From NCBI GenBank assembly GCA_018304425.1, contig JAGVWE010000002.1:124001-188000 (forward strand): a DNA stretch of 64,000 nt. Direction: 5' to 3'. The stretch comes from Candidatus Iainarchaeum sp. (lineage in GTDB: Archaea > Iainarchaeota > Iainarchaeia > Iainarchaeales > UBA10219). The notes beneath the pieces were generated by a model, which searched no databases, had not been told where the DNA came from, and saw only the letters and a program-made list of their open reading frames with translations. A program made the position numbers and the translations under genes. Shown here in pieces: positions 1 to 64,000 of the stretch. Every line of letters begins with the position of its first letter. Position 1 is the stretch's first letter.

Positions 1-2
1 CC

Positions 3-989
3 TTCCTAGTGCATCCAAGGGGAAAAGACCCATCGGGTGCCGACCTCCTTGCCTACTACTTGAAGAAACTCAACCCGCAGGCGCTGGTCAGCCTCGGAGA
101 CCTCCAACAGCAAAACGCCCTAATGGCACCCATCACGGAAAGCGGCTGGAAGGGCCGCTGGTTCCCGTACACCCCCTATGACACGGAGATGTTCGTGCCC
201 ACCTGGGCGTGCGCCAAGCGCGCGGAAAAAATCATCGTGCCGGCGCAGTTCGCTGAAAAGCTGCTGAAAGGCCACCTGGGCGCTGACAAGGTCGCGCGCA
301 TCGAGCACGGAGTGGACTGCAAGGCCTTCAAGCCCCTGCGCAAGCCGGACGTGCGCAAGGCGCGCGGCCTCGACGGAAAGTTCGTGGTGGGCGCGTTCGG
401 GAGAAACCAGTTGCGCAAGATGTGGGTGCAAACGGTCAAGGGCTTCGCAGCCTTCGCCAAGGACAAGAAGGACGCGCGCCTCGTGTTGCACACCGAGGAA
501 CTGCCCTTCCGAGACGACTCCGGGCAGGGCTGGGCGTTCCCCAGCCTCCTCGCCAAGTACGGGATCAGGGACAAGGTCGTGTTCACAGGCGACCTCACCG
601 AGTACCTGAATAGGTTTTACATCGACAATGGCATGCTCAACGAATTGTATAATTGCCTGGACGTCTACGGGTTTCTGACGGGAGGCGAGGGGTTTGGCCT
701 GCCGGCCCTCGAGGCACAGGCCGCGGGCGTGGTGCCGGTGCTCACCGATTACACGACGGGAAAAGAGTTGTGCGGAAGCCACGGCCTGCTCGTGAAGCCG
801 CTCGCGCTCTGGGAGAACCCGACTGGAATCGAGTGGGCGGTGGCGGACGAGAAGGAATTCGCGAAGCACCTGCAGTTCCTGTACGACCACCCGGACGAGC
901 GCGCCAAACGCGGGAACCAAGCGCGGGAGTTCGCGCAGGGCTATGACTGGGAAAACGTGCTCCCCAAGTGGAAGAAGTTACTCTACTGA
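3..989 (+). CDS. Glycosyltransferase family 4 (5'-truncated by window edge)
   Basis: This is a GT-B-fold retaining glycosyltransferase that would move a sugar from a nucleotide-sugar donor to a glycan or lipid acceptor in the cytoplasm. The reading frame is open to the first bases of the window. A GTG at position 9 could be read as a start, but only about 125 residues lie before the second Rossmann domain (KFVVGAFGRNQ), fewer than a full N-terminal domain, so the gene probably begins upstream. The donor-binding signature GGEGFGLPALEAQAAG lies near residue 227, followed by TDYTTGKEL. The acceptor cannot be told from the sequence. A second GT4 gene lies nearby on the other strand (1752-2972), so surface glycan synthesis is plausible. 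Confidence 0.85.
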   Translation, partial: FLVHPRGKDPSGADLLAYYLKKLNPQALVSLGDLQQQNALMAPITESGWKGRWFPYTPYDTEMFVPTWACAKRAEKIIVPAQFAEKLLKGHLGADKVARIEHGVDCKAFKPLRKPDVRKARGLDGKFVVGAFGRNQLRKMWVQTVKGFAAFAKDKKDARLVLHTEELPFRDDSGQGWAFPSLLAKYGIRDKVVFTGDLTEYLNRFYIDNGMLNELYNCLDVYGFLTGGEGFGLPALEAQAAGVVPVLTDYTTGKELCGSHGLLVKPLALWENPTGIEWAVADEKEFAKHLQFLYDHPDERAKRGNQAREFAQGYDWENVLPKWKKLLY

Positions 990-1106
990 TTTTCGGCAAT
1001 CGACGAATAATTTATATCTTGTTCGGTGCCAAGGCCATAAGCCATGCCCAGCCCGAAACCCGACATGTATTTATACAGGTTTGCACGTAGTATACCTGGT
1101 GATTGC

Positions 1107-1349
1107 ATGGGCTCCATGACTTTGGCCGTGCCAGAGGACCTTAGGAAAAAGATGAACAAGTTCTCGGAAATGAATTGGAGTGCCGTGGCACGGAACGCGT
1201 TCGAAGAGAAGGTGAAGGACCTCGAGTTCATTCGGGAGTTCAAGGCCCATAGCCGGATGACCGAGGAACGCGCCATCGAACTCGGACGCGAAGTGAGGAG
1301 TGGGCTGGCAAAAAAAATCCGGGATGCCGCCCATGAAAATCGTCGTTGA
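1107..1349 (+). CDS. VapB-like ribbon-helix-helix antitoxin
   Basis: An 80-residue protein whose N-terminus (MTLAVPEDLRKKMNKFS, then MNWSAVARNAFEEKV) has the beta-strand plus two-helix pattern of archaeal ribbon-helix-helix antitoxins. The charged C-terminal helix would wrap the toxin. I chose ATG 1107 because a TATA-like TTTATAC at 1070-1076 lies about 32 nt upstream, which suits a nearly leaderless mRNA. An ATG at 1044 would add 21 residues that do not look like the family. The gene overlaps the downstream PIN gene by 17 nt, the usual toxin-antitoxin arrangement. It likely represses its own promoter: a 5-bp inverted repeat, CAGGT (1076-1080) and ACCTG (1094-1098), spans the expected transcription start. 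Confidence 0.7.
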   Translation: MGSMTLAVPEDLRKKMNKFSEMNWSAVARNAFEEKVKDLEFIREFKAHSRMTEERAIELGREVRSGLAKKIRDAAHENRR

Positions 1350-1743
1350 CGCAAGCGTCCTCTTCGCTGTCATGATAAAAGCCGGCTTCAACGAACACCT
1401 TCTCTTTTTGAACGAATTGGAGCCTTTTGCGCCGGAACAATTGTTCGCGGAATTCAGGAAACACAAAAAGCAAGTGTTCGAGGAAACCGGCAGAACCCCC
1501 GCAAATTTCTTCCAGCTGACGAACATACTCAAAAAACGCATCAAAGTTATTCCGCTGGCCGAATTTGCCCAGTGCGTAAAAGAAGCAGAGGCCCTACTCA
1601 CCGACAAAGACGATGCCGCCTACCTCGCGGCCTGCCTCGCCACGAACATGCCCTTATGGAGCAACGACAAGGGGTTCAAGCGGCAACGAAGGGTAACGGT
1701 TTACACCACCCAAGAACTGGCAAGCTGCCTGGGGCTTGAATAG
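1333..1743 (+). CDS. VapC-like PIN-domain ribonuclease toxin
   Basis: A 136-residue PIN-domain protein. It starts MKIVVDASVLFAVM with the first conserved Asp in strand 1. A second acidic cluster is LTDKDDAAYLAACL around residue 99, and WSNDKGF around residue 113 matches the late conserved PIN aspartate. The family cuts RNA (often tRNA or rRNA) with Mg2+ and is held inactive by its antitoxin. ATG 1333 is preferred over the in-frame ATGs at 1300 and 1324 because the PIN strand begins there and it overlaps the antitoxin gene end. The gene is complete and in frame, so the toxin is probably functional. Confidence 0.8.
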   Translation: MKIVVDASVLFAVMIKAGFNEHLLFLNELEPFAPEQLFAEFRKHKKQVFEETGRTPANFFQLTNILKKRIKVIPLAEFAQCVKEAEALLTDKDDAAYLAACLATNMPLWSNDKGFKRQRRVTVYTTQELASCLGLE

Positions 1744-1751
1744 GCTGCATG

Positions 1752-2972
1752 TCAGCGCTTGGCCAGGCTCTTGTATACTTCCTCGAGTGCCCGGGCGTGG
1801 GCTTCGAGGGTCAACGGCGGGGCCATGCCCCGGGAGAGCTGTTCGGTGAGGTGGGGTTCTTCCGCGAACTCCAGCATTTTTTCGGCCAGGCTCTCCACGT
1901 CATTGAATTCGAAGACCAGGCCCGCGTTGTGCTTTTTGACGAGTTCTGGAAGGCAGCCGGCGTTCGAGGCAATGACCGGGACATTGCAGGCAATGGCTTC
2001 CAGGAGGAGCAGGGAAGCGGTTTCCTGTTTGAGTGTGGGAATGACCAAGACGTCAATGCGTTCAAAGACGCGGTCGATGTAGGTCCGGTCAAAGGAGCCC
2101 AGGAAGTTGATGGGGCTGCGCTTGCCGGCCAGGGAAACCAGGTGCTCTTCATAGGCTTGCTCGCCGTTGCCGTAGACGTCGAGTTCCGCGTCGACGCCCT
2201 TCAACGACTGGAAGGCCTTGAGCAGCAACTCGATGCCCTTTTCTTCCACCAGTTCCCCGATGAAGCCAAAGCGCAGCACGCCTCCAACGGACTTGAAGCG
2301 CAGGCGCGGGTTGAGCGTCCGGCCGAACGGTGCGGGAACCAGTTTTTCCGTGGGTACCCTGAATTCCGCCAGCTTCCGGGCCGCGAACTCCGAGGGGCAT
2401 AGGATGACGTCAAACTTTTGCAGGGCCTCCAGGCCCTCCCGCTGGTAGGACAGGTAAGCGCTCAAGTGGGAGAGGCGCTTGGCTTTTTCAAGGCCTAAAA
2501 GCCCCTGGTGGCCGGTGTGGCATTGAAAGCATTCGAAGCCCTTCACGTGCCCCGAACATAAAACGCCTTGGGGCTTGACGAGGGAAACCGAGGGGCACAA
2601 AATGCTGAAGTCATGCACCGTGAAAACGCTGGGGATGCCGCGCTCGTTGGCCGCGTCCAAGAGGCTGTACGGCAGCTCCATGAAGGAATGGAAGTGCACG
2701 ATGTCCGGCTTGTCCCGGTCCAGCACCCGCTCGAACAAGGCCCTGCCCGCCTCGCCAAAGGCCTTGGAAGGGCTCTTCGAAAAATTCAGGCAGTGCACGA
2801 AGTACCCGTTTTCCTCGAAGGAGCGGAGGTCGCGGTCACTGGACTCGCGGCGGCGGAAGGCCACGGAGGCCTTGTGCTCCTTGGATTGCTCGCGCAACAA
2901 GTCGCGTAAATAGAACTCGGTGCCCCCCAAACGGCGGGGCGAAAAATAGTTGGTTACGTGAGTGAGGCGCAT
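1752..2972 (-). CDS. Glycosyltransferase family 4
   Basis: A 406-residue GT-B glycosyltransferase. The N-terminus MRLTHVTNYFSPRRLGGTE is the classic GT4 opening with the acceptor-side glycine-rich loop. The C-terminal half has RFGFIGELVEEKGIELLL and the donor-binding stretch ETASLLLLEAIACNVPVIAS. I took ATG 2972 rather than an upstream ATG at 3035 because the homologous fold begins there and the preceding gene stops at 2975. It is the last gene of a minus-strand run (3625 to 1752) behind three small proteins. A run of cysteines near residues 130-155 (LCSGHVKGFECFQCHTGH) resembles the metal-ligand insert seen in some GT4 enzymes. Substrate unknown. Confidence 0.88.
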   Translation of the reverse strand: MRLTHVTNYFSPRRLGGTEFYLRDLLREQSKEHKASVAFRRRESSDRDLRSFEENGYFVHCLNFSKSPSKAFGEAGRALFERVLDRDKPDIVHFHSFMELPYSLLDAANERGIPSVFTVHDFSILCPSVSLVKPQGVLCSGHVKGFECFQCHTGHQGLLGLEKAKRLSHLSAYLSYQREGLEALQKFDVILCPSEFAARKLAEFRVPTEKLVPAPFGRTLNPRLRFKSVGGVLRFGFIGELVEEKGIELLLKAFQSLKGVDAELDVYGNGEQAYEEHLVSLAGKRSPINFLGSFDRTYIDRVFERIDVLVIPTLKQETASLLLLEAIACNVPVIASNAGCLPELVKKHNAGLVFEFNDVESLAEKMLEFAEEPHLTEQLSRGMAPPLTLEAHARALEEVYKSLAKR

Positions 2973-2974
2973 GC

Positions 2975-3127
2975 TCAGACCATGACCTTGCCCGGACCCA
3001 TCCTCGGCGCGCCAAAGTAACCGCAGTTGGCGCATTGGATGACCTGGCGAGTGCCGTCAAAAAAGGGGGTGACGAGTTCGGACTTGCATTTCGGGCAGGA
3101 CGGCACCTCTTTCAGCAATGGCTTCAC
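2975..3127 (-). CDS. Small zinc-ribbon protein
   Basis: A 50-residue protein with two zinc knuckles, CPKCKSE near residue 10 and CANCGYFG near residue 31, separated by a basic and aromatic linker; the pattern is a single zinc ribbon. The GTG start at 3127-3125 overlaps the TGA of the upstream 43-residue ORF in the sequence GTGA, which points to translational coupling. A longer in-frame ORF from 3214 overlaps that upstream gene and reads like out-of-frame sequence, so I rejected it. Zinc ribbons of this size are common in archaeal transcription and translation factors, but no specific function can be given. Confidence 0.65.
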   Translation of the reverse strand: MKPLLKEVPSCPKCKSELVTPFFDGTRQVIQCANCGYFGAPRMGPGKVMV

Positions 3128-3255
3128 CCCTTCCTCTTCCGCTGCGGCAGGGGAACGCATTCCTGGGAGTGCACGAACTCCGAGGAGAGCCTGGACTTCG
3201 GTTCGTCGATGCACCAGGTTTTTTCTTCTCTTTTCGGCCTGCGTTTCGCCTTCAT
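3124..3255 (-). CDS. Hypothetical 43-residue basic protein
   Basis: A short ORF starting MKAKRRPKREEKTWC and ending in a basic RKRKG tail, with two cysteines and about 30% Lys/Arg. It begins 4 nt after the stop of the 121-residue gene upstream and its stop overlaps the GTG start of the zinc-ribbon gene. That tight packing is the main support for it being real. It could bind RNA or a ribosomal surface, judging only by charge. No family recognised. Confidence 0.45.
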   Translation of the reverse strand: MKAKRRPKREEKTWCIDEPKSRLSSEFVHSQECVPLPQRKRKG

Positions 3256-3259
3256 GCCA

Positions 3260-3625
3260 TCAGCGGACCATGTTGTCCTGGGGGTTGAGGGGCAGGGCGA
3301 GGTCAAACGGCTGCGAGGGCGCCTGGGTGTGCCTTTTCTTCATCTGGTCCAGGTAGGAGGACATCTTCTTCCATCCTTCTTCGGCGGCCTTGCCCCGCAA
3401 GACCTTGACAATGGTTTGCCGGGGCTGCCTATTCCCCCCCATGAAATCGTATTCGACCAAGACAATGTCATGGGACCTGACTTTATCGTTGAGCATGGGG
3501 TGCACCATGAAGGTGAACACGTTTTCGTCCCACGTCTCCACCATGGCCTGGACCGTGTTATCCGCCCCCAAAACCTCTTTCTCGTCCGCCTTAAACACCC
3601 GTAAAACCCGTGCCAAATGGTACAT
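3260..3625 (-). CDS. Conserved archaeal hypothetical protein (121 aa)
   Basis: A 121-residue soluble protein. The N-terminal half has strand-rich motifs (MYHLARVLRVF, AMVETWDENVFTFMVHP, DIVLVEYDFM) and the C-terminus is helical and basic. From memory it resembles a small conserved DPANN/euryarchaeal protein with the pattern 'Q A x x E T W D x N'. I cannot name a function. The SHDIVLVEYDF stretch resembles the part of OB or SH3-like barrels that follows a loop, so nucleic-acid or protein binding is a guess. ATG 3625 was chosen over an upstream in-frame codon at 3670 because the conserved-looking sequence starts there. It heads the operon to the small basic protein, the zinc ribbon and GT4, and is divergent from L10e. 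Confidence 0.7.
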   Translation of the reverse strand: MYHLARVLRVFKADEKEVLGADNTVQAMVETWDENVFTFMVHPMLNDKVRSHDIVLVEYDFMGGNRQPRQTIVKVLRGKAAEEGWKKMSSYLDQMKKRHTQAPSQPFDLALPLNPQDNMVR

Positions 3626-3716
3626 TAGCCAAGACCTCCGACCCTTCCCGACCCTGCCAGGATAAAGCAATCACCGGGAAAAACCTTTTAAAGGCTTTCC
3701 TAAGAAAGAATGGGTA

Positions 3717-3740
3717 TTAATCCTGATTTTCACGGATTAA
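3717..3740. promoter_or_regulatory. Perfect inverted repeat upstream of L10e
   Basis: TTAATCC (3717-3723) and GGATTAA (3734-3740) are perfect 7-bp arms with a 10-nt spacer, between the divergent 121-residue gene and L10e. A TATA-like CTTATCC at 3745-3751 follows, about 30 nt before the L10e ATG. The dyad sits where a BRE-proximal operator would be and could bind a dimeric regulator. It could also be a chance palindrome. Confidence 0.4.
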
Positions 3741-3779
3741 CCCCCTTATCCCCTGACGGGAAAACATTGGCGTGATTGC

Positions 3780-4538
3780 ATGGGCCTCAGACCAGGACAC
3801 TGTTATAGGAACACCGGCCACAAACAGGACCGGGCCTACACGCGAGTGGCCATCACGGTGCCCAGAAAAAACTTCATCGGCGCCACGCCGGGGTTGAGGA
3901 CAAGGCAATTCAACATGGGCAACCCCACCAAGAAATACTCGCACCTGGTTGATTTGGTGCTGGAAGAAACCTGCCAGGTCCGGGACAACGCGATTGAAAG
4001 CGCGCGCCTAATCATCAACCGCTTCATGATCAAACGCATCGGCAAAGACGATTACTTCATGCGCATCCGGCTCTACCCCCACCATATTTTGCGGGAAAAC
4101 AAGCAGGCCCAGGGCGCGCACGCCGACAGAATCCAGAAAGGAATGTCTCATCCCTTTGGCCGGCCGATTGGCAGAGCCATCCGGGTGAAGTCCGGCGAAG
4201 TCCTCATGAGCGTGCTGGTCAACAAGGACCACATCGCGCTCGCCAAGGAAGGCCTGCTGCGCGCGAAAGCCCGCATGCCGTGCACCGTGCACGTGGAAGT
4301 CGGAACCGACGTTGAAAGCATTGGCACCCTGCCCCGAAGGGCCATCGAAGAGAAGGTCGTGCAGGAAGTCAAGGAAACCGCCGAATCCGTTGCCGCCGCA
4401 GGCGCGGAAGGCGCAGCGGCAGGCGCGGCCGGAACGGAAGCCGGAAAAGGTGGCGCTGCAGCCGCCCCCACGGCCGCAGGCCCCACAGCCGGCGGCAAGG
4501 AAGCCGGAAAGGGCTCGGAAAAGAAGGGCAAGAAGTAA
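3780..4538 (+). CDS. rpl10e: Large ribosomal subunit protein uL16 (L10e) with Ala/Gly/Lys tail
   Basis: Archaeal L10e, the uL16 protein that sits near the peptidyl-transferase centre and 5S rRNA. Signatures include MGLRPGHCYR at the start, then YTRVAITVPRKNFIGATPG, and GMSHPFGRPIGRA near residue 121. The core ends near residue 188, close to the usual 165-180 residues for archaea. It is followed by about 63 residues of low-complexity Ala/Gly/Glu/Lys sequence ending KKGKK, which is not part of the ribosomal fold. The start gives the canonical N-terminus and fits a TATA-like box about 30 nt upstream. The tail may be lineage-specific, as in lysine-rich tails of other DPANN ribosomal proteins. Confidence 0.97.
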   Translation: MGLRPGHCYRNTGHKQDRAYTRVAITVPRKNFIGATPGLRTRQFNMGNPTKKYSHLVDLVLEETCQVRDNAIESARLIINRFMIKRIGKDDYFMRIRLYPHHILRENKQAQGAHADRIQKGMSHPFGRPIGRAIRVKSGEVLMSVLVNKDHIALAKEGLLRAKARMPCTVHVEVGTDVESIGTLPRRAIEEKVVQEVKETAESVAAAGAEGAAAGAAGTEAGKGGAAAAPTAAGPTAGGKEAGKGSEKKGKK

Positions 4539-4551
4539 GGGCAGGAAACAA

Positions 4552-5664
4552 CTATTTGCCCAGTGCCACGTTGAGGGCCGCGATGTCGTCCATGACGAGC
4601 TGCCGCTTCTTGTCGAGCAAGGCATGGTCGGCGTCCAAGACTTTCGACATGTTGCAGGTCCAGGCGATGTATTCCTCGGGCGACATGCTGGGCTTGTCCG
4701 CGCCAATCGCCTTGTCCAGGCCGTAATTGATGAGCTTCTGCAGGTTGGAGGAAAGCACGCTGAACATCTTGGTCGGCATCTTCTTCAGCATCAGAGCCGA
4801 GTCGATGATGAACTTGTCCGTGACGTCCGCGAGGGTGTTCAGGCATTCCTTGACGAAGTGCTGCCGCAGCCGCGTGGTCTCCTGCATGGAGGCCGTGTAG
4901 TCGTTGCCTTCCTGGACGAGCTCGTCCTTCTGGGCCTGCAAGGCGGCCTTGTCAATCACGCAGGAAGCCCCATCAACGATGAGGGTGCAGACGCCTGGGA
5001 AGCCGTAGTTCGCGACCGTGAAGTTCTGCTGGGTGCAGTCGGTGTCAAAGGTGTTCACGCACTTGTTGGTCTGCGCGTCGCAGCCCCGCTTCCACAAGAC
5101 ATTGACTTCGCACTTGCCTTTGCAGTCGGAGTCGAAACGGCATTCGCCTTTTTCCCCGGGTTTCTCCTCGCCTGAAGACGAAGCCCCCAACTGGGCCAGG
5201 CACTGGTCCTTGGAGGCGGTAACCATGCCCATGCGGCTCACGTTCCCCGAAATCTTGTCACAAAGCGAGGAGTCGCCGGTGGCCCGGGCAACTGCCTGCA
5301 GGCACTCGCGGGGGTCGTCGCCCACGATGCCGCCGTTCACGCTGTTGCAGAGGTTGGGGTCCTTGAGCTTGATGGCCAACTCGCTGTAGCACTTGGCTTT
5401 CGGCGCGGGGTCGGAAATCTTCTCGCACAGTTCGGGCTTGCCCTTGACGATAGCTGTTTTTTGCCAGCAGTGCTCGCGCGCGCCCGCATCCTCCACCGCA
5501 CCACAGGCAAGTTCTCCGCCCAAACCGGCCGCGGTATCCGCGACCCCGGGGTTGGTCTCGATGAAGTTCGTGACGTCGCGTTCGGGGTCGCCGGTGCAGC
5601 CGGAAAAGACCACTACCAAAAACAGCGCGAACAAAACGAGTGGAAGCTCTTGCCCCATCGGCAT
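4552..5664 (-). CDS. Cys-rich repeat lipoprotein
   Basis: A 370-residue exported lipoprotein. Residues 1-22 are a signal peptide ending in the lipobox VFSGC (Cys23). Residues about 45-150 hold imperfect repeats of roughly 30-45 residues, each with a Cys pair in the pattern C-x(8-12)-C within a helix hairpin (for example AREHCWQKTAIVKGKPELC and KAKCYSELAIKLKDPNLC). A knot-like Cys segment follows near residue 175 (CRFDSDCKGKCEVN). The C-terminal half is helical. It shares this repeat style with the lipoprotein at 24498-25733. A TATA-like TTTATACC (about 5681-5688) lies just upstream. It probably acts on the outer face of the membrane; function unknown. Confidence 0.75.
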   Translation of the reverse strand: MPMGQELPLVLFALFLVVVFSGCTGDPERDVTNFIETNPGVADTAAGLGGELACGAVEDAGAREHCWQKTAIVKGKPELCEKISDPAPKAKCYSELAIKLKDPNLCNSVNGGIVGDDPRECLQAVARATGDSSLCDKISGNVSRMGMVTASKDQCLAQLGASSSGEEKPGEKGECRFDSDCKGKCEVNVLWKRGCDAQTNKCVNTFDTDCTQQNFTVANYGFPGVCTLIVDGASCVIDKAALQAQKDELVQEGNDYTASMQETTRLRQHFVKECLNTLADVTDKFIIDSALMLKKMPTKMFSVLSSNLQKLINYGLDKAIGADKPSMSPEEYIAWTCNMSKVLDADHALLDKKRQLVMDDIAALNVALGK

Positions 5665-5740
5665 AATTAACGCTTAACTGGTATAAATGGGTTTCCGCAG
5701 GCAAAATCTTTATTAACCCGAAAAGCCTTAGTTAAGGCGT
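5665..5740. promoter_or_regulatory. Divergent promoter region
   Basis: This gap carries two archaeal-type promoters back to back. Reading plus, CTTTATTAACC (5708-5718) lies about 27 nt before ATG 5741. Reading minus, ATTTATACC (about 5681-5689) precedes the lipoprotein ATG at 5664. The plus-strand TATA spacing is what supports 5741 as the true start of the next gene. Confidence 0.5.
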
Positions 5741-6224
5741 ATGGTCTACGGAACCCCGAAGAAGGGCGGCTATGGCGGCGGCCTCGGCAGCATTGCCAAG
5801 AAAATCGCGGCCGACCGGCAAGCCAAGGAAGCGGCCGTGCCACCCCAGTCAACCTAGGCGGCCCAGGCCCGCCCCGGTGTCGGGCAGCAACGCGCACTCG
5901 CAAATCATTTACCCCAAGAAGAAAGAAGAGGCCACGGCGCAGGCCGTGGAACAAAAGCCGAGGGACCTCGAAGCCGAGCGCGCGAACGCGGTCATCGTCT
6001 ACCCCACCAAGGAGCCTGCCCCCCGGCCGGCCGAGCCGGCGAGACCCCGCCCCCTCCAGGGGCCATCCAAGGGGGACGCGCACACGATTATCATTTACCC
6101 GAAAAAGAAGGAACCACCACAGGCCGTGGCACAGGCGCAGCCGGTGAAAGACGAGCAACCGCTGACTGAACCAACAGAAAAACCGGAAGACAAAAGTCAG
6201 GGCGCAAACGCGCCACAGACTTGA
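5741..6224 (+). CDS. Repeat protein with (I/V)IYPxKKE motifs, apparently frameshifted
   Basis: ATG 5741 has a well-placed TATA box and opens MVYGTPKKGGYGGGLGSIAK, but this frame stops at TAG 5858-5860 after 39 codons. The frame that runs on to 6224 (an ORF can also be read from ATG 5772) carries three clear repeats: SQIIYPKKKE, AVIVYPTKEP and TIIIYPKKKE. The MVYGTPKK start resembles these units. A single +1 shift near the CCACCCC run at about 5841-5847 would join both parts into one protein of about 160 residues. Possible causes are a homopolymer error, a real mutation, or programmed +1 slippage at CCC-C. The rest is Pro/Glu/Lys/Ala-rich and probably disordered. Function unknown. Confidence 0.55.
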
Positions 6225-6225
6225 C

Positions 6226-6471
6226 ATGCACGGACTCAATGGTAAAAGATGCCCTTCCTGCGAGCGGGGTGAGCTGCACCGAACGTCCGAAAAACACGGT
6301 GCGGCGCGCATTTGCGCGCATGTGTGCGATAACTGCCCTGAACGCTGGTATTCTTTGAGTTCAATGAAAAAACTGGAACGCATGGAAAAGACTAATTTTC
6401 CGGCTTCGCGGCACTCCACATCAAGTCAAAGTATTCCCGGTAAGCATCGGCTAGGCGCTCGTTCTCGATGA
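6226..6471 (+). CDS. Small zinc-ribbon-like protein
   Basis: An 81-residue ORF starting one base after the preceding stop. It has CPSCERGELH near residue 9 and CDNCPERWYS near residue 34, a knuckle pair like YgiT-type zinc fingers. Later residues look less structured. The last 80 bp overlap the 3' end of the convergent TrmB gene, so the C-terminus could be partly fortuitous. Close coupling with the repeat protein suggests one transcript. Confidence 0.5.
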   Translation: MHGLNGKRCPSCERGELHRTSEKHGAARICAHVCDNCPERWYSLSSMKKLERMEKTNFPASRHSTSSQSIPGKHRLGARSR

Positions 6472-7150
6472 CGATGCCAATCCACTTCTCGGGTTCGAGC
6501 TTCAACCAAATCGAGGTCTTGAAGCCGTACACCCAGGTCACGGCCGGGCTTTGATGGGCTTCGGGGAGGACGCGGAATTGAATGGTGGGGGAGTGCACGA
6601 TGTCCACACCGGGATGGTAGAGGTAACGGCCCTTGATGCCGAGGCGCTCGCGTTCCGCGTAGTGCTTCTGGTGAAAGATGGGGTCCAGCTTGCGGAACTC
6701 CCCACTCGCGGCCCCAAAGCAAACCATTTCCTTTTCGGGGTGCTTCTGGCACTCGCGCAAGACGTCGTTGAAGGCCGTGCGCGTGCCCTCCCTTCCCTCA
6801 TAGACCTGGACGTTGACGCTGGGCAGGGAGGGAGCGGCCAGGGACTGAAGTACCGGCAAGGCCTCCTGGAAGATGCGTTGCTGTTCGCGGACTCTTTCCT
6901 CGCGCTCGCGCAGGAAGTCCAGGATTTTTTCCGGGGGCGAGGCCTGGAAGAACCGCTTGTTGTTCTTGATGGCGTAGGAGGCGAGGCCATGGGCCATGAG
7001 CTGGTTGAGCGCGTCATAGATGTTGGGACGCGAAATGCTGACCTTCTTCGCAAGCGAAGCAGCGGTGGAGGAGCCGGCCTTGAGCAGGGCGAGGTAGGTT
7101 TTGGCTTCTATTTTCGAGAAACCCAGTGCCACCAAAACGGAAGCATCCAT
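6392..7150 (-). CDS. TrmB-family transcriptional regulator
   Basis: A 252-residue regulator. The N-terminal winged helix (LGFSKIEAKTYLALLKAG, then SISRPNIYDALNQL as the recognition helix) is typical of TrmB. A coiled linker (residues about 75-100, LREREERVREQQRIF) and a C-terminal effector-binding domain (FGAASGEF, GIKGRYLYHPG) follow, giving the full usual length. TrmB proteins are archaeal sugar- or metabolite-responsive repressors and activators. It is divergent from the amino-acid-binding lipoprotein gene at 7207. A perfect inverted repeat abuts its start codon, so autoregulation and control of the lipoprotein are likely. The ligand cannot be deduced. Confidence 0.9.
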   Translation of the reverse strand: MDASVLVALGFSKIEAKTYLALLKAGSSTAASLAKKVSISRPNIYDALNQLMAHGLASYAIKNNKRFFQASPPEKILDFLREREERVREQQRIFQEALPVLQSLAAPSLPSVNVQVYEGREGTRTAFNDVLRECQKHPEKEMVCFGAASGEFRKLDPIFHQKHYAERERLGIKGRYLYHPGVDIVHSPTIQFRVLPEAHQSPAVTWVYGFKTSIWLKLEPEKWIGIVIENERLADAYREYFDLMWSAAKPEN

Positions 7151-7171
7151 GTTGTATCTACTCCATACAAC
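7151..7171. promoter_or_regulatory. Candidate TrmB operator (perfect dyad)
   Basis: GTTGTAT (7151-7157) and ATACAAC (7165-7171) are perfect 7-bp arms around a 7-nt spacer, starting at the base next to the TrmB start codon. An AT-rich ATTATTAAAT (about 7174-7183) just beyond it lies 25-30 nt before ATG 7207 and fits a TATA box. A bound dimer would cover the BRE/TATA region of the lipoprotein promoter and the start of the regulator mRNA. Confidence 0.65.
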
Positions 7172-7206
7172 GCATTATTAAATCGCTGGGCGTGGCAAGG
7201 GGTTTT

Positions 7207-8340
7207 ATGGGGTTTAAAAGGGTAAACTGGTTGGGGTTTTGGGTGCTGGCCCTGGTGCTGGCATCGGGTTGCAGCCAAAAAACCGTGGAAAGCCAGGCAG
7301 CGAGTGAAAGCCTTCGCATTGGTTTCGTGGCGCCCTTGACCGGGAACGCGGAGTGGTATGGCGAGCACCAGTGGAAGGCCATCCAGTTGGGCGTGGACGA
7401 AATCAACCAAGGCGGCGGCATCAACGGCCGGAAGCTGGAAGTCGTGGCCGAAGACGACCAGTGCCTGCCCAAGCTGGGCGCGGAAGTCATGCAAAAGCTG
7501 GCCGCCGTGGACCGCGTGCCCCTCGTGCTCGGAGCCTACTGCAGTTCGGTGTGCATGTCCATGGCCCCCATCGCCGAGGCAAACAAAGTGGTGATGGTCA
7601 ACGAGTGCAACACCGACAAGCTCCGCGAGGCCGGGGAATACGTCTTCCGCATCAAGCCCGGGGCCGCCCAGGAAGGGAAATTCATCGCCGACGCGATGCG
7701 GGCGCGCGGCGCCACGCGATTGGCCTTGTTGTTCATCAACAACGAGTACGGCGTGTCGACGAAGGACGAAGTGAAAAAGAATTTCGCGGCAGACGGCGGC
7801 AAGGTTGTGGCAGAAGAGGCCTTCGAACAGGGGGCCAGCGACTTCCGCTCCCAACTCGCCAAAGTCAGGGAAGCGCGGCCCGACGCGGTGTACTTCGTCG
7901 GCTACGCGAAAGAAAACGGGTTGCTGGTGCGGCAGGCCCACGAGCTTGGCTTGCGGCAGGCCCTCTACAGCAGCCTCACGCTCGAAAGCGCGGACTTCCT
8001 CGAGGCAGCCGGCGAGGCCGCGGAAGGCATCGTCTACCCCTACCTCTACGACCCCAACAGCCCGGAAGCCGTGGTGCGCGCCTACAATGAAAAGTTCAAG
8101 GCGCGTTACGGCGAGGACAGCGAGATGTGGGGCGCGTTGTACTACGATGCATTGGTGCTGCTGAAACCCGTCCTCGAAAAGTGTGGGAACGACAGCGGTT
8201 GCCTCAAAGACGGGTTGCTGAAAGTCCAGGGCTTTGAAGGGGTTACCGGCCGCATGGAGTTCGACGAGAAAGGCGACGTCGTGAAACCCTATCTCTTGAA
8301 AACCGTGCGCGGCGGCGGGTTTGCGACGCTAGCCGATTAG
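7207..8340 (+). CDS. Branched-chain amino-acid-type substrate-binding lipoprotein
   Basis: A 377-residue periplasmic-binding-fold lipoprotein of the LivJ/Peripla_BP_6 family. A hydrophobic signal ends in LASGC (Cys22). The mature part has LRIGFVAPLTGNAEWYGEHQ, INQGGGINGRKLEVV and the hinge-region DAVYFVGYAKENG, all typical of the family. It would capture amino acids or related small molecules outside the cell. No permease or ATPase genes follow: the next gene is dph2. It may therefore serve a distant transporter or act as a sensor. ATG 7207 was chosen because the signal peptide starts there and it lies about 27 nt from the TATA-like box. The adjacent TrmB operator implies regulation. Confidence 0.88.
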   Translation: MGFKRVNWLGFWVLALVLASGCSQKTVESQAASESLRIGFVAPLTGNAEWYGEHQWKAIQLGVDEINQGGGINGRKLEVVAEDDQCLPKLGAEVMQKLAAVDRVPLVLGAYCSSVCMSMAPIAEANKVVMVNECNTDKLREAGEYVFRIKPGAAQEGKFIADAMRARGATRLALLFINNEYGVSTKDEVKKNFAADGGKVVAEEAFEQGASDFRSQLAKVREARPDAVYFVGYAKENGLLVRQAHELGLRQALYSSLTLESADFLEAAGEAAEGIVYPYLYDPNSPEAVVRAYNEKFKARYGEDSEMWGALYYDALVLLKPVLEKCGNDSGCLKDGLLKVQGFEGVTGRMEFDEKGDVVKPYLLKTVRGGGFATLAD

Positions 8341-8375
8341 TGGCCTTTAAAAGGCTTCGGGGGCGAGTATAGGGT

Positions 8376-9374
8376 ATGCTGGACTTGGACCTCGAAGGCC
8401 TCTTGACGGAAGTCAAGGCCTTGAATCCCGCGCCTAAAACCATGGTCGTGCAGTTCCCGGACGGGTTGAAAATCAATTTACGGGAGGTAGTGGAACGACT
8501 CGAAGAGGCGACGCACGCGGAAGTCATCTCCGTGCTCGACCCCTGCTTTGGCGCCTGCGACCTGGCCGATGACAAGGCCAAGAAGTATGCCGCTGACCTG
8601 CTCATCCACTTCGGGCACTCGAAACTCTACCACGCGGCCGTGAAGACGCTGTACTGGCCACTGCACTACCGGGTCTCCGAAGAGGCCATCTGGAAAATCG
8701 CCGGGAAGCTGAAGGCGCTCAAGGTGAAAACCGTGAGCCTCAACGCGGCCTCCCAGTATGTCAAGGATTTGGACCGGCTTTCGAAGGCGCTCGAAAGGGA
8801 GGGCATTCACGCCGAACAAGGGAAGACGAAGTCAGCCCTCGAACGCGGGCAGGTACTTGGATGCGACCTCTCCAACCCCCGCACAGTCGAAGGAGCGGTG
8901 GACGCGCACCTGTTCTATGGAGACGGGTTGTTCCACGCGCTGGGATTGCTGTTCGCTTCGAAGAAGCCGTGCTACCAGTTCAACCCCCTCCTGATGGAGT
9001 GGGTGGACTTGAACCAGTACCATGACAAGTTCCTGCGCAGGCGCTACGCGCTCATCGGCAAGGCACAGGAAGCCAAGACCTTCGGCATCCTCATGAGTTC
9101 CAAGGTCGGGCAGTTCCGCAAGAAAATCGCCGTCGAAGCCAAGAAGCTGATTGAAAAGCACGGGAAGAAAGCATTTCTGTTCAGCTTGGACAACGTGAAC
9201 CCCAATGCCTTGATGGGGCTGGGGATCGACTGCTGGGTGAACACGGCCTGCCCCCGCATCGCCACCGACGACGCGGGCTTGTACAAGGAGCCCATGATTA
9301 CGCACGAGGAACTGAAGGTCGCGTTGGGCGAGAAGAAGTTCGAAGAATACGTCTTTGACGAGATACGGCATTAG
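8376..9374 (+). CDS. dph2: Diphthamide synthase, radical SAM-like 3-amino-3-carboxypropyl transferase
   Basis: A 332-residue archaeal Dph2. It moves the aminocarboxypropyl group of S-adenosylmethionine to a histidine of elongation factor 2, the first step of diphthamide synthesis, using a [4Fe-4S] cluster. The three cluster cysteines, one per repeated domain, are visible in DPCFGACD (near residue 52), VLGCDLS (near 165) and NTACPRIATDD (near 291). Other family matches are VQFPDGLK near the start and LFYGDGLFHALG near residue 180. It is convergent with the orphan at 9371, overlapping by 4 nt. Length matches the family. Confidence 0.95.
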   Translation: MLDLDLEGLLTEVKALNPAPKTMVVQFPDGLKINLREVVERLEEATHAEVISVLDPCFGACDLADDKAKKYAADLLIHFGHSKLYHAAVKTLYWPLHYRVSEEAIWKIAGKLKALKVKTVSLNAASQYVKDLDRLSKALEREGIHAEQGKTKSALERGQVLGCDLSNPRTVEGAVDAHLFYGDGLFHALGLLFASKKPCYQFNPLLMEWVDLNQYHDKFLRRRYALIGKAQEAKTFGILMSSKVGQFRKKIAVEAKKLIEKHGKKAFLFSLDNVNPNALMGLGIDCWVNTACPRIATDDAGLYKEPMITHEELKVALGEKKFEEYVFDEIRH

Positions 9375-10351
9375 TGGGTGTGGGGATGCCGCCGGCGCGC
9401 CTTCTCCGCTTGAATGCGCTCGATTTCGGCATTATGTTGGCGTTGGAGGTTTTTGACGTCCTCCTCAAAGAAGTCGATGCCATGCAGCAAACTCGCCAAC
9501 GAATTGGCGGCGTTGCCGACCACCAGCAACTGCCCTCGTTCTTCCGGCGAAGCCTGGTTGGCGGCGACTCTTTCTTGCAGCCACTCTTTTTGCGCACGCA
9601 ATTGTTTGGCATACCGCTGGAACTCGCCCTTGAAGGCAAGCACTTCCTTCAGCAGGAAGTCCTCCAAGTAATGCAGCGTGCCATACAGGTGACGCACCGG
9701 GGGGGCTTCGGGGGCCATGGATTCCCCGCATGCGTCTGCAATGACCTTCACCAATCCGTCGAAAGCTTTTCTGCGCAACTCTTCCCTCCAGCCCTGCACC
9801 TTGCCTTCCAGGCGCCGCTGGAGGCCCGCAAACTGCTGGGGAGAGAGCACGCGGACACCCTTTCCCTGTTTCTTCCACTTGCCCGGCCTACGACGGCGCT
9901 TGTGCGCGGGAACCTGCAATTCCATCTCGGCCTCCCTGACCGCGCGGTCATACACCCGCCTGGCCCGGCGCGCCACCCATTCCTCGCCAGAGACCCCCAT
10001 CACGTGGAAATAGCGGAGCAGGGCGCGATTGATTCGCTTCCGTTCAGGCGCCGACAACAAAACCTCCGCGGGCTTCAACCGCGAGTTCAAAGCCACCAAC
10101 AACCAACGTGTGAGTCCGCGTTGCACGGACGGAAAACGCCAAGCATGGTGATAGAGTTCTTCCTGGGGCACGTCGCGCGCGCGATAGTTCTGGTGCACCC
10201 AGTTGATGGCGCGGCCCAGGTCCCGGCGGTCCAGAGTCCGGCCAACGGCGTCCACGTACTTGGGCCCCCAAAACCCGATGGGCGTTCCGCCCCGGTTCGG
10301 GTCCAGGTTGTGGCGGCGCCCGGAAAGCGGTCTGCCCGGAGTTTTCGCCAT
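9371..10351 (-). CDS. Orphan Arg-rich helical protein A
   Basis: A 326-residue basic protein with no family I recognise. The N-terminus is Gly/Arg/Pro-rich (PGRPLSGRRHNLDPNRGGTP). The middle is helical with a strongly basic linker near residue 150 (HKRRRRPGKWKKQGKG). The last 110 residues are long helices with coiled-coil character. The segment QLLVVGNAANSLASLL plus the following HGIDFFEEDV resembles the C-terminus of orphan C (11341-11961: QVANATESLNNIVTRLQFFG), suggesting a shared domain. A TATA-like CTTAAATAG (10376-10384) lies about 28 nt before ATG 10351, so it has its own promoter. It lies downstream of a methyltransferase-like gene. Confidence 0.7.
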   Translation of the reverse strand: MAKTPGRPLSGRRHNLDPNRGGTPIGFWGPKYVDAVGRTLDRRDLGRAINWVHQNYRARDVPQEELYHHAWRFPSVQRGLTRWLLVALNSRLKPAEVLLSAPERKRINRALLRYFHVMGVSGEEWVARRARRVYDRAVREAEMELQVPAHKRRRRPGKWKKQGKGVRVLSPQQFAGLQRRLEGKVQGWREELRRKAFDGLVKVIADACGESMAPEAPPVRHLYGTLHYLEDFLLKEVLAFKGEFQRYAKQLRAQKEWLQERVAANQASPEERGQLLVVGNAANSLASLLHGIDFFEEDVKNLQRQHNAEIERIQAEKARRRHPHTH

Positions 10352-10396
10352 ACTGGCTATATATACCTTAAGCCCTATTTAAGAGTGACTCGGGGG

Positions 10397-11305
10397 CTAG
10401 CGCTCCTTGTAGAGCTTGATTATGCGCGCGTTGTTTTCCTTGGTGGGCTCCAGCCATTTGAGGACCCGGAACCCCTGCTTTTCGAACATGGCTCTGGTCA
10501 TGCCGGTTTCGCCGCCCATGGACAGGACGTGGTAGCTATAGCCTCCCTTTTGGGTCATGCGCGCGATGTTTTCGGCGACTTTATTGAGTCTAGCGGGGTC
10601 AGAGCCGAGGATTTCCTCGTTCAGGAAGTCCACGGAATACGTGGCCTCGCGGGCGCGAAGTTCCCGGCGCCGAAGGGGGCGCGCAAACAAATCCTCGGCT
10701 TTCACGCCGTGGATGACGTTCAAGCGCTCGCGCTTGGTGAGTTCCTCTGGTTCCTTCTGAAGCTCGACGCCGCCGATTTTCTTCGCGCTGATGAAGCGCC
10801 GGCGCTTGTAGGCGGCGCGGAACCCTGGGTCGTGCTTGAGGATGTGCAGAATCGTCCCATAGCCCACGCCGAAACCGAAGACGCCCAGGTTGCTGCGGCC
10901 CTTGAAGTCACCCACCATTTCCCGGAAAATCGCTGACGCGTGTGCATACCCGCTCACGGTCGTGGTCATGACATGTCGCGCGCGTCCCAGGAAGTCCTTG
11001 TACTTTATGTGGTGCTGGGGGTCCCGCATGATGGCAGCCCATTGCTCTGGCGACAGCGAGTAAAGGTGCTGCCGCATGCCCTCAATCCGGCTCTTGTCCC
11101 ACCGCACCCTCTGCTGGACTTCCTCGATGTAGGAATCGATGGCAGCCCGAAGGGCTGCGGCGTAGTAGAGCCTGGTCTTCGCGCGGCGGGGCTGTCGAAT
11201 GGCGGTCCGATGCTCGGTAAACCCGGGTTTGCCTGCAGCGGTCGGCCCGGTAGCTGGTCTGGAAAGTCGTCCAAACTTGACGTCACGCAGGAACCTTCGA
11301 GTCAA
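10397..11305 (-). CDS. Orphan with methyltransferase-like Rossmann domain (B)
   Basis: A 302-residue protein. The first 115 residues are basic and helical. From about residue 135 the sequence reads like a class I methyltransferase: NLGVFGFGVGYGTILHIL is a plausible SAM-binding motif I, KIGGVELQKEP could be motif II, and SYHVLSMGGETGMTRAMF with QGFRVLKWLEP fits the last strands. The start is uncertain: TTG 11305 lies about 30 nt after TTAAATATCC (around 11334-11343), and no ATG or GTG is closer in frame. It sits between two orphans that share a C-terminal domain. Target unknown; with basic neighbours, RNA or a nucleic-acid-bound protein is a guess. Confidence 0.65.
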   Translation of the reverse strand: MTRRFLRDVKFGRLSRPATGPTAAGKPGFTEHRTAIRQPRRAKTRLYYAAALRAAIDSYIEEVQQRVRWDKSRIEGMRQHLYSLSPEQWAAIMRDPQHHIKYKDFLGRARHVMTTTVSGYAHASAIFREMVGDFKGRSNLGVFGFGVGYGTILHILKHDPGFRAAYKRRRFISAKKIGGVELQKEPEELTKRERLNVIHGVKAEDLFARPLRRRELRAREATYSVDFLNEEILGSDPARLNKVAENIARMTQKGGYSYHVLSMGGETGMTRAMFEKQGFRVLKWLEPTKENNARIIKLYKER

Positions 11306-11340
11306 TCAAACCACTGCAAACATTGGCTTCGGCCGGATAT

Positions 11341-11961
11341 TTAAGGGTTCGCTTCAGGCCGGATGGGCGGCTGGCGGGCCGCCTCCAAGTGGAATCCGAA
11401 AAACTGGAGGCGCGTGACGATGTTGTTCAGGGACTCGGTGGCGTTCGCAACCTGCATCAAGAGCACGCGCTGCGTGGGAGGCAGAGTGGAAGCAGCGGCA
11501 CGTGCGTCGAGTACGGCCTGGGCGCGCCCATATTTTTCCGCCAAAAGGCCGGCTTCGGCGACGAATCCGGCCACCGCAGGGGTTAGGGTTTCAAGGAAAG
11601 CCAGGGCAGCCTGGCGGTCGCGGCCAAAGTGGGGGGCGAGGCCTTCCACCAGGCGCTCGAAGGCATTGGCCGGCGGTTCGGGGGCGGTGAGGGAAGCAAA
11701 ATAGATTTTGAGGGGTTTCGCGAATCGAGTCCCCCGCCTCGCCAACCGCTCATCGGCCGCGCCCAAACGCGTGAACAGCCCGCCCACGATTCGCCGCGTC
11801 AAGGGGTTCCGAATGTGGGGGGCCATCCAGGCCACTTTGTGCGGCGCCGCCGGGTTGCTGGCCAAGACTATAGGATGAGCCAATGCCCTGGTGGTGGCGC
11901 TGGGAGTGAACACCCGCCGGACTGTGCGCAGGTAATCAAATGGCCGTTCATGTGGACGCAT
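11341..11961 (-). CDS. Orphan Arg-rich helical protein C
   Basis: A 206-residue protein starting MRPHERPFDYLRTVRRVF at ATG 11961, only 5 nt after the UMP kinase stop, so probably cotranscribed with it. The N-terminal half is basic. The C-terminal 90 residues are Ala-rich helices ending in QRVLLMQVANATESLNNIV and QFFGFHLEAARQ, similar in order and spacing to the end of orphan A. The longer ORF from 12150 overlaps pyrH and its extra N-terminus is a low-complexity shadow. No family recognised. Confidence 0.65.
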   Translation of the reverse strand: MRPHERPFDYLRTVRRVFTPSATTRALAHPIVLASNPAAPHKVAWMAPHIRNPLTRRIVGGLFTRLGAADERLARRGTRFAKPLKIYFASLTAPEPPANAFERLVEGLAPHFGRDRQAALAFLETLTPAVAGFVAEAGLLAEKYGRAQAVLDARAAASTLPPTQRVLLMQVANATESLNNIVTRLQFFGFHLEAARQPPIRPEANP

Positions 11962-11966
11962 AAGGA

Positions 11967-12773
11967 TTAGTAGTCGACGTCTTCGAGGTCGTCGGCGGTT
12001 TCTTCGGCCGGGGCCTTGGAGGCTTCGGCGCCCTCGTCCTGGATGGTGGTACCGGTGAAGGCGTTGCCGCGCAGGCAGGCTTCGAGGTTGGCTAGGTCGT
12101 CGGCGGCAAGCACCAAGCCCCGGATTTTCGAGCGCTTGAGGATGGCGCAAGTGAAAGAGTCGAGCACAACGTGGGAGCCGGGTTCCCGGGAATCCGAGCG
12201 CGCCATGAGCCGCCAGAGCTTTTCGTAGGAGAGTTTGTCGTAGCGGGCGGCCTTCCGGTTGCGCTTGGGATCCGTGCTGTAGATGCCGTCGACGTTCGTC
12301 AGGTTGACGAAGGCCGCACCCAGGAATTCCGAGAGGAGCGCGGCCACGGTGTCGGTCGTGAAGCCCGGAACCAGGCCGCCGAAGACCGGAATCCTGCCTG
12401 AGTCGATGACCGCGCGCGCGTTCACGATGTCGGTCTGGACTTCGGGGTAAGCGCCTTCCAGGGCCTGGATGAGCAGCAAGGCATTGGCGCGCGTGACGCG
12501 GATGGCGACCAGGTCGGTGATGAAGTTGTTGGCTCCCAGGGTCTTGGCCGCGGCAATGTACTCGCGCGCGGTTTTTCCGCCGCCCACGACGACCGCGAAC
12601 TTGCAGCCCTCCTTGTGGAGCGTGGAGAGGAGGGAGGCGAGCTTGGCCATGAGGGTCGTGTTGGGCTTGTCGCCGATGACGGCCGAGCCGCCGATGGAGA
12701 CGACGAAGGTCTTGGTGGAATCGGGGGCGTTGCCGGAAGGGGTTTGCGCGGCGTTTTCGAACAAGTCAAACAT
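11967..12773 (-). CDS. pyrH: Uridylate kinase (archaeal PyrH)
   Basis: A 268-residue amino-acid-kinase-fold UMP kinase that makes UDP from UMP and ATP. Key parts are FVVSIGGSAV (phosphate loop, near residue 25), VVVGGGKTAREYI (near 62), VFGGLVPGFTTDTVAALL (near 128) and LTNVDGIYSTDPKRN (near 157). Compared with the usual archaeal enzyme of about 225 residues it has a 20-residue N-terminal extension and an acidic C-terminal tail (ETADDLEDVDY). Orphan C follows 5 nt downstream. The divergent gene is aRF1. Confidence 0.93.
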   Translation of the reverse strand: MFDLFENAAQTPSGNAPDSTKTFVVSIGGSAVIGDKPNTTLMAKLASLLSTLHKEGCKFAVVVGGGKTAREYIAAAKTLGANNFITDLVAIRVTRANALLLIQALEGAYPEVQTDIVNARAVIDSGRIPVFGGLVPGFTTDTVAALLSEFLGAAFVNLTNVDGIYSTDPKRNRKAARYDKLSYEKLWRLMARSDSREPGSHVVLDSFTCAILKRSKIRGLVLAADDLANLEACLRGNAFTGTTIQDEGAEASKAPAEETADDLEDVDY

Positions 12774-12854
12774 GGGTTTGGCTCCTGCAATAGATTAACC
12801 TATAATGGTATATAAGGCTTTTCTATTCCGTTTAATGCGGGCAAAGGCGGTTTC
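12774..12854. promoter_or_regulatory. Divergent promoter between pyrH and aRF1
   Basis: An AT-rich core, CTATAATGGTATATAAGG (12800-12817), lies in the gap. TATATAAG (12810-12817) reads as a TATA box for aRF1 about 40 nt before its ATG. The complementary strand gives TTATAGGTTAAT toward pyrH. Confidence 0.45.
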
Positions 12855-14531
12855 ATGAAAGGGCATGCATTGGAGGAAGTCGCGGAGTCGGAGCTGGCGG
12901 TGTTCAAGAAGAAGCTCAAGCTCTTGGCGGGTTTCAAGGGCCACGGCACCGAGTTGATCAGCCAATACATTCCCGCCAACGCGGACCGGAGCACGGTCAT
13001 GGGCGTGCTGACCGAAGAGGTGTCGCAGTCCGGCAACATCAAGAGCCCGCAGACGCGGAAGGCCGTACAGGGCGCCTTGCGGAAGATAACCAATTTCTTG
13101 AAACAAATCGACTTCGACATCCCGCCAAAGGGAATCGTGGTGTTCGCGGGCAACGTGTCGGAAAGCGAAGGAAGAACCGACATCCGGTTGTTCACGGTGC
13201 GGCCGCCCAAGCCCTTGAAGACCAAGCTGTACTGGTGCGACTCCGAGTTCCACCTCGCGCCGCTGAAGGAGATGCTGGCGCCCAGTGAAGTGTATGGCCT
13301 GTTGACGATTGACAAGAACGAGGCCACCATTGCGGTGTTGTCGGGCAAGAAGTACGAAATCATCGGGAAGTTCACGTCGGGAGTTCCTGGCAAGTTTCGT
13401 GCTGGGGGGCAATGCCTGGTGCCGGATTCCCTGGTGCAGACGGCAACCGGCGAAATCATCCCAGTGGGGGACGTGCACAACCCGCTCAATCTGCAAGCAG
13501 CGGACTTGGAAGCCTTAGACGTGACCTCGACGGCAGTCCTCAAAAAGTGGACCGTGACGAAAAAAGAGGCCGTGAAAATAATGACTGAACCGCCGAGAAC
13601 CGAACTCACCTGCTCCCTTGACCATCTAGTGTTTGCCTATCAGGAAGGCACAACAAAAGCAATCCCTGCCGAAGACGTGAATGTCGGAACCGTGCTGTTA
13701 TATGCAGACTTCGGGAAAACGCCGGGACGAAAGATTAGGCTGGTGAAAGTGAAATCTGTTGAAAGGCTGCGGGGCCGGTTCGAAATGGTCGACCTTTCCA
13801 CTGCGCAGCAGAATTTCCTCGCGAACGGCTTGGTCGTTCACAACTCTTCCCACCGGTTCGAGCAGTTGCGTGCGGAGGCCGCGAAGGAGTTTTACAAGCG
13901 CATCAGCGACAAGATAAACACCGCGTTCACGGCGTACGCGGACAAGCTGAAGGGCATCATCATTGGGGGCCCGGGGGTCAGCAAGCAGTATTTCTTGAAC
14001 GTGGACATGATCGACCACCGGCTGAAACCGAAAATCCTGGGCATGCTGGACATCAGTTACACGGATGAGTCCGGCATCCGGGAACTGATTCAGCGCAGCG
14101 AGGAACTGCTGCGGGAAACCGATTTGATGAAGGAGCGCGGGTTGTTGAACAAGTTCTTGGAAGAAGTGGCGAGGGGCCGGCTGGCCACCTACGGGCAACG
14201 GGAAGTGGAGGCCGCGTTGGCGGCCGGCAAGGCGGGTACGCTGATTGTGTCCGAGGCCCTGGAGTGGGAAGTGCACAAGTACGTGTGCGAGGGCTGCAAG
14301 GCCGAGCAAATGGTGTTCATCAAGGAGCCGTTGAATTACAAGGCAACGGCGCAGCCGTGCGGCAAGTGCGGCCGGGAAATGGAGTTGCTGGAGGAAATCG
14401 ATTACATCGACTATCTTTTGGAGAAAGCCCAGAAGACGGGCGCGGAAGTGCGCGTGGTTTCGACGGACACCCCGGAAGGCGAGCAGTTCTTCAAGGGGTT
14501 TGGCGGCATAGCGGCCATGCTAAGGTATTAG
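12855..14531 (+). CDS. prf1: Peptide chain release factor aRF1 interrupted by an intein at GGQ
   Basis: Archaeal class-I release factor that reads all three stop codons and triggers peptide release. Domain 1 has the stop-codon-reading motif NIKS (residues 61-64, in SGNIKSPQTRKAV). Domain 2 has the catalytic GGQ at residues 184-186 (FRAGGQ). Residues 187-330 are an intein, after which the host protein resumes with SSHRFEQLRAEAAKEF. Domain 3 has the two Cys pairs YVCEGCKAEQ and CGKCGREME. Without the intein the product is 414 residues, the normal aRF1 length. The precursor has its catalytic loop broken open, so splicing should be needed for activity. TruD follows 9 nt downstream. Confidence 0.97.
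   Translation: MKGHALEEVAESELAVFKKKLKLLAGFKGHGTELISQYIPANADRSTVMGVLTEEVSQSGNIKSPQTRKAVQGALRKITNFLKQIDFDIPPKGIVVFAGNVSESEGRTDIRLFTVRPPKPLKTKLYWCDSEFHLAPLKEMLAPSEVYGLLTIDKNEATIAVLSGKKYEIIGKFTSGVPGKFRAGGQCLVPDSLVQTATGEIIPVGDVHNPLNLQAADLEALDVTSTAVLKKWTVTKKEAVKIMTEPPRTELTCSLDHLVFAYQEGTTKAIPAEDVNVGTVLLYADFGKTPGRKIRLVKVKSVERLRGRFEMVDLSTAQQNFLANGLVVHNSSHRFEQLRAEAAKEFYKRISDKINTAFTAYADKLKGIIIGGPGVSKQYFLNVDMIDHRLKPKILGMLDISYTDESGIRELIQRSEELLRETDLMKERGLLNKFLEEVARGRLATYGQREVEAALAAGKAGTLIVSEALEWEVHKYVCEGCKAEQMVFIKEPLNYKATAQPCGKCGREMELLEEIDYIDYLLEKAQKTGAEVRVVSTDTPEGEQFFKGFGGIAAMLRY
13413..13844 (+). other. Mini-intein in aRF1 (144 aa, no homing endonuclease)
   Basis: An in-frame insert of 432 bp beginning with Cys1 (CLVPDSLVQTATGEIIPVGD, block A) directly after the host glutamine of GGQ. 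It ends VDLSTAQQNFLANGLVVHN (block F and G) before host Ser+1. Block B is present as TCSLDHLVF, with Ser where Thr is more usual three residues before the His. The penultimate His and terminal Asn are intact, so all canonical splicing residues are present. At 144 residues with no LAGLIDADG motif it is a mini-intein that cannot home by itself. Its sequence looks somewhat more AT-rich than the host exteins, which fits a transferred element. Confidence 0.96.
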
Positions 14532-14540
14532 GGCGGGCAC

Positions 14541-15809
14541 ATGGAACACGTTTTCGTAACGGATTCGAGGGGCATCGGCGGCCGCATCAAGCGCAGGATC
14601 GCGGACTTCCAGGTGCAGGAAGTCTCGAAGGACGGGACCCTGCGGGAAATCCGGGTGTTCACGGACACGGAGAAGCGGGAGCTGCCCAAGGAATGGCCTT
14701 CCGCCGAGCGCCCGGCTGGCAGGGAACAGTTGCACCTCACGCTCGAGAAATTCAACTTGGACACGAATTTCGCCATCCAGTTGATTGCGCGCATGCAGGG
14801 CACCAGCCGGAAGCGGATTGGCTTTGCGGGGATGAAGGACAAGCGGGGAATCACGTGCCAGCGGATTTCCATCTGGCAGCCGGACCTCGAGCGGTTGAAG
14901 AACTGGAAGTCAAGGTACCTGGATTTGCGCGAAGCGGAGTGGCGCGAGGAACGCATCGAGTTAGGCGATTTATGGGGAAACGACTTCAACATAACCATCC
15001 GGGATTTGGAGGGCACGGGCACGGAAGAGGAGCTGCGCCACGCGATTGAGACCTGTTTTGCCCAGATGCGGGGCGGCATCCCGAACTTCTTCGGGGAGCA
15101 GCGGTTCGGGGGCCTGCGGCAGACCAGCCACCGGGTGGGCAGGGAGTTCGTGAAGGGCAGCATCGAGAACGGGGTCATGCTTTATCTCACGGCCACGGCG
15201 CCCGGGGAAGAAGAGGACGTGGCATTGGCTCGGAAGAACCTGGCGGAGACCCGGGACTTTTCGAGGGCCTCCAACGAGTTTCCCGTCAAGTACCGGTATG
15301 AGCGTGCCATCATCCACCACTTGTGCAAGTATCCCCGGGACTTCGTGGGCGCGTTCAAGAAGTTGCCGAAGGCGTTGACCTATATGTTCACGCACGCGTA
15401 CCAGAGCCATTTGTTCAATGAGGTGCTCAAGCGGCGGCTGGCGGAAGGCATCGGGTTGCAGCCGGTGGAGGGAGACGTCTTGGAGGACGGCATCGTGGCC
15501 GCGCCGTTGTTCGGGTTCGAGTCGAAGCTCGCGGAGGGAAAACCCGGGGAAATCGAGCGCAGGGTGCTGGAAGCCGAGGGCGTGCAGCTCGCGGACTTCA
15601 AGGTGAAGGCTTATGCCGAGCTCAGCACCAAGGGCGCGCGCAAGAAGGCTTTGCTGGTGCCCGAAGACCTGCGCTTGCTGGAAATCGCGGAAGACGATTA
15701 TTATCCGGGCAAGCGCAAGGCGCGCATCGGGTTCAGGTTGACGAAGGGCAACTATGCGACGACCGTGCTGATGGAGCTCATGAAAGCAGAAGGCAATACG
15801 AATGACTGA
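14541..15809 (+). CDS. truD: tRNA pseudouridine synthase TruD
   Basis: A 422-residue archaeal TruD, which makes pseudouridine at position 13 of tRNAs. IGFAGMKDKRGITCQR (near residue 94) holds the catalytic Asp in the GxKDxxG-type loop. NFFGEQRFGGLRQTSHRVG (near residue 183) is the family's second signature. The TRUD insertion domain and the C-terminal catalytic strand (KGNYATTVLMELM) are present. It starts 9 nt after aRF1 and overlaps the next gene by 8 nt, so the three are likely one operon. Confidence 0.95.
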   Translation: MEHVFVTDSRGIGGRIKRRIADFQVQEVSKDGTLREIRVFTDTEKRELPKEWPSAERPAGREQLHLTLEKFNLDTNFAIQLIARMQGTSRKRIGFAGMKDKRGITCQRISIWQPDLERLKNWKSRYLDLREAEWREERIELGDLWGNDFNITIRDLEGTGTEEELRHAIETCFAQMRGGIPNFFGEQRFGGLRQTSHRVGREFVKGSIENGVMLYLTATAPGEEEDVALARKNLAETRDFSRASNEFPVKYRYERAIIHHLCKYPRDFVGAFKKLPKALTYMFTHAYQSHLFNEVLKRRLAEGIGLQPVEGDVLEDGIVAAPLFGFESKLAEGKPGEIERRVLEAEGVQLADFKVKAYAELSTKGARKKALLVPEDLRLLEIAEDDYYPGKRKARIGFRLTKGNYATTVLMELMKAEGNTND

Positions 15810-16767
15810 CGAGGGCATTTTTTTCTTTGGGGTTTACGTCGCTTTCTTCGTGGCCGGCTTTGCCTCGGTGCATGGGGTGGCACGGTGGCTGAAGGCCAAG
15901 GGCATTGTGGGGCGGGACATCAACAAGCCGGGGGAGCCGTTGTTGCCGGAGAGCGCGGGCATTGCCTTGCTGGTTCCCCTGTGGTTGTTCGTCGGGGGCT
16001 ATAACCTCTGGGTGGCACAGGCCTTGGACTTGATTGCCTTGGCTTGCCTGGCCACCGGGTATGCTTTGGTGGGGTTCCTGGATGACACGCGGAACAAGTT
16101 CGCTGGGAAGCCCATGGGTTGGGGGGAGCGGGCGCTGCCGATTGCCGTGCTGACCCTTGTGTTTGCCTGGAATTACGCGGAAAGCGTGTACGTGTTTCCC
16201 TTCGTGGCCTTGTTCGTGGGCGTCATCGCTTCGCTGCACAACACCTTTGCGGGCTTGAATGGATGGGAAGTGGGAACGTCTTGGCTGATGGGGTTGGCGG
16301 CGGCGTGGCTGCTGCTGGGAACTCCCTTGTTCTTGCCTGCCCTGGCCTTCAATGCCTTGGTGTTGGGCTTGCTGGCGTGGAACGTGTTTCCGGCCCGGGT
16401 GTTTCCGGGGGACAGTGGAACCCTGTTGTTGGGGGCCTTGAATGCGGGGCTGGTGGCGTTGACGGCGGATGTCCGGTTGATGGGCTTCTATGCCTTGTTG
16501 TTCGCGCCGCACTTCCTGGACCTGGTGGGGTTGAAGTGGGTGACGAATGCCGGGGACATGACGCAGAACATTCAGCATCCGTATGCCTTGGATGCCGAAG
16601 CGCGGATTTGCCTGCCAATGCATGGGGGCGGGCGGAGGAAACTGGATTTCGCGAAGGCCCTGGTTTGCTTGGTGGGGCCGCTGGGGGAGGACCGGCTGGT
16701 GTGGTTGATCTGGTCAGTGGTCGCGGGCTGGCTGGTAGTCGCTTTTCTCTTTTTCAAGCCGCTTTGA
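15802..16767 (+). CDS. GPT/Alg7-type phospho-sugar transferase (MraY superfamily)
   Basis: A 321-residue polytopic membrane protein with about 9-10 hydrophobic helices. It carries the family acid motif GFLDDTRNKFAGKP (near residue 92), NTFAGLNGWEVGTS (near 148), the eukaryal/archaeal GPT version of the MraY NxxAGxNGxE motif, and FPGDSGTLLLG (near 200). The family attaches HexNAc-1-phosphate to dolichyl phosphate at the membrane and starts N-glycan assembly (AglH role). A C-terminal cytoplasmic segment HGGGRRKLDF is visible. It overlaps TruD by 8 nt. Its 3' end overlaps the convergent flippase-like gene by 54 bp. Likely acts with the S-layer nearby, an inference from location. Confidence 0.87.
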   Translation: MTDEGIFFFGVYVAFFVAGFASVHGVARWLKAKGIVGRDINKPGEPLLPESAGIALLVPLWLFVGGYNLWVAQALDLIALACLATGYALVGFLDDTRNKFAGKPMGWGERALPIAVLTLVFAWNYAESVYVFPFVALFVGVIASLHNTFAGLNGWEVGTSWLMGLAAAWLLLGTPLFLPALAFNALVLGLLAWNVFPARVFPGDSGTLLLGALNAGLVALTADVRLMGFYALLFAPHFLDLVGLKWVTNAGDMTQNIQHPYALDAEARICLPMHGGGRRKLDFAKALVCLVGPLGEDRLVWLIWSVVAGWLVVAFLFFKPL

Positions 16768-17727
16768 GCTGGCCAGCCAGACCAGGACGCTTAACAGCGT
16801 GGGAATGACCAGTCTTACCAGGTCGTAGACGGCGAGCAGGGCAATGATTTGCGCGGCTGAGAGCGTGATGCCCGCGATGAGTTCGGGGAAGGCCAGGAAG
16901 TGCCAGGCCATTATTTCCACGAGGCCGATGCCGCGGGGAAGCAGGGGAGCGCGTTCGAGCACGGAAATCATGACCATGAGGAGCAGCAGGGAGTGGAAGC
17001 TGAGGACGATGCCGAGGGAGAAGAAACTGTATTGGAGGGCGAAGAACTCGAAGGCCCAGGAGAGCGCGGAGAGAAAGAGGAGGAGGAAGAATTCTTCTTT
17101 GGTCAGCCGGTCAATGGAGGCCGAGTAGCGGGCGAAGAAGTGGTGGACGCGGGAGAAAAAGGGGAGCGGCTTTGAAAGCCGTTCCAGGGAGTTCAAGAGG
17201 CCGGCGGAGGCTTTTTTTTCGAAGGGGAAAAGGAAGAGGATGGAGACCAGCAGCACCACGATGAACCCGGAGAGGAAGCCGAAGAAAAACACGGGGTCTG
17301 TTTTCGTGTTCAAGAAGAAGAGGAGGGCCATGGAGGCCACGATGGAGAGGATGAGGAACTTGGTGCCCTTGGCGACCAGGGACGCCGCAATCGAGTCCGA
17401 GTAGGGCACGCCGAAGAATTCCTTTAAACGGAGGCTGCGCAGGGCCTCGGAACCCACTTGCACGGGGGTGAGGGCGCCGTAGAGGGCGGTCAAGCCCACG
17501 ACCACGAGCCTGGAATACGGCAGGGCCTTGCGCTTTTTTATCAGGTAAGCCCATGAAATAAGCCACAGTATTACGGAGAATACGTAAAAAATGATGGCCA
17601 GGACGAAGAAATTCGGGTTCAAATCGAGGAGCACGGTGGGTGCATAGGTCAGCCCTAGGCCCATGGCGGTGATTAAGGCAAAGACAAGGAAGAGGCTTAG
17701 AATCGAGGTTTTAAGGAAGTGGTGCAA
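16714..17727 (-). CDS. Flippase-like / lysylphosphatidylglycerol synthase-type membrane protein
   Basis: A 337-residue membrane protein with seven to eight hydrophobic segments. The conserved core is LTALYGALTPVQVGSEALR (near residue 80), the charged loop signature of UPF0104/LPG_synthase_TM proteins. LLPRGIGLVEI near residue 265 matches the other conserved loop. Relatives flip or modify lipid-linked substrates and often travel with glycosyltransferases. The convergent neighbour is a GPT-type transferase, consistent with lipid-linked glycan work. The exact substrate is unknown. Confidence 0.82.
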   Translation of the reverse strand: MHHFLKTSILSLFLVFALITAMGLGLTYAPTVLLDLNPNFFVLAIIFYVFSVILWLISWAYLIKKRKALPYSRLVVVGLTALYGALTPVQVGSEALRSLRLKEFFGVPYSDSIAASLVAKGTKFLILSIVASMALLFFLNTKTDPVFFFGFLSGFIVVLLVSILFLFPFEKKASAGLLNSLERLSKPLPFFSRVHHFFARYSASIDRLTKEEFFLLLFLSALSWAFEFFALQYSFFSLGIVLSFHSLLLLMVMISVLERAPLLPRGIGLVEIMAWHFLAFPELIAGITLSAAQIIALLAVYDLVRLVIPTLLSVLVWLASSKRLEKEKSDYQPARDH

Positions 17728-17739
17728 GTCAAGCCCTGC

Positions 17740-18354
17740 TCAGTTTTTGAGTTGCTTCAGGAGGTCGTTGGACTTGGCAATGACTTCACCGGTGTTGGGG
17801 AACATGAACTCCAACAACACCCGGGAGACCGGGGAAACGTCGTTGACTGACTTGGGTTTCACCGTGACCGCATTGCTTTCGACGACGACTTCCGGCTTCA
17901 ACAAGCCCGCGTCCGGCAACTCGATGAAGAGGTGCACGGCTTGGGAGGACGCAAGCAGGGCCCCGCATTCGGTGGCCGAAACCTCCTGGTTGTCCTGGGT
18001 CTTTGAATCGACTTGGCACTTTACGAGCTGCTTGCCCTTGTCGTAGACGCGGAAAACGGACTCGGTTTGCTTGCCGTTCGCGGCAAGAACCGTGCGGAAC
18101 AGAATCCAGGCCGGGCCCACGTAGCTGTTCACCGTGCTTCCCTCGTAAAAGGAGGGCACCAGCAGGAACGAGTCCGCGGCCGCGAGCGCGGAAAGCTGGT
18201 TGCCGGGGGGAAGGCTTTTGGCCTTGAACAAGACGCCTTTCTGGTCGGCCTTGAACTTGTAGGGATCCAGGGAGTCGAGGACGATGACGCTGGCGCTCAC
18301 CAGCAGCACGGCCAAGGCCAGAACCGTTAGGTAGAAGACCTGCTTTTTCTGCAT
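17740..18354 (-). CDS. Membrane-anchored hypothetical protein
   Basis: A 204-residue protein with one N-terminal transmembrane segment (residues 6-27, YLTVLALAVLLVSASVIVL) followed by a predicted extracytoplasmic beta-rich domain. Three cysteines are scattered in it. I chose ATG 18354 because the membrane segment follows at once and a TATA-like GCTTTTAAGC (about 18388-18397) lies 35-40 nt upstream. It sits 12 nt upstream of the flippase-like gene and may share its transcript. No family recognised. Confidence 0.6.
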   Translation of the reverse strand: MQKKQVFYLTVLALAVLLVSASVIVLDSLDPYKFKADQKGVLFKAKSLPPGNQLSALAAADSFLLVPSFYEGSTVNSYVGPAWILFRTVLAANGKQTESVFRVYDKGKQLVKCQVDSKTQDNQEVSATECGALLASSQAVHLFIELPDAGLLKPEVVVESNAVTVKPKSVNDVSPVSRVLLEFMFPNTGEVIAKSNDLLKQLKN

Positions 18355-18443
18355 GGAAAAACCGTGAAGGAATGGGGTTGGAAAAGGCTTAAAAGCCTCT
18401 GCTTGGCCGGAAGCCTGGGCAGTGGCCGAACGGCTGGGTTGCG

Positions 18444-18501
18444 ACAAAAAAAAGAAAAAAAGAAAAGGGGAAAGCCAGGTTTTTGCCTGGCCTTTCGGCC
18501 C
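18444..18501 (-). terminator. Intrinsic-like terminator after the S-layer gene
   Basis: On the minus strand the S-layer stop is followed by a short GGCC-GAAA-GGCC hairpin and a stronger stem GCCAGG...CCTGGC (arms at 18486-18491 and 18474-18479) with a 6-nt loop. Next comes a long T-rich tract (complement of 18444-18470, three T-runs). Archaeal RNA polymerase stops at T-tracts, so this fits efficient termination of a very highly expressed gene. Confidence 0.7.
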
Positions 18502-18518
18502 TTGTTCTACTGCTGCGT

Positions 18519-21500
18519 TTAAGCCAACGAGTCGATGGCGTCGATCAGCTCTTGAGCTGCTCGGCCGGTGTCGTTAGCCGTGTAACCAGCGACTACAATG
18601 TCGCCAGTTGCAGCGTCCACCTCGGCTACCATGTCGCCAGACTTCGTCAGCCGGTCCGCCAAGCCAGCCACTTCTTTGGCCAACTTGTTGACAATGTGTC
18701 CACCAACAACGATGTTGGTTCCGACTGGAGCCTCGCTGTCCACGTACACCATGGTGTCCGGAACCCTTGCGGGCATCTTATAGGTTGACGGCGTAGCCGC
18801 ACACGTGGCTGGAGCGCCGGTTCCGCCGGTGACAGCGCAGGTAGCCTTGCCCATTGATATCTTGGACAAGGTGATGCTGGTGCCGTCGTCCGCCGTAACG
18901 GTTTCTCCTTCCTTGACGGTGTACTCTCTGCCGCCGGTTTCAACCTCTGAGACCTCTCCTCTTCCTATCACGTACAGGTAGGATTCGGGGTGGTTCTCCG
19001 GGTAGAACACGGTGAACCTCGAGCCGTCGGTTTCCGCGAGGGAACCGAAGTCCGAGAACGCCTTGCTCATGTAGATTTCGGGCCTGTCACTTCTCAGAGT
19101 CCAGATGTTGCTTGCAACAGTGGCTGTGTACTCTGTGTCGTGGTAGGATACCTCGAAGGTTGGCAAGGTCCTCTCGGGGTTGGAGGCGTCAACCAGTCTG
19201 TCGTTGGCCGTGTCCACGTATACCGTGTATTCGTAGGTGGCTCCGACAGTGGTCTGCGTCTCTTCACCCTCGTCGACTTCGAAGATGGCCGTTGTATAGG
19301 CATCGTCGGACTCGCTCATGTTGAATTTCGGGTGACCTGTTCCTAACCCGGATACACCGAAGACGGAATCGTCTATCATGTAGAAGGTTGCGTCCGTGAT
19401 GTCATCCAAGTCCAGGTCTTCCGCGGTAGTTGCGCTGGCTGGGTTCGAGACTCCCCGGAACTTCAACGAACCGCCTTCTTGGGTGTTGATGTTCTGGTCG
19501 TCCAGAATCAGTTCGAAGTCGCTTCTACCTGATTGGTCGACGATGATGGGCACATACTCGAACTTGGCGTCGTTCAAGCCTTCCAGCCTGATTGGGCACC
19601 AGTCGAACATGTTTCCGTCGTCCAAGTACAGCCTATTGTCTTGGGCGTTGCCGCAGGTGTAGCTGCCTGTAGCCGACTGATAGTTGGCCCACACGTTGTT
19701 CAGGTCGTACTGAACGGCCGTGGTGGTGTCAACCGTGGTCAAGCCGATCTGGTAGGTGTTCGAGTTCAACGGGTCTGGGTAAATGGTTCCCGAGACCGCG
19801 GTGCCCTCAATCATCCGCAGACTTGACTTGGCCGTCAACCGCGTCCTAATCACGGTTGGAGCGCCGATGTTGGCGTCCTGGACTACGTACGAGATGCCGT
19901 CGAAGTTACAGATTTCGCCGTCATTCACGTCGAAGTTGCTGGCCGATGGAGCGCTTGCTCCGTTGGCCCCGCACCAGTCCAGGCCTCCGCCGAGTGTGCC
20001 GATGGAGATACCCACACCAGCGTTGCTGTTCATGTCGACGGTCAGACCGTTCAGCCTGTTACCGTCTCCAACCAATAGGTTGGTGTCCGAGGTGTTCGCC
20101 TCGTAGTAATACGATTGCGCACCCTGGTCGAAGGTGAACACTCTACCGGAACCGGCTGCCGTGATGGTAGTCAGGTTCGGGATGTAGAATGGCACCTTGT
20201 GCCGGACATCGACTTCGTCCGAGAAGTCTATGTAACCGATTGAGTCGGTTGGCCCTCTGCCGAGGCCGAGGAACCTGTAGACTTCTGTCTCAAAGCCGCC
20301 GTACTCGACCTGGATGAAAGGCTCGCCTTCGTCGGTCTTGAGGACCGCTTTCTCGAAGCCCCTGTTGGGGTTCAAGGCAGCGAACTTTCCGCCGGCCCTT
20401 CCGGTGTCTCTGAGATACGAGTCGTCGTTGTCGAACGTCAGAGCTTCGTTGGTTATAACGACTCTCTGCAGGGTGTTGTTGTCTGGGTTGCCCGAAGCAC
20501 AAAAGGCCGTTGAGCCCGTGTTCGTGCAGTCCGTGTCTCCGGAGAAGACCAGGCTAGTGTCCCAGTCGTAGATACCGTCGGTATCGTCTTCGTCGAACGG
20601 GAATCCCCTGTTCTCCTGCAACTCAATCCTGTTGTCTCCCACGATGACGGTGGGCCTGAAGATTTCCTGGAAACCCTCGTCGATTCTCTTGTTGATTTCC
20701 TGGACGAACAGGCCTGACCGCAGGACTTCGTCGCCGTTCTCGTCTTCCCAGACTCCTTCGTCGTCGCCGGCTGCGAACTGGTCTTCGTCGACCAAGTTAC
20801 CCTGGGCGTCGTACAAGGCAATGCTGATGACATTGGTTGAGCCTTGCGCGTAACCTTCGCCGATGACGGCCTTCATTTCCTGGCCCTCGTACTTGCCTTT
20901 TCCGATGAGCCCGGTGATTTCGTCGCCCTCTGAGTAGACCTTTTCCGAGGCTGCTCTGAGGAGTTCGACCAAGGCGTCCGTGCCTCCAATGGTGTTCCTA
21001 TTGATCTTTCTGATCAAGTAGAGTTCACCGAAGAAGTACAGCTCCTGCCGGTCGGAAATGCTGTCGTCGAGGTAGGCTGAACCATTGGATTCCACCGCGT
21101 TCAAACCGTCGCCCAGGTCAATGACGTACTGGACACCCGAAGCGGGGATCTTGAATTGGAGGTCCTCTACTTCGTCGTCGGTGTTGAACTTGGCGTCACC
21201 CTGGACTTGCACCTGTTCTTCGACGGTTACGTCGGAGGTGGTGTTGCCAACCCTCTTGGTGACGGTTTCCTTTCTCAGGAAGGGAAGCGCGCCCTGTTGG
21301 AGGGTCACAATTCCGTCGGTTCCCGAGGAAACCCCTTCTTCTTTTCGGTCGAACTCGGTCGTGATACCGGTGTTCAAGTCGAATTTGACGGATTTAACGT
21401 TTTCTCCGCCGATCGTCAGGGTTCTTCCCAAAGAGAAGACCGCTGAAACGTCTTCAATGGTCGGAGTAGCAGTTCCGCCCGAGACTCCACCTGCAACCGA

Positions 21501-21746
21501 TGTCGAGACCGTTCCGGTAGTATATGCCTTCGAAGCTAACTTCGCGGCAATCCGGCCGGCCCAAACCCAGTCGCTGTAGCCCGCATCCGCACCAGCTACG
21601 ACTTTGACAATAGGCTCGCCCGTAGTTGAATCATACAGGTCGCTTTTTGTCAGGCTGATGGCGGAAACGATTGGAGCGAGAGCAGTTCCGACTAACGCTG
21701 CACCGATTCCAACGGCAGCGAGTTTCTTGATGCTCAATCCTTTCAT
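18519..21746 (-). CDS. S-layer protein
   Basis: A 1075-residue acidic, Thr/Asp-rich secreted protein. The N-terminus MKGLSIKKLAAVGIGAALVG plus ALAPIVSA is the characteristic signal of euryarchaeal/DPANN S-layer proteins. The mature start ISLTKSDLYDSTTGEPIVKVV, with GYSDWVWAGRIAAKLASKAY after it, is the S_layer_N domain. The C-terminal block (TNIVVGGHIVNKLAKEVAG, then DIVVAGYTANDTGRAAQELI) is the S_layer_C domain. ATG 21746 was chosen because GAGGTGA lies just upstream as a ribosome binding site; the upstream ATG at 21770 lies before that site. It has its own leader and terminator. It would form the outer lattice and is probably glycosylated. Confidence 0.95.
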   Translation of the reverse strand: MKGLSIKKLAAVGIGAALVGTALAPIVSAISLTKSDLYDSTTGEPIVKVVAGADAGYSDWVWAGRIAAKLASKAYTTGTVSTSVAGGVSGGTATPTIEDVSAVFSLGRTLTIGGENVKSVKFDLNTGITTEFDRKEEGVSSGTDGIVTLQQGALPFLRKETVTKRVGNTTSDVTVEEQVQVQGDAKFNTDDEVEDLQFKIPASGVQYVIDLGDGLNAVESNGSAYLDDSISDRQELYFFGELYLIRKINRNTIGGTDALVELLRAASEKVYSEGDEITGLIGKGKYEGQEMKAVIGEGYAQGSTNVISIALYDAQGNLVDEDQFAAGDDEGVWEDENGDEVLRSGLFVQEINKRIDEGFQEIFRPTVIVGDNRIELQENRGFPFDEDDTDGIYDWDTSLVFSGDTDCTNTGSTAFCASGNPDNNTLQRVVITNEALTFDNDDSYLRDTGRAGGKFAALNPNRGFEKAVLKTDEGEPFIQVEYGGFETEVYRFLGLGRGPTDSIGYIDFSDEVDVRHKVPFYIPNLTTITAAGSGRVFTFDQGAQSYYYEANTSDTNLLVGDGNRLNGLTVDMNSNAGVGISIGTLGGGLDWCGANGASAPSASNFDVNDGEICNFDGISYVVQDANIGAPTVIRTRLTAKSSLRMIEGTAVSGTIYPDPLNSNTYQIGLTTVDTTTAVQYDLNNVWANYQSATGSYTCGNAQDNRLYLDDGNMFDWCPIRLEGLNDAKFEYVPIIVDQSGRSDFELILDDQNINTQEGGSLKFRGVSNPASATTAEDLDLDDITDATFYMIDDSVFGVSGLGTGHPKFNMSESDDAYTTAIFEVDEGEETQTTVGATYEYTVYVDTANDRLVDASNPERTLPTFEVSYHDTEYTATVASNIWTLRSDRPEIYMSKAFSDFGSLAETDGSRFTVFYPENHPESYLYVIGRGEVSEVETGGREYTVKEGETVTADDGTSITLSKISMGKATCAVTGGTGAPATCAATPSTYKMPARVPDTMVYVDSEAPVGTNIVVGGHIVNKLAKEVAGLADRLTKSGDMVAEVDAATGDIVVAGYTANDTGRAAQELIDAIDSLA

Positions 21747-21850
21747 TTCTGTTTCACCTCGCATTTGCATGCAAAATAAGCCTACAAATAGATGTATCGA
21801 ATAAGGATGGATAGGACATGTAGGTAAACAACGTCCATTTGTAGGCTTCT
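21747..21850 (-). promoter_or_regulatory. S-layer mRNA leader with 12-bp stem and Shine-Dalgarno site
   Basis: The arms AAGCCTACAAAT (21778-21789) and ATTTGTAGGCTT (21837-21848) are perfectly complementary over 12 bp with a 47-nt loop. On the minus strand a TATA-like TTTTTAAAGG (about 21872-21881) puts the expected transcript start near 21850, so the mRNA would begin almost exactly with this stem. GAGGTGA follows the stem, 7 nt before ATG 21746. A 5' terminal stem is known to stabilise abundant mRNAs; that role here is inference. Confidence 0.6.
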
Positions 21851-22108
21851 CACACCCTTATCGTTGACTTCCTTTAAAAACCTACCTGTTTAAGGCATTT
21901 AACTGAATTCTAGGCCTGTTTTTCCTGGGCCAAAATTCAGGCAATTGCTGTAAGGCTTTCCGGCAATGCCCGAATGGGGGCTAAAATGCCGGTATACGCC
22001 AAACAATGGCCTTAAATGGGTGGCTGATGCTTCTATTATTGTACGGTAGGGGTTAAAAGGGTTACGGGTTTTCTCGGCAAAAACCGATAAAAGGGTTGAA
22101 AGTCGAAC
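21851..22108. other. AT-richer intergenic stretch upstream of the S-layer promoter
   Basis: This stretch between the S-layer promoter and the end of the winged-helix gene holds no convincing ORF. It contains several TTTAAA-like elements (around 21872, 21888 and 22011) and short GC-rich dyads such as GCCGG repeats near 21960-21993. It could hold extra activator or BRE sites for the S-layer promoter. I see no RNA gene in it. Confidence 0.4.
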
Positions 22109-22753
22109 TCACCGAAATCTGCCTTTGAGCTTCTTGGAGAAGTCCAGCAGCTCTTTTTTCGTCATTTGCCTAATTATATATTCATTGTAACTGTACACCA
22201 TGTTGGCCGCGTCCACCAAGCCGTCCTGGAGGTCGTCCGCGGAAATGGTCCATTTGTCGGGTTTAAGGACTTCCAGGCTGGAGGGCCCGTAAAAGAACAA
22301 GAGTCGCATCAAGGCACGGAAGTCCTTTACCGAGAGGTTTACCTCGAGAAAACTCGAGTAATGCTCCCCGGTTTGGATGAGTTTCTCCAAGACGCACTCG
22401 TACACCGTGAAATCGGGTTCCTTGCGCAGGGCGGCCTCCATCTCGGCCAACGCCTTTTCAACCCCGGTTCGCTCGGTTGCCTGGGCTTCAATGGTTATCT
22501 TGAGGCGCACGGGATTCGAGTCCTCTTCCCCGATTTCCTTGCGCTTCTTCGCCCGCTCGGCTATTTCCTCCTTTAAACGGTACTGGGTGGGAAAGCCTTC
22601 CTTGACCACGACCCCCAACTGCAGCATTTCCCGCAACTGACGAGTTAACGCATCATAGGGGATGTCAAGCTGCTGGTTGAGCTGTTCAATGGTCTTAGGC
22701 TCATGCAACAACAACAAGGCAATGCGCTTTTGCTCCTCGGAATAGGCGACCAT
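22109..22753 (-). CDS. Winged-helix DNA-binding protein
   Basis: A 214-residue protein. Its first 70 residues (MVAYSEEQKRIALLLLHEPK, then IEQLNQQLDIPYDALTRQLREM) form a winged-helix domain. The middle is charged and helical, and the C-terminal half has a conserved-looking region with FFYGPSSLEVLKPDKW. ATG 22753 is preferred over 22825 because a TATA-like TTATTAATTATA lies about 20-30 nt upstream of it. It is divergent from the BofA-like gene with a short shared promoter and lies downstream-facing to the S-layer promoter, so it may regulate either. Targets unknown. Confidence 0.75.
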   Translation of the reverse strand: MVAYSEEQKRIALLLLHEPKTIEQLNQQLDIPYDALTRQLREMLQLGVVVKEGFPTQYRLKEEIAERAKKRKEIGEEDSNPVRLKITIEAQATERTGVEKALAEMEAALRKEPDFTVYECVLEKLIQTGEHYSSFLEVNLSVKDFRALMRLLFFYGPSSLEVLKPDKWTISADDLQDGLVDAANMVYSYNEYIIRQMTKKELLDFSKKLKGRFR

Positions 22754-22818
22754 ATATCTTCTCCTATAATTAATAAGGTTATTAAAGGAGGAGCCCCCCA
22801 ATTGATGGGGGTTAAACC
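22754..22818. promoter_or_regulatory. Divergent promoter, winged-helix gene and BofA-like gene
   Basis: TATAATTAATAAGGTTATTAAAGGAGG-like sequence fills 22764-22790. The minus reading gives a TATA box for the regulator. The plus reading gives TTATTAAAGG about 30 nt before ATG 22819. A single regulator dimer here could control both genes. Confidence 0.45.
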
Positions 22819-23151
22819 ATGGCATTGACTCTTTTGGCCGGGGAACTCGGGGAACTCACCCAAACGGCGGGCCAACAAGCCGCGCAGGCCACGAGCCTCT
22901 TCTCCAACCTCACCGGCAACTGGTGGGTGCTAGTGGCTGGCATCGCCTTGATTGCCGGAACCGTCCTCCTGGTCGGCTACCTGAAGAACCTGCTCGCCAA
23001 CTCCGTGATTGGCCTGGTGGCCTGGGCCGTCCTCCACTACCTGCTCGGCGTCCAACTGCCCTTCTGGCCCAGCCTCGTGGTTTCCGCCATCTTCGGCCTC
23101 GCAGGCATCGGCGTCCTGCTGGTGCTCCGGTTCCTGGGAATTGCCTTCTAG
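22819..23151 (+). CDS. BofA-like membrane protein
   Basis: A 110-residue protein with three hydrophobic segments. The C-terminal two thirds match the pro-sigma-K processing inhibitor BofA family pattern: LKNLLANSVIGLVAWAVLHY, then PSLVVSAIFGLAGIG. In Bacillus, BofA restrains an intramembrane protease. Archaeal relatives have no known partner. Its presence with SpoIIM-like, LonB, HtpX and SPFH proteins in one window hints at membrane proteolysis control, which is inference. It is separated from EndoQ by 69 nt with a new promoter. Confidence 0.75.
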   Translation: MALTLLAGELGELTQTAGQQAAQATSLFSNLTGNWWVLVAGIALIAGTVLLVGYLKNLLANSVIGLVAWAVLHYLLGVQLPFWPSLVVSAIFGLAGIGVLLVLRFLGIAF

Positions 23152-23220
23152 CCCCCTGCCAGGGGACCCGACCGGAAAACGGAAACGTTCTATATTCTGT
23201 TTGGCTCCCAAGCTAGTGGG

Positions 23221-24501
23221 ATGGGCTTGCGCGAATTCAACCTGGACCTGCACTTCCACGGCCCCTGGGCTGGCGGAGTCAGCAAGAACATGCTCATCCC
23301 GGTCATCGCCGAACAGGCCCAGCTAAAGGGCTTGGACGTGGTCAGCACCGCGGACGCGACCCATGGAGACTGGCTGAAGCACCTCAAGCAAGAGCTGGTC
23401 GAAGAAGAGAACGGGGTCTACCGGCACCCGGGCTTTGAAACGCGGTTCCTGGTGGGCACGGAGGTCTGCTGCAACCGGCGCGTGCACCACCTCATCTACC
23501 TCCCGGACCTGGCCACGGCCGAAACCCTGCGGCTGAAGCTGATGGGGAAAGGCAGCCTGGACTGCGCCATGTGCGGCCGGCCCCAGTTGCGCATGTCCCC
23601 CGAAGAAATCGCCGGCGTGGTGCACGACCTCGGAGGCATCATCGGGCCCGCGCACGCCTTCACCCCCTATTTTTCGGTGTACGCGCACTTTGACTCGGTG
23701 AAGCAAGCCTATGGAGCAGAGGGCAAGAAGATTTCGTTCATGGAACTGGGGTTGAGCGCGGACAGCTACTTCGCGGACTTGATTGCGGAAAACCACGAGT
23801 ACGCGTTCCTGACCTGTTCGGACTCGCACAGCCCCTGGCCGCACCGCATCGGCCGGGAGTTCACGCGCATGAAGATGGAAAAGCCGGGTTTCGAGGGGCT
23901 GCGGCGGGCGCTGGCCGACCGGGAAGACGGGTTGATCACCCTCAACGCGGGCCTCGACCCCCGGGAGGGAAAGTACCACTTGACGGCCTGCAACGCCTGC
24001 TACAAGAAGTACTCCGTGGAGGCCGCGGAAAAGTTCAAGTGGAAGTGCGTGACCTGCAAGGGTGAGGTCAAGAAAGGGGTGAGGGACCGCATCCGGGAGC
24101 TCGCGGACTTCGGCGAAGAAGTGCATCCCAGGCACCGGCCGCCCTACCAGCACCTGGTGCCCCTGGCGGAAATCATCCAGGCCGCGGTGGGCGCGGAAAA
24201 CCCGTTGGCGGAAAAAGTGCAGCGGCCCTGGCTGAAGTTCGTGGAAACCGTTGGCAACGAAATCAAGGTATTGGTGGACGCACCCATCGTCGAGTTACAG
24301 GAAATCGACGAAAGAATCGCGGCCTATGTGGAGGCCTTCCGGGCGGGGCGCGTGCTCTACCTCCCCGGCGGGGGCGGCCAGTATGGGAAGCCCATCATCT
24401 GCTTGTCGGAAGAAGAGCTTGAACGGAAGAAAACCGAGTTAGGGGATGCGCTCGAAGGAAAGGGCGACGCCGAAAAGCAGCGGACGCTGTTGGACTACTA
24501 G
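23221..24501 (+). CDS. endoQ: Endonuclease Q (PHP-domain DNA repair nuclease)
   Basis: A 426-residue PHP-fold protein of the EndoQ family, which cuts DNA 5' of deaminated bases (uracil, hypoxanthine) and abasic sites. Motifs are FNLDLHFHGPWAGG (HxH metal site, near residue 6), STADATHGDW (near 41), GPAHAFTPYF (near 143) and SDSHSPWPHRIG (near 200). A zinc finger follows (ACNACYKKYS and CVTCKGE, near 260-282). The C-terminus ends KQRTLLDY, where Q420, L423 and Y426 fit a PCNA-interacting peptide. CTATATTCTG (23190-23199) is a TATA-like box about 26 nt upstream. Two PCNA genes lie in this window. Confidence 0.92.
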   Translation: MGLREFNLDLHFHGPWAGGVSKNMLIPVIAEQAQLKGLDVVSTADATHGDWLKHLKQELVEEENGVYRHPGFETRFLVGTEVCCNRRVHHLIYLPDLATAETLRLKLMGKGSLDCAMCGRPQLRMSPEEIAGVVHDLGGIIGPAHAFTPYFSVYAHFDSVKQAYGAEGKKISFMELGLSADSYFADLIAENHEYAFLTCSDSHSPWPHRIGREFTRMKMEKPGFEGLRRALADREDGLITLNAGLDPREGKYHLTACNACYKKYSVEAAEKFKWKCVTCKGEVKKGVRDRIRELADFGEEVHPRHRPPYQHLVPLAEIIQAAVGAENPLAEKVQRPWLKFVETVGNEIKVLVDAPIVELQEIDERIAAYVEAFRAGRVLYLPGGGGQYGKPIICLSEEELERKKTELGDALEGKGDAEKQRTLLDY

Positions 24502-25733
24502 CCCGTGGGCCGCCCGATGCCGGAGGGCAGCAGGGACGTGAACGGGATGTAGCCCTTGATGCCCTTGGAAGGCTTCCATTGCGAGGTAAAGGTGTAACAC
24601 CACCTGCGCGCGCTCGCGTTCTGGGAACTTATTTTCGCGCAAAGCTGCTGGTCTTGCTTGGCCACCCCGACTTCCCGGTAACAGTTGTCGGCGTTGGAGA
24701 GCATCGAACACAACTCCGCGTCCTTGGATTTCTTGGCCAACAGGACCAGGCATCCCTCGTCCAGGCTGTCATCGGTTTTCCGGCAGTACTTGGGGTCCCG
24801 CAAGGCCAGTGCCCGGCAGGCCTTCTTGTTCATGCCCTCCAGCGAGTCGCAGGCCTCGTTGTCCGCGTGGTTGAAGGCAACGGTTTGCAGGCACCGCGCT
24901 TTATAGGCGGAATCAGAGATGAGGTCGCAGAGGGAGGGTCCGAAAGCGGTTGCCTTGTCGGGGAGCAGGCCCAGGCACCGGTCCTGGAGCGAGGCCTCTT
25001 CTCCCCCGTGCTTGACCGGGTCATAGTCCAGGCAGTGCTTGGTGAGGGTGATGGCGAAAATATGGCAAGTGGCCTGGTTCTCGGAGTTGACGGCATTGCA
25101 CCGGTCCTGGTTCTTGGTCACGGCGGCCACGCACGTGAACTTGCCGTCAAAGCCCGTTATTTCATCGCAAATGTAGGGGTTGTTGCGGCTGGTGGCAAGA
25201 AAGCCATAACACATGTCTCTTTCCCCGCCCCATTGCTCGCAGCTCTCGATGGGCACGAATTTCGAGACCGCGTCAACGATGGATTTCACCTTGAAGGCGT
25301 CGGGCGCGAAGAGAAACTGGGACACGGCGGTCATGAACGGCGAGTCCGGGCGGAGGTCACTGGAGTACTCCACCACTTGCCTGGCCTTCAAGTCAACCAC
25401 CAGCCACAGGTCTGCCTCGTTTTCCTTGCCGCCCACCGAGTCGTGGATGGTCACCTTGAACCGGTTCTCGCCCCAGGTGAGGACCTCGAACTTCAAGTCG
25501 TAGAGGACCTTGTCCTGCTCGGGTGACAGGACTTCGCGCAGGGTGGGGTCGTTGAAGGCCCCGGCAAACCGCGTGAGCTTGAAGACCAGGGGGTCTTCCT
25601 TGGCAAGGGCCAGGGCTTCCGCCTTGAGCGCTGCCGGGTCCTTGCCCGGGTCGTTGCCTGGAACCAGGCAACCGGCCAACAACAGCAAGGCCAATGCCGG
25701 GAAAACCAATGCCGGGAAAAAAACGGGTTTCAC
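24498..25733 (-). CDS. Cys-rich repeat lipoprotein
   Basis: A 411-residue lipoprotein with a signal peptide ending LLLLAGC (Cys22). An N-terminal domain (residues 30-150) is alpha/beta with LKFEVLTWGENRFKVTIHD. From residue 155 to the end there are about six imperfect helix-hairpin repeats with paired cysteines, for example CNAVNSENQATCHIFAITL, CDLISDSAYKARCLQTVAFN and CDSLEGMNKKACRALALRD. The repeats resemble those of the lipoprotein at 4552-5664, so the two are probably paralogous. It is convergent with EndoQ, overlapping by 4 nt. It would face the outside of the cell; function unknown. Confidence 0.75.
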   Translation of the reverse strand: MKPVFFPALVFPALALLLLAGCLVPGNDPGKDPAALKAEALALAKEDPLVFKLTRFAGAFNDPTLREVLSPEQDKVLYDLKFEVLTWGENRFKVTIHDSVGGKENEADLWLVVDLKARQVVEYSSDLRPDSPFMTAVSQFLFAPDAFKVKSIVDAVSKFVPIESCEQWGGERDMCYGFLATSRNNPYICDEITGFDGKFTCVAAVTKNQDRCNAVNSENQATCHIFAITLTKHCLDYDPVKHGGEEASLQDRCLGLLPDKATAFGPSLCDLISDSAYKARCLQTVAFNHADNEACDSLEGMNKKACRALALRDPKYCRKTDDSLDEGCLVLLAKKSKDAELCSMLSNADNCYREVGVAKQDQQLCAKISSQNASARRWCYTFTSQWKPSKGIKGYIPFTSLLPSGIGRPTG

Positions 25734-25749
25734 CGTCCTTCACCTACCC

Positions 25750-26523
25750 CTACCGCACATAGGATAAGCCACTGGGCGGGCTGTCCTCGGGCTCCTGGAA
25801 TTGTTTTTCGAGTTCCTTGAAGGCCTTCTCGATTTCCTGGGCTTCCTTCTCGATTTTGCTCATGTCCAGCTTGAAGCCAAACCGCTTGATGAGCAACTCC
25901 AACAGCTTTTTGGCCGCGCCGTGGTCGCCGTAAATGAGGCGGGCATTGGTTTCCCCCATGAGGCAAACGCCTTCCAGGTCCTCCCCGGCGCCAAGCCCCA
26001 GAATCAAGCCGGCCGCCCCGGAAATCAGGCCCTCTGGCTTGTCGACGATGGCGCCCAACGCCTTCCACTCGTCCACGGCCTTCTTGGAGGTGCCGGCCAC
26101 GACGACCTTGGGCTCTTCGAACATCCGCTTCTCGCCGACGTTGATGCCGGCCAGCGTGCACACCAGGGTCACGCCCCGGTCCTTGATGGCGCTGACAATG
26201 GCTTGCGCGAACTCATAGTGTTCGGCGGTGCCCCCCAGGCGGACGTCCAGCGAGGGCTGGACCGGCCCCGCCAGGAAGAAAAAGTCCTTCCCTTGCCCGG
26301 AAAAATAGTAGACTTCGTCTTTAATCAACTCGATGAGGCTGTTCCGCGTGTGAACGCTGGGCGGAAAGGAATCGGAGACTATTTCCGCGACCTTCTCGGC
26401 TTTCAACTGCTTGAGCAGGTAATCGACGACTATTTTCCCCACCAAGCCGATGCCCGGCAGGCCCGTGAAAAGAACCGCATCCCTGGCCTTGACTTCCCGC
26501 AAAAACCTTACCTTCGTCGCCAT
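25750..26523 (-). CDS. PAC2-family proteasome assembly chaperone
   Basis: A 257-residue PAC2-family (archaeal PbaB-like) protein that in relatives helps proteasome or other complex assembly. AVLFTGLPGIGLVGKIVVDYL at the start, the middle strand VTLVCTLAGINVGE and GAAGLILGLGAGEDLEGVCL are family hallmarks. The final 45 residues form a charged coiled coil. It lies 13 nt downstream of aIF2-alpha. In many archaea nop10 sits between these two genes; here there is no room for it. Confidence 0.9.
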   Translation of the reverse strand: MATKVRFLREVKARDAVLFTGLPGIGLVGKIVVDYLLKQLKAEKVAEIVSDSFPPSVHTRNSLIELIKDEVYYFSGQGKDFFFLAGPVQPSLDVRLGGTAEHYEFAQAIVSAIKDRGVTLVCTLAGINVGEKRMFEEPKVVVAGTSKKAVDEWKALGAIVDKPEGLISGAAGLILGLGAGEDLEGVCLMGETNARLIYGDHGAAKKLLELLIKRFGFKLDMSKIEKEAQEIEKAFKELEKQFQEPEDSPPSGLSYVR

Positions 26524-26536
26524 GCTATCCCCTTCC

Positions 26537-27313
26537 TCACTCCATCTTCTCGAACGCTGCTTCCCCCTTGGCCTTGGCCATCAGGGTTGAAACGTCTCCC
26601 GCGACTTCCCGCAACACGCGTTCCGCCTGCTTGTAATCGGTTGAACTCACTTTCACCATCCACTTGCCCGAGCCCAGGTACAACATGCCGACGCCGGCCT
26701 CGCGCTTGGCGTTCTTGGCCTGCACCAACGCGTTCTTTATCTCCAACGCGCCCTCGGGCCGCGGCGATGAAACCGTTAACACGCCTTTGACGGTGCGAAT
26801 CGGCGTCTCGATGTTCTTTTCGACGACCTCCATGAGCGCTGGCAACCACTTCTTGTCCACGCCCGTGGCAGCGGCATCGCCTTCCACGAGCATGGCTTGG
26901 AAGGCCTCGTACAGGGAATCGTATTTTTCGAGCAACGGCTTCTCGATGGCGGCCAGGACTTCCTCCAAGGGAACCTTTTTCTCGCGGGCCACGAGCTCCA
27001 ATAGCTTCTGGCTGCGCTTGGTCTGCTTGTATTCCTCTATCTTGAGGCGCTGCGTGGTGGGGTTGACCTTGTTGAACGACAAATCGATTTGCTCTTTCTT
27101 GTAATCGATGTTCACGACCTGGGCCACCCGCACCTGGTTTTCCTTCACGAAGTTGCGGATGTTCTTGATCCAGCTGCTGGCCACCTGCGAGATGTGCACG
27201 AAGCCCTGCACCCCCGGATACTCCAAGAGCTCGACGAACACCCCGTAGTCGAGGATTTTGACGACCTTGCAGACCACGATTTCAGTGGGTTCCGGAATCT
27301 GGATGTCAGGCAT
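26537..27313 (-). CDS. Translation initiation factor aIF2 subunit alpha
   Basis: A 258-residue aIF2-alpha, part of the trimer that brings initiator Met-tRNA to the small ribosomal subunit. The S1 domain (VVCKVVKILDYGVFVELLEY, GFVHISQVASSWIKNI) fills the first 85 residues. A helical domain and the alpha/beta C-terminal domain (RTVKGVLTVSSPRPEGA, LGSGKWMVKVSSTDYKQAER) follow. ATG 27313 gives MPDIQIPEP, the family start. The gene follows GINS51 and precedes PAC2, a replication-translation linkage known from many archaeal genomes. Confidence 0.96.
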   Translation of the reverse strand: MPDIQIPEPTEIVVCKVVKILDYGVFVELLEYPGVQGFVHISQVASSWIKNIRNFVKENQVRVAQVVNIDYKKEQIDLSFNKVNPTTQRLKIEEYKQTKRSQKLLELVAREKKVPLEEVLAAIEKPLLEKYDSLYEAFQAMLVEGDAAATGVDKKWLPALMEVVEKNIETPIRTVKGVLTVSSPRPEGALEIKNALVQAKNAKREAGVGMLYLGSGKWMVKVSSTDYKQAERVLREVAGDVSTLMAKAKGEAAFEKME

Positions 27314-27368
27314 GCGCGCTCCCAAGAAGTTAGCCAGAAATAAGATTATAAAAGCAGCGTAAACGGGT

Positions 27369-27935
27369 TCATTCCTCGATTTCGGCCAGCTTCCGGCCGT
27401 CCAAGAGCTTGGCTATCTCGTAGGGCAGCTCGGCTTTCTGGCCCTTCGAGTAGGGTCCGTACTCCTTCATGTCGATGCCGACGAAGCTCGGGATGTCGGC
27501 CAAAATCTTGATGGAAACGCGTTCGAGTTTCCTCGCCCTCTTGTTGCCCGAGGCGTTGGCGGCGAAGAAGCCGTTGAGCAGCCCCTCATGAGCGTCCAGG
27601 AGCTTCATGATTTCGTTGAACAGCCGCCTTTCCGGCTGCGCCATGTGCTCTTCGGAGGCCTCCTTGGTACGCGAGGCGATGAGGGCCCGGGACAGGATTT
27701 TTTTCTCGCGCATGGCGAAGATTTCTTCCACCATCTTCTTGAGGTTCGTGAAGTCCCTGGACTTGGCGACGGAAAAATCGCGGAGGGACTCGAGGTAGGA
27801 CTCCTTCTCGGCGTCAAGGAATTCCGCGAGCGCGTTATAGAAGTCGGGCTCCACTTCGACGAGCTTGGACGTGTTCTTTTCGAGGCGGTGGATGCGGCGG
27901 ATTTCGTCGTAATTGAGTTCGGCCAAGGCAATCAC
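27369..27935 (-). CDS. DNA replication complex GINS subunit (Gins51/15 type)
   Basis: A 188-residue archaeal GINS51, part of the CMG-like replicative helicase with MCM and GAN/Cdc45. NYDEIRRIHRLEKNTSKLVE at the start is characteristic. The middle is helical and the C-terminal small domain includes VSIKILADIPSFVGIDMKEYGPY, typical of the B-domain. A GTG at 27935-27933, one base after the PriS stop (27937), is the most likely start. An upstream ATG at 27974 would overlap priS by 38 nt and add residues unlike the family. It is cotranscribed with priS. Confidence 0.92.
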   Translation of the reverse strand: MIALAELNYDEIRRIHRLEKNTSKLVEVEPDFYNALAEFLDAEKESYLESLRDFSVAKSRDFTNLKKMVEEIFAMREKKILSRALIASRTKEASEEHMAQPERRLFNEIMKLLDAHEGLLNGFFAANASGNKRARKLERVSIKILADIPSFVGIDMKEYGPYSKGQKAELPYEIAKLLDGRKLAEIEE

Positions 27936-27936
27936 T

Positions 27937-29181
27937 TCAGGGTCTGGGCAGGAGCTCGGCGGCCCCACGGGCAAGGAGGTAGATGGCGGCGAACTCCGGG
28001 AGCTCGACGACCTCCTGCGAGTAGGGGCCGAAACCTTCCCCGCCCAACGAAAACCTGGGGGCCTTTAAGGCTTTAACCTTAACGGTTTCGCCGCCCCCGC
28101 CGAAGACCACGGTTTCCTTCAAGGGGTCGAATGCCGGCAAGGCCTCCAAGGCAACGGTCTTGGCGAGCAAGCCCGTGCTCCCGTGAAGCGTGTCCGGAAC
28201 CCGCACGATTTTGCTGATGTCCGCGGAAGTCTGCCGGTCCACGTCGAGGCGCAACCCCTCCACGGCGTAGGCCAAGAGGTTGCCCCAGAATTGCTCGGTC
28301 TGCTTGCCGGGGAACTGGTGCATCAAGCCCTTGTCCAGGTCGGCCAGGATTTTTTCCCGCTTTTCCAAGAGTTTCTTCGCGGTCGGGATGCCAATGCGGC
28401 CGTATACTGACAAGGCCGAGGCATCCGCCGTGGAAAGGAATTCCGCGAGCCGGTCGAGGAGCCTCCGCGCCCAACCCAGGGCTTCGCCCCGGCTCCGCGG
28501 GGGGCAGACGAAGCGGTGGTCCTCCGTCAGGTAAAACCCCAGCGCCTTGAAGTCCAGGTTGGCGGCCGTCAAGTAGTCCAGCAACTCGATGCGCGCGGGA
28601 TTGGAGAGGTGCTGGACGGCCTCGCTGCGGACGTGGAGGTGGTAGCCCTTGCCGCCCGAGGAATTGATGGCCATGCCATCGGCTGCGGACAAACCGAAAT
28701 CGTTTTCCAGGAAGTCCAGCAAGCGGAACACCTGCTTCTTGACCGCGCCCAGGCATTCCCCGCACACCCATTCCTCGCGTTCCACGCGCTGGCCGCAGGA
28801 CGTGCAGTTCTCCAGGAGACCGGGGCCGTTGGCCCCGCACTTGCCGCACTTCCAGGCATCGTGTTGTTTCTTGCAGTCCGTCTTCAAGTCATCGGCGTCG
28901 AATTCATAGACCAGGTCCGCTTTGATGAACTTCTTGGCCTCCATGGGCCTCCGGTCCGGGTAATTGTAGTAGGCATTCGAGTAAGAAATGTAGAAGGGGG
29001 CCTGCTCGCGCAGGAACCGGTTGAGTTCCTCGCGGGAGCGGAAGGCCAGGTGGCGCTGGTTGATTTTAATGCCATAGTCCCCGGTGCCGAACTCGCGTTG
29101 CGCGAGGTCAGGCGGACCCGCCACCGGGGTTTTTGCATAGTAAGCGCGGAAGCGCTCGCGCAGGAAACCCACGACCTCCAT
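27937..29181 (-). CDS. priS: DNA primase catalytic subunit PriS
   Basis: A 414-residue archaeal/eukaryotic-type primase small subunit that makes RNA/DNA primers. The catalytic carboxylates are in LVYEFDADDLK (near residue 92). A zinc-binding Cys cluster follows (CGKCGANGPG, ENCTSCGQ, VCGECLG, residues 103-140). SSGGKGYHLHVRSEAVQ (near 173) is the conserved nucleotide-binding loop, and VRVPDTLHGSTGLLAK is a late motif. ATG 29181 gives MEVVGFLRERFRAYY; GCTTATTAAGC (29204-29214) lies about 28 nt upstream. The partner PriL is separate at 40605-41645. Confidence 0.95.
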   Translation of the reverse strand: MEVVGFLRERFRAYYAKTPVAGPPDLAQREFGTGDYGIKINQRHLAFRSREELNRFLREQAPFYISYSNAYYNYPDRRPMEAKKFIKADLVYEFDADDLKTDCKKQHDAWKCGKCGANGPGLLENCTSCGQRVEREEWVCGECLGAVKKQVFRLLDFLENDFGLSAADGMAINSSGGKGYHLHVRSEAVQHLSNPARIELLDYLTAANLDFKALGFYLTEDHRFVCPPRSRGEALGWARRLLDRLAEFLSTADASALSVYGRIGIPTAKKLLEKREKILADLDKGLMHQFPGKQTEQFWGNLLAYAVEGLRLDVDRQTSADISKIVRVPDTLHGSTGLLAKTVALEALPAFDPLKETVVFGGGGETVKVKALKAPRFSLGGEGFGPYSQEVVELPEFAAIYLLARGAAELLPRP

Positions 29182-29249
29182 GCAAGGAAATCCCCCAAAA
29201 AAGCTTAATAAGCGGAACGGCTGACAAGTCATACGACGGGGTTAAGACA
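29182..29249. promoter_or_regulatory. Divergent promoter between priS and the TPR membrane protein
   Basis: AAGCTTAATAAGC (29203-29215) is close to palindromic and reads as a TATA box toward priS, about 28 nt from ATG 29181. It is also the only AT-rich element upstream of ATG 29250, so it may serve both directions. Confidence 0.4.
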
Positions 29250-31535
29250 ATGGAGTCACGTAATCGGGGGCTGGTGCCCGTGCTTTTGCTGGCGGCCGTT
29301 CTTTTGCTGGCGGCCCCGGTGCAAGCCGAGGCAGTCTCCAAGCCACTCTATGACACCAGCCTCGACTATTCCGTGCTGGGCTTGAAAGAGGTTTCCCCGG
29401 ACGGCTTCCTCTCGGTGAAGACCCCGGAGGCCTCGTTCGAGTACAAGGCCTATGCCTTGCTCCCGGAAGAGGCTGGCCTCGTGGGAGTGGGAAGGTTCCA
29501 GCCCACCCTGCAAATTTTCTTGGAGGTGCGGAACGCGGAGGGCGTGCTCCGGTTGACGCGGCTCGCGGACTCCAAGTTCAAACGGCTTGGCTCCACCGCT
29601 TCCACGCCCTACTTCGAGCCGGTGCTCCGGGAGGGCTTCTACGAGGTCAGCGGCGAAAAAGAGTTTTCAGTCGAGTACGCGTGGCCCGTGTACGCGTTGT
29701 TCGGGGAAGCGTTCGGCAGCGTGAACGCAAGGGGCCCCTTCGTGGTCAACGGCCAACGGCTCTCGTCCTTCACCGTGCACGCGCCCAAGAACGCGAAACC
29801 CCTGTTCTTCCGGGACGCGGGAAACCCGGGGGGAGTCTTTTTCCTCGGCCTGCACTCGGCGTTCTACTTCAACCACGTGCAGGCCGCGTTCGCCTATGAA
29901 TTGGAGGGACAAGGGCGGTTGGCCCGGTTCGGGTTCCTGGCCCTCGCCATTGCCTTGGCCGTGCTTGCAACAGCAGCCAACGCGCGCGCGCCCAGGCCGC
30001 GACTGGCCTTTCAGCCGCAGTCCAAAGGCTTCGCGGTTTGCCTGGTGCTGGCCTCCCTGCTGGCCCTGCAGTTGGCCTTCGCGGCCGCACCCGGAAAAGC
30101 GGCAAACCTCACCGTGGTATTGGATGACACGGGTTTTCCCCTGGAAGCCGAGCCACTGGTTTGGTCGTTCAAGGCGCCCTTCCACTTGCTCTTGGCCTTG
30201 GCGAGAACCCAGGCCGTGGAAAGCGTGGTGCTCGGCCAAACCATTCGATGCGGCAAAGACTACGCGTTCCTGCAGCCCGTGTACCGGGAGCTGGCGCGCT
30301 CCGCAGGGCAAGCGCAAGTGCAGGCCACGGCTTTGGCTGCCGACACCGCGTGTGGACAGGAGTTAGGGGAATTGTTCGCCAAAAAAGGGACGGCGGAACC
30401 GGCAACGACTCAGTCAGCAGCACCCTTGCCTGCAACGCCCCTGCAAGCGGCGGCTCGGGCCCTGCAGCGCCTCATTTTTTTGCTGGTGAACGCGGCCGTG
30501 TTCTTCGCGGCGGCCGCGGTCTCGTTGGCGGCGCTGGAGTTGAAGCAGTGGAATGGGTTGATGCCAGGGCAAGGAAAGTGGAAGGTGGTAGGCGAGGCAA
30601 GGAAGTACGGGTGGTTAGGGGCCCTGGCCTTGGCTGCCTCGGCGGGCTTGGCCATGCTCGTGTTGCTGGTGGGCTTCCAGGCCGGCGTGCCCGTGACCTA
30701 TCACGGGGGAAGCGGGCAGGGCCTGACCATGGCCTCGAATTTTTGGCCCCAAGTGTTCGGAGAAGGGCATAGCCTGGCCTTGGCGGCTGCCTTGGCCGGA
30801 ACGTTGGCGGCCTTCCTGGGAGGCAGGCACCGGTTCAGTTTCAAGGCATTGGCTGGCGTGGCGGTCGTGGGCTTGTTCTTGTTGGCGTTGCCGCAAACCT
30901 CGTACGCCGTGAAGCGGAACGCCTTGTCCCTGGCTTGCGCGGACTGCGTGATGGATGAAACCGGGGAAAGCCTGTCGGTTGCGCTGGCCAAAATCGTTGC
31001 GCCCATGAGCCAGGGAAAGGCCTGGCAGTTGCTGGCCGCTTCAACCGAGCCACAGGCCAAAAAGTTCTTCGAAGAAATCGACCGGCTGCGCTACCAGGGG
31101 AGGAGGGAAGAGGCCCTGGCCTTGCTTCGGGAGTTCGCGTTGCGCAACCAGGGCCGGGACTCGGAGGCCGAAGCCCTCTACCGCATTGGCGCGATTTCGC
31201 AGTCCATGGGTCGAAGCCGGGAAGCCGTGAACGGTTTTGCGTTGGCGGCGCGGCGGTTCCCCGCCCACGCGAATGCCGCGGCCGCGCTCTACAACGCGGG
31301 AACCATTGCCTTTTCGTTGAAGGAATATGGGGAAGCCGTGGAAGCCTTGGAGCGGTTGACGAAAGACTATGCGGGCAGCCCGTTCAGGCCGGCCGGCCTC
31401 TACTATCTCGCCCTCGCCTATAGCGCGTCGGGCCAACGCGACCGGGCCGGCCAGGCGCTCGGCGAACTCATCGAAAAGTATCCCGACCACTCGATGGCAG
31501 AGGCAGCGAAGAGCCAGCAGGGGTTGATTGGATGA
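29250..31535 (+). CDS. Large membrane protein with C-terminal TPR repeats
   Basis: A 761-residue protein. A signal peptide (GLVPVLLLAAVLLLAAPVQA) leads a beta-rich extracytoplasmic domain of about 200 residues. Several hydrophobic segments span the middle (around residues 235-250, 265-280, 410-430, 455-480, 500-515 and 530-545). The last 150 residues are three to four TPR repeats (YRIGAISQSMGRSREAVNGF, YNAGTIAFSLKEYGEAVEAL, YYLALAYSASGQRDRAGQAL) of the YbgF/TolA-binding kind. TPRs usually scaffold protein complexes. The next small membrane-protein gene overlaps by 4 nt (ATGA). No family is clear. Confidence 0.7.
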   Translation: MESRNRGLVPVLLLAAVLLLAAPVQAEAVSKPLYDTSLDYSVLGLKEVSPDGFLSVKTPEASFEYKAYALLPEEAGLVGVGRFQPTLQIFLEVRNAEGVLRLTRLADSKFKRLGSTASTPYFEPVLREGFYEVSGEKEFSVEYAWPVYALFGEAFGSVNARGPFVVNGQRLSSFTVHAPKNAKPLFFRDAGNPGGVFFLGLHSAFYFNHVQAAFAYELEGQGRLARFGFLALAIALAVLATAANARAPRPRLAFQPQSKGFAVCLVLASLLALQLAFAAAPGKAANLTVVLDDTGFPLEAEPLVWSFKAPFHLLLALARTQAVESVVLGQTIRCGKDYAFLQPVYRELARSAGQAQVQATALAADTACGQELGELFAKKGTAEPATTQSAAPLPATPLQAAARALQRLIFLLVNAAVFFAAAAVSLAALELKQWNGLMPGQGKWKVVGEARKYGWLGALALAASAGLAMLVLLVGFQAGVPVTYHGGSGQGLTMASNFWPQVFGEGHSLALAAALAGTLAAFLGGRHRFSFKALAGVAVVGLFLLALPQTSYAVKRNALSLACADCVMDETGESLSVALAKIVAPMSQGKAWQLLAASTEPQAKKFFEEIDRLRYQGRREEALALLREFALRNQGRDSEAEALYRIGAISQSMGRSREAVNGFALAARRFPAHANAAAALYNAGTIAFSLKEYGEAVEALERLTKDYAGSPFRPAGLYYLALAYSASGQRDRAGQALGELIEKYPDHSMAEAAKSQQGLIG

Positions 31536-31903
31536 GGGGCGGGAAGGTGTTGGGGGCCGGGCTGGTGCTGGTGGCGTTGCTGGGACTGGCTGGAACGGTG
31601 GGCGCTGAAACGTTGGCGGGTGCGATGCCGAGCCCCAGCCGGGGCACGGCCCTTTATTGGGCGGGCATCGTGGTGTTGGCGGCGCTGCCCTTGATGGGGC
31701 GTTGGCTGGGTTCCCTGGCCTTCTTTGGCGCGGCCGTGCTGGTGGCGAGGGGCCTCATGCGGATTGTCAGCGAATTCGATGGCGGGCGCGTGCTGGAGAG
31801 CCTGGTACCGGGACTCGTGATCGGCGTGCAGTTGGCGTTGGCGTTGGTTGCGACACGCATGGCGGCCAAGGCCGTGAAGGAAGTTGCCAAGCGGATTTTA
31901 TAA
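31532..31903 (+). CDS. Small membrane protein
   Basis: A 123-residue protein with a signal-like N-terminus (VLGAGLVLVALLGLAGTVGA) and three further hydrophobic helices, ending with a basic VKEVAKRIL. The ATG overlaps the stop of the TPR membrane protein, so the two are translationally coupled and probably work in one complex. No family recognised. Confidence 0.6.
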   Translation: MRGGKVLGAGLVLVALLGLAGTVGAETLAGAMPSPSRGTALYWAGIVVLAALPLMGRWLGSLAFFGAAVLVARGLMRIVSEFDGGRVLESLVPGLVIGVQLALALVATRMAAKAVKEVAKRIL

Positions 31904-31927
31904 AGACATAGAGCGTACAAGCATTGG

Positions 31928-34600
31928 ATGCCCGCGAACTGGTATTCATTGGATGCCGCACAGGCCTTGCGGGAACTGGGTTCCCAGGAGAAGGGGTTGA
32001 GCGAGGCCGAGGCCGTGGAGCGCCTCCAGAAGTTTGGCTATAACCGGCTGGCGGCTGGCAAGCGCACCACGGCCCTGGAAATGTTCGTGGCCCAGTTCAA
32101 TAACTTCCTGGTCTTAATCCTGATTGCGGCCGGCGGGGTGTCCTTTTTCTTGGGCGATGAAGTGGACGCCATCGCCATTTTCGCCATCGTGGTGTTGAAC
32201 GCGGTGTTCGGGTTCGTGCAGGAGTTCAAGGCCGAGAAGGCCATGGAGGCCTTGAAGAAGATGACGGCCTTGCACGCCAAGGTCGTGCGGGACGGGATTC
32301 CCCGGGAAATCGATGCCGCCGAGCTGGTGCCGGGAGACCTGGTGTTGTTGGATGAGGGTTCCAAGTTTCCGGCTGATTTGCGCTTGATTGAATCGGTTAA
32401 CCTCAAAGTGGATGAAGCGCTGTTGACCGGGGAAAGCAACCCCGTGACCAAGACCGCGGAGTCCCTGGACGGAAAGAGAGTGCTGGCCGACCAGAAGAAC
32501 ATGGGGTTCATGAACACGATTGTTACGTATGGCCGCGGGAAGGGGCTGGTCATTGGCACGGGCATGCAGACCGAGTTCGGGAAAATCGCGGGCATCATCA
32601 AGGAAATAGAGGAAGAGGACACGCCCCTGAAGAAGAAGCTGAATGGGCTCGCCAAGCAACTGGGCTGGGGAACCATGGCCATCATCGCGGTGTTGTTCGC
32701 CATCGGCTTGTTCGAGGGCCGGCCGTGGCTGGAGATGTTCATCACCTCGGTTTCGCTGGGGGTTGCCGCCATCCCGGAAGGCCTGCCGGCCGTGATAACG
32801 ATTACGCTGGCCTTGGGCGTGCAGCAGATGGCGAAAGCCAATGCCCTCGTGCGGAGGATGCCGGCCGTGGAGGCGCTGGGCTCTGCGACCGTGATTTGCT
32901 CGGACAAGACGGGGACGCTGACGCGGAACGAGATGGTCGCGGAAAGGGTGTACGTCAACGGCCGGATGCTGGAAGTCAGCGGCACGGGCTATGAGCCGGA
33001 GGGAAAACTGTTGTTTGAAGGCAGGGAAGTCAGGCTGGGAGAGGACCGCGAGCTCACCGGCTTGCTGGAGGCCGCCAACAACTGCAATGACGCCTCGATT
33101 GCGGGCACGAATGGAACCATCAGCGCGGTGGGCGACCCCACGGAACTCGCCTTGATTGCGTTGGCGCGCAAGGGCGGCGCGAAGGAAAAGATGTCCCGCT
33201 TGGACGAGGTTCCCTTTTCCTCGGAACGAAAAATGATGACCACCGTGCACGCCGTGAACGGGAAGACCCTGGCCTACAGCAAGGGCGCCTTGGAGCGGAT
33301 GCTGGAGGCCTGTGACCGCGTCAGCGAGCGGGGAAGCGTGAAGCCATTGACCGCGGAGAAGAGGCAGGCCCTCACCCTGGTCGGCAACCAACTGGCGGAA
33401 CAGGCCTACCGCGTGCTGGGCCTGGCGTTCAAGGAATTGGACCAGGGCACGGGCAGCGAAGCCTATGAAAGGGGCCTGGTCTTCCTAGGCTTGGTGGGGT
33501 TGCGGGATCCGCCCCGCGAGGAAGTCGTGGAAGCCATTGCCTTGTGCCATAGTGCGGGCATCAAGGTGAAAATCATCACGGGCGACAACGCGTTGACCGC
33601 GAAAGCCATCGGGGAAAAGATTGGCTTGCCCTCACCCCAGGTGTTCACGGGCAACGACCTGGATGCCTTGGACGAGCAGGGCTTCCGGGAAGCCGTGAAA
33701 GCGGCCAGCATCTTTGCACGCGTGAACCCCGAGCACAAGTTCAGGATCGTGAAGGCCTTGAAGGAAATGGGGGAAATCGTGGCGGTCACGGGAGATGGGG
33801 TCAACGATGCCCCGGCCTTGAAGCAGTCGGACATCGGCATTGCCATGGGCATCAAGGGAACCGACGTGACGAAAGAGGCATCCGATATCGTGTTGCGCGA
33901 CGACAACTTTGCCACCATCGTGAAGGCCGTGAAAGAGGGGCGAAGGATTTACGCCAACATCCGTTCGTTCATCCGCTACCTTTTGGCGGCCAACATCACC
34001 GAGGTCTTGATTGTCGCGATTGCCACGACGGCCGCGCTGCCGCTGCCATTGAGCGCCATCCAGCTGCTGTGGATCAACCTGGTCACGGATGGCTTGCCGG
34101 CGCTGGCCCTGGGCGTGGAACCCGCCGAGCAGGACCTCATGCGGAGGAAGCCAGCCAACCCCAGGGCCAAGGTACTGCATGGCATGCTGCCCTTCATCGC
34201 CATCAGCGGCTTGCTGGGCACCGTGGCCGCCCTCGTGGGGTACGGGGAAGGCCTGGGGTTGCTGGGCCTGGGTTCGGGCCACGAGGGAGTCGAAAAAGCG
34301 CGGACCGTGGTGTTCACCATCGTGGTAATCTACGAGATGTTCCTGGTGTTCAACGCCCGCGGCGACGTGAAATCCATTTTCGAACTGCACCCCTTCTCCA
34401 ACAAGTGGCTGATGGCAGGGGTCGCGAGCGCGATTGGCTTGCAGTTCCTGGTCATCTACCATCCCCTGCTGCAGCCGTTCTTCAAGTCGGTGCCGCTTGA
34501 CTTGGAGGACTGGGGGGTCATCCTGGCCTGCTCGGCGCTGGCGTTCACCGTGCCGTACTTGAACCGGGGCTGGCGAAAGCTGCGGCATGGAAAGAAATAA
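31928..34600 (+). CDS. Cation-transporting P-type ATPase (Ca2+/PMCA-SERCA type)
   Basis: An 890-residue P2-type ATPase that pumps a cation, most likely Ca2+, out of the cell. Landmarks are the actuator LLTGESNPV (TGES loop, near residue 172), the transmembrane ion-site motif AAIPEGLPAV (near 282), the phosphorylation loop CSDKTGTLTRNEM (Asp near 326), KGALERMLEA in the nucleotide domain, VTGDGVNDAPALKQSD (hinge) and the M5-M6 region ANITEVLIVAIATTAALP and QLLWINLVTDG. An N-terminal cation-ATPase domain opens the protein. Length and motifs are complete. Specificity rests on family resemblance. Confidence 0.93.
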   Translation: MPANWYSLDAAQALRELGSQEKGLSEAEAVERLQKFGYNRLAAGKRTTALEMFVAQFNNFLVLILIAAGGVSFFLGDEVDAIAIFAIVVLNAVFGFVQEFKAEKAMEALKKMTALHAKVVRDGIPREIDAAELVPGDLVLLDEGSKFPADLRLIESVNLKVDEALLTGESNPVTKTAESLDGKRVLADQKNMGFMNTIVTYGRGKGLVIGTGMQTEFGKIAGIIKEIEEEDTPLKKKLNGLAKQLGWGTMAIIAVLFAIGLFEGRPWLEMFITSVSLGVAAIPEGLPAVITITLALGVQQMAKANALVRRMPAVEALGSATVICSDKTGTLTRNEMVAERVYVNGRMLEVSGTGYEPEGKLLFEGREVRLGEDRELTGLLEAANNCNDASIAGTNGTISAVGDPTELALIALARKGGAKEKMSRLDEVPFSSERKMMTTVHAVNGKTLAYSKGALERMLEACDRVSERGSVKPLTAEKRQALTLVGNQLAEQAYRVLGLAFKELDQGTGSEAYERGLVFLGLVGLRDPPREEVVEAIALCHSAGIKVKIITGDNALTAKAIGEKIGLPSPQVFTGNDLDALDEQGFREAVKAASIFARVNPEHKFRIVKALKEMGEIVAVTGDGVNDAPALKQSDIGIAMGIKGTDVTKEASDIVLRDDNFATIVKAVKEGRRIYANIRSFIRYLLAANITEVLIVAIATTAALPLPLSAIQLLWINLVTDGLPALALGVEPAEQDLMRRKPANPRAKVLHGMLPFIAISGLLGTVAALVGYGEGLGLLGLGSGHEGVEKARTVVFTIVVIYEMFLVFNARGDVKSIFELHPFSNKWLMAGVASAIGLQFLVIYHPLLQPFFKSVPLDLEDWGVILACSALAFTVPYLNRGWRKLRHGKK

Positions 34601-34617
34601 GGGCAAAAAAAGAGGAA

Positions 34618-35327
34618 TTACTGGCCACTGCTTTGGCGGCCTTTCCGCCTTCTGCGCAAAGCAGCGGCACCTGCGGCAGCCAAGCCAAGCCCAACGAGAT
34701 TCCCGGCAGCGGCTCCGGCAGCGCCTCCCACGTTACGAAAGCCGCGGGCCTGATCGGTTTCGGCCCTGCGATGCCAGTCCCTCGACAGCTGTGCGGTCTC
34801 ATCGGCCCATCGAATTGCCGGGTCGGCTTGCTCTACCCGCCTTATTTCCGCGTCCAGCCACAACCGCAAAGCATCCACGGGCCGCATCGTTCTATGGAAG
34901 GATTCAAGGTATTTCCCTGGATCGATTCCACGCGCACGCATGGCCTCATTTATTTTACGCTCAGTCCAGTCCTTGATTTCTCTATCCTGCCACTCCATCC
35001 GGATTCGATTCAACTTGGCCCATTCCGGGTTAGCGTTTCTGGCCCTCCCGGCCTCCTCACTTGTAACCCCCGCGGATCTGAATGCATGAAGTACGGGTTC
35101 CGTGGCAAGACGCTGGGAAGCATGTTTTCCTGCCTCCATTCCCCCACAGCACCCAAGAGACTCCCCATGGCGGCAGCCCCAACCAATGCCGCTGCCGCGC
35201 GTCCGCTGGCCGCGCGACGGGAACTGCGGGCCCGGCCGCTGAGCGACCTTGTCGCCGTCCTCACTCCTCTTCCAACGGCACTCACGGCTCTGCGCATGGA
35301 ACCGGGTCTCTTAGATGATGCACGCAT
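34618..35327 (-). CDS. Arg-rich orphan with one membrane segment, apparent frameshift
   Basis: Two overlapping frames appear to form one gene. From ATG 35327 a very Arg/Ser/Ala-rich start (MRRAVSAVGRGVRTATRSLS) leads to a hydrophobic segment AAAALVGAAAMGSLLGAV, and that frame runs to 35010. A second frame from about 35139 to 34618 is a natural-looking helical protein (DREIKDWTERKINEAMRARG, VDALRLWLDAEIRRVEQ) with a C-terminal Ala/Gly hydrophobic segment and RRRRKGRQ. The TATA box CTATATATAG (35348-35357) sits about 25 nt before ATG 35327 but not before the second frame. A single shift between about 35140 and 35200 would join them into about 235 residues. Function unknown. Confidence 0.5.
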
Positions 35328-35347
35328 GATAAAGAATTAGCCTTTCC

Positions 35348-35357
35348 CCTATATATA
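35348..35357 (-). promoter_or_regulatory. TATA box of the Arg-rich orphan
   Basis: CTATATATAG lies about 25 nt upstream of ATG 35327 on the minus strand, giving a leaderless transcript. Two direct copies of CCCTGCAAGG (35365-35374 and 35429-35438) lie just upstream of it and could be regulator sites or chance. Confidence 0.45.
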
Positions 35358-35451
35358 GCTTTTGCCCTGCAAGGAGCGGGATTCAGGTCACGAAAGCCGG
35401 GCACCGCAAGCACATCTACGAGCGGTAACCCTGCAAGGCGAGTTGGTTGCT

Positions 35452-35739
35452 TTAAAGGACGGCCAGCTTGCCTCTTTTGCCGGCGCTGACCTGGATTTTT
35501 CCCTTGTAAGCCGTGCACCAGCCCTCGGTTATCCGGATTTTGTTGCCTTCCTTGACCAGCCCGGTATCGTCGCCCCAGAGGCTCACGCTTACTTCCTGGC
35601 CTTCCGAGTCCTTGCCGGCCGCGTTGGCCACGGTGCCTTCGCCTCGCTCGGTGGCGAACCGCCTTGGTTCCCCAACCGTGGTAATCTCGAGTTCCATTTC
35701 CGGGATCGGCGTATTGGGCTTCAATTCCTTTACCAGCAT
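35452..35739 (-). CDS. Small OB-fold single-stranded DNA-binding protein (RPA-like)
   Basis: A 95-residue single OB fold. LEITTVGEPRRFATERGEG, then VSVSLWGDDTGLVKEGNKIRI and the final strand TAYKGKIQVSAGKRGKLAVL match the SOSS-B/RPA-like OB proteins of archaea (the E-V-x-x-x-G-E-P-R and L-W-G-D signatures). It would coat or sense single-stranded DNA in repair or replication. Unlike crenarchaeal SSB there is no long acidic tail. GGAGTGATGTG precedes the start codon, and TTTTATATTTTT is the TATA-like box at about 35793-35804. Confidence 0.85.
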   Translation of the reverse strand: MLVKELKPNTPIPEMELEITTVGEPRRFATERGEGTVANAAGKDSEGQEVSVSLWGDDTGLVKEGNKIRITEGWCTAYKGKIQVSAGKRGKLAVL

Positions 35740-35822
35740 TCACATCACTCCAAAACAGCGTTGAAAAAACAATTTACTGATTCTGGGTGGGAAAAATATA
35801 AAAACAAGGGGGTCAACGGCTT

Positions 35823-38800
35823 TCACTTGCGTTCCAAGGTGAACTCCAGCTGCAACGGCCCCGGGGGGGTCTTGGACTCCAAGGCAAACAGTTCCTCGGG
35901 CATGAAGCTGTTGGGTCTGAGCGTGGACGAGAGGTCTATGACGAGGGGCGAGCGTTCTTCCTGCAGGATGCCGCTTAACTCGGTTTCGCCAGCCCAACCA
36001 AAGCCAAAGCGCAAGTCGTTTCCCTCCAGGGGAAGAAAGCCCCGCCAACGCGCGTTCCGGCCAAAGACGTCCAGCAAGGGCTTGAACTCGGTTTTGCCGT
36101 CCGCGGACTTGACGAGCAGCCGCGCTTCCCTGACTCCCTTGAAGACGGAAAGGTCAGGCAGGGACTGGCCCAGGTTCTGCAGGGGAATGGTGGACTCGCC
36201 GTTGTAGAGGAACAACCGGTGGTCCAAGGCAACGAAGTCCATGGAGACATCGGCCGGACAGGCCCTGGAAAGCGGCAACACCACCGGTTTTTCCTCGATG
36301 GGTTGGCCGTTGGCCCAGGTATTTTTGGCTGGCGGTTGGCCTGGTTTTTGGGACCTGAAGAACACGAAAAAGTTCTTGTGCACCTCGTCGGCCAGGGTCT
36401 GCGCAGAGCGAACGAGGGCCGGCTGGCTGGCCGGGGCCTTGCTTAAGAGTTCGGTCACGCGGCTGGGCGAGGTTTTCACGTACAGGCTGGAGAAGTCCAG
36501 CCGCGGGTAAACACATAGTTCGTCCAGGGTGGGCGGTTCCTTGGAGGAAAGAGTCATGGGCAAGAAGAACTGCTTGTAAACCGAGCGAGCCATTGCGCCG
36601 ACCGCGTAATAGCCTGCGCGGAGGTTGGCGGCCTCTTCCCGGGTGAGCTTGAAGCTCTTTCTGGCGAACGCGTTTTCAAGGCTGGGCCGCGGCAGCCAAA
36701 CCGTCAACCGGTCGCCTTGCAGCGAGTACCGGGGTTGCTCGGCAGGGGTTACCGGCGGGGAAGGCATGCCGGTGCGGGGGTTGCCATACAAAATCCACTG
36801 CGATTCAATCCATTGCTTGCGGTAGCGCTCGGCGTCGTCGGCTGAAAACCGGTGGGAGTCAAAGGGCTCGTTGGGCAAGGGCGGCCTCGCGTATTGCCCC
36901 ACGGCGTTGAAGACCGTGAACTCCTGGGCGCCCAGGTAGTCGCTGGCAAAGCGGCCGAAAGGATAACCTGCCCCTGCATTGAAGAGGGCTGGCACCACTG
37001 GAACGCAGGACTCATAGCAGCCGAAGAAGTTGGCCAAGCCCTTTTGAAGGGCAACCTTGCCGAAGTCGTGGGCGGTCAGGCAGGCCTCGCAAAAGAACTG
37101 GCTATTGGAGGGGAACTCTGACAACTCGTCTTGGAGGAACGTCTTGCACGCCTTTTCGTCCATCTTTTGGCCGGGCACCGGCGTCGCGAACCCGCAGGTG
37201 TTGCCGTGGCTGTTCAGCAACGCGAACTGCGTGTTTTCCAGCAAGGGCCTCACCCATGCAGGGTCATAGTAGACGTTGACGGGCGCGGTTTGATTGGTTC
37301 GACGGGCCTGGCCTGCGAACTGCTGGTTTTCCAAGAGCATGGGTTCGAGGCCCGAGAACTGGAAGGCGGCTTCGATTTGCCCGCGGGTGATGGCTTGCAG
37401 GTCGGTTGAGCGATAGGTTTCGTCGGGCCACACCACGAAGGCATAGGAGAGATAGTTTTCGCTGCCGGGTTTCCGGTAGTCCGGGTCCCAGGGCAGGGCA
37501 TAGTAGTAGGCCATGTAGTTCCGGATTTTTTCGGCGTCGTCGAAGGGAAGCCTTCCCACCGCGAGTTCCTCGTCCGCCGAGTCATCGAGGTTCGCGAAGA
37601 AGTGGTCCAACACGAGTTTGCCGGGTGCAAAGAGTGGCTTGCCGCCATCCCTGGATTTTGCCTGCGCTTTCAAGGGGTCCAAGGGGATGACTCCCGTGGA
37701 GTCCAGGATGGGAATCGAGGACTCGTCTCCAACGATGAAGAGGTAACGGAGGGGCTGCTCACTTGGGTTGCCGTCGTTCAAGCCCATCAAGGTCCGGCGG
37801 ACGATCTGCAATCCATAGGCGGTGGAAAAGTTTTGGGCCACGGCTTCCGAGGAGTACCAGCCCTCTCGGCGCGCGATTTCCTGCGCGGCCGCTTTGGCCT
37901 CCCAGGACAGGGCGGAGGAGAACAGGACCACGCCGGGCTGGTTGCGGATGACGCGCACGTCAAAGGTTTTGTTGCTGGCCCCGGAAGTCCAGTGGAAGGG
38001 CAGGGTCACGCGGAAAACATCTTCGGGCAGGGCCTTGAAAGAAGAAAACGAGTCCAAGAACTTCGAGTAATCGGTTGTTACCTTGAGCCGGACCTTTCCC
38101 GCGTCGGGGTCTTCAATGGTCGCCTGCATGGAGAGGACTTCGCCGCGGCGGTTGCCCGGAGACCTTGCATCCAGGCCCCTGAATTGGACCAGTAAAGGGT
38201 CCGCCGAAGTCAGGGTGAGTTCGTTGGCTTTCTGGTTGCGCACTCCAAAAGCGAGTTTCTTGTCCTTGCCCGGGGGGATGATGTACGTGCGTTCGAACAC
38301 GGCCACGGGCTTGCGGGGCGTGACCCCGACGAGAATTTCCCGTAACCCGGTTTCGGCTTCCTTCAAGGCAGGAGGAACGCTTTTCGTGAAAACGAGCAGC
38401 AAGGGCTCGCCAATCCTTGAACCGTCCACGCGTTCAATGAAGACCTGGACTTTTCGTTCGCCCTGGAAGTAGAGGGCTTCCAGGTTGGCTTTGGTGAACG
38501 GAAGGGTAACCGGGCCTGGGTTCCAAGCGCTTAACGGGCTCTCCGACCACGGCTTTTCCTCTCCCATGCGGCGGATGACCATCTTTCCCTGGAATGGCTT
38601 GACGTTCGCTGAAACGATCCAACGGAGGAACAAGTCTGCTTCTCCTGCCTCGGACAAGTCAATGGTTGCCTTGGGTTCTCCGAGGAACACGTCCTCGGGA
38701 AGCTCGGCCGGGATTTTCTCGGTGGGGCTGGGCTTTAGCCAGTAGAGATCCTGGACGCCCTGCACGGAAAAGACGGGGCCATTGTCATAGGTTTTCTGGG

Positions 38801-40574
38801 TGCGCTTGTTTTTGACGACAAGCTGGAATTCGCCGTTCCCGAAAAGGCTCAAGAGCACCGCCTTGTTGAGGACGAACGTCGCTTCCGCGCCGGGTTGCAC
38901 CTGGCCACGCAATGAAAGGGGTTGAATGAGTTCCCCCGGCTGGCCGCGCTCACGCCGGTAGAAACCCAGTTCAAAGTCTGCAGGCGAGACATTAAAGCGA
39001 ACCGTGAAGGGCTGGGCAACGCTCTCCGGTTTTGCCGCGTCAACCCATGTTGGGGCAGCGCGCCATTCCACGTCATCCGGCTTTTTCTTGGGACTGTTCC
39101 TCACCTCGAAGGAAGCGCGCCCGGAAAGGTATCTCTGCGTGGTGGCGTTGAAAATCGCGAGTTCATGGGCGCCGTCGAACAACCCCTGCACCGCTTCCCT
39201 GGGGAGGCGGAGTTCACCCGCCCGCATGCCTTGCAGGTCCTGGTCAAGCAACACCTCTCCCTGGGCGTCAAGGATGCGGACATGGACCAGGTCGCCGGCC
39301 GCAGCACCGGCTTTCACTTCAAAGGCAAAGGCCCCGCTTTCCTTGCCCATGGTTTTAAAGTCGATGACGGAAGTCTTTGGCGTCCACTGGACGTCCAACG
39401 CGCTGGGCTCTTCTCCGGGGCCCGGCTTGGGGGGCTGAACCGGCTCCTGGGGGGGCGCGGCCTTGGGGCCTTCCTGGGCGCCGGGTGGAGCAGGCCCCGG
39501 TTCTTGTCCGGCATTGGTTGGGTCGTCGTCGAAGAACAAGAGCGTGAACGGGGAGTCCAGCACTTTGCCTCCTTCCCGGCCCCACACCAGGTAAAAGCGG
39601 TAGGGCTTGTTGACTTCCAAGCGCAGGGTCGGCGTGGCAACGGGTTCCTTTCCATTTCCCCAGAGCACCAGCATGGCTTCGACGAAGGAACCCTTCCGCT
39701 CAAACTGCTTGACGGTTACGGAGAAGTTGTAGGCTTTGCCTTCCCCTCGCTTGGCGTCCATGAAGGGGGAAGCCCATTGAAAGGCAGCGCGTTGCGTGCC
39801 TGGTTGCTGGTCGGCCGGGAGCAAGCCCAAGAACATGGCTTCAGCAGGCGGTGAAGGGGGGCGAGGCATTTGAATGTGGTAGACCATGTTGGTGTAATAT
39901 AATGGGTCCCCGAACCTTGGAACCGGTAGCCCTTCGTCGACGTCAATGGCCATCTTCATGGGTTCGACCACTGCAGGCGCCTTCTCTATCGGCCACTTGT
40001 CAATTTTCCCCACCGGGATTTCGCTTCCATAAAAGGAGTAGTCCTTGAATTGCATCACGCCATGCGGCGGAGTGAACCGCACCCTGCCCTCGAGGGTGTT
40101 CGAGGAATCCAATGCAAAGGGCCCCAGCATGTCCGGCTCCAGCAACGCCTTCAATTCGGCACCCGAAAGAGTCACGCGACCCGAGCGCGCGCCGCCAAAA
40201 TGGTAACTCGCCAAAACACGCTCGCCAAATCCCAGGCGCTTGTGCGCATACTCCAGGTTGAACACCAGGTCATCCGCTGCCGCATTCTTGAGCCTGAACT
40301 CGAAGTCGTACTTCGCCTGCCCGCTGAAGTCATCGATGCGTTTCGGGTACTTCACCCATTCCACGACTGGCTCGGGGGGAACGGGAACCGGGGGCGGCGC
40401 CTGCTGGGGGAAGAAGCCGGCCAACACGTTTTGGATGGCAAACAACACCCCGGAAAACGGGCTCAACGGTTGAACCGTGATGCCAGGCGAGGGTGCGCCG
40501 GCGGCCAAGGGCACGACCAGGAGCAAAACCAACCAGGAGGCCCATAGCTTGGCCCTACCGCCCTGCAAAGCCAT
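35823..40574 (-). CDS. Giant secreted gingipain/caspase-like cysteine peptidase
   Basis: A 1583-residue secreted protein. A signal peptide (WASWLVLLLVVPLAAGA) is followed by a Pro-rich linker and several repeated beta-sandwich-like domains up to about residue 920. A peptidase C25 (gingipain) region then spans about residues 930-1310. PLRYLFIVGDESSIP is the C25 strand, ALLNSHGNTCGF holds the catalytic His (near 1121), and NSQFFCEACLTAHDF the candidate catalytic Cys (near 1162), in the clan CD His-then-Cys order. A C-terminal domain of about 250 residues follows with no membrane anchor. TATA ACTATTTATAG lies about 28 nt upstream. Its substrate may be surface proteins. Confidence 0.82.
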   Translation of the reverse strand: MALQGGRAKLWASWLVLLLVVPLAAGAPSPGITVQPLSPFSGVLFAIQNVLAGFFPQQAPPPVPVPPEPVVEWVKYPKRIDDFSGQAKYDFEFRLKNAAADDLVFNLEYAHKRLGFGERVLASYHFGGARSGRVTLSGAELKALLEPDMLGPFALDSSNTLEGRVRFTPPHGVMQFKDYSFYGSEIPVGKIDKWPIEKAPAVVEPMKMAIDVDEGLPVPRFGDPLYYTNMVYHIQMPRPPSPPAEAMFLGLLPADQQPGTQRAAFQWASPFMDAKRGEGKAYNFSVTVKQFERKGSFVEAMLVLWGNGKEPVATPTLRLEVNKPYRFYLVWGREGGKVLDSPFTLLFFDDDPTNAGQEPGPAPPGAQEGPKAAPPQEPVQPPKPGPGEEPSALDVQWTPKTSVIDFKTMGKESGAFAFEVKAGAAAGDLVHVRILDAQGEVLLDQDLQGMRAGELRLPREAVQGLFDGAHELAIFNATTQRYLSGRASFEVRNSPKKKPDDVEWRAAPTWVDAAKPESVAQPFTVRFNVSPADFELGFYRRERGQPGELIQPLSLRGQVQPGAEATFVLNKAVLLSLFGNGEFQLVVKNKRTQKTYDNGPVFSVQGVQDLYWLKPSPTEKIPAELPEDVFLGEPKATIDLSEAGEADLFLRWIVSANVKPFQGKMVIRRMGEEKPWSESPLSAWNPGPVTLPFTKANLEALYFQGERKVQVFIERVDGSRIGEPLLLVFTKSVPPALKEAETGLREILVGVTPRKPVAVFERTYIIPPGKDKKLAFGVRNQKANELTLTSADPLLVQFRGLDARSPGNRRGEVLSMQATIEDPDAGKVRLKVTTDYSKFLDSFSSFKALPEDVFRVTLPFHWTSGASNKTFDVRVIRNQPGVVLFSSALSWEAKAAAQEIARREGWYSSEAVAQNFSTAYGLQIVRRTLMGLNDGNPSEQPLRYLFIVGDESSIPILDSTGVIPLDPLKAQAKSRDGGKPLFAPGKLVLDHFFANLDDSADEELAVGRLPFDDAEKIRNYMAYYYALPWDPDYRKPGSENYLSYAFVVWPDETYRSTDLQAITRGQIEAAFQFSGLEPMLLENQQFAGQARRTNQTAPVNVYYDPAWVRPLLENTQFALLNSHGNTCGFATPVPGQKMDEKACKTFLQDELSEFPSNSQFFCEACLTAHDFGKVALQKGLANFFGCYESCVPVVPALFNAGAGYPFGRFASDYLGAQEFTVFNAVGQYARPPLPNEPFDSHRFSADDAERYRKQWIESQWILYGNPRTGMPSPPVTPAEQPRYSLQGDRLTVWLPRPSLENAFARKSFKLTREEAANLRAGYYAVGAMARSVYKQFFLPMTLSSKEPPTLDELCVYPRLDFSSLYVKTSPSRVTELLSKAPASQPALVRSAQTLADEVHKNFFVFFRSQKPGQPPAKNTWANGQPIEEKPVVLPLSRACPADVSMDFVALDHRLFLYNGESTIPLQNLGQSLPDLSVFKGVREARLLVKSADGKTEFKPLLDVFGRNARWRGFLPLEGNDLRFGFGWAGETELSGILQEERSPLVIDLSSTLRPNSFMPEELFALESKTPPGPLQLEFTLERK

Positions 40575-40604
40575 AATAGAATTGTTGGGTGGGACTATAA
40601 ATAG

Positions 40605-41645
40605 TTATGGTTTGGGGGGTTTTGCCTTGGCTTCCCTGGCTGCCTGGAGCATCTCCCGCTTGTAGTAGGTCAGCGGGTGCTTGACGCCACAGGAGGGCAG
40701 CGGGCAGAAGCCGTGGGCCTTGACCTTCTCGCAGTTGGGCGGCGAGTACTTGGTGCCGCCCTTTTGGCCGGCCAGGCGCTCGACCTGGTAACGGGTCACG
40801 CGCTCGTCGTAGTCGGGGGCGTGCTTGAACAAGTCCATGACGGCTTGCGCGGGCAAGCCAATCGCGAGGAGGAAGGTCGCGATGTCGAAGCGGCCGAAGT
40901 GCGGGACATCGACCCCGGAGAGGAGCTGGGAGTAGAGGTTGGCCATGCAGGGCGGGAATAAGCTTGGGTTGATTGTTCCCAGGGAACCTGCGCCGAATTC
41001 CGGGCCCGCGAACTTGAAGCGCGCGGTATCGAGTTGCGCGAGCAAGGCCTTGGCTTCTGCTTTGAGCTTGGCCGGAACGCCGTCAACGGAGACGGGGAGC
41101 GAGGCCAGGAGCTGCGTGAACGCGAGCCGGGACAGCAGGCGCGCGAAGTCGTTGCGCGTCAGGTAAATGACGCCCTTGGCGATGCGTTGGTTGGAGAGCT
41201 TCATGAAGTCCTCGGAGAAAGTCGTCTTCAGGTAATCGAACAAGGCGAGGCAGGCAAAGAAGGCCTTGCTCTCCGGGAGGCTGTACTTGACGTTGAACTC
41301 GGAGGCCAGGTCGAGCAGGGCCTCGTCGCGTTCGGCTTTGAGGGCCGAAAAATAGGTGTCGGAAAACGTTTTCGCGAACCGCTGATAGAACTCCTGGCGG
41401 TTCATCAACGAGACCAGGATTTTGGCGACGGGAAAGGCGAGGACTTCGGTGCGGAGAATGCTCTGCGAGTCCCGGATGCTGGGGGCGTACTTTCCCTTGA
41501 TGCAGCCGGCCACCATTTCCCTGGCCCGGACCATCACTTCTTCGGGCAGGTCTTCTAGGCCGAGGTTGGCTTCCTTGACCACGCGCCGGGCCAGCGAAGT
41601 GAACGGATAGCGTTGCGCGAACTGGAGTTCCTGCAGGGAGAGCAT
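40605..41645 (-). CDS. priL: DNA primase regulatory subunit PriL
   Basis: A 346-residue PriL, the iron-sulfur subunit of archaeal primase. The N-terminal helical part includes FQRYPFTSLARR-like residues (near 10). The four [4Fe-4S] ligands appear as LFPPCMANL (near residue 235), SPPNCEKVKAHGFCPLPSC (near 303-322), followed by GVKHPLTYYKREM, the conserved C-terminal signature. The gene lies 21 nt downstream of a PCNA gene and upstream of the giant peptidase, which has its own promoter. Its catalytic partner PriS is 11 kb away. Confidence 0.93.
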   Translation of the reverse strand: MLSLQELQFAQRYPFTSLARRVVKEANLGLEDLPEEVMVRAREMVAGCIKGKYAPSIRDSQSILRTEVLAFPVAKILVSLMNRQEFYQRFAKTFSDTYFSALKAERDEALLDLASEFNVKYSLPESKAFFACLALFDYLKTTFSEDFMKLSNQRIAKGVIYLTRNDFARLLSRLAFTQLLASLPVSVDGVPAKLKAEAKALLAQLDTARFKFAGPEFGAGSLGTINPSLFPPCMANLYSQLLSGVDVPHFGRFDIATFLLAIGLPAQAVMDLFKHAPDYDERVTRYQVERLAGQKGGTKYSPPNCEKVKAHGFCPLPSCGVKHPLTYYKREMLQAAREAKAKPPKP

Positions 41646-41666
41646 AGGAATGGCTTGATGCGACGC

Positions 41667-42389
41667 CTATAAAATCATATGAGCCAGGTGGAACTGGATG
41701 GGGCACTCGCCTATCTTGTAGGAAACGCGGATCATGGAATCGGTTTTGAGTTCCAGGAGGACCTTTTTCTCGGAGTCGGCTTCCTTGACGATGTTCTGCA
41801 AGAAGTTAAGCGAGTACTTGGCCGTGACCTCGCTGGTGCAGGACACGGAGACCTTCTTCGAACCCCTCGAAACCGCTTTGAGTTGCCCCTGCGAGCCCCG
41901 GGCCTCGATGAAGAACTGGCCGGGCTTGACCTTCAACACCACGGAGGAGCCGAAGAGGCCCGCGTCCTTCAAGGCCTCCTTGAGCATGCGCGCGTTGATT
42001 TCCACGCTGGCCTCGAACTTGGGTTCCGGGAGGTTTATCTCCTCGTCCGAAACATCAATGATGGGCAGGCTGAAGGAACGCGAGAGCTCGTTCTCGAACT
42101 TGAGCGTCAACTCGGAGTCCGTCAACTCCATGAGCAGGCGGTCGTTGGGTTGCGTCCGCGCCATGATTTTCGATAACTCCACCAGGTCCAGGCCGACGAA
42201 GCTGGGTTCAACGTCATACTTGTCAAAGAACTTCTTGTCCATCTCGAAGTTGACCAGGACGACTTGGCTGGGGTCGAGGGCCCTGAACTTGACGCCGGAA
42301 TCGGTGAACCGAAAATTGCCTTCCGCGATGAAAGAGGAAATGGCGTCCACCGAGCTCTTCCAGGAAGCCGAGTTCTTGAGTTCAATCAC
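41667..42389 (-). CDS. pcn1: DNA sliding clamp PCNA (copy 1)
   Basis: A 240-residue PCNA that forms a ring and tethers polymerases, ligase and nucleases to DNA. Family features: FIAEGNFRFTDSGVKFRALDP near the start, LVNFEMDKKFFDKY, the interdomain strand LTLKFENELSRSFSLPIID, and the C-terminal KIGECPIQFHLAHMIL. It is upstream of priL in one operon. A second, divergent copy lies at 50262-51008. The two may form hetero-oligomers, but that cannot be read from sequence. Confidence 0.95.
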   Translation of the reverse strand: MIELKNSASWKSSVDAISSFIAEGNFRFTDSGVKFRALDPSQVVLVNFEMDKKFFDKYDVEPSFVGLDLVELSKIMARTQPNDRLLMELTDSELTLKFENELSRSFSLPIIDVSDEEINLPEPKFEASVEINARMLKEALKDAGLFGSSVVLKVKPGQFFIEARGSQGQLKAVSRGSKKVSVSCTSEVTAKYSLNFLQNIVKEADSEKKVLLELKTDSMIRVSYKIGECPIQFHLAHMIL

Positions 42390-42459
42390 TTGCAGCCCTT
42401 CCTAGGAGAATATCTATCGACAACCCCTTTAAATGGTTTTCCCCGCACCACCTATTTTT

Positions 42460-42969
42460 ATGCCGGCGGACAAAGTCAACGTCAGGGTCTTCCTGGGAGC
42501 CGACCACGCAGGCTTCAAGCTCAAGGAAAACATCCGCCAGTGGCTCAAAGAAAGAGGCGTTGAATTCGTGGACTTAGGGGTTTACAGCGCCGAGCCCGTG
42601 GACTACCCGGCCTACGCGGAACGCGTGGCCAGGGAAGTCGGCAATGCCGGTGAGGGAAAGGCCCTTGGCGTGCTTGCCTGCGGCACCGGCATCGGCATGG
42701 GCATGGCCGCCAACAAGGTGAGGGGAGTCCGGGCCGCTGTCTGCCACGACGAGTTCACGGCGGAAATGGCGCGCGCCCACAACAACGCCAACCTCTTGTG
42801 CCTGGGGGCCAGGGTCCTGCAAACCGGCGGCGAGGCCCTCAAAATCGTGGAACGCTTCCTAGAAACCGGTTTCAGCGCCGAGGAACGGCATGGACGCCGC
42901 GTGAAAATGATTTACGGCCTGGAAACACGGAAACCAAAGCAAGCCGCCAAAAAAAGGGCGAAGAAATAG
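42460..42969 (+). CDS. rpiB: Ribose-5-phosphate isomerase B
   Basis: A 169-residue RpiB/LacAB-type sugar-phosphate isomerase that interconverts ribose-5-phosphate and ribulose-5-phosphate. VFLGADHAGFKLKENIRQWL near the start, VLACGTGIGMGMAANKVRG (near residue 70; the Cys is the general base) and HNNANLLCLGARVL (near 107) are the family motifs. ATG 42460 is chosen over 42433 because CTTTAAATGG (42424-42433) is a TATA-like box about 30 nt upstream. Its basic C-terminal tail (KPKQAAKKRAKK) is beyond the usual fold. Confidence 0.93.
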   Translation: MPADKVNVRVFLGADHAGFKLKENIRQWLKERGVEFVDLGVYSAEPVDYPAYAERVAREVGNAGEGKALGVLACGTGIGMGMAANKVRGVRAAVCHDEFTAEMARAHNNANLLCLGARVLQTGGEALKIVERFLETGFSAEERHGRRVKMIYGLETRKPKQAAKKRAKK

Positions 42970-42977
42970 GACCCCGG

Positions 42978-45299
42978 CTAATTGTAGGTCTTGGTTCCCA
43001 GCACCGTTGCTTCCGTGCCCCGCCGGCACATGCTGAAGTTGGGGTAGGCCTGGCAGTACTTGACGAGCGCGCCGCCGGCCTGGGAAACGGGTTGCGCGAG
43101 CTTCACCGCGAACTTCTGGTCGATGATGGCTTTCAGGGTCTGGTAGCTGGGCATGCCCTCCACCTTGGTGCCGTTGATGAACAGGGTTGGAATGGTTTTC
43201 ACGCCCAGGGACTTCGCCAAGGCCAGGTCCTTGTCGATGTCCGGCTTGTACCGGTCCTGGGAAACGCAGCGCATCAAGTCATTGGAGTAGGTAGTGGAAA
43301 AGTCCTGGCCCTCCAGCTTGCTCAGGAGTTTCGAGAACGCGTCCGGGTAGAAGTTGGGCTGGATCTGGTACAATTCGTCGTGGAACTTCCAGTAATCCGT
43401 CACCTGGCTCGCGCACCGCGAGGCTTCCGCGGCCAGCATGGACCGCAAGTGGATGTCCAAGGGGTAGTCTTTGTGGAGGCGCCGCATGAATTTCGTGCAC
43501 CGGTAACCGTACTGGCCGAGGTTCTTGATCTCGGTTCCCAGGCAGTCCTTCTGGTACTCGTCCATGATCTGGTTGAGCATGAGGTTCAGGGTCTTGCATT
43601 CCTTGCTCTCGAAGTCGCAGAATTCCACGATGGTGACAACCGGTTGCGGCTTCAACGGGTAGTCGGGGTGCGATTCCCTTTCATGGGGGTCCGAGAAGAA
43701 CGGCGCGCCCTTCAAGGGGCTTCCGGCATACACCGAATCCAGGAGCAGCCCCTCGATGAACACCTTGTAGACGTAGAAGTAATTGAGGCCGCCGAACTTG
43801 GTCCCGTTTATCCTGAGCGTGGGAACGGCGTCGATGTCGGTTTCAACCGCGTACGTCAGGCCCTTGAAGGCCTCCTTGAGGTCGGCCAGCACCACGCCCT
43901 TGTACCGCTCCGAACTCAGGCACGCCCGGAACTGCGTGGAATCCAGGCCCAACTCGGAGGCATAGGAAACCAGGTCCTCGGCGTCATCGTACACGTTCTG
44001 TTCCTCGGTGAGACCCGTGGAAGCCCCGCTCTCCGGGTTGAATTCCACGAACTTGGTGTAGGGAACGGTTATGCGTTGCTTGCGGTAGAGCAACCGGTGG
44101 TAGGCCCAGAACTTGCCCTGCTCGTTCGCGCAGCGCGCGGCGAATGCCGCCCTCACCGCGAGCGGATTGTAGTAATCGATGTTGAGGTTCCGGTTCGTGA
44201 TGTCCTTCTTGTCCGATGGGAAGTCCTTGTGCACGATTTTCACGAACTCCCCGAAATAGGCCTCGATTTCGTCAATAACCCCTTGGATGAGGCGGCTGTC
44301 CTGGTCCACGTAGTTCTCAAAGACCTCAATGGTGACCAAGGCATTGGGGTTGCCCCGGTAGGGTGCCCCGGCAAAGACCTTGCCGGCCTCCTCCGCTTCC
44401 AGGACCACGTTCGCGTACTCCGTGGAATCCAGTTGGGCCACGAAATTCGGGGAAGCGAATTGCTTGAAGCCCTTCTTGTTCACCGTGAACGTAACCTCTT
44501 TGCCGTCCTTGAACAGGGCCTCGACGCGGCCATAGGCATTCGTGAAGCGAATCACGGTCTCCATCGCGCCCTTGTCGATGAACGTGCCCCGCACGCCCTC
44601 CGGCTGGTCCACGGCCGAGGAAAAGGCTACCTTGGCGTCCGCCGCTGGGTTTCCCTCCTTGTCGGAAACCGTTACCACTATCTTGCCCTTCAGTTTCTCG
44701 GCCTGGCCGATGAGGTCACACGCCGCACCCGCCTGGAACAGGATGCCCTGGCCGACCGGTACGGAAAGCGGTTCGTTCACGCCGAGCACGGCCCACGCCT
44801 GCTTCCGCGCGTCAAACAAGTACGCCGAGGACAGGCTGCACGTTCCCCGGATGTCCTGCAGGGAACCATTGACGAGGTCAGGGGAAACGGCCACGAAATT
44901 CCAACCGGACTGCACGGGCGCGAGCCCCTCCGACTTGAATGAATCCGAAACCGAAATCGTGCAATCCCGCTTGACTTCAAGCCAGACCGCGGTATGCGCG
45001 AGGTAATCCGCGTTGGATTGGAGGAACTGCGCGAACCGCTGGCTTCCCACCTCGATGTAGGACCGCGTGTTCACGTCGTACACGAAACTCGCGGCAAGGT
45101 CGGACTGCAGGCAAGTCGAGGCATCGGCTTGCCCGACCATGTTCGAGGGGAACTTGACGAGGTTCCAGCCCTTGAACAACTGCACCTTCAAGCCAACGGG
45201 GGTGGAGGCGACGCCGCCCGGCAGGGCCGGCGGCTGCGCGAAAACCAACAAGGAGGAAAACAAGAGGAAGACCGCCAGCAAAACGGCAGCGGATTTCAC
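42978..45299 (-). CDS. Secreted protein with two thioredoxin-fold (DsbA-like) domains lacking CxxC
   Basis: A 773-residue exported protein with a signal peptide (AAVLLAVFLLFSSLLVFA). Residues 35-270 contain a beta-rich region (KVQLFKGWNLVKFPSNM) and an Ig-like part. Two DsbA/Thioredoxin_4-like domains follow (about 310-510 and 545-750). Each keeps its cis-proline loop (DAVPTLRINGTKFGG; TIPTLFINGTKVEG) and WKFHDELY-type helices. The expected FxxxxCPxC is lost: domain 1 reads EVFENYVDQDSR and domain 2 EFCDFESKECK, leaving one Cys in the active-site helix and one shifted. It probably binds or chaperones rather than oxidises. GTG 45299 overlaps the upstream stop as GTGA. Confidence 0.82.
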   Translation of the reverse strand: MKSAAVLLAVFLLFSSLLVFAQPPALPGGVASTPVGLKVQLFKGWNLVKFPSNMVGQADASTCLQSDLAASFVYDVNTRSYIEVGSQRFAQFLQSNADYLAHTAVWLEVKRDCTISVSDSFKSEGLAPVQSGWNFVAVSPDLVNGSLQDIRGTCSLSSAYLFDARKQAWAVLGVNEPLSVPVGQGILFQAGAACDLIGQAEKLKGKIVVTVSDKEGNPAADAKVAFSSAVDQPEGVRGTFIDKGAMETVIRFTNAYGRVEALFKDGKEVTFTVNKKGFKQFASPNFVAQLDSTEYANVVLEAEEAGKVFAGAPYRGNPNALVTIEVFENYVDQDSRLIQGVIDEIEAYFGEFVKIVHKDFPSDKKDITNRNLNIDYYNPLAVRAAFAARCANEQGKFWAYHRLLYRKQRITVPYTKFVEFNPESGASTGLTEEQNVYDDAEDLVSYASELGLDSTQFRACLSSERYKGVVLADLKEAFKGLTYAVETDIDAVPTLRINGTKFGGLNYFYVYKVFIEGLLLDSVYAGSPLKGAPFFSDPHERESHPDYPLKPQPVVTIVEFCDFESKECKTLNLMLNQIMDEYQKDCLGTEIKNLGQYGYRCTKFMRRLHKDYPLDIHLRSMLAAEASRCASQVTDYWKFHDELYQIQPNFYPDAFSKLLSKLEGQDFSTTYSNDLMRCVSQDRYKPDIDKDLALAKSLGVKTIPTLFINGTKVEGMPSYQTLKAIIDQKFAVKLAQPVSQAGGALVKYCQAYPNFSMCRRGTEATVLGTKTYN

Positions 45300-45598
45300 G
45301 CCAATCCCTCCATGGCCGGGTCCGGCAACTGGGGCGGGGCCTGCCCGGTCTCCTGCACGACCTTGGTGAGGTCCAGGGGCGCGGAAGCGGTTTCATCCCG
45401 CCGGGGTTGTTTGGGGGGCGCGGTTTGCGGGGCTTGGTTCGCGGGCGGCTGGACTGAATCGGCTTTCTTCTCCCCGGCAACGGGTTGCGCCTGCTGCCCG
45501 GTGGGCTTGGCCCCTTCCCCGTTCCGGGTGGTCACCTGGACGCAGCCACTCAATAACAGGACCAGGCAAGCCAACCCAGCGATGACCGGTTTCGACAT
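45296..45598 (-). CDS. Small Pro-rich lipoprotein
   Basis: A 100-residue lipoprotein. ATG 45598 gives MSKPVIAGLACLVLLLSGC, a full lipobox signal (Cys19). The mature part is Pro/Gln/Ala/Lys-rich, disordered and ends near PPQLPDPAMEG. Its stop overlaps the start of the double thioredoxin-fold gene (GTGA), so the two are coupled. It may tether or space the secreted partner at the membrane. An upstream ATG (45643) would add 15 residues before the signal. Confidence 0.65.
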   Translation of the reverse strand: MSKPVIAGLACLVLLLSGCVQVTTRNGEGAKPTGQQAQPVAGEKKADSVQPPANQAPQTAPPKQPRRDETASAPLDLTKVVQETGQAPPQLPDPAMEGLA

Positions 45599-45674
45599 TT
45601 TTTTCCCGCCTTTTCCACCGTTTTTCTCCGATGCGACTCCCATATATTGCCGATTAATTGTTTTTAAACTCACC

Positions 45675-47288
45675 TTACTTGGCTCCAAACAAACCCAGGA
45701 TAAACGAAACAATGGAATCCAGGAAACTCTTGCGCGGCTGCAGGGGCTCGGAGGGGAACTCGGGCTGGCCGACCGAAGGCACGGGCTGCCCCTCATCGGG
45801 GGCCGCGGCGCGTATGCAGTCCCCATTCAGGCATTGCTCGCCTTCCCCGCACTTGACGTAGTAACACAAGTCCACCTTGGACACGCCCACGCTCAAGGCA
45901 TATCTCCCGCTGGCTATCCGGGAAACGCTGAAGTAAAGGGTCTGACCCTTTTCGGCGGCATAGGAGGCCGTGACCTCTTCCCGGGAAACGAAGGGCCGCA
46001 CGTTCAAGGGGTTAAGGGAAGCGTCAAAGAACTGCACGGAAAAGTCGGCTCCAGGGGAGGGAATGACTTTTACCTCGAGCTTCTCTCCCCGCTTGAGTTC
46101 CGCCTTGAAGACGTCCTTTTCGTCCGCGCCCCCCTCGCCGCCCACCAGCCAGTTCACCTCATAGAGGCCTGGTTCCACTCCGAACGCGTCCTCAAAGGAT
46201 TCCGGGGCATCCCCCCGGCCGTCCAAGTCAAACAGGGGCTGGACCTCGAACTTGGTAGTGCAGGTGAATTCCCGGAGCCAAGCCGATTCCGGGCCGACCT
46301 CGACGTACAAGGTCTGGTGAACCTTCGAGGAGTTGGTGGCCCAGGACAACAAGATTTCCTTGGCATCATCCTTTTCCTTCAAGGAAACGGACTGCTTGGC
46401 CAGCAAATCCCTGGCCTCGTTGTAAACGAATACCGCCGGGCTCGCCCGGTGCTTGGGCCCCCAGTAGAGGGGCCTGCAAGTCGAGCTCACGACGAGCTTT
46501 TCCCCGCCGTCGAGGACGAGCTTGAAAAAGTCCTTCAAGTTGTTCTTGGTGTACTTGCGCTCGAAGATACCAGCCTTCACCAGGGTGGCGGACTCAAAGC
46601 TGTCGCCCGGGGTTATTACCTTGCAGTCGCGCGTGCAGTTGTAGGCGTTCTCGAGCTCGTCGCAGGCCTTGTTGCCGCACGAGGCCAGTTCCCCGCAGTC
46701 CAGGGGACAATTGTAACTGGTTTCCAGGGGCGCGTTGCAGACGTCGTCACCGCAGGTGCTGGGCGCGCCACAATCCATGGCACAGTTGAAGCTGTCCTCG
46801 CGGCCGTCGCAGAGGCCGTCCCCACACCGGTACTGGGTCCGCTTGCAGTCGGCCAGACAATTGTAATGGTTTTCCTTGGCTTCGCAGACCGCGTTACCAC
46901 AGCTTTCCGCGTACCCGCAGTCGGTGGGGCAATTGTAGGAGTGCTCGCGTTCCTCGCACGAATTGTTCCCGCAGTCGGGCGGCAGTCCGCAGTCCAGGGG
47001 ACAGGAAAAGGAGTCCTCTTTGCCGATGCAGGCCGTGTCCCCGCACACCTCGAAGGCGCCGCAGTCCTCGGGGCAATTGGTCTTGTTTTCTTCGTTCGAG
47101 CAGACGTAGTCCCCGCAAAAAGCCGTCGAACGCGTGCAGTCCACGGGACAGCTCAGGGTGGATTCAAGGGAGTCACAGATGCCGTTGCCGCAACCGGCCG
47201 GCCGGGCCGTGCCATAGAGTTGCGCCGAAACCGCGACCGCGAGGAACAGGAAGGACAAGCCAAGGGCGAAAAGGTTGGAGCGGCGCAT
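45675..47288 (-). CDS. Secreted protein with eight tandem 4-Cys repeats
   Basis: A 537-residue exported protein with a signal peptide (LFALGLSFLFLAVAVSA). Residues about 30-240 are eight repeats of 24-31 residues built as CGxxxC-x(7-8)-C-x(2)-DC, for example CGDTACIGKEDSFSCPLDC and CGNNSCEEREHSYNCPTDC, 32 cysteines in all. Two domains follow, likely beta-sandwiches of pre-peptidase C-terminal type (DSFESATLVKAGIFERKY; AYAAEKGQTLYFSVSR-like). Two further cysteines lie near the end. The last residues (FLDSIVSFILGLFGAK) form a hydrophobic helix that may anchor it. It lies upstream of two secreted-protein genes and needs strong disulfide support. Confidence 0.8.
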   Translation of the reverse strand: MRRSNLFALGLSFLFLAVAVSAQLYGTARPAGCGNGICDSLESTLSCPVDCTRSTAFCGDYVCSNEENKTNCPEDCGAFEVCGDTACIGKEDSFSCPLDCGLPPDCGNNSCEEREHSYNCPTDCGYAESCGNAVCEAKENHYNCLADCKRTQYRCGDGLCDGREDSFNCAMDCGAPSTCGDDVCNAPLETSYNCPLDCGELASCGNKACDELENAYNCTRDCKVITPGDSFESATLVKAGIFERKYTKNNLKDFFKLVLDGGEKLVVSSTCRPLYWGPKHRASPAVFVYNEARDLLAKQSVSLKEKDDAKEILLSWATNSSKVHQTLYVEVGPESAWLREFTCTTKFEVQPLFDLDGRGDAPESFEDAFGVEPGLYEVNWLVGGEGGADEKDVFKAELKRGEKLEVKVIPSPGADFSVQFFDASLNPLNVRPFVSREEVTASYAAEKGQTLYFSVSRIASGRYALSVGVSKVDLCYYVKCGEGEQCLNGDCIRAAAPDEGQPVPSVGQPEFPSEPLQPRKSFLDSIVSFILGLFGAK

Positions 47289-47340
47289 AAACGTCACTAA
47301 CAATATATATTTGTCATTAATAAATATATCGAGTTCGTAA

Positions 47341-47445
47341 GGTTGGCCACGTGTTTTAGCCGACCAAACGGCCCAATAGGTAGCCTTTTATTGGGGTTTG
47401 GCGTAAATAGTCCAGGAAAAAATTTCTTTCAAGGGAGGAAAGAAC
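47341..47445 (+). promoter_or_regulatory. lemA-htpX leader with two tandem hairpins and a strong SD site
   Basis: A TATA-like AATAAATATATC (47319-47330) puts the start of transcription near 47345. The leader can form GGTTGGC (47341-47347) with GCCGACC (47359-47365), one G-U pair, then CCCAATA (47372-47378) with TATTGGG (47389-47395), a perfect 7-bp stem. GGGAGGAAAG follows about 5 nt before ATG 47446. A leader of about 100 nt with two stems and an explicit ribosome site is unlike the mostly leaderless genes here, so post-transcriptional control is plausible. Confidence 0.5.
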
Positions 47446-47994
47446 ATGGTTTTGATGCTAATCGCGGGACTTCTCGTCGTGGCGGCGTTGGCCGTCGTGC
47501 TCGTCTACAACGGTTTGGTCACCGTCCGGAACCGGGTGGACAACGCCTGGAGCCAGATTGACGTGCAGTTGAAGCGGCGGACGGACCTGATTCCGAACCT
47601 CGTGGAAACCGTGAAAGGCTATATGACGCACGAGCGGCAGACCCTGGAAGCCGTCACCAACGCGCGCGCGGCCCTGGTCAAGGCCGGCAGCGTCGCCGAC
47701 AAAGCCCAGGCCGACAACATGCTCACGCAGGCGCTGAAAACCGTGTTCGCGGTCGCGGAAAGCTACCCTGATTTGAAGGCCAACCAGAACTTCATGCTGC
47801 TGCAAGAAGAACTGGCCGGCACCGAAAGCAAGATAGCCTATGCCCGGCAGTTCTACAACGACAGCGTGCTGGGCTACAACAACTCGATTCAAACCGTGCC
47901 CAGCAACATCGTGGCCGACATGTTCGGGTTCAAGGCCAAGGACTTCTTCCAGATACCGGAAGGCGAGCGCGCGGCCGTGAAGGTCTCCTTCTAA
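47446..47994 (+). CDS. lemA: LemA family membrane protein
   Basis: A 182-residue protein with an N-terminal transmembrane helix ([19 protein letters not shown]) and a four-helix LemA domain outside or inside the membrane. [39 protein letters not shown] and [19 protein letters not shown] are the family's signature. The length matches bacterial LemA. HtpX follows 40 nt downstream, a common pairing in bacteria and archaea. LemA may be a partner or substrate of HtpX in membrane quality control. Confidence 0.95.
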
Positions 47995-48034
47995 CCCCGT
48001 GCCAGAGGCCAAGCGGTTGGACAGGTGAAAGAAA

Positions 48035-48919
48035 ATGTGGGAAGCCGAGGCGGCCAACAAGCGGAACTCCCTTCTCTTGGTGCTGGTCTTCTTCGCCTGC
48101 ATCTACGTGCTGGCCTGGGTGTTCAGCGAGGTAAGCGGTTTTGGCAGCTTTGGCCTGGTCTTGGCCGGAATCATCGCCATCGGCTCGACTGTGGGCTCGT
48201 ATTACTTCAGCGACAAAATCATCCTGGCCTTGAGCCAGGCGAAACCCGTTGAAAAACAGCAGAACCCCTACTTGTACAACGTCATCGAGGGCCTGGCGAT
48301 TGCCGCCGGCATACCGAAGCCCCGCGCGTACCTCATCGAGGACACCGCGCCCAACGCCTTCGCCACGGGAAGGGACCCCGAACACGCCATCATCGTGGTG
48401 ACCACGGGGCTGCTGCAGAAACTCAACCGGACCGAACTCGAGGGAGTCATCGCCCACGAAATGTCGCACATAAAAAACTTCGACATCCGCTTCATGATGT
48501 ACGTCGCGGTCATGGTGGGAGTCATTGCCCTGCTCAGCGACTGGATTCTGAGGAGCGCGTTTCACCGGAAAAGCGACCGGGGCGGCGGACGCGGCACCCT
48601 GCTCCTGCTGGTCATCGGCATCGCCTTCGCCGTCCTCGCCCCCTTGTTCGCCACGCTCATCAAGCTCGCGATTTCCAGGCAACGCGAGTTCCTGGCCGAT
48701 GCCTCGGGTTCCCTGTTGACGCGTTACCCGGAGGGACTGGCTTCCGCGCTTGAAAAGATTTCCGGCGACAAGGAGCCCCTGGAGGCGGCCAACCGCGCCA
48801 CCGCCCACCTGTACATCGTCAACCCCTTCAAGGACGTGGGAGGGCTCGCAGCCGGCCTGCTTTCAACGCACCCCGCCATCGAGGAAAGGGTCAAGCGGTT
48901 GAGAAGCCGGTTGACGTAA
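48035..48919 (+). CDS. htpX: Membrane zinc metalloprotease HtpX (M48)
   Basis: A 294-residue integral membrane protease that degrades damaged membrane proteins. Two N-terminal membrane segments (LLLVLVFFACIYVLAWVF; VLAGIIAIGSTVGSYYF) lead to the zinc site EGVIAHEMSHIKNFD (His, Glu, His) and the downstream Glu in QREFLADASGS. Two more membrane segments lie between them (around residues 155-175 and 190-210). AGGTGA precedes the ATG. It pairs with LemA. Length and motifs are complete. Confidence 0.95.
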   Translation: MWEAEAANKRNSLLLVLVFFACIYVLAWVFSEVSGFGSFGLVLAGIIAIGSTVGSYYFSDKIILALSQAKPVEKQQNPYLYNVIEGLAIAAGIPKPRAYLIEDTAPNAFATGRDPEHAIIVVTTGLLQKLNRTELEGVIAHEMSHIKNFDIRFMMYVAVMVGVIALLSDWILRSAFHRKSDRGGGRGTLLLLVIGIAFAVLAPLFATLIKLAISRQREFLADASGSLLTRYPEGLASALEKISGDKEPLEAANRATAHLYIVNPFKDVGGLAAGLLSTHPAIEERVKRLRSRLT

Positions 48920-48934
48920 ATTAGTGCAAGGCCA

Positions 48935-49330
48935 TCAATCGAACAGCGTGCGGCCTTGCCAGACCCGTACCTGGTTGCGGGAAATCATTTTCGCGGAAAT
49001 CAAGCCCATGATTTGGCCGGCCTTGTCAGTAACCGCGAGATGGCGGATGTCGTGTTTTTCCATGAGCTTGCCGGCGTCCATGACGCCTTGCTCGCCGTCA
49101 ATGGAAATGACCGGGCAATGCATGACTATCTTGACCTTGGTCCGGCTGACGTCCACGCATTTTGCGACGAACCGGAGCAGGTCGCGTTCGGTGACGATGC
49201 CTTGGACTTCCTCTTTTTTCCCGACCAGGGCCGCGCTGACCTTCTTCCCAAGCATCAACTCCGCGGCCTCCGACACCGAGGCATCCGGGGAAAGGTAGTG
49301 CGCGGCGCGGGTGAGGTCCTTCACCTTCAT
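48935..49330 (-). CDS. Two-CBS-domain protein
   Basis: A 131-residue protein made of two CBS domains. KVKDLTRAAHYLSPDASVSE and GIVTERDLLRFVAKC form the first. HCPVISIDGEQGVMDAGKLM and HLAVTDKAGQIMGLISAKM form the second. CBS pairs bind adenine nucleotides and regulate a partner or act alone as sensors. There is no fused catalytic domain, and the partner cannot be told. It is convergent with htpX and divergent from the DMT transporter gene. Confidence 0.92.
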   Translation of the reverse strand: MKVKDLTRAAHYLSPDASVSEAAELMLGKKVSAALVGKKEEVQGIVTERDLLRFVAKCVDVSRTKVKIVMHCPVISIDGEQGVMDAGKLMEKHDIRHLAVTDKAGQIMGLISAKMISRNQVRVWQGRTLFD

Positions 49331-49405
49331 GCAGGCATATAGGGGAAAACCGGAATTTATGCCTTTCCCCCAAGGTATTTAAAGGGTTGGAAGCACGTGC
49401 CTTGC

Positions 49406-50260
49406 ATGGCATCCAAGAAAGCCGCGCTATTGATTGTCGCGGCCGCCGCCATCTTTGCGACCAACGGCTTGTACGTGCGGTTCCTGGACCTTCCGGTTGA
49501 AGCGCTGGCCGCTGGCCGGTTGTTCGTGGGAGCAACCGCGCTCTACGTGTACTACCGTTTCACGGGCAAAAGCCTCCGCATCAAAAGCGTGGACGGGGCC
49601 AGGCTCTTGTTCGCCGCCGCCTTGTTCAACGCCCTCGCGTTCTACACCAACTTCGCGGCCTACGCCCTCCTCTCCGTGGCCATGGCCACGGTGCTGCTCT
49701 ACACGTCCTCGTTTTTCTCCGTGGTCCTCGAACACTTCTTCGTCAAGGAAAAGCGGCTCCGCAAAGAAAACTGGCTCGCGGTCTTCCTCGGCTTGGCCGG
49801 GGTGGGCATCATCGCCTACGGCCATGGCCTCGGAACCGGCTTTCAAGCGAACGCTGGCCTCTTCGTTGGCCTGGCTTCGGGCGTGGCCTATGCCTGCACC
49901 ATGGTGTTGGCCAAGAAATCCATCAAAGCCAATGGATGCGAGCAAACCACCTTCTACTACGTGCTCGTGGCCGGCCTCCTGCTGGCGCCCTTTGCCCTAA
50001 TAGCCCATCCCAGGTTCACGCTGGAGACCCTGGGCTGGCTGGCCGTGTTCGGAGTCGTGAACAGCTTTGTGGGGGTCAGCATGCTCTTGCGCGGCCTCAA
50101 AGCCGTCAAGCCCCACCACGCCATCATCCTGGTCTCCCTGGAAATGGTGTTCGCTGCCGTCTACGCCTGGCTGCTGCTCGGCGAAGCCATCACCCCTCAC
50201 GTGGCCGTGGGCGGGGCATTGATTGTTGTGGCCGCCTATTTGGCGGAAAAAGAGGGTTGA
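49406..50260 (+). CDS. EamA/DMT-family transporter
   Basis: A 284-residue membrane protein with ten hydrophobic helices in two EamA halves. AIFATNGLYVRFLDLPVEAL opens the first half and ATVLLYTSSFFSVVLEHFF (near residue 95) is its conserved strip; ALKAVKPHHAIIL- and VFAAVYAWLLLGE-like sequence closes the second half. Family members export metabolites or amino acids. ATG 49406 fits TATTTAAAGG (49375-49384) about 28 nt upstream; a GTG at 49397 is less likely. The 3' end nearly touches convergent PCNA2 (1 nt apart). Confidence 0.85.
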   Translation: MASKKAALLIVAAAAIFATNGLYVRFLDLPVEALAAGRLFVGATALYVYYRFTGKSLRIKSVDGARLLFAAALFNALAFYTNFAAYALLSVAMATVLLYTSSFFSVVLEHFFVKEKRLRKENWLAVFLGLAGVGIIAYGHGLGTGFQANAGLFVGLASGVAYACTMVLAKKSIKANGCEQTTFYYVLVAGLLLAPFALIAHPRFTLETLGWLAVFGVVNSFVGVSMLLRGLKAVKPHHAIILVSLEMVFAAVYAWLLLGEAITPHVAVGGALIVVAAYLAEKEG

Positions 50261-50261
50261 A

Positions 50262-51008
50262 TTAGTCCGACTCGATGCGCGGCGCCAGGAAATAGGTTAT
50301 CGTAGACGCGCCGATGGGGTACGCGATTTTGACGGGCGCGCTGGACTTGAGGCAGACGCTGACGCTGGTCGCGGAGTCAGCGGATTTCAGCATGTTCTGG
50401 AGGTAGTCCAAGGGGAACATCGCTGCCGCGTCCTTCTTGGCCTTTATTTCCTTGACGGACTTGTCCTTCTTGGACAACTCGTTGTTGAGGGTTCCCTTGC
50501 TGGAATGGGCTTTCACGTAGAAGGCCGCGCCGTCCGTGCCCAGGGAAACGTGGCTGGAAATCAGCGAGGCGTCCTTCAAGGAGTCCTGCAACGAGCCCGC
50601 GGCCACGATTATTTCGGCGTCGAAATCGATTTTGGGCGAGGGAAGCTCGGCAGCCGAAACGTCAATCAAGGGAATGGAGAACCGCCGCGTGCCCTCTCCC
50701 TTGAACACGATGTGGAGGCGCGAGTTGTCCTTTTCGAGCGCGAGCTCCAATGCATCCTTGGACTTCGCGCGCGCCATGATCTGGGAGAGGTAATTCAGGT
50801 CGAGGCCGAGCTTGACGAGGCTCGGCACCTTGAACTCCTTGAACGCGTTCTTGTCCAGGAAAAAGTCCACCATCGAAATCTGGGAGGGGTCGGTTGCCTT
50901 CAACGCGAACCCCTTCTGGTCCACGATGAACTCGGCTTCGTCGATGAGCACGGCGATGGCGTCCACCGCGCGCTTGAACAACCCGGCATCCTCAAAAACG
51001 AGTTCCAT
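50262..51008 (-). CDS. pcn2: DNA sliding clamp PCNA (copy 2)
   Basis: A 248-residue PCNA. It has FKRAVDAIAVLIDEAEFIVD, then FALKATDPSQISMVDFFLDK, LQNMLKSADSATSVSVCLKS and the closing KIAYPIGASTITYFLAPRIE. The fold is complete. It differs from copy 1 throughout, including the interdomain connecting region (GTRRFSIPLIDVSAAELPSP) and the interface strands, so it is an old paralogue. It has no neighbouring primase gene and faces its own promoter region. Confidence 0.95.
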   Translation of the reverse strand: MELVFEDAGLFKRAVDAIAVLIDEAEFIVDQKGFALKATDPSQISMVDFFLDKNAFKEFKVPSLVKLGLDLNYLSQIMARAKSKDALELALEKDNSRLHIVFKGEGTRRFSIPLIDVSAAELPSPKIDFDAEIIVAAGSLQDSLKDASLISSHVSLGTDGAAFYVKAHSSKGTLNNELSKKDKSVKEIKAKKDAAAMFPLDYLQNMLKSADSATSVSVCLKSSAPVKIAYPIGASTITYFLAPRIESD

Positions 51009-51056
51009 GCTCTTTTTCTCCGACTAACCCATTGGCTTCGGCAACCCTTTAAAACC

Positions 51057-51935
51057 CTATGGGAACGGGCATCTCCCGTTGACGTAACAACCGGAAACCA
51101 GGTTCTTGGGCACGTCGAAGACCAGGAGCTTGACCCAGCCCAGGAAGGGAACGCGGAGCACCATCTTGCCCTGCACTTCCGATGCCGGCACCGCGTACTG
51201 GGTGATGTGGGTTTCCTGGTCAATCAAGGGGTTGTGGGCGCTGTCCCCCTTGGTGAGGAAGTACACCCCATCGCGGGCCCTGAGCTTGGCGATGACGCGG
51301 TGGATGATGGGTTCCTGCAAGGCCTGCGAGAAGTAAACGATGACGTCGCCCTCCCGGTTCAATTCCAGGGCCTGCCCGTCCGAGAACCGGAGTTCCTTCA
51401 CCGAAAAATCGGTGTCCTTGGCCCTGCGCTGGGCAAGCAAGGCCAGGAAGGACTCACAGGGAACCAAAGAAGCCGAGTCAAAGGCGTTGCCCGAGCAACG
51501 GCTTTGAAGATAGGAACGCGCGGGAACCCCTTGAAGCGGCAAGTCCAAGACGAGTTCCTGGGCACGCACCTGCTCGGGGCCCGCGCCCACCAAGACGATG
51601 ACGTCGCCCCGGAAAAAAACCGGCTCCATGGAACCCGACACCACGATGACCATGGGCGAGGGCGTGCCCAACAACAACCCCAAGCCGTTGTAGAGCGTGA
51701 ACGCGAACAAGAAGGCGAAAAAGACGTAGACGGCCCAGGAAACCAGCTTGTCGTTGCCGGGGTTGACGCGCGGCATGACGAAGAGGTCAACGTACGTGAA
51801 GGGGTCCAGCCATTTGAGTTTTTTGCGGAACGACTTGAGTCTTTCACGGAATGCCTTGAAGTCCATGGGGTCACGACCGCGTGGCTTGCGGTTTGGGGGA
51901 AGCGGTTTGAAGGAAGGACGCCTGGCGCCAGTCAT
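51057..51935 (-). CDS. Signal peptidase I (archaeal/ER type)
   Basis: A 292-residue type I signal peptidase that trims Sec signal peptides. The catalytic Ser is in IVVSGSMEPVFFRGD (near residue 105). The catalytic base is a His in EPIIHRVIAKL (near 225), the archaeal/Sec11 arrangement rather than the bacterial Lys. LTKGDSAHNPLID is the acidic box. A cytoplasmic basic N-terminus and a membrane helix (LVSWAVYVFFAFLFAFTL) precede. Compared with Sec11-like enzymes there is an insertion of about 70 residues between Ser and His boxes, containing two cysteines. It lies downstream of rpoL. Confidence 0.9.
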   Translation of the reverse strand: MTGARRPSFKPLPPNRKPRGRDPMDFKAFRERLKSFRKKLKWLDPFTYVDLFVMPRVNPGNDKLVSWAVYVFFAFLFAFTLYNGLGLLLGTPSPMVIVVSGSMEPVFFRGDVIVLVGAGPEQVRAQELVLDLPLQGVPARSYLQSRCSGNAFDSASLVPCESFLALLAQRRAKDTDFSVKELRFSDGQALELNREGDVIVYFSQALQEPIIHRVIAKLRARDGVYFLTKGDSAHNPLIDQETHITQYAVPASEVQGKMVLRVPFLGWVKLLVFDVPKNLVSGCYVNGRCPFP

Positions 51936-51957
51936 TGGAGGGCCTCCCTCGAAGGCC

Positions 51958-52233
51958 TCATTTGAGGGCCTTTTTGACCGCGTTCCCGAATTCCTTGAGC
52001 TCGTCCTCGATGGCATCACAGGCCTCGGACAACGCCTTCTTCGCCGAAACGCCCTTGGTCTTTAAGACGAACTTCGTGTCCTTGTCCATGGGATGCCCCA
52101 AGGCATACGAGGCAAAAGTCACGGCCTCGTTGTTCAACAACCTGGACTGGAGCAGGGCCGGAAAAGTATGCCGCTCGTCCTTGAGAATGAACTCGACGTG
52201 GTTTGGCTCGTTCTTGACTAACTCCAACTGCAT
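51958..52233 (-). CDS. rpoL: RNA polymerase subunit Rpo11 (RpoL)
   Basis: A 91-residue Rpo11, the archaeal counterpart of half of the alpha dimer that nucleates RNA polymerase assembly with Rpo3. The N-terminal strands (MQLELVKNEPNHVEFILKDE) and the family hallmark HTFPALLQSRLLNNEAVTFAS with YALGHPM are present. ATG 52233 gives the canonical start; the longer ORF overlaps csl4. It lies 11 nt downstream of csl4, a known archaeal pairing. Confidence 0.95.
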   Translation of the reverse strand: MQLELVKNEPNHVEFILKDERHTFPALLQSRLLNNEAVTFASYALGHPMDKDTKFVLKTKGVSAKKALSEACDAIEDELKEFGNAVKKALK

Positions 52234-52244
52234 GCACGCCCCTC

Positions 52245-52811
52245 CTAGGTAAGCAAATAATGAGTGGAAATCTTGCGGGTCTCGGGATTGCCGCAGGCCA
52301 CGCACTTGAGCTGCTGGTCGAACAACTGCAACGGGCCCCGGCACTTCACGCAGTAACCGCGGATGACGCCGAACTCGGGTTCCTTGGTGGACAAGTCGAT
52401 GCCGTACGGCGTTACTTCCGCGACCTTGGCCTCAATGATGTCGCCCACGCGGAACAAGTCGTTCAAGCGCTCCACGAACCGCATGCTCGCGTTGAAGACC
52501 GGAATGGTGGCGAAAGAGTTCAGGATCTGCCTGGGCTCGCCGTCCTTCGAGGCCTCCAGCATTTCCACCATCACCATCTTTTCCTTGATGAGGCTGGCCA
52601 CGCACTTGACGACGGAACCCCTTTCCAGGGGCTTGACTTCCCGGGTCAGCCGCTGCACGCGGGCTTCGTGGTTTCCCTCGTCCAGGTCCTTGAAGCCGAT
52701 GGAAGTGGCGCGCACGCTGCCGTCCACGTGTTCATAGGCGTTGTCGCCTGCGACGAATTCCTCAGCCGTTCCCAGCGGGCTGCCGGGAACCACCAGTTCT
52801 TTTACCTTCAT
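52245..52811 (-). CDS. csl4: Exosome RNA-binding subunit Csl4
   Basis: A 188-residue cap subunit of the archaeal exosome, which feeds RNA into the Rrp41/42 ring. The N-terminal domain (KELVVPGSPLGTAEEFVAGD) is followed by an S1 domain (VGDIIEAKVAEVTPYGIDLS) and a C-terminal zinc ribbon (GYCVKCRGPLQ, LKCVACGNPETR). ATG 52811 gives the family start MKVKELVVPG; the ORF from 52862 adds unlike residues. It heads the csl4-rpoL-signal peptidase run. Confidence 0.94.
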   Translation of the reverse strand: MKVKELVVPGSPLGTAEEFVAGDNAYEHVDGSVRATSIGFKDLDEGNHEARVQRLTREVKPLERGSVVKCVASLIKEKMVMVEMLEASKDGEPRQILNSFATIPVFNASMRFVERLNDLFRVGDIIEAKVAEVTPYGIDLSTKEPEFGVIRGYCVKCRGPLQLFDQQLKCVACGNPETRKISTHYLLT

Positions 52812-52917
52812 GAAAACACCCTGCTGAAACGAAAAAAGAGCCAATAACCGCCTTTTAACCAATTACGGTAGGGAAACGATTTTAAACCAGCGTGTTGTAA
52901 TCCTTTCGGGCACGCAA

Positions 52918-53817
52918 ATGGTGTTGGAAGACATTGTAACCGACCGGATGGCCAGAAAGCACCCCATTGACCTCTTGTTCGTGTCCATCCTGATGTCCTC
53001 GATAGCCATTTGGGGCAGCTACTACATATTCAAGGAAACCACGAGCATCCTGAGCCTGGCCTTCATCACCATGGGGTTGATGCCGTTAATTCACAGCATC
53101 TTCGTGGAAGAAGAGGAAGAAGAAGCCGAAGAACAGGGCCCCGCGGCAGCGTTCCTCGCCCGGCACTTCGACATAATAAAGATTTTGTCCTGGTTCTTCC
53201 TCGGCCTGGTCCTCAGCTACGCCTTCTGGTACGCCACCCTCCCCACCGACAAAGAACAACTCTGTCTGGGCGACACCTGCTTCCCCGCGCCCCTCCGCCA
53301 AAAAGTGTTCGCCGAACAGGAAAAGACCTACAACTTCATCGCGGGAAAGGTCACGGGGCTCGACGCTGCGGCTGCGGGCAACGCGACCCGGGAATCCTGC
53401 CTCGGAAAAGCCCGTGACCTATGGGGGTGCACGGAATTCATTTACGCCAACAACGCCATCGTCCTGGGCCTGGCCATCCTTTTCTCCTTCGTGTGGGGCG
53501 CGGGAACCCTGTTCCTGCTCGGCTGGAACGCGTCCGTCATCGGGGTGTTCATCGGCAAGGAACTCCAAGAGAACGGCCTGGTATCCGGCATCCTCAAGGC
53601 CTTCGGCTACATCCCCCACGGCCTGCCCGAAGTCCTGGCCTACTTCATCGGCTCCATCGCGGGCGGCATCATCTCGGTCTTCATCACCAAGAAAAAATAC
53701 CAGCTCCACGAACCCCAGCAAATCGTGAAAGACGTGCTGTTCCTGCTCCTGCTCGCCTACCTCGTGCTGTTCCTCGGGGCCGTGGTGGAAGCGTACTTCA
53801 TCGTGCAGGGCGCGTAA
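52918..53817 (+). CDS. SpoIIM-like membrane protein (stage II sporulation protein M family)
   Basis: A 299-residue membrane protein with six hydrophobic helices. It has an early helix pair around residues 20-60, then an acidic loop (EEEEEEAEEQ), a Cys-containing extracytoplasmic loop (QLCLGDTCFPAP) and the conserved C-terminal set (FIYANNAIVLGLAILFSFVWG; YIPHGLPEVLAYFIGSIAGG). IPHG-x-PE is the hallmark of the SpoIIM/DUF95 family. In bacteria SpoIIM works with other membrane proteins in engulfment. Archaeal members are widespread without known function. It is convergent with the SPFH gene. Confidence 0.85.
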   Translation: MVLEDIVTDRMARKHPIDLLFVSILMSSIAIWGSYYIFKETTSILSLAFITMGLMPLIHSIFVEEEEEEAEEQGPAAAFLARHFDIIKILSWFFLGLVLSYAFWYATLPTDKEQLCLGDTCFPAPLRQKVFAEQEKTYNFIAGKVTGLDAAAAGNATRESCLGKARDLWGCTEFIYANNAIVLGLAILFSFVWGAGTLFLLGWNASVIGVFIGKELQENGLVSGILKAFGYIPHGLPEVLAYFIGSIAGGIISVFITKKKYQLHEPQQIVKDVLFLLLLAYLVLFLGAVVEAYFIVQGA

Positions 53818-53823
53818 AAGGAG

Positions 53824-54969
53824 TTATTGCTTGCCTGCCTTCTTCTTGGCCTTCTTTTTCCCGTTGCCTTTTCCCTTGCCCTTTTTCCCGTTCCTGCCGC
53901 GCCGCGAGGCCTCTTTCTTTAAGGCAGCGGCCAGGAGGGGCGCGTACCTGGCCACCAGCTGCTCATCGGATTGCGCGGATGCGGCCTCGGGCTGCGCGGC
54001 TACGCTGGCGCCCAGCTTGCCCGAAATCTGCGCGGCGAGCTTCGAGATTTCCATGGGGAAAACGATTTTCGTGGACTTTCCTTCGGACATCTTTTCGAGG
54101 GCCTTGATGTAATAATAGGAAATGGCCTTGTCCGACAGGTGCTCCGCGGCCTCCTTGACGGCGTCGATTTCCGCCTTGTGGGCCTCGGCCTCCTCCATGC
54201 GCGCCAGCTTCTTCTGCACCGCCGCCTTCTCCTCGTGCATGGCGTCCAGCACGGCCTTGGGGATGTCGATGTCCCTTATCTCCACGGACTGGATTTCCAC
54301 GCCCCAGCCGTGGGCCACCTTTTCCAGCGTGGCCTGGATGCGGCTGTTCAGCTCGTCGACGTTGGAAATGAGTTCCCGCATGGTGAGGGTGCCGCCCACG
54401 TCACGGATTTCCGAGACCACGTAGAGTTCGGCCGCCCGCTTGTAGTCCTCGACCTTGACAACGGAGTTGATGACCGACCTTGGCTCGTCCCGCACCCGCA
54501 AGTAGATGACGGCGTCAATCTTTACCTCGATGCCGTCCTTCGTGACCACGTCCTGCTTGGGGATGTCCACTATTTGGGTCCGCAACTCAACGGTTTCATA
54601 GGTTTCAATGGGCGGCAACAACAGGCACCAGCCCGGGCCCCCCACGCGGTTCACCCTCCCGAAGCGGGAGATGACCGCGCGCTCGTAGTCCGAGAGCGTC
54701 AACAGGAAGTCAAAACGCCACAGCATGAAAACCGCGAATGCCGCGAAGACGAGGGGCACGAGGTTCTGCGCCAAAAAGTTCTGGTTGCCCAGCGCCAAAA
54801 AAAGCACCAAGGCCAAAAGCAGGAGGACCCCCACGAAAACGGCTTCCTTGGGCTTCCTGGTGCCCTCCTTGTGGCCGTGGCCATGGCCGTGGCCGGCCCC
54901 GGCTGGGGCGCCGTGGCTGCCGTGCCCGCCTCCGTAGCCTGAATGGCCGTGTGTTTCCGCCAAAACCAT
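53824..54969 (-). CDS. SPFH/Band 7 (stomatin-like) protein with His-rich N-terminus
   Basis: A 381-residue membrane-associated SPFH protein. The first 36 residues are a Gly/His-rich segment (GHGSHGAPAGAGHGHGHGH) with about 10 histidines. Two hydrophobic segments follow (residues 45-90), then the SPFH domain (YERAVISRFGRVNRVGGPGW; KQDVVTKDGIEVKIDAVIYL; GGTLTMRELISNVDEL). A coiled coil and a Lys/Gly-rich basic tail (GKKKAKKKAGKQ) close it. SPFH proteins form ring or cage scaffolds that hold membrane proteases. The His-rich part could bind metal. ATG 54969 was chosen because the ORF upstream is a shadow. Confidence 0.92.
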   Translation of the reverse strand: MVLAETHGHSGYGGGHGSHGAPAGAGHGHGHGHKEGTRKPKEAVFVGVLLLLALVLFLALGNQNFLAQNLVPLVFAAFAVFMLWRFDFLLTLSDYERAVISRFGRVNRVGGPGWCLLLPPIETYETVELRTQIVDIPKQDVVTKDGIEVKIDAVIYLRVRDEPRSVINSVVKVEDYKRAAELYVVSEIRDVGGTLTMRELISNVDELNSRIQATLEKVAHGWGVEIQSVEIRDIDIPKAVLDAMHEEKAAVQKKLARMEEAEAHKAEIDAVKEAAEHLSDKAISYYYIKALEKMSEGKSTKIVFPMEISKLAAQISGKLGASVAAQPEAASAQSDEQLVARYAPLLAAALKKEASRRGRNGKKGKGKGNGKKKAKKKAGKQ

Positions 54970-55084
54970 CCCACACAATACGTCAAATGCCCTCAACCGG
55001 CCCGGCAAGGGCCAATAAATTAATATACGTGCCTCCCCTATATAAATAATTGCCTGCCGACCAAGAAAGGCAAGGAACCATGGA
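54970..55084. promoter_or_regulatory. Divergent promoter between SPFH and DUF373 genes
   Basis: CTATATAAATAA (55039-55050) is a TATA box toward DUF373, about 35-40 nt before its ATG. The minus-strand CGTATATTAATTTATT (complement of 55013-55028) is one toward SPFH, 45-50 nt before its ATG. The sequence between looks otherwise featureless. Confidence 0.5.
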
Positions 55085-56332
55085 ATGCCTAAATACAAGA
55101 GCGTAATGGTGGTCTGCGTGGACCGGGACGATGACCTGGGGAGAAAGGCCAGCGTCCAGGGCCCGGTCGTGGGGCGGAAGGCCTGCCTCAACGCGGCCGC
55201 CAAGCTGGCGCTGGCCGACCCGGGGGACACTGACTCCAACGCCATCTTCGCCACGGTCAAGAAATTCGACGAAGTCAAGAAGGAATTCGAGAACCTGGAA
55301 GTCGTGACCCTGACCGGGCACAGCAAGGCCAGCTTCGAGTCCGACAAGAAAGTCAACGAGCAACTCGACGCCGTCCTGGAAACGTTTCCCGCCGACGCGT
55401 TCATCCTCGTGACGGACGGAGCGGAAGACGACCAGGTCATCCCCATCCTGCAAAGCCGCGCCCCCATTTACTCCAAGGAAGTCGTCATCGTCAAGCAGGC
55501 GCAGGCCGTGGAGTCCACTTATTACACCATCAAGGAGGCCCTGAAGGACCCCGTGCTCGGCAGCATCGTCTTCGGGATTCCGGGCATCATCCTCGTGTTG
55601 TACGCGGTGCTGTTCTTCCTGGGCCAGGAAAAACTGTTCTTCCAGACCATCTCGTTCATCCTCGGCGTGTACCTCATCCTCAAGGGAACGGGCCTCGAAG
55701 AAAAACTGGCCGGCATGGCGTCCAACATCACGAAGGGCATGAGCCTCCAGCGGACGAGCTTCCCCTTCTACCTCGCCATGCTGTTCGTCTTCGGGTTCGG
55801 CTTGATCCAGGCCTATTCGGCCTACTACTCGCCGGAGGGCCTCAACCTGGACCTCACCCTGCGCCTCATCGAACCGGTTTCCTCCATCGTGTTGTTCACC
55901 GCGGTCTCGGCGCTGTGCTACGTCGTGGGAAGGGCCATCGACTCCGTGCACCTGAAGAAGGCCTACCGGCTCAAGAACTACTTCCTGTCCGGGGTGTTCA
56001 TCTTCATCATCTGGTTCATCATCGAGTCCGGGAAGAGCGTGGTCATCGGCGAAGCCGACCTCAACCTCTTCCTGGGCAGCATCGTGTTCAGCTTCGTCAT
56101 CGCCCTGGCAAGCTTCCGCGTCGCGAGCGTGCTGGACGTGCGCAAGAAAATCACGAAACTCCTCATCGGCCTCCCGGTCTACGCGCCGGACGGCCGATGG
56201 GTCGGCAAAGTCGAAAAGGTCGAGGGCCCGGAAAAAACCATCGAATACAAGGACATCAAGTCCAAGAAACTCGTGCAACTCCGCAAAGAACAATTCGTGC
56301 TGCGGGGGGATAGGGTGCTGTTGACGGCGTGA
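55085..56332 (+). CDS. DUF373 family membrane protein
   Basis: A 415-residue archaeal DUF373 protein. The N-terminal cytoplasmic domain has VVCVDRDDDLGRKA at the start and EVVTLTGHS and ILVTDGAEDDQVIPILQSR at about 75-125, the family signature of acidic loops. Eight or so hydrophobic segments follow (from about residue 155 to 345). A small beta-rich C-terminal domain (GKVEKVEGPEKTIEYKDIKS) ends it. The family is widespread in archaea without a known reaction. It has its own promoter, divergent from the SPFH gene. Confidence 0.85.
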   Translation: MPKYKSVMVVCVDRDDDLGRKASVQGPVVGRKACLNAAAKLALADPGDTDSNAIFATVKKFDEVKKEFENLEVVTLTGHSKASFESDKKVNEQLDAVLETFPADAFILVTDGAEDDQVIPILQSRAPIYSKEVVIVKQAQAVESTYYTIKEALKDPVLGSIVFGIPGIILVLYAVLFFLGQEKLFFQTISFILGVYLILKGTGLEEKLAGMASNITKGMSLQRTSFPFYLAMLFVFGFGLIQAYSAYYSPEGLNLDLTLRLIEPVSSIVLFTAVSALCYVVGRAIDSVHLKKAYRLKNYFLSGVFIFIIWFIIESGKSVVIGEADLNLFLGSIVFSFVIALASFRVASVLDVRKKITKLLIGLPVYAPDGRWVGKVEKVEGPEKTIEYKDIKSKKLVQLRKEQFVLRGDRVLLTA

Positions 56333-56378
56333 TTTTTCCACCCGCATTTTTATATTCCGGTTGCGTGTAAGGGGTGTT

Positions 56379-56457
56379 ATGGCACGAAGGGTTTCACGCG
56401 TTGTCAGGCGATTCATTCGCCCTTCAGGGGCAAGACACGACGCCGCGAGTGAAGCGG
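56379..56457 (+). other. Possible small ORF or transcript with hairpin
   Basis: A TATA-like TTTTTATATTC (56347-56357) lies about 25 nt before ATG 56379. The frame encodes 50 basic residues but runs to 56531 inside the convergent thioredoxin-like gene. GCCGC (56442-56446) and GCGGC (56454-56458) make a short stem. It may be a small peptide, a small RNA, or chance. I list it because the promoter is well placed. Confidence 0.25.
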
Positions 56458-57120
56458 CTAAACCGCCTGGGAAAGCGCGGCCTCGATTTCCTGTCCCGAC
56501 CGATAGCCTTGCAGGGTTTTCCGCTCGTTGACGACCAAGGCGGGGAGGGCTGAAACGCGGTACTGTTTCTTGAGGACGTCGAGGAAGTCCAGGCCGAGGT
56601 TGGCTTCGAAGGCGAAGACGTAGAGGTTGGGGCGCGAGGCGCGCAGGGCCGTGAGTTCCGCGCCCTGTTTCTGGCAGTCCACGCACCCCTGCGGGCCGGC
56701 CAGGTTGCTGTAAAAGTAGAGCACGGTGTCAAAGGCTGCCTCCGGGCACTGGCGGCGCAAATTGACCAGGTAAAGCCATAACTGGGCATTCAAGAGGGTG
56801 TAGTTCTTCTTGAGTTCCACGAGTTCCAGGGAGCCTGCGTCGACTTCCTCGAGGCGCGTGAGGTCGTTGCCCAGGGCATCCACGCGGTCGGCGAACTTGG
56901 CGACGAAGAAGGGAAAGTTGCGGCAGAAGTCCGGCGTGTCCTTGAGGGTCTCGAAGTAGAGGAGCGTGGTCTTCGCGTCGTTGAGGCTGGAACCTACTTT
57001 GCTGAGCTCGAAGAGGAAGAAGCTGGCGCGCTGCTCGGCGAAGTAGTTGGAGACGAAGACTCCCAACAGGAAGATGACTAGGGTGAGGGCAAAGGCTTTC
57101 GCGAAAACGCTTCTCACCAT
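56458..57120 (-). CDS. Membrane-anchored thioredoxin-like protein
   Basis: A 220-residue protein with one N-terminal membrane segment (FALTLVIFLLGVFVSNYF), a helical region with one Cys pair, and a C-terminal thioredoxin-like domain. The CxxC is GPQGCVDCQK (near residue 143). YRVSALPALVVN is the cis-proline loop. It would face the outside as a disulfide oxidoreductase. It overlaps the GT2 gene upstream by 7 nt, so they are expressed together. It differs from the double-domain protein at 42978 in keeping its CxxC. Confidence 0.78.
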   Translation of the reverse strand: MVRSVFAKAFALTLVIFLLGVFVSNYFAEQRASFFLFELSKVGSSLNDAKTTLLYFETLKDTPDFCRNFPFFVAKFADRVDALGNDLTRLEEVDAGSLELVELKKNYTLLNAQLWLYLVNLRRQCPEAAFDTVLYFYSNLAGPQGCVDCQKQGAELTALRASRPNLYVFAFEANLGLDFLDVLKKQYRVSALPALVVNERKTLQGYRSGQEIEAALSQAV

Positions 57121-58346
57121 TTCCGGCTCACCCCGCCGAGTTCACGGAACAAGCCCACGAAGAAAGCCAAGCCAATCAGGATGTTCCACACCGTCAAGTA
57201 AAGGACGAGGAAAGGAACATAAACCCATCTGAACTTTTCACGGGAGAGGCTGAAGCTCACTGAAAAGTAGGCGATGAAGAAAGCGAGGGAGACCACGAGG
57301 AAAAAATTTCCGATGGTCGCGAAGTAAATCGGGTTGAGCAGCGAACCCACGTAACTGGCCTGTGACGTGCCCTTCAAGGCGAGCAGGTGGACGAGTTTGT
57401 CCCATGCGAGGGGGATGCCGCCAAGGGTTATCACCGCGCCGCGGGTGAGCAGGACGGCGAGGATGCCGAAGATGATGAAGTTGATGGGGAACACGAACAA
57501 GCCGAGGTTCCGGTAGGCGGGGTTGAAGAACAGGAACGCGTATTTCCGGCCGTTCATGAGCGCGCCCCTATACCATCGTATGCGCTGCTTGAAGAGCTCC
57601 CAAAACGAGTGAGGCGAGACGCTGGAAACGAGGGCGTTCACCGAGTGCTTGATGCGGTAGCCGTTCGTCAACAGCTTCAACGCGACCTCCATGTCCTCGG
57701 ACAGCGCGTGCTCGTCGAACAAGCCGACCTTAATCAGGGCGGACTTTCGGAAGACGCTCAACGGCCCGGGCGTAACAAACAGGCTGTCCAGGAAGTCGTT
57801 GTTTTTCCGGATGTAGTTCATGCCGATGTATTCCACGAACTGGATGCCTTGCAGAATGTTCCTGGGCTCGTGGACGAGGATGGAACTGCTGACCGCGCCC
57901 ACGCGTTCGTCCGCGAAGTAGCCCATCATCTGGCGGAGCGCGTCCGGCCGAACAAAGGAGTCAGCGTCCACGGTGGCAACGAGCTCGCCCTTGGCCTTCC
58001 GGATACCGTGGTTCAAGGCAGAGCCCTTGCCGCCGTTCGGCTTCGAGAAAACCAGCACGCCCTTGAATTGCTTGGCAAGGACAGCCGTGCGGTCCGTTGA
58101 ACCGTCGTCCACGACCAGGACCTCAATTTTTTTCGGGTAGTCGAGGGCGAGCACGCTTCGAATGGTTCCGGCAATCGTGTCCTCCTCGTTGAAGGCCGGG
58201 ATGACGACCGAAACCAGGGGAAACCGCTTCGGCGCTGGGTCGGAAAGCGCTTGCCCCCGGTTTTCAAAAAACAGGATCAGGTAAACCGCGGTGATGAATA
58301 GGAAGAACAGGGTCGAAGACAAAATGAACCAATCATCGAGGGACAA
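57114..58346 (-). CDS. Processive family 2 glycosyltransferase, membrane-bound
   Basis: A 410-residue GT2 enzyme of the cellulose/hyaluronan/PgaC type. It has an N-terminal membrane helix (LSSTLFFLFITAVYLILFF), the catalytic domain with VVIPAFNEEDTIAGTIRSVL, VLVVDDGSTDRTAV, TVDADSFVRPDAL (DxD-like) and LSEDMEVALKLLTNGYR, and the processive signature QRIRWYRG (QxxRW). Three to four C-terminal membrane helices follow. Such enzymes polymerise and export a beta-linked polysaccharide. Substrate unknown. The thioredoxin-like gene overlaps its 3' end. Confidence 0.92.
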   Translation of the reverse strand: MSLDDWFILSSTLFFLFITAVYLILFFENRGQALSDPAPKRFPLVSVVIPAFNEEDTIAGTIRSVLALDYPKKIEVLVVDDGSTDRTAVLAKQFKGVLVFSKPNGGKGSALNHGIRKAKGELVATVDADSFVRPDALRQMMGYFADERVGAVSSSILVHEPRNILQGIQFVEYIGMNYIRKNNDFLDSLFVTPGPLSVFRKSALIKVGLFDEHALSEDMEVALKLLTNGYRIKHSVNALVSSVSPHSFWELFKQRIRWYRGALMNGRKYAFLFFNPAYRNLGLFVFPINFIIFGILAVLLTRGAVITLGGIPLAWDKLVHLLALKGTSQASYVGSLLNPIYFATIGNFFLVVSLAFFIAYFSVSFSLSREKFRWVYVPFLVLYLTVWNILIGLAFFVGLFRELGGVSRKW

Positions 58347-58392
58347 ACGCGTTCACCCTACAAGCATTGCCTAGCGTGGCTTTAAAAGCCTT

Positions 58393-60321
58393 TTACTGGG
58401 GGTTGAGGCCCTTCTCGGCCAGGGCCGGTAAAACGCTGGGAATGACGGAGCGCAGCAGCTTCCTGAGGCTGGAAAGCAGTTTGGCCTTGGACTCGGTCTT
58501 CTCAAAGGCGAGCTCCAAGACCTCGGAGAGCGTGGAAACCGGGTGCACCCGGATCTTGGCCAGCTCGGATTTCGGCAGGATGACGTCCTCGAGGTTGGCC
58601 TTGGGCACGATGACTTCCTTGAAGCCGGCCACGATGGCGGCCTGCACCTTGGCCGTTACGCCTCCCACGGGAAGCACTTCGCCGCGCACGCTCAGCGAAC
58701 CCGTCATGGCCAGGCACTGCCTGACCGGGATGTTCTCCAACGCGGAAACCACGGCGGTGGCGACCGAGACACTGGCGCTGTCCCCCTCAACGCCTGAATA
58801 GGTTTGCAGGAACTGGATGTGCAGGTCCTGCATGGAAATGTCTTTGCCGGAAATGCGCTTGATGATGGCGGAAACGTTTTGCACGGCTTCCTTCGCGATG
58901 TCCCCCAGCTTTCCCGTTGCAATCAGCTTGCCTTCCGCGCGCGAGGACGCCGGTGCGACCTCGGCTTCGATGGGCAGCACCAGGCCCGCGTCCCCCTCTC
59001 CCGAAACCGCGAGGCCGTTGACGCGGCCGACCAGCGCGCCCTCTGTGAGGTAGATGCGGTAATCCCTTTTCTCGTCCAGGATCTTGGAAACCATCTGTTG
59101 TTCGAGGGTCCGCGCGGACATCTTGGCCTCGATGACGTCCTGCTCCAAGGCCAGCTTGTGGCCCTTTTCCTTGGCGATGTCGCCGGTAGCGCGCACCAAG
59201 CCCCCGAGGTCACGCAAGCGGAGCGTGAGCTTGTTCTTCCGCCCGGAACGCCTGCGGGCCTCGAACAAAATCAGGTCCGCGGCTTCCCGCGAAAAGTGGG
59301 GGATTTTCCCGTCCTTGCGGACTTCCTGGGCGATGAACTGGTAGATCTTCAGCCGGTTTTCAGGGGTGTCCTCCAGGTCGAGGTTGATGTAGACCTCGTA
59401 CCCGTAGCCGCGGATGCGGCTCCTCAGAGCCGGGTGCACGCGCTGCAGGTCCTCGTAGTTGCCGGCCGCGACCAGGACGAAGTCGCAGGGCACGGGCTCG
59501 GTCCGCGTCATGGCGCCCGAGGACATCTCGCTTTGCCCGGTAATCGGGTACTTCTTTTCCTGCATCGCGGTCAAGAGTTCCTGCTGGGACTTCATGGACA
59601 GCGTCGCAATCTCGTCGATGAAGAGCACGCCGCCCGAGGCACGGTGAATCATGCCGGGCTCCACGCGCAGGTGCGCGGGAGTTCCGAGGCCGCCGCTCTG
59701 CAGGGGATCGTGCCTCACGTCCCCGAGCAGGGCGCCCGCGCGCGCGCCCGTGGCCTCAATGAAGGGCGCGATTTTTTTGCCCGCGTTGTCAATCAAGAGC
59801 CTGGGGGTCGCGGCCCCGGACTTGACGCGCATCTGGGTGCCCAACGCGAAACCGATGAGGAGAAAGCCGCCGAGGATGAGCGTGGCCGCGTACACCACGT
59901 CCGAAATCCATTTCAGGTTCCAAATCACGCTCGTCAAGACGAACCAGGCAAAGGGCAGGAGGAAGCTGAGCAACCGCATGTTGTCTTCCTGGGCCTTGGC
60001 CTCGAGCCTCAACTCGTTCACGATTTTGGCGGCTTCGCCGGCACGCACCATGCGCACCTTGGGGTTGTTGGGGTCCACCTCGTTGGGGTAGACCAGGATG
60101 TCGTGGAGCTGCTGCACGGGCAGCAATTCGGCCATGGCCTGGGCGAGCATGGATTTTCCCGTGCCCGGCAAGCCAACCAAGAGCACGTTCCGCTTCTGGG
60201 CCGCGGCTTTCTTGATGATTTCCCCGGCCTTTTCCTGGCCGATGACCTGGCCGACCAGGGTCCTTGGAACAGGGATTTCGCTGGTGGACTCAAAGGACTC
60301 CAGGACCGACTTGGCTGCCAT
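58393..60321 (-). CDS. lonB: Membrane-bound ATP-dependent protease LonB
   Basis: A 642-residue archaeal LonB. The AAA+ domain has Walker [17 protein letters not shown] (near residue 48) and Walker [15 protein letters not shown] (near 245). Two membrane helices are inserted in it ([36 protein letters not shown], residues 120-170), the mark of LonB. The C-terminal Ser/Lys dyad is in [16 protein letters not shown] and [15 protein letters not shown]. It degrades damaged or regulatory proteins at the membrane. ATG 60321 is used; the longer ORF to 60624 runs into the RNase Z gene. It is divergent from RNase Z. Confidence 0.96.
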
Positions 60322-60379
60322 ACGAGAATGTAGGGGATTAAGGGTTAATAAACGTTCCTCGCCAAAAGTCGTAGGGGGA

Positions 60380-61294
60380 ATGGGCTTGGGTGTCAAACTC
60401 ACTTTTCTGGGAAGCGGGGCCAGCGCGCCCACCAAGGAACGCATGCCCAGTTGCCTGGCCCTGAACTTTGACGGCCAGAACTTCTTGTTCGACTGCGCGG
60501 AGGGCTGCCAACGCCAGATGCTTGTAGCGGGCGTGAGCCAGTTGAAAATCCAGCACGTGTTCATCACGCACCTGCACGCCGACCACGTCCTGGGCCTCCC
60601 GGGCTTCATCGCGACCAACTCCATGCACTTGCGCGATTACCCCTTGTACGTGCATGGGCCCCGGGGGCTGCGGGAACGCCTCTCAGCGCTCATCGAGACC
60701 GGGCTCATGCGCGTCAACTACGAGGTCATCGTCAAGGAAGCCCACGAGGGAACCATCTTGGAGGGCAAGAACTACTCGGTTTCGGCCGTGAAGCTGCGGC
60801 ACGACGTGCCCTGCTATGGCTACGTCTTCCAGGAAAAGGGGAAGGCGGCGGAGTTCCAGCGGGCGTGGGCGGAAAAGCTGGGCATCCCCGAGGGGCCGCT
60901 GTGGCGGAAGCTGTCCGAAGGCGAGACCGTCGAGGTGGAGGGGAAGAAGTTCAAGCCCGAGCAGGTGCTGGACTACTCGAAGGGCCGCAAGGGCAAGAAG
61001 GTTTGTTACATCACGGACACCGAGCCCTGGGAGCCCTACTTCGAGGCCATCCGGGAAGCCGATGTCCTATGCCACGAGGCCACTTTCCTGGACGCGTTGA
61101 AGGGCCGCGCGCGGGAAACCAAGCACTCCACGGCCCGCGAGGCAGGCCTGGTCGCGGAACACGTCAAGGCCAAGGCCCTGTACTTGATTCACTTGAGCGC
61201 GCGGCACAAGGAAACCCAGCAACTCGAGAACGAGGCCCGCATGGAGTTCGCGAACGCGTTCGCGGCGAAAGACCTGGACGAGGTGGAGCTGTGA
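60380..61294 (+). CDS. rnz: tRNA 3' processing endoribonuclease RNase Z
   Basis: A 304-residue short-form RNase Z that trims the 3' trailers of tRNA precursors. The metal motif is [18 protein letters not shown] (near residue 62). Other ligands are in [31 protein letters not shown] and LIHLSARH, all present. The exosite region spans residues 145-195 ([18 protein letters not shown]). ATG 60380 is used. The TGA stop overlaps the next gene's GTG start (GTGA). Length matches the family. Confidence 0.96.
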
Positions 61295-61992
61295 ACGCCC
61301 TCGTCCTCGCGGCCGGCAAGGGGGAACGGTTGAAGCCCTTGACCGATAGGGTGCCGAAGGCCATGGTTTCCCTGAACGGCCGGCCCCTGTTGTTCCACGT
61401 CCTCGACCGCCTGGTGGAAGCCGGTTGCGACGAAGCCCACATCGTGGTGGGTTACAAGCAGGAATTGATTCGGGAAACGATTGGCAACGCGCACAAGAGC
61501 CTGCTCGTGTTCTACGTGGAGCAGACGGAGCAGCTCGGCACCGGGCACGCCATCCAGCAAGCGGAGGGAACGGTTTCGGGGGATTTCCTGTGCGTGAACG
61601 CGGACGTGCTCGTCGCGCCCTCGCTGTACCAGGAGGTATGGGGAACCCCGGGGTTTGACGTGGTCATCGCCGCGCACCGCTCGGCTGAGCCCTGGAAGTA
61701 CGGGTGCCTGCGGGTGGAAGGAGACGAAGTGGTGGACGTGGTCGAGAAGCCGCCGAAGGGAAGAGAGCCCGGCAACCTGGTGGGGCTCGGGGTGTACCGG
61801 TTGACCCCAAAAATCTTTGAAGCGCTCAAGAAGGTCGGGAAGAGCCCGCGCGGCGAGTTCGAGGTCACGGACGCCTTCAAGTTGCTGGCCCAAGACGGAA
61901 GGGTGGGCTTCGTTGAATACCAGGGCCCATACTACGACATCGGGAGCCCCGAAGGGCTGAAGGAAGCGGAGAAGGCGCTGAAGGAAAAGTAG
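61291..61992 (+). CDS. Sugar-1-phosphate nucleotidyltransferase
   Basis: A 233-residue single-domain NTP_transferase that would join a sugar-1-phosphate to a nucleoside triphosphate to make an activated sugar. LVLAAGKGERLKPLTDRVPK (residues 4-23) is the signature, and VYPGR-like catalytic residues follow as GTGHAIQQAE and VNADVLV (near 105). EKPPKGREPGN and GPYYDIGSPEGLKEAE complete it. It lacks the C-terminal left-handed beta-helix of GlmU. GTG 61291 overlaps the RNase Z stop, so it is coupled. Sugar unknown. Confidence 0.9.
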   Translation: MNALVLAAGKGERLKPLTDRVPKAMVSLNGRPLLFHVLDRLVEAGCDEAHIVVGYKQELIRETIGNAHKSLLVFYVEQTEQLGTGHAIQQAEGTVSGDFLCVNADVLVAPSLYQEVWGTPGFDVVIAAHRSAEPWKYGCLRVEGDEVVDVVEKPPKGREPGNLVGLGVYRLTPKIFEALKKVGKSPRGEFEVTDAFKLLAQDGRVGFVEYQGPYYDIGSPEGLKEAEKALKEK

Positions 61993-62736
61993 TCAGACCT
62001 TCACGGTCTGGCCGGGCTTCATGATGACGGGCTTGGAGTGGACGACGCTTTTCTCGATGCGGGCCTTGAACTCCGCTGGGTCGGCCTGGATCATGTCAAA
62101 GGTGTTGTAGTGCATGGGAATCGCGTACTTGGGTTTGATGGTCTTCGTGGCCTTGACCGCGTCAATCAAGTCCATGGTGAGGTTGCCGCCGATGGGCAGC
62201 AAGGCGACATCGGCTTTGACCTCGTTGTAAGTGTCCAAGAGCGAGGTGTCGCCGGCGTGGAACACCGAGGAACCGTTGCTGCGGATTAAATAGGCGAGCG
62301 GGTAAAAGGACTGGGGGTAATGGGCTTCCTTGGCCTCGATTTCGAAGCCCTTCAAGCGGAGTTTCTGGTTCATGGCAATCGGCCGGTGCAAAGCGTCATT
62401 GCAGTGGAGTTCGTTCAACACCGAGTCATGCCCGACCACCAGGCAGTTGTCGCGGTTGGCAAAGAATTCAACCGCCTTCTTGTCGAAGTGGTCAAAGCCT
62501 TCCTGGGTCACGAGCAACAAGTCGACCTTTTTCAGGTCCTCTTTCTTGACGGGCGCATTAATGATGCGCTTGAAGGCCGGGTCATCGGTTTGGTTGTGGA
62601 AGTAGGGGTCAATCAAGACATTGCCCACCCCGTTGAAGGCGTTGCCCGCCCCGTTGAAGGACAACAGGAAACTCGAATGGCCTAGGAACTGGACTTTCAA
62701 CGCAAACCCCTCGACTCCACCCGACAGCGGCCGCAT
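61993..62736 (-). CDS. Metallo-beta-lactamase-fold protein (UPF0173-like) with a degraded metal motif
   Basis: A 247-residue MBL-fold protein of the UPF0173 kind. It has VQFLGHSSFLLSF near the start, SVFHAGDTSLLDTYNEVKAD (near 165), LLPIGGNLTMDLIDA and IPMHYNTFDMIQA. The usual THxHxDH motif reads LLVTQEGFDHFDKKA, so two metal-binding His are replaced by Gln and Gly while the final Asp-His and the later His residues remain. It may bind one metal or none. ATG 62736 is used; upstream in-frame sequence is a 7-bp tandem repeat, and a TTG at about 62700 is another possible start. Confidence 0.82.
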   Translation of the reverse strand: MRPLSGGVEGFALKVQFLGHSSFLLSFNGAGNAFNGVGNVLIDPYFHNQTDDPAFKRIINAPVKKEDLKKVDLLLVTQEGFDHFDKKAVEFFANRDNCLVVGHDSVLNELHCNDALHRPIAMNQKLRLKGFEIEAKEAHYPQSFYPLAYLIRSNGSSVFHAGDTSLLDTYNEVKADVALLPIGGNLTMDLIDAVKATKTIKPKYAIPMHYNTFDMIQADPAEFKARIEKSVVHSKPVIMKPGQTVKV

Positions 62737-62771
62737 GCTGCGTGCTGCGGGCTGCGTGCTGCGTGCTGCGG
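62737..62771. repeat. Five-copy 7-bp tandem repeat
   Basis: Units GCTGCGT, GCTGCGG, GCTGCGT, GCTGCGT and GCTGCGG run in series, 35 bp in all, just upstream of the UPF0173-like start at 62736. Reading minus, it would encode Ala/Ser/Arg/Gln/Pro stretches if translation started further upstream. A 7-bp unit does not divide by three, so copy change would shift the frame of any upstream start. Slipped-strand variation is possible. Confidence 0.6.
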
Positions 62772-62937
62772 CACGGGCAACGAAAAGGCGACACCCGCTT
62801 AACCCAATAAAATATAACCCGGGAATCATTTATAACCCAATCGCTTGCCGGACCCGGAAGAAACAAGCCCCGGCCAGTGGTTACTCGTTTACTTGAAACA
62901 ATTAACTATTTATTCTTGTAGCGCCTAATAGTTCCAC

Positions 62938-63720
62938 ATGCACCCGAGGCTGCTGGCACTGGCTTTAACCCTGTGGTTCGCGGTAACCACCCTGGCGTTG
63001 TCGCCGACCAGCATGACCATCGCAATGGACATCGACAAGGATGGCGCGGCCCATGTCGTGGAAACCTATAAGATCCGGTTCGAGAACCGCGAGGAAATCG
63101 AGTTATTCAAGCAGGAAGCCAAGGAAAACGGTTCCAGCCTTATTTCGTGGAAGATCGATGAGCCCTGGTTTTTCCCCCACTTCGGGGATGAACGCAGCAT
63201 TTCGAGGTCCTTCGTGTTCTTCGACGAGGGCTTGAACCAGATTTCCCTGGACTACTTCATTACCGGTCAGTTCGCCACGCTTGTCGAGGACGCGTCCAGG
63301 GAAACCAAGTGGAAGATATCCGACCGCCAGCTGAAGTTCTTCTCCAAGGGCGGCCTACTGGTCGTGCCCGAAAACGTGACCATCCAAATCAACCTCCCGA
63401 CCGGGGCCCTCATTGCCCAGGAACAGTTGTCCTCGAAGGTCAAGCTCGAGGGAACCACGGCCCTCATCAGCGGCATCTCGACGAACTACGTCAACCTCCA
63501 GTACAGCATCCCCAAGCCCATCGCGCCGTTGAACATTTTCAGGGTCTTCGGGGAACTCCTGGGCGCGCACCTCTTCCTGGTGGCTGCCCTGCTCCTGCTC
63601 GGCATCGTCGTGGTCGTCTACAAGCGCGAAAAAATCGTGCAAAGAATCGAGAACTACATCATCGAGCACTCCGAAATAGAGTCCAAGGCAGAAGAAGACG
63701 AGCTCGAACTGGAAGGCTGA
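62938..63720 (+). CDS. Membrane-anchored surface protein
   Basis: A 260-residue protein with a signal peptide (LLALALTLWFAVTTLALS), a beta-rich extracytoplasmic domain of about 180 residues (MTIAMDIDKDGAAHVVETYK, IRFENREEIELFKQ) and one C-terminal membrane helix (HLFLVAALLLLGIVVVVY) followed by an acidic cytoplasmic tail. The early part resembles DUF2207-like extracytoplasmic domains. CTATTTATTC (62906-62915) lies about 28 nt upstream as a TATA box. Function unknown. Confidence 0.65.
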   Translation: MHPRLLALALTLWFAVTTLALSPTSMTIAMDIDKDGAAHVVETYKIRFENREEIELFKQEAKENGSSLISWKIDEPWFFPHFGDERSISRSFVFFDEGLNQISLDYFITGQFATLVEDASRETKWKISDRQLKFFSKGGLLVVPENVTIQINLPTGALIAQEQLSSKVKLEGTTALISGISTNYVNLQYSIPKPIAPLNIFRVFGELLGAHLFLVAALLLLGIVVVVYKREKIVQRIENYIIEHSEIESKAEEDELELEG

Positions 63721-63728
63721 TGGGTGGA

Positions 63729-64000
63729 TTACTGGCCACCCAGTGCCCGCTTCATGCCGGCAGCAATTTTCGCAACCAACGCGAGGAACGCTGGGTCGGC
63801 ACGGTTTCTTGGCCTAGGCAGTGAAACGTCATGGGTTTGAACGATGGAAGCGGGTTTCGGCCCCATCACCAGGATGCGGTCACTCAAATACACGGCTTCT
63901 TCGACGTCATGCGTGACCATGAGGGTCGTGGTGTTTTTTTCCCCAACGAGGCCCAGCAAGTAGTCGTGGAGACGGTGGCGGGTGAGGAAGTCAAGGGAGG
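63729..64000 (-). CDS. ABC transporter ATP-binding protein, C-terminal part (SsuB/TauB type)
   Basis: The frame is open to the window end. It reads LDFLTRHRLHDYLL, then GEKNTTTLMVTHDVEEAVYL and SDRILVMGPKPASIVQT, the H-switch and C-terminal region of nitrate/sulfonate/taurine importer ATPases. Walker A and B would lie beyond 64000. It is convergent with the surface protein gene. The substrate cannot be told from this part. Confidence 0.85.
   Translation of the reverse strand, partial: SLDFLTRHRLHDYLLGLVGEKNTTTLMVTHDVEEAVYLSDRILVMGPKPASIVQTHDVSLPRPRNRADPAFLALVAKIAAGMKRALGGQ

Follow-up and report, generated by a model that had tools for sequence, protein, structure and literature searches.

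Inteins favor conserved functional sites, because their loss there has to be exact and the target has little freedom to mutate (PMC2814812). Among the described class-1 inteins of archaea, the PhoCDC21-1 intein (PDB 6rpq) and the Mvu and Mja TFIIB mini-inteins combine a Hint fold with Cys1, a block B His, and a terminal HN, and lie within a conserved motif of their hosts. Inteins also occur in essential translation factors, namely archaeal IF-2 (NCBIfam PRK14845) and eukaryotic IF2/eIF5B (PMC5784728), while the homing inteins of Haloarchaea, such as MCM-a/MCM-d and PolB, are patchily distributed among close relatives and can occupy one and the same site in either full-length or mini form (PMC10643990, PMC3024317). 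A 2023 survey of archaeal inteins includes only two DPANN genomes in its table (PMC10643990). The locus described here lies in the window, a stretch of 64,000 nucleotides from Candidatus Iainarchaeum sp., whose gene for the class-1 release factor aRF1 is interrupted directly after the codons for the catalytic GGQ. Our analysis confirmed that the 144-residue insert is an intein, and the features of the gene are as follows.

12855–14531, + strand: aRF1 precursor ORF with in-frame intein, 558 aa, assigned by profile matches; predicted spliced product of 414 aa
12855–13412, + strand: N-extein, 186 aa, comprising eRF1 domain 1, in whose sequence NIKS and YxCxxxF are seen, and the first part of domain 2, up to ...RAGGQ
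13404–13412, + strand: catalytic Gly-Gly-Gln, with Gln186 as the intein −1 residue
13413–13844, + strand: mini-intein, 144 aa, without an endonuclease domain
13413–13415, + strand: Cys1 (TGC), the block A nucleophile, invariant across the family
13614–13625, + strand: block B S68-L-D-H71, the family variant of TxxH, with S68 and H71 invariant
13791–13793, + strand: block F Asp127, invariant across the family
13839–13844, + strand: block G His143-Asn144, invariant across the family
13845–13847, + strand: Ser+1 (Ser331) of the C-extein (TCT), which is also the residue after GGQ where aRF1 has no intein
13845–14531, + strand: C-extein, 228 aa plus stop codon, comprising the rest of eRF1 domain 2 and then domain 3

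To establish the identity of the host protein, we compared the ORF with curated profiles. It matched the NCBIfam aRF1_eRF1 profile TIGR03676 with an E-value of 1.3e-132 and 442.5 bits, well above the cut-off of 234.7, and all three Pfam eRF1 domains were found. Together with the NIKS, YWCDSEF, and GGQ motifs, this identifies the product as a class-1 release factor. The TIGR03676 match falls into two stretches, broken after GGQ and resuming at profile position 174, and exactly 144 codons separate Gln186 (CAA, 13410–13412) from Ser331. The ORF contains no internal stop or frameshift. The genome to which the window belongs (1.48 Mb, 92.6% complete) encodes a single aRF1, one pelota-like protein, and a HemK-related methylase, the type of enzyme by which the GGQ glutamine is usually modified.

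The insert alone matched the Pfam Intein_splicing (1.1e-8) and Hint (1.3e-5) profiles as well as the TIGRFAM models for the two terminal regions of inteins (N and C), TIGR01445 (3.6e-4) and TIGR01443 (0.016). These scores lie slightly under the curated cut-offs, the first of them only 0.3 bits below its gathering score, yet they are far from chance. In an alignment with 48 relatives, residues C1, S68, H71, D127, F135, A137, H143, and N144 were invariant, as was Ser+1 in those alignments that include the +1 position. The residue set is thus that of a class-1 intein, with Cys1, the block B His, the block F Asp, the HN end, and Ser+1 all in place, and with S-x-x-H replacing the usual TxxH of block B, Ser being the rule in the aRF1 intein family. 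An AlphaFold model of the intein (pLDDT 95.5) adopts the Hint fold. Its top Foldseek match was the PhoCDC21-1 intein (E 7.6e-10), and VIA-align superposed it over its whole length on the NpuDnaB, Mtu RecA, and Pho CDC21-1 inteins with Z scores of 20 to 22. The original prediction of a mini-intein at 13413–13844, exactly after the GGQ of the cell's sole aRF1 and with every splicing residue present, was therefore right to the base and in its account of the catalytic residues, block B having Ser where Thr is usual, and it agrees with the single aRF1 gene that we found.

We favor, with a probability of about 0.93, the reading that this class-1 mini-intein in the sole aRF1 is a degenerate copy of a horizontally spread LAGLIDADG homing intein whose endonuclease was lost here. 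After translation the intein would fold as a Hint domain projecting from the GGQ loop. Cys1 would attack the Gln186-Cys1 bond in an N-S shift, the N-extein would be passed to Ser+1 by transesterification, and cyclization of Asn144 would then allow the exteins to join as ...RAGGQ-SSHRFE..., giving a normal aRF1. We infer standard class-1 splicing to the 414-residue protein in a straightforward way, and the fact that the gene is essential and present in a single copy likewise argues for excision of the intein and ligation of the exteins. For peptide release, GGQ must enter the peptidyl-transferase center. Since the predicted 558-residue precursor holds the intein as a separate globular domain within the GGQ loop (with residues 180–184 at pLDDT <50), the unspliced form should be inactive.

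We then examined the order to which the window genome belongs. Of the genomes in this order, 67 have a detectable aRF1, and in 22 of these the gene is split at the same profile position; such a split is absent from the 12 genomes of the same class in other orders. Except in one genome (G057), the junctions in the order read GGQ|C...HN|S. Most of these inteins are ∼500 aa long and contain a Cro/C1-type HTH besides two LAGLIDADG_3 stretches, and some of ∼432 aa do without the HTH. Only the window copy and that of G047 (141 aa) lack an endonuclease domain; we accordingly class the former as a mini-intein rather than as a homing intein. Intein-bearing and intein-free species occur together within one genus many times (e.g., g23, g35, g36, g39, g20, g16, g3, and g28), so the window intein is an in-frame insertion in a conserved protein whose homologs in sister species have none. 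We found no close relative with the same mini-intein. The G047 mini-intein is its sister in the intein tree (0.89), with 34% identity and exteins that are not sisters, so the two mini forms may or may not go back to a single one. Two further genes of the order deviate in other ways. In that of G057 (L062), an in-frame deletion has removed GGQ and the N terminus of the intein while the remainder of the intein is kept; the gene is either dead or a chimera that arose during assembly at a polymorphic site. In that of G027 (L048), the C-extein is frameshifted (a 673-residue frame with the rest in another frame), through either sequencing error or decay.

The family extends well beyond the order. 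A scan of GTDB genome contigs yielded 181 relatives, and the best 80 of these 181 come from Diapherotrites, Woesearchaeota, Pacearchaeota, Nanoarchaeota, Aenigmatarchaeota, Nanohaloarchaeota, and Micrarchaeota, with a few under bacterial names that are presumably mislabeled records. Wherever junctions could be read among these 80, the host was aRF1 and the site was the same. Our survey covered DPANN archaea and, beyond them, four control genomes. In systematic samples, which leave out the center genomes chosen for carrying the intein, the same-site intein was found in 21 of 116 Nanoarchaeota, 5 of 72 Micrarchaeota, 7 of 53 Aenigmatarchaeota, and 1 of 23 Nanohaloarchaeota. About ten mini-inteins were seen at the GGQ site in all; outside the order, seven Nanoarchaeota and one Micrarchaeon have mini-inteins of 130 to 142 aa, and two short forms occur in Aenigmatarchaeota. 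No relative turned up in the viral contigs that we searched. One match in a phage collection (28.6%, E 0.05) was rejected, as it is an intein in an apparent portal protein, an unrelated host.

Dozens of genomes, each assembled independently, carry this insertion with identical junctions, which excludes chance or assembly error as the source of the insert. In the intein-bearing genomes examined, we found no second, uninterrupted aRF1 but only two halves of one, and splicing is therefore almost certainly required for translation termination in these organisms. A split intein was considered for G015, G020, and G032, where the halves lie on two contigs, and was rejected because both reach contig ends, as expected of assembly breaks.

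To ask how the intein relates to its hosts, we built trees of 85 sequences with FastTree local supports, that of the intein resting on the short splicing domain (147 columns). Within the order, the exteins form a monophyletic group (1.00) but the inteins do not. Those of G027 and G067 fall in a clade (1.00) with inteins of the same 431-residue type from Pacearchaeota, Nanoarchaeota, and Woesearchaeota. This conflict between intein and host trees across phyla points to horizontal spread, for the whole family and not for the window copy in particular. The GC3 of the window intein, 0.65, is lower than that of its two exteins (0.83 each) and of the next gene (0.84). This fits a lower-GC donor, although other causes, such as relaxed codon choice, are conceivable. 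Homing would have carried the parent LAGLIDADG intein, across DPANN species and phyla, into aRF1 genes that lacked it, at one conserved site, and we infer loss of the endonuclease in the window lineage. The intein probably persists because it is seldom lost precisely and any inexact loss is lethal, and not for any known benefit to the host. The original prediction had held the aRF1 intein to be possibly new and had proposed a search for intein-free alleles among relatives. Such alleles are present in sister species, and we found no intein of aRF1 or of any other class-1 release factor in the open-access literature searched, which is not proof of novelty; the intein is no lone oddity, however, but a widespread mobile allele of DPANN archaea.

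The survey also bears on the GGQ motif itself, whose glutamine is by textbook accounts universal in release factors. Among fetched aRF1 sequences, intein-free Aenigmatarchaeota gave 17 GGQ, 13 GGW, and 6 GGM, intein-free Nanoarchaeota 28 GGQ and 1 GGF, and intein-bearing Nanoarchaeota 8 GGQ and 2 GGW. The variant loci, drawn from Aenigmatarchaeota and, in a few cases, Nanoarchaeota, are as follows.

GGW aRF1: L192, L199, L200, L201, L203, L209, L213, L214, L218, L220, L221, L225
GGM aRF1: L210, L216, L223, L224, L226, L227
GGF aRF1: L240
Intein-bearing variant aRF1: GGW at L155, L163, L164, L184, L185, L187; GGM at L186

NIKS (or NIKD) and YxCxxxF are intact in nearly all of these variants, two GGW proteins giving no match to the NIKS pattern, and the census genomes that carry a variant have a single aRF1. 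The GGW and GGM proteins form one clade in Aenigmatarchaeota, and GGF and GGW a second in Nanoarchaeota, which indicates at least two origins of the replacement. One aenigmatarchaeal gene (L206, genome G303) has GGQ together with an intein of the common type and belongs to a clade (0.85) that is otherwise GGW; in this one genome, the codon flanking the intein may have been co-converted during homing. These natural GGW, GGM, and GGF release factors bear on the claim of a universal GGQ and may merit more attention than the intein.

An alternative that we regard as improbable is that the intein is regulatory, with conditional splicing (redox at Cys1, temperature, or salt) gating termination, perhaps with feedback as the aRF1 mRNA itself needs aRF1. 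The intein would then be more than a parasite that the host tolerates: conditional splicing would switch peptide release post-translationally, and, across the family, the pressure that homing exerts on the GGQ codon may have aided replacement of Gln by Trp, Met, or Phe in some lineages, a scenario that we consider equally improbable. The insertion does lie right at the catalytic residue of the sole release factor, but GGQ|S is a conserved functional site of the kind that inteins favor, and active-site insertion is their general rule (PMC2814812). Several lineages, a small nanoarchaeal group among them, retain mini-inteins that have no endonuclease; against this, most family members have an endonuclease, and many sister species have no intein at all. 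The window copy has a second Cys, C67, in block B, but this residue is not conserved among relatives. None of the analyses that we ran gave a sign of condition dependence. The proposals of redox- or temperature-controlled splicing and of an autoregulatory aRF1 loop thus found no support in the sequence, and the distribution is what an ordinary homing intein would give.

Less probable still is a dead or partly active intein, whether the gene is a pseudogene, the cleaved halves work, or the 558-residue protein itself is functional. Profile scores just below cut-off would be in keeping with decay, but the catalytic residues are all intact, the fold is confident, and the genome's sole aRF1 has no stop or frameshift, while it is implausible that GGQ could reach into the peptidyl-transferase center when tethered to a domain of 16 kDa. 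Finally, a normal lineage-specific aRF1 domain that does not splice, or a Hint domain of the Hedgehog or bacterial-intein-like (BIL) type, is very improbable: although the Hedgehog Hint fold scores as high as inteins do (Z 22), sister species lack the insert at exactly the same point, an HN|S terminus and placement in a conserved site are characteristic of inteins, and the long alleles contain LAGLIDADG endonucleases.

The window genome carries further inteins, with at least seven intein-bearing genes in its 1.48 Mb. That of aEF-2 (L082:2312-6223, − strand, G000:C3) has an intein of >500 aa in the GTP-binding P-loop, with junctions ...AHIDHGK|C...HN|TT, and others lie in the genes for SMC, MCM, SufB, DNA topoisomerase I, and CDC48 (L083, L084, L085, and L086). 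With inteins in both aEF-2 and aRF1, translocation and release would therefore both depend on splicing in this organism.

Taken together, these results extend the range of intein hosts to class-1 release factors, with the insertion at the residue under the tightest constraint in translation termination, and reveal a single mobile family that crosses several DPANN phyla. Intein-bearing cells appear to depend on protein splicing for a working termination factor, and the aRF1 intein is therefore a good natural test of mini-intein domestication. The intein is biochemically ordinary; what we did not find described are its host and site. It shares with PhoCDC21-1 and the TFIIB mini-inteins the fold, the catalytic residues, and the placement in a conserved motif, but differs in its class-1 release factor host, in a +1 residue that is the Ser after GGQ, and in an identity of only 22 to 25%. 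Like the inteins of IF-2 and eIF5B, it interrupts an essential translation factor, whereas their hosts are initiation GTPases and their insertion sites are others. The aRF1 family matches the homing inteins of Haloarchaea in its patchiness among close relatives and in having both full-length and mini alleles at a single site, and it is set apart from them by its host gene and by an endonuclease type with a Cro/C1-type HTH.
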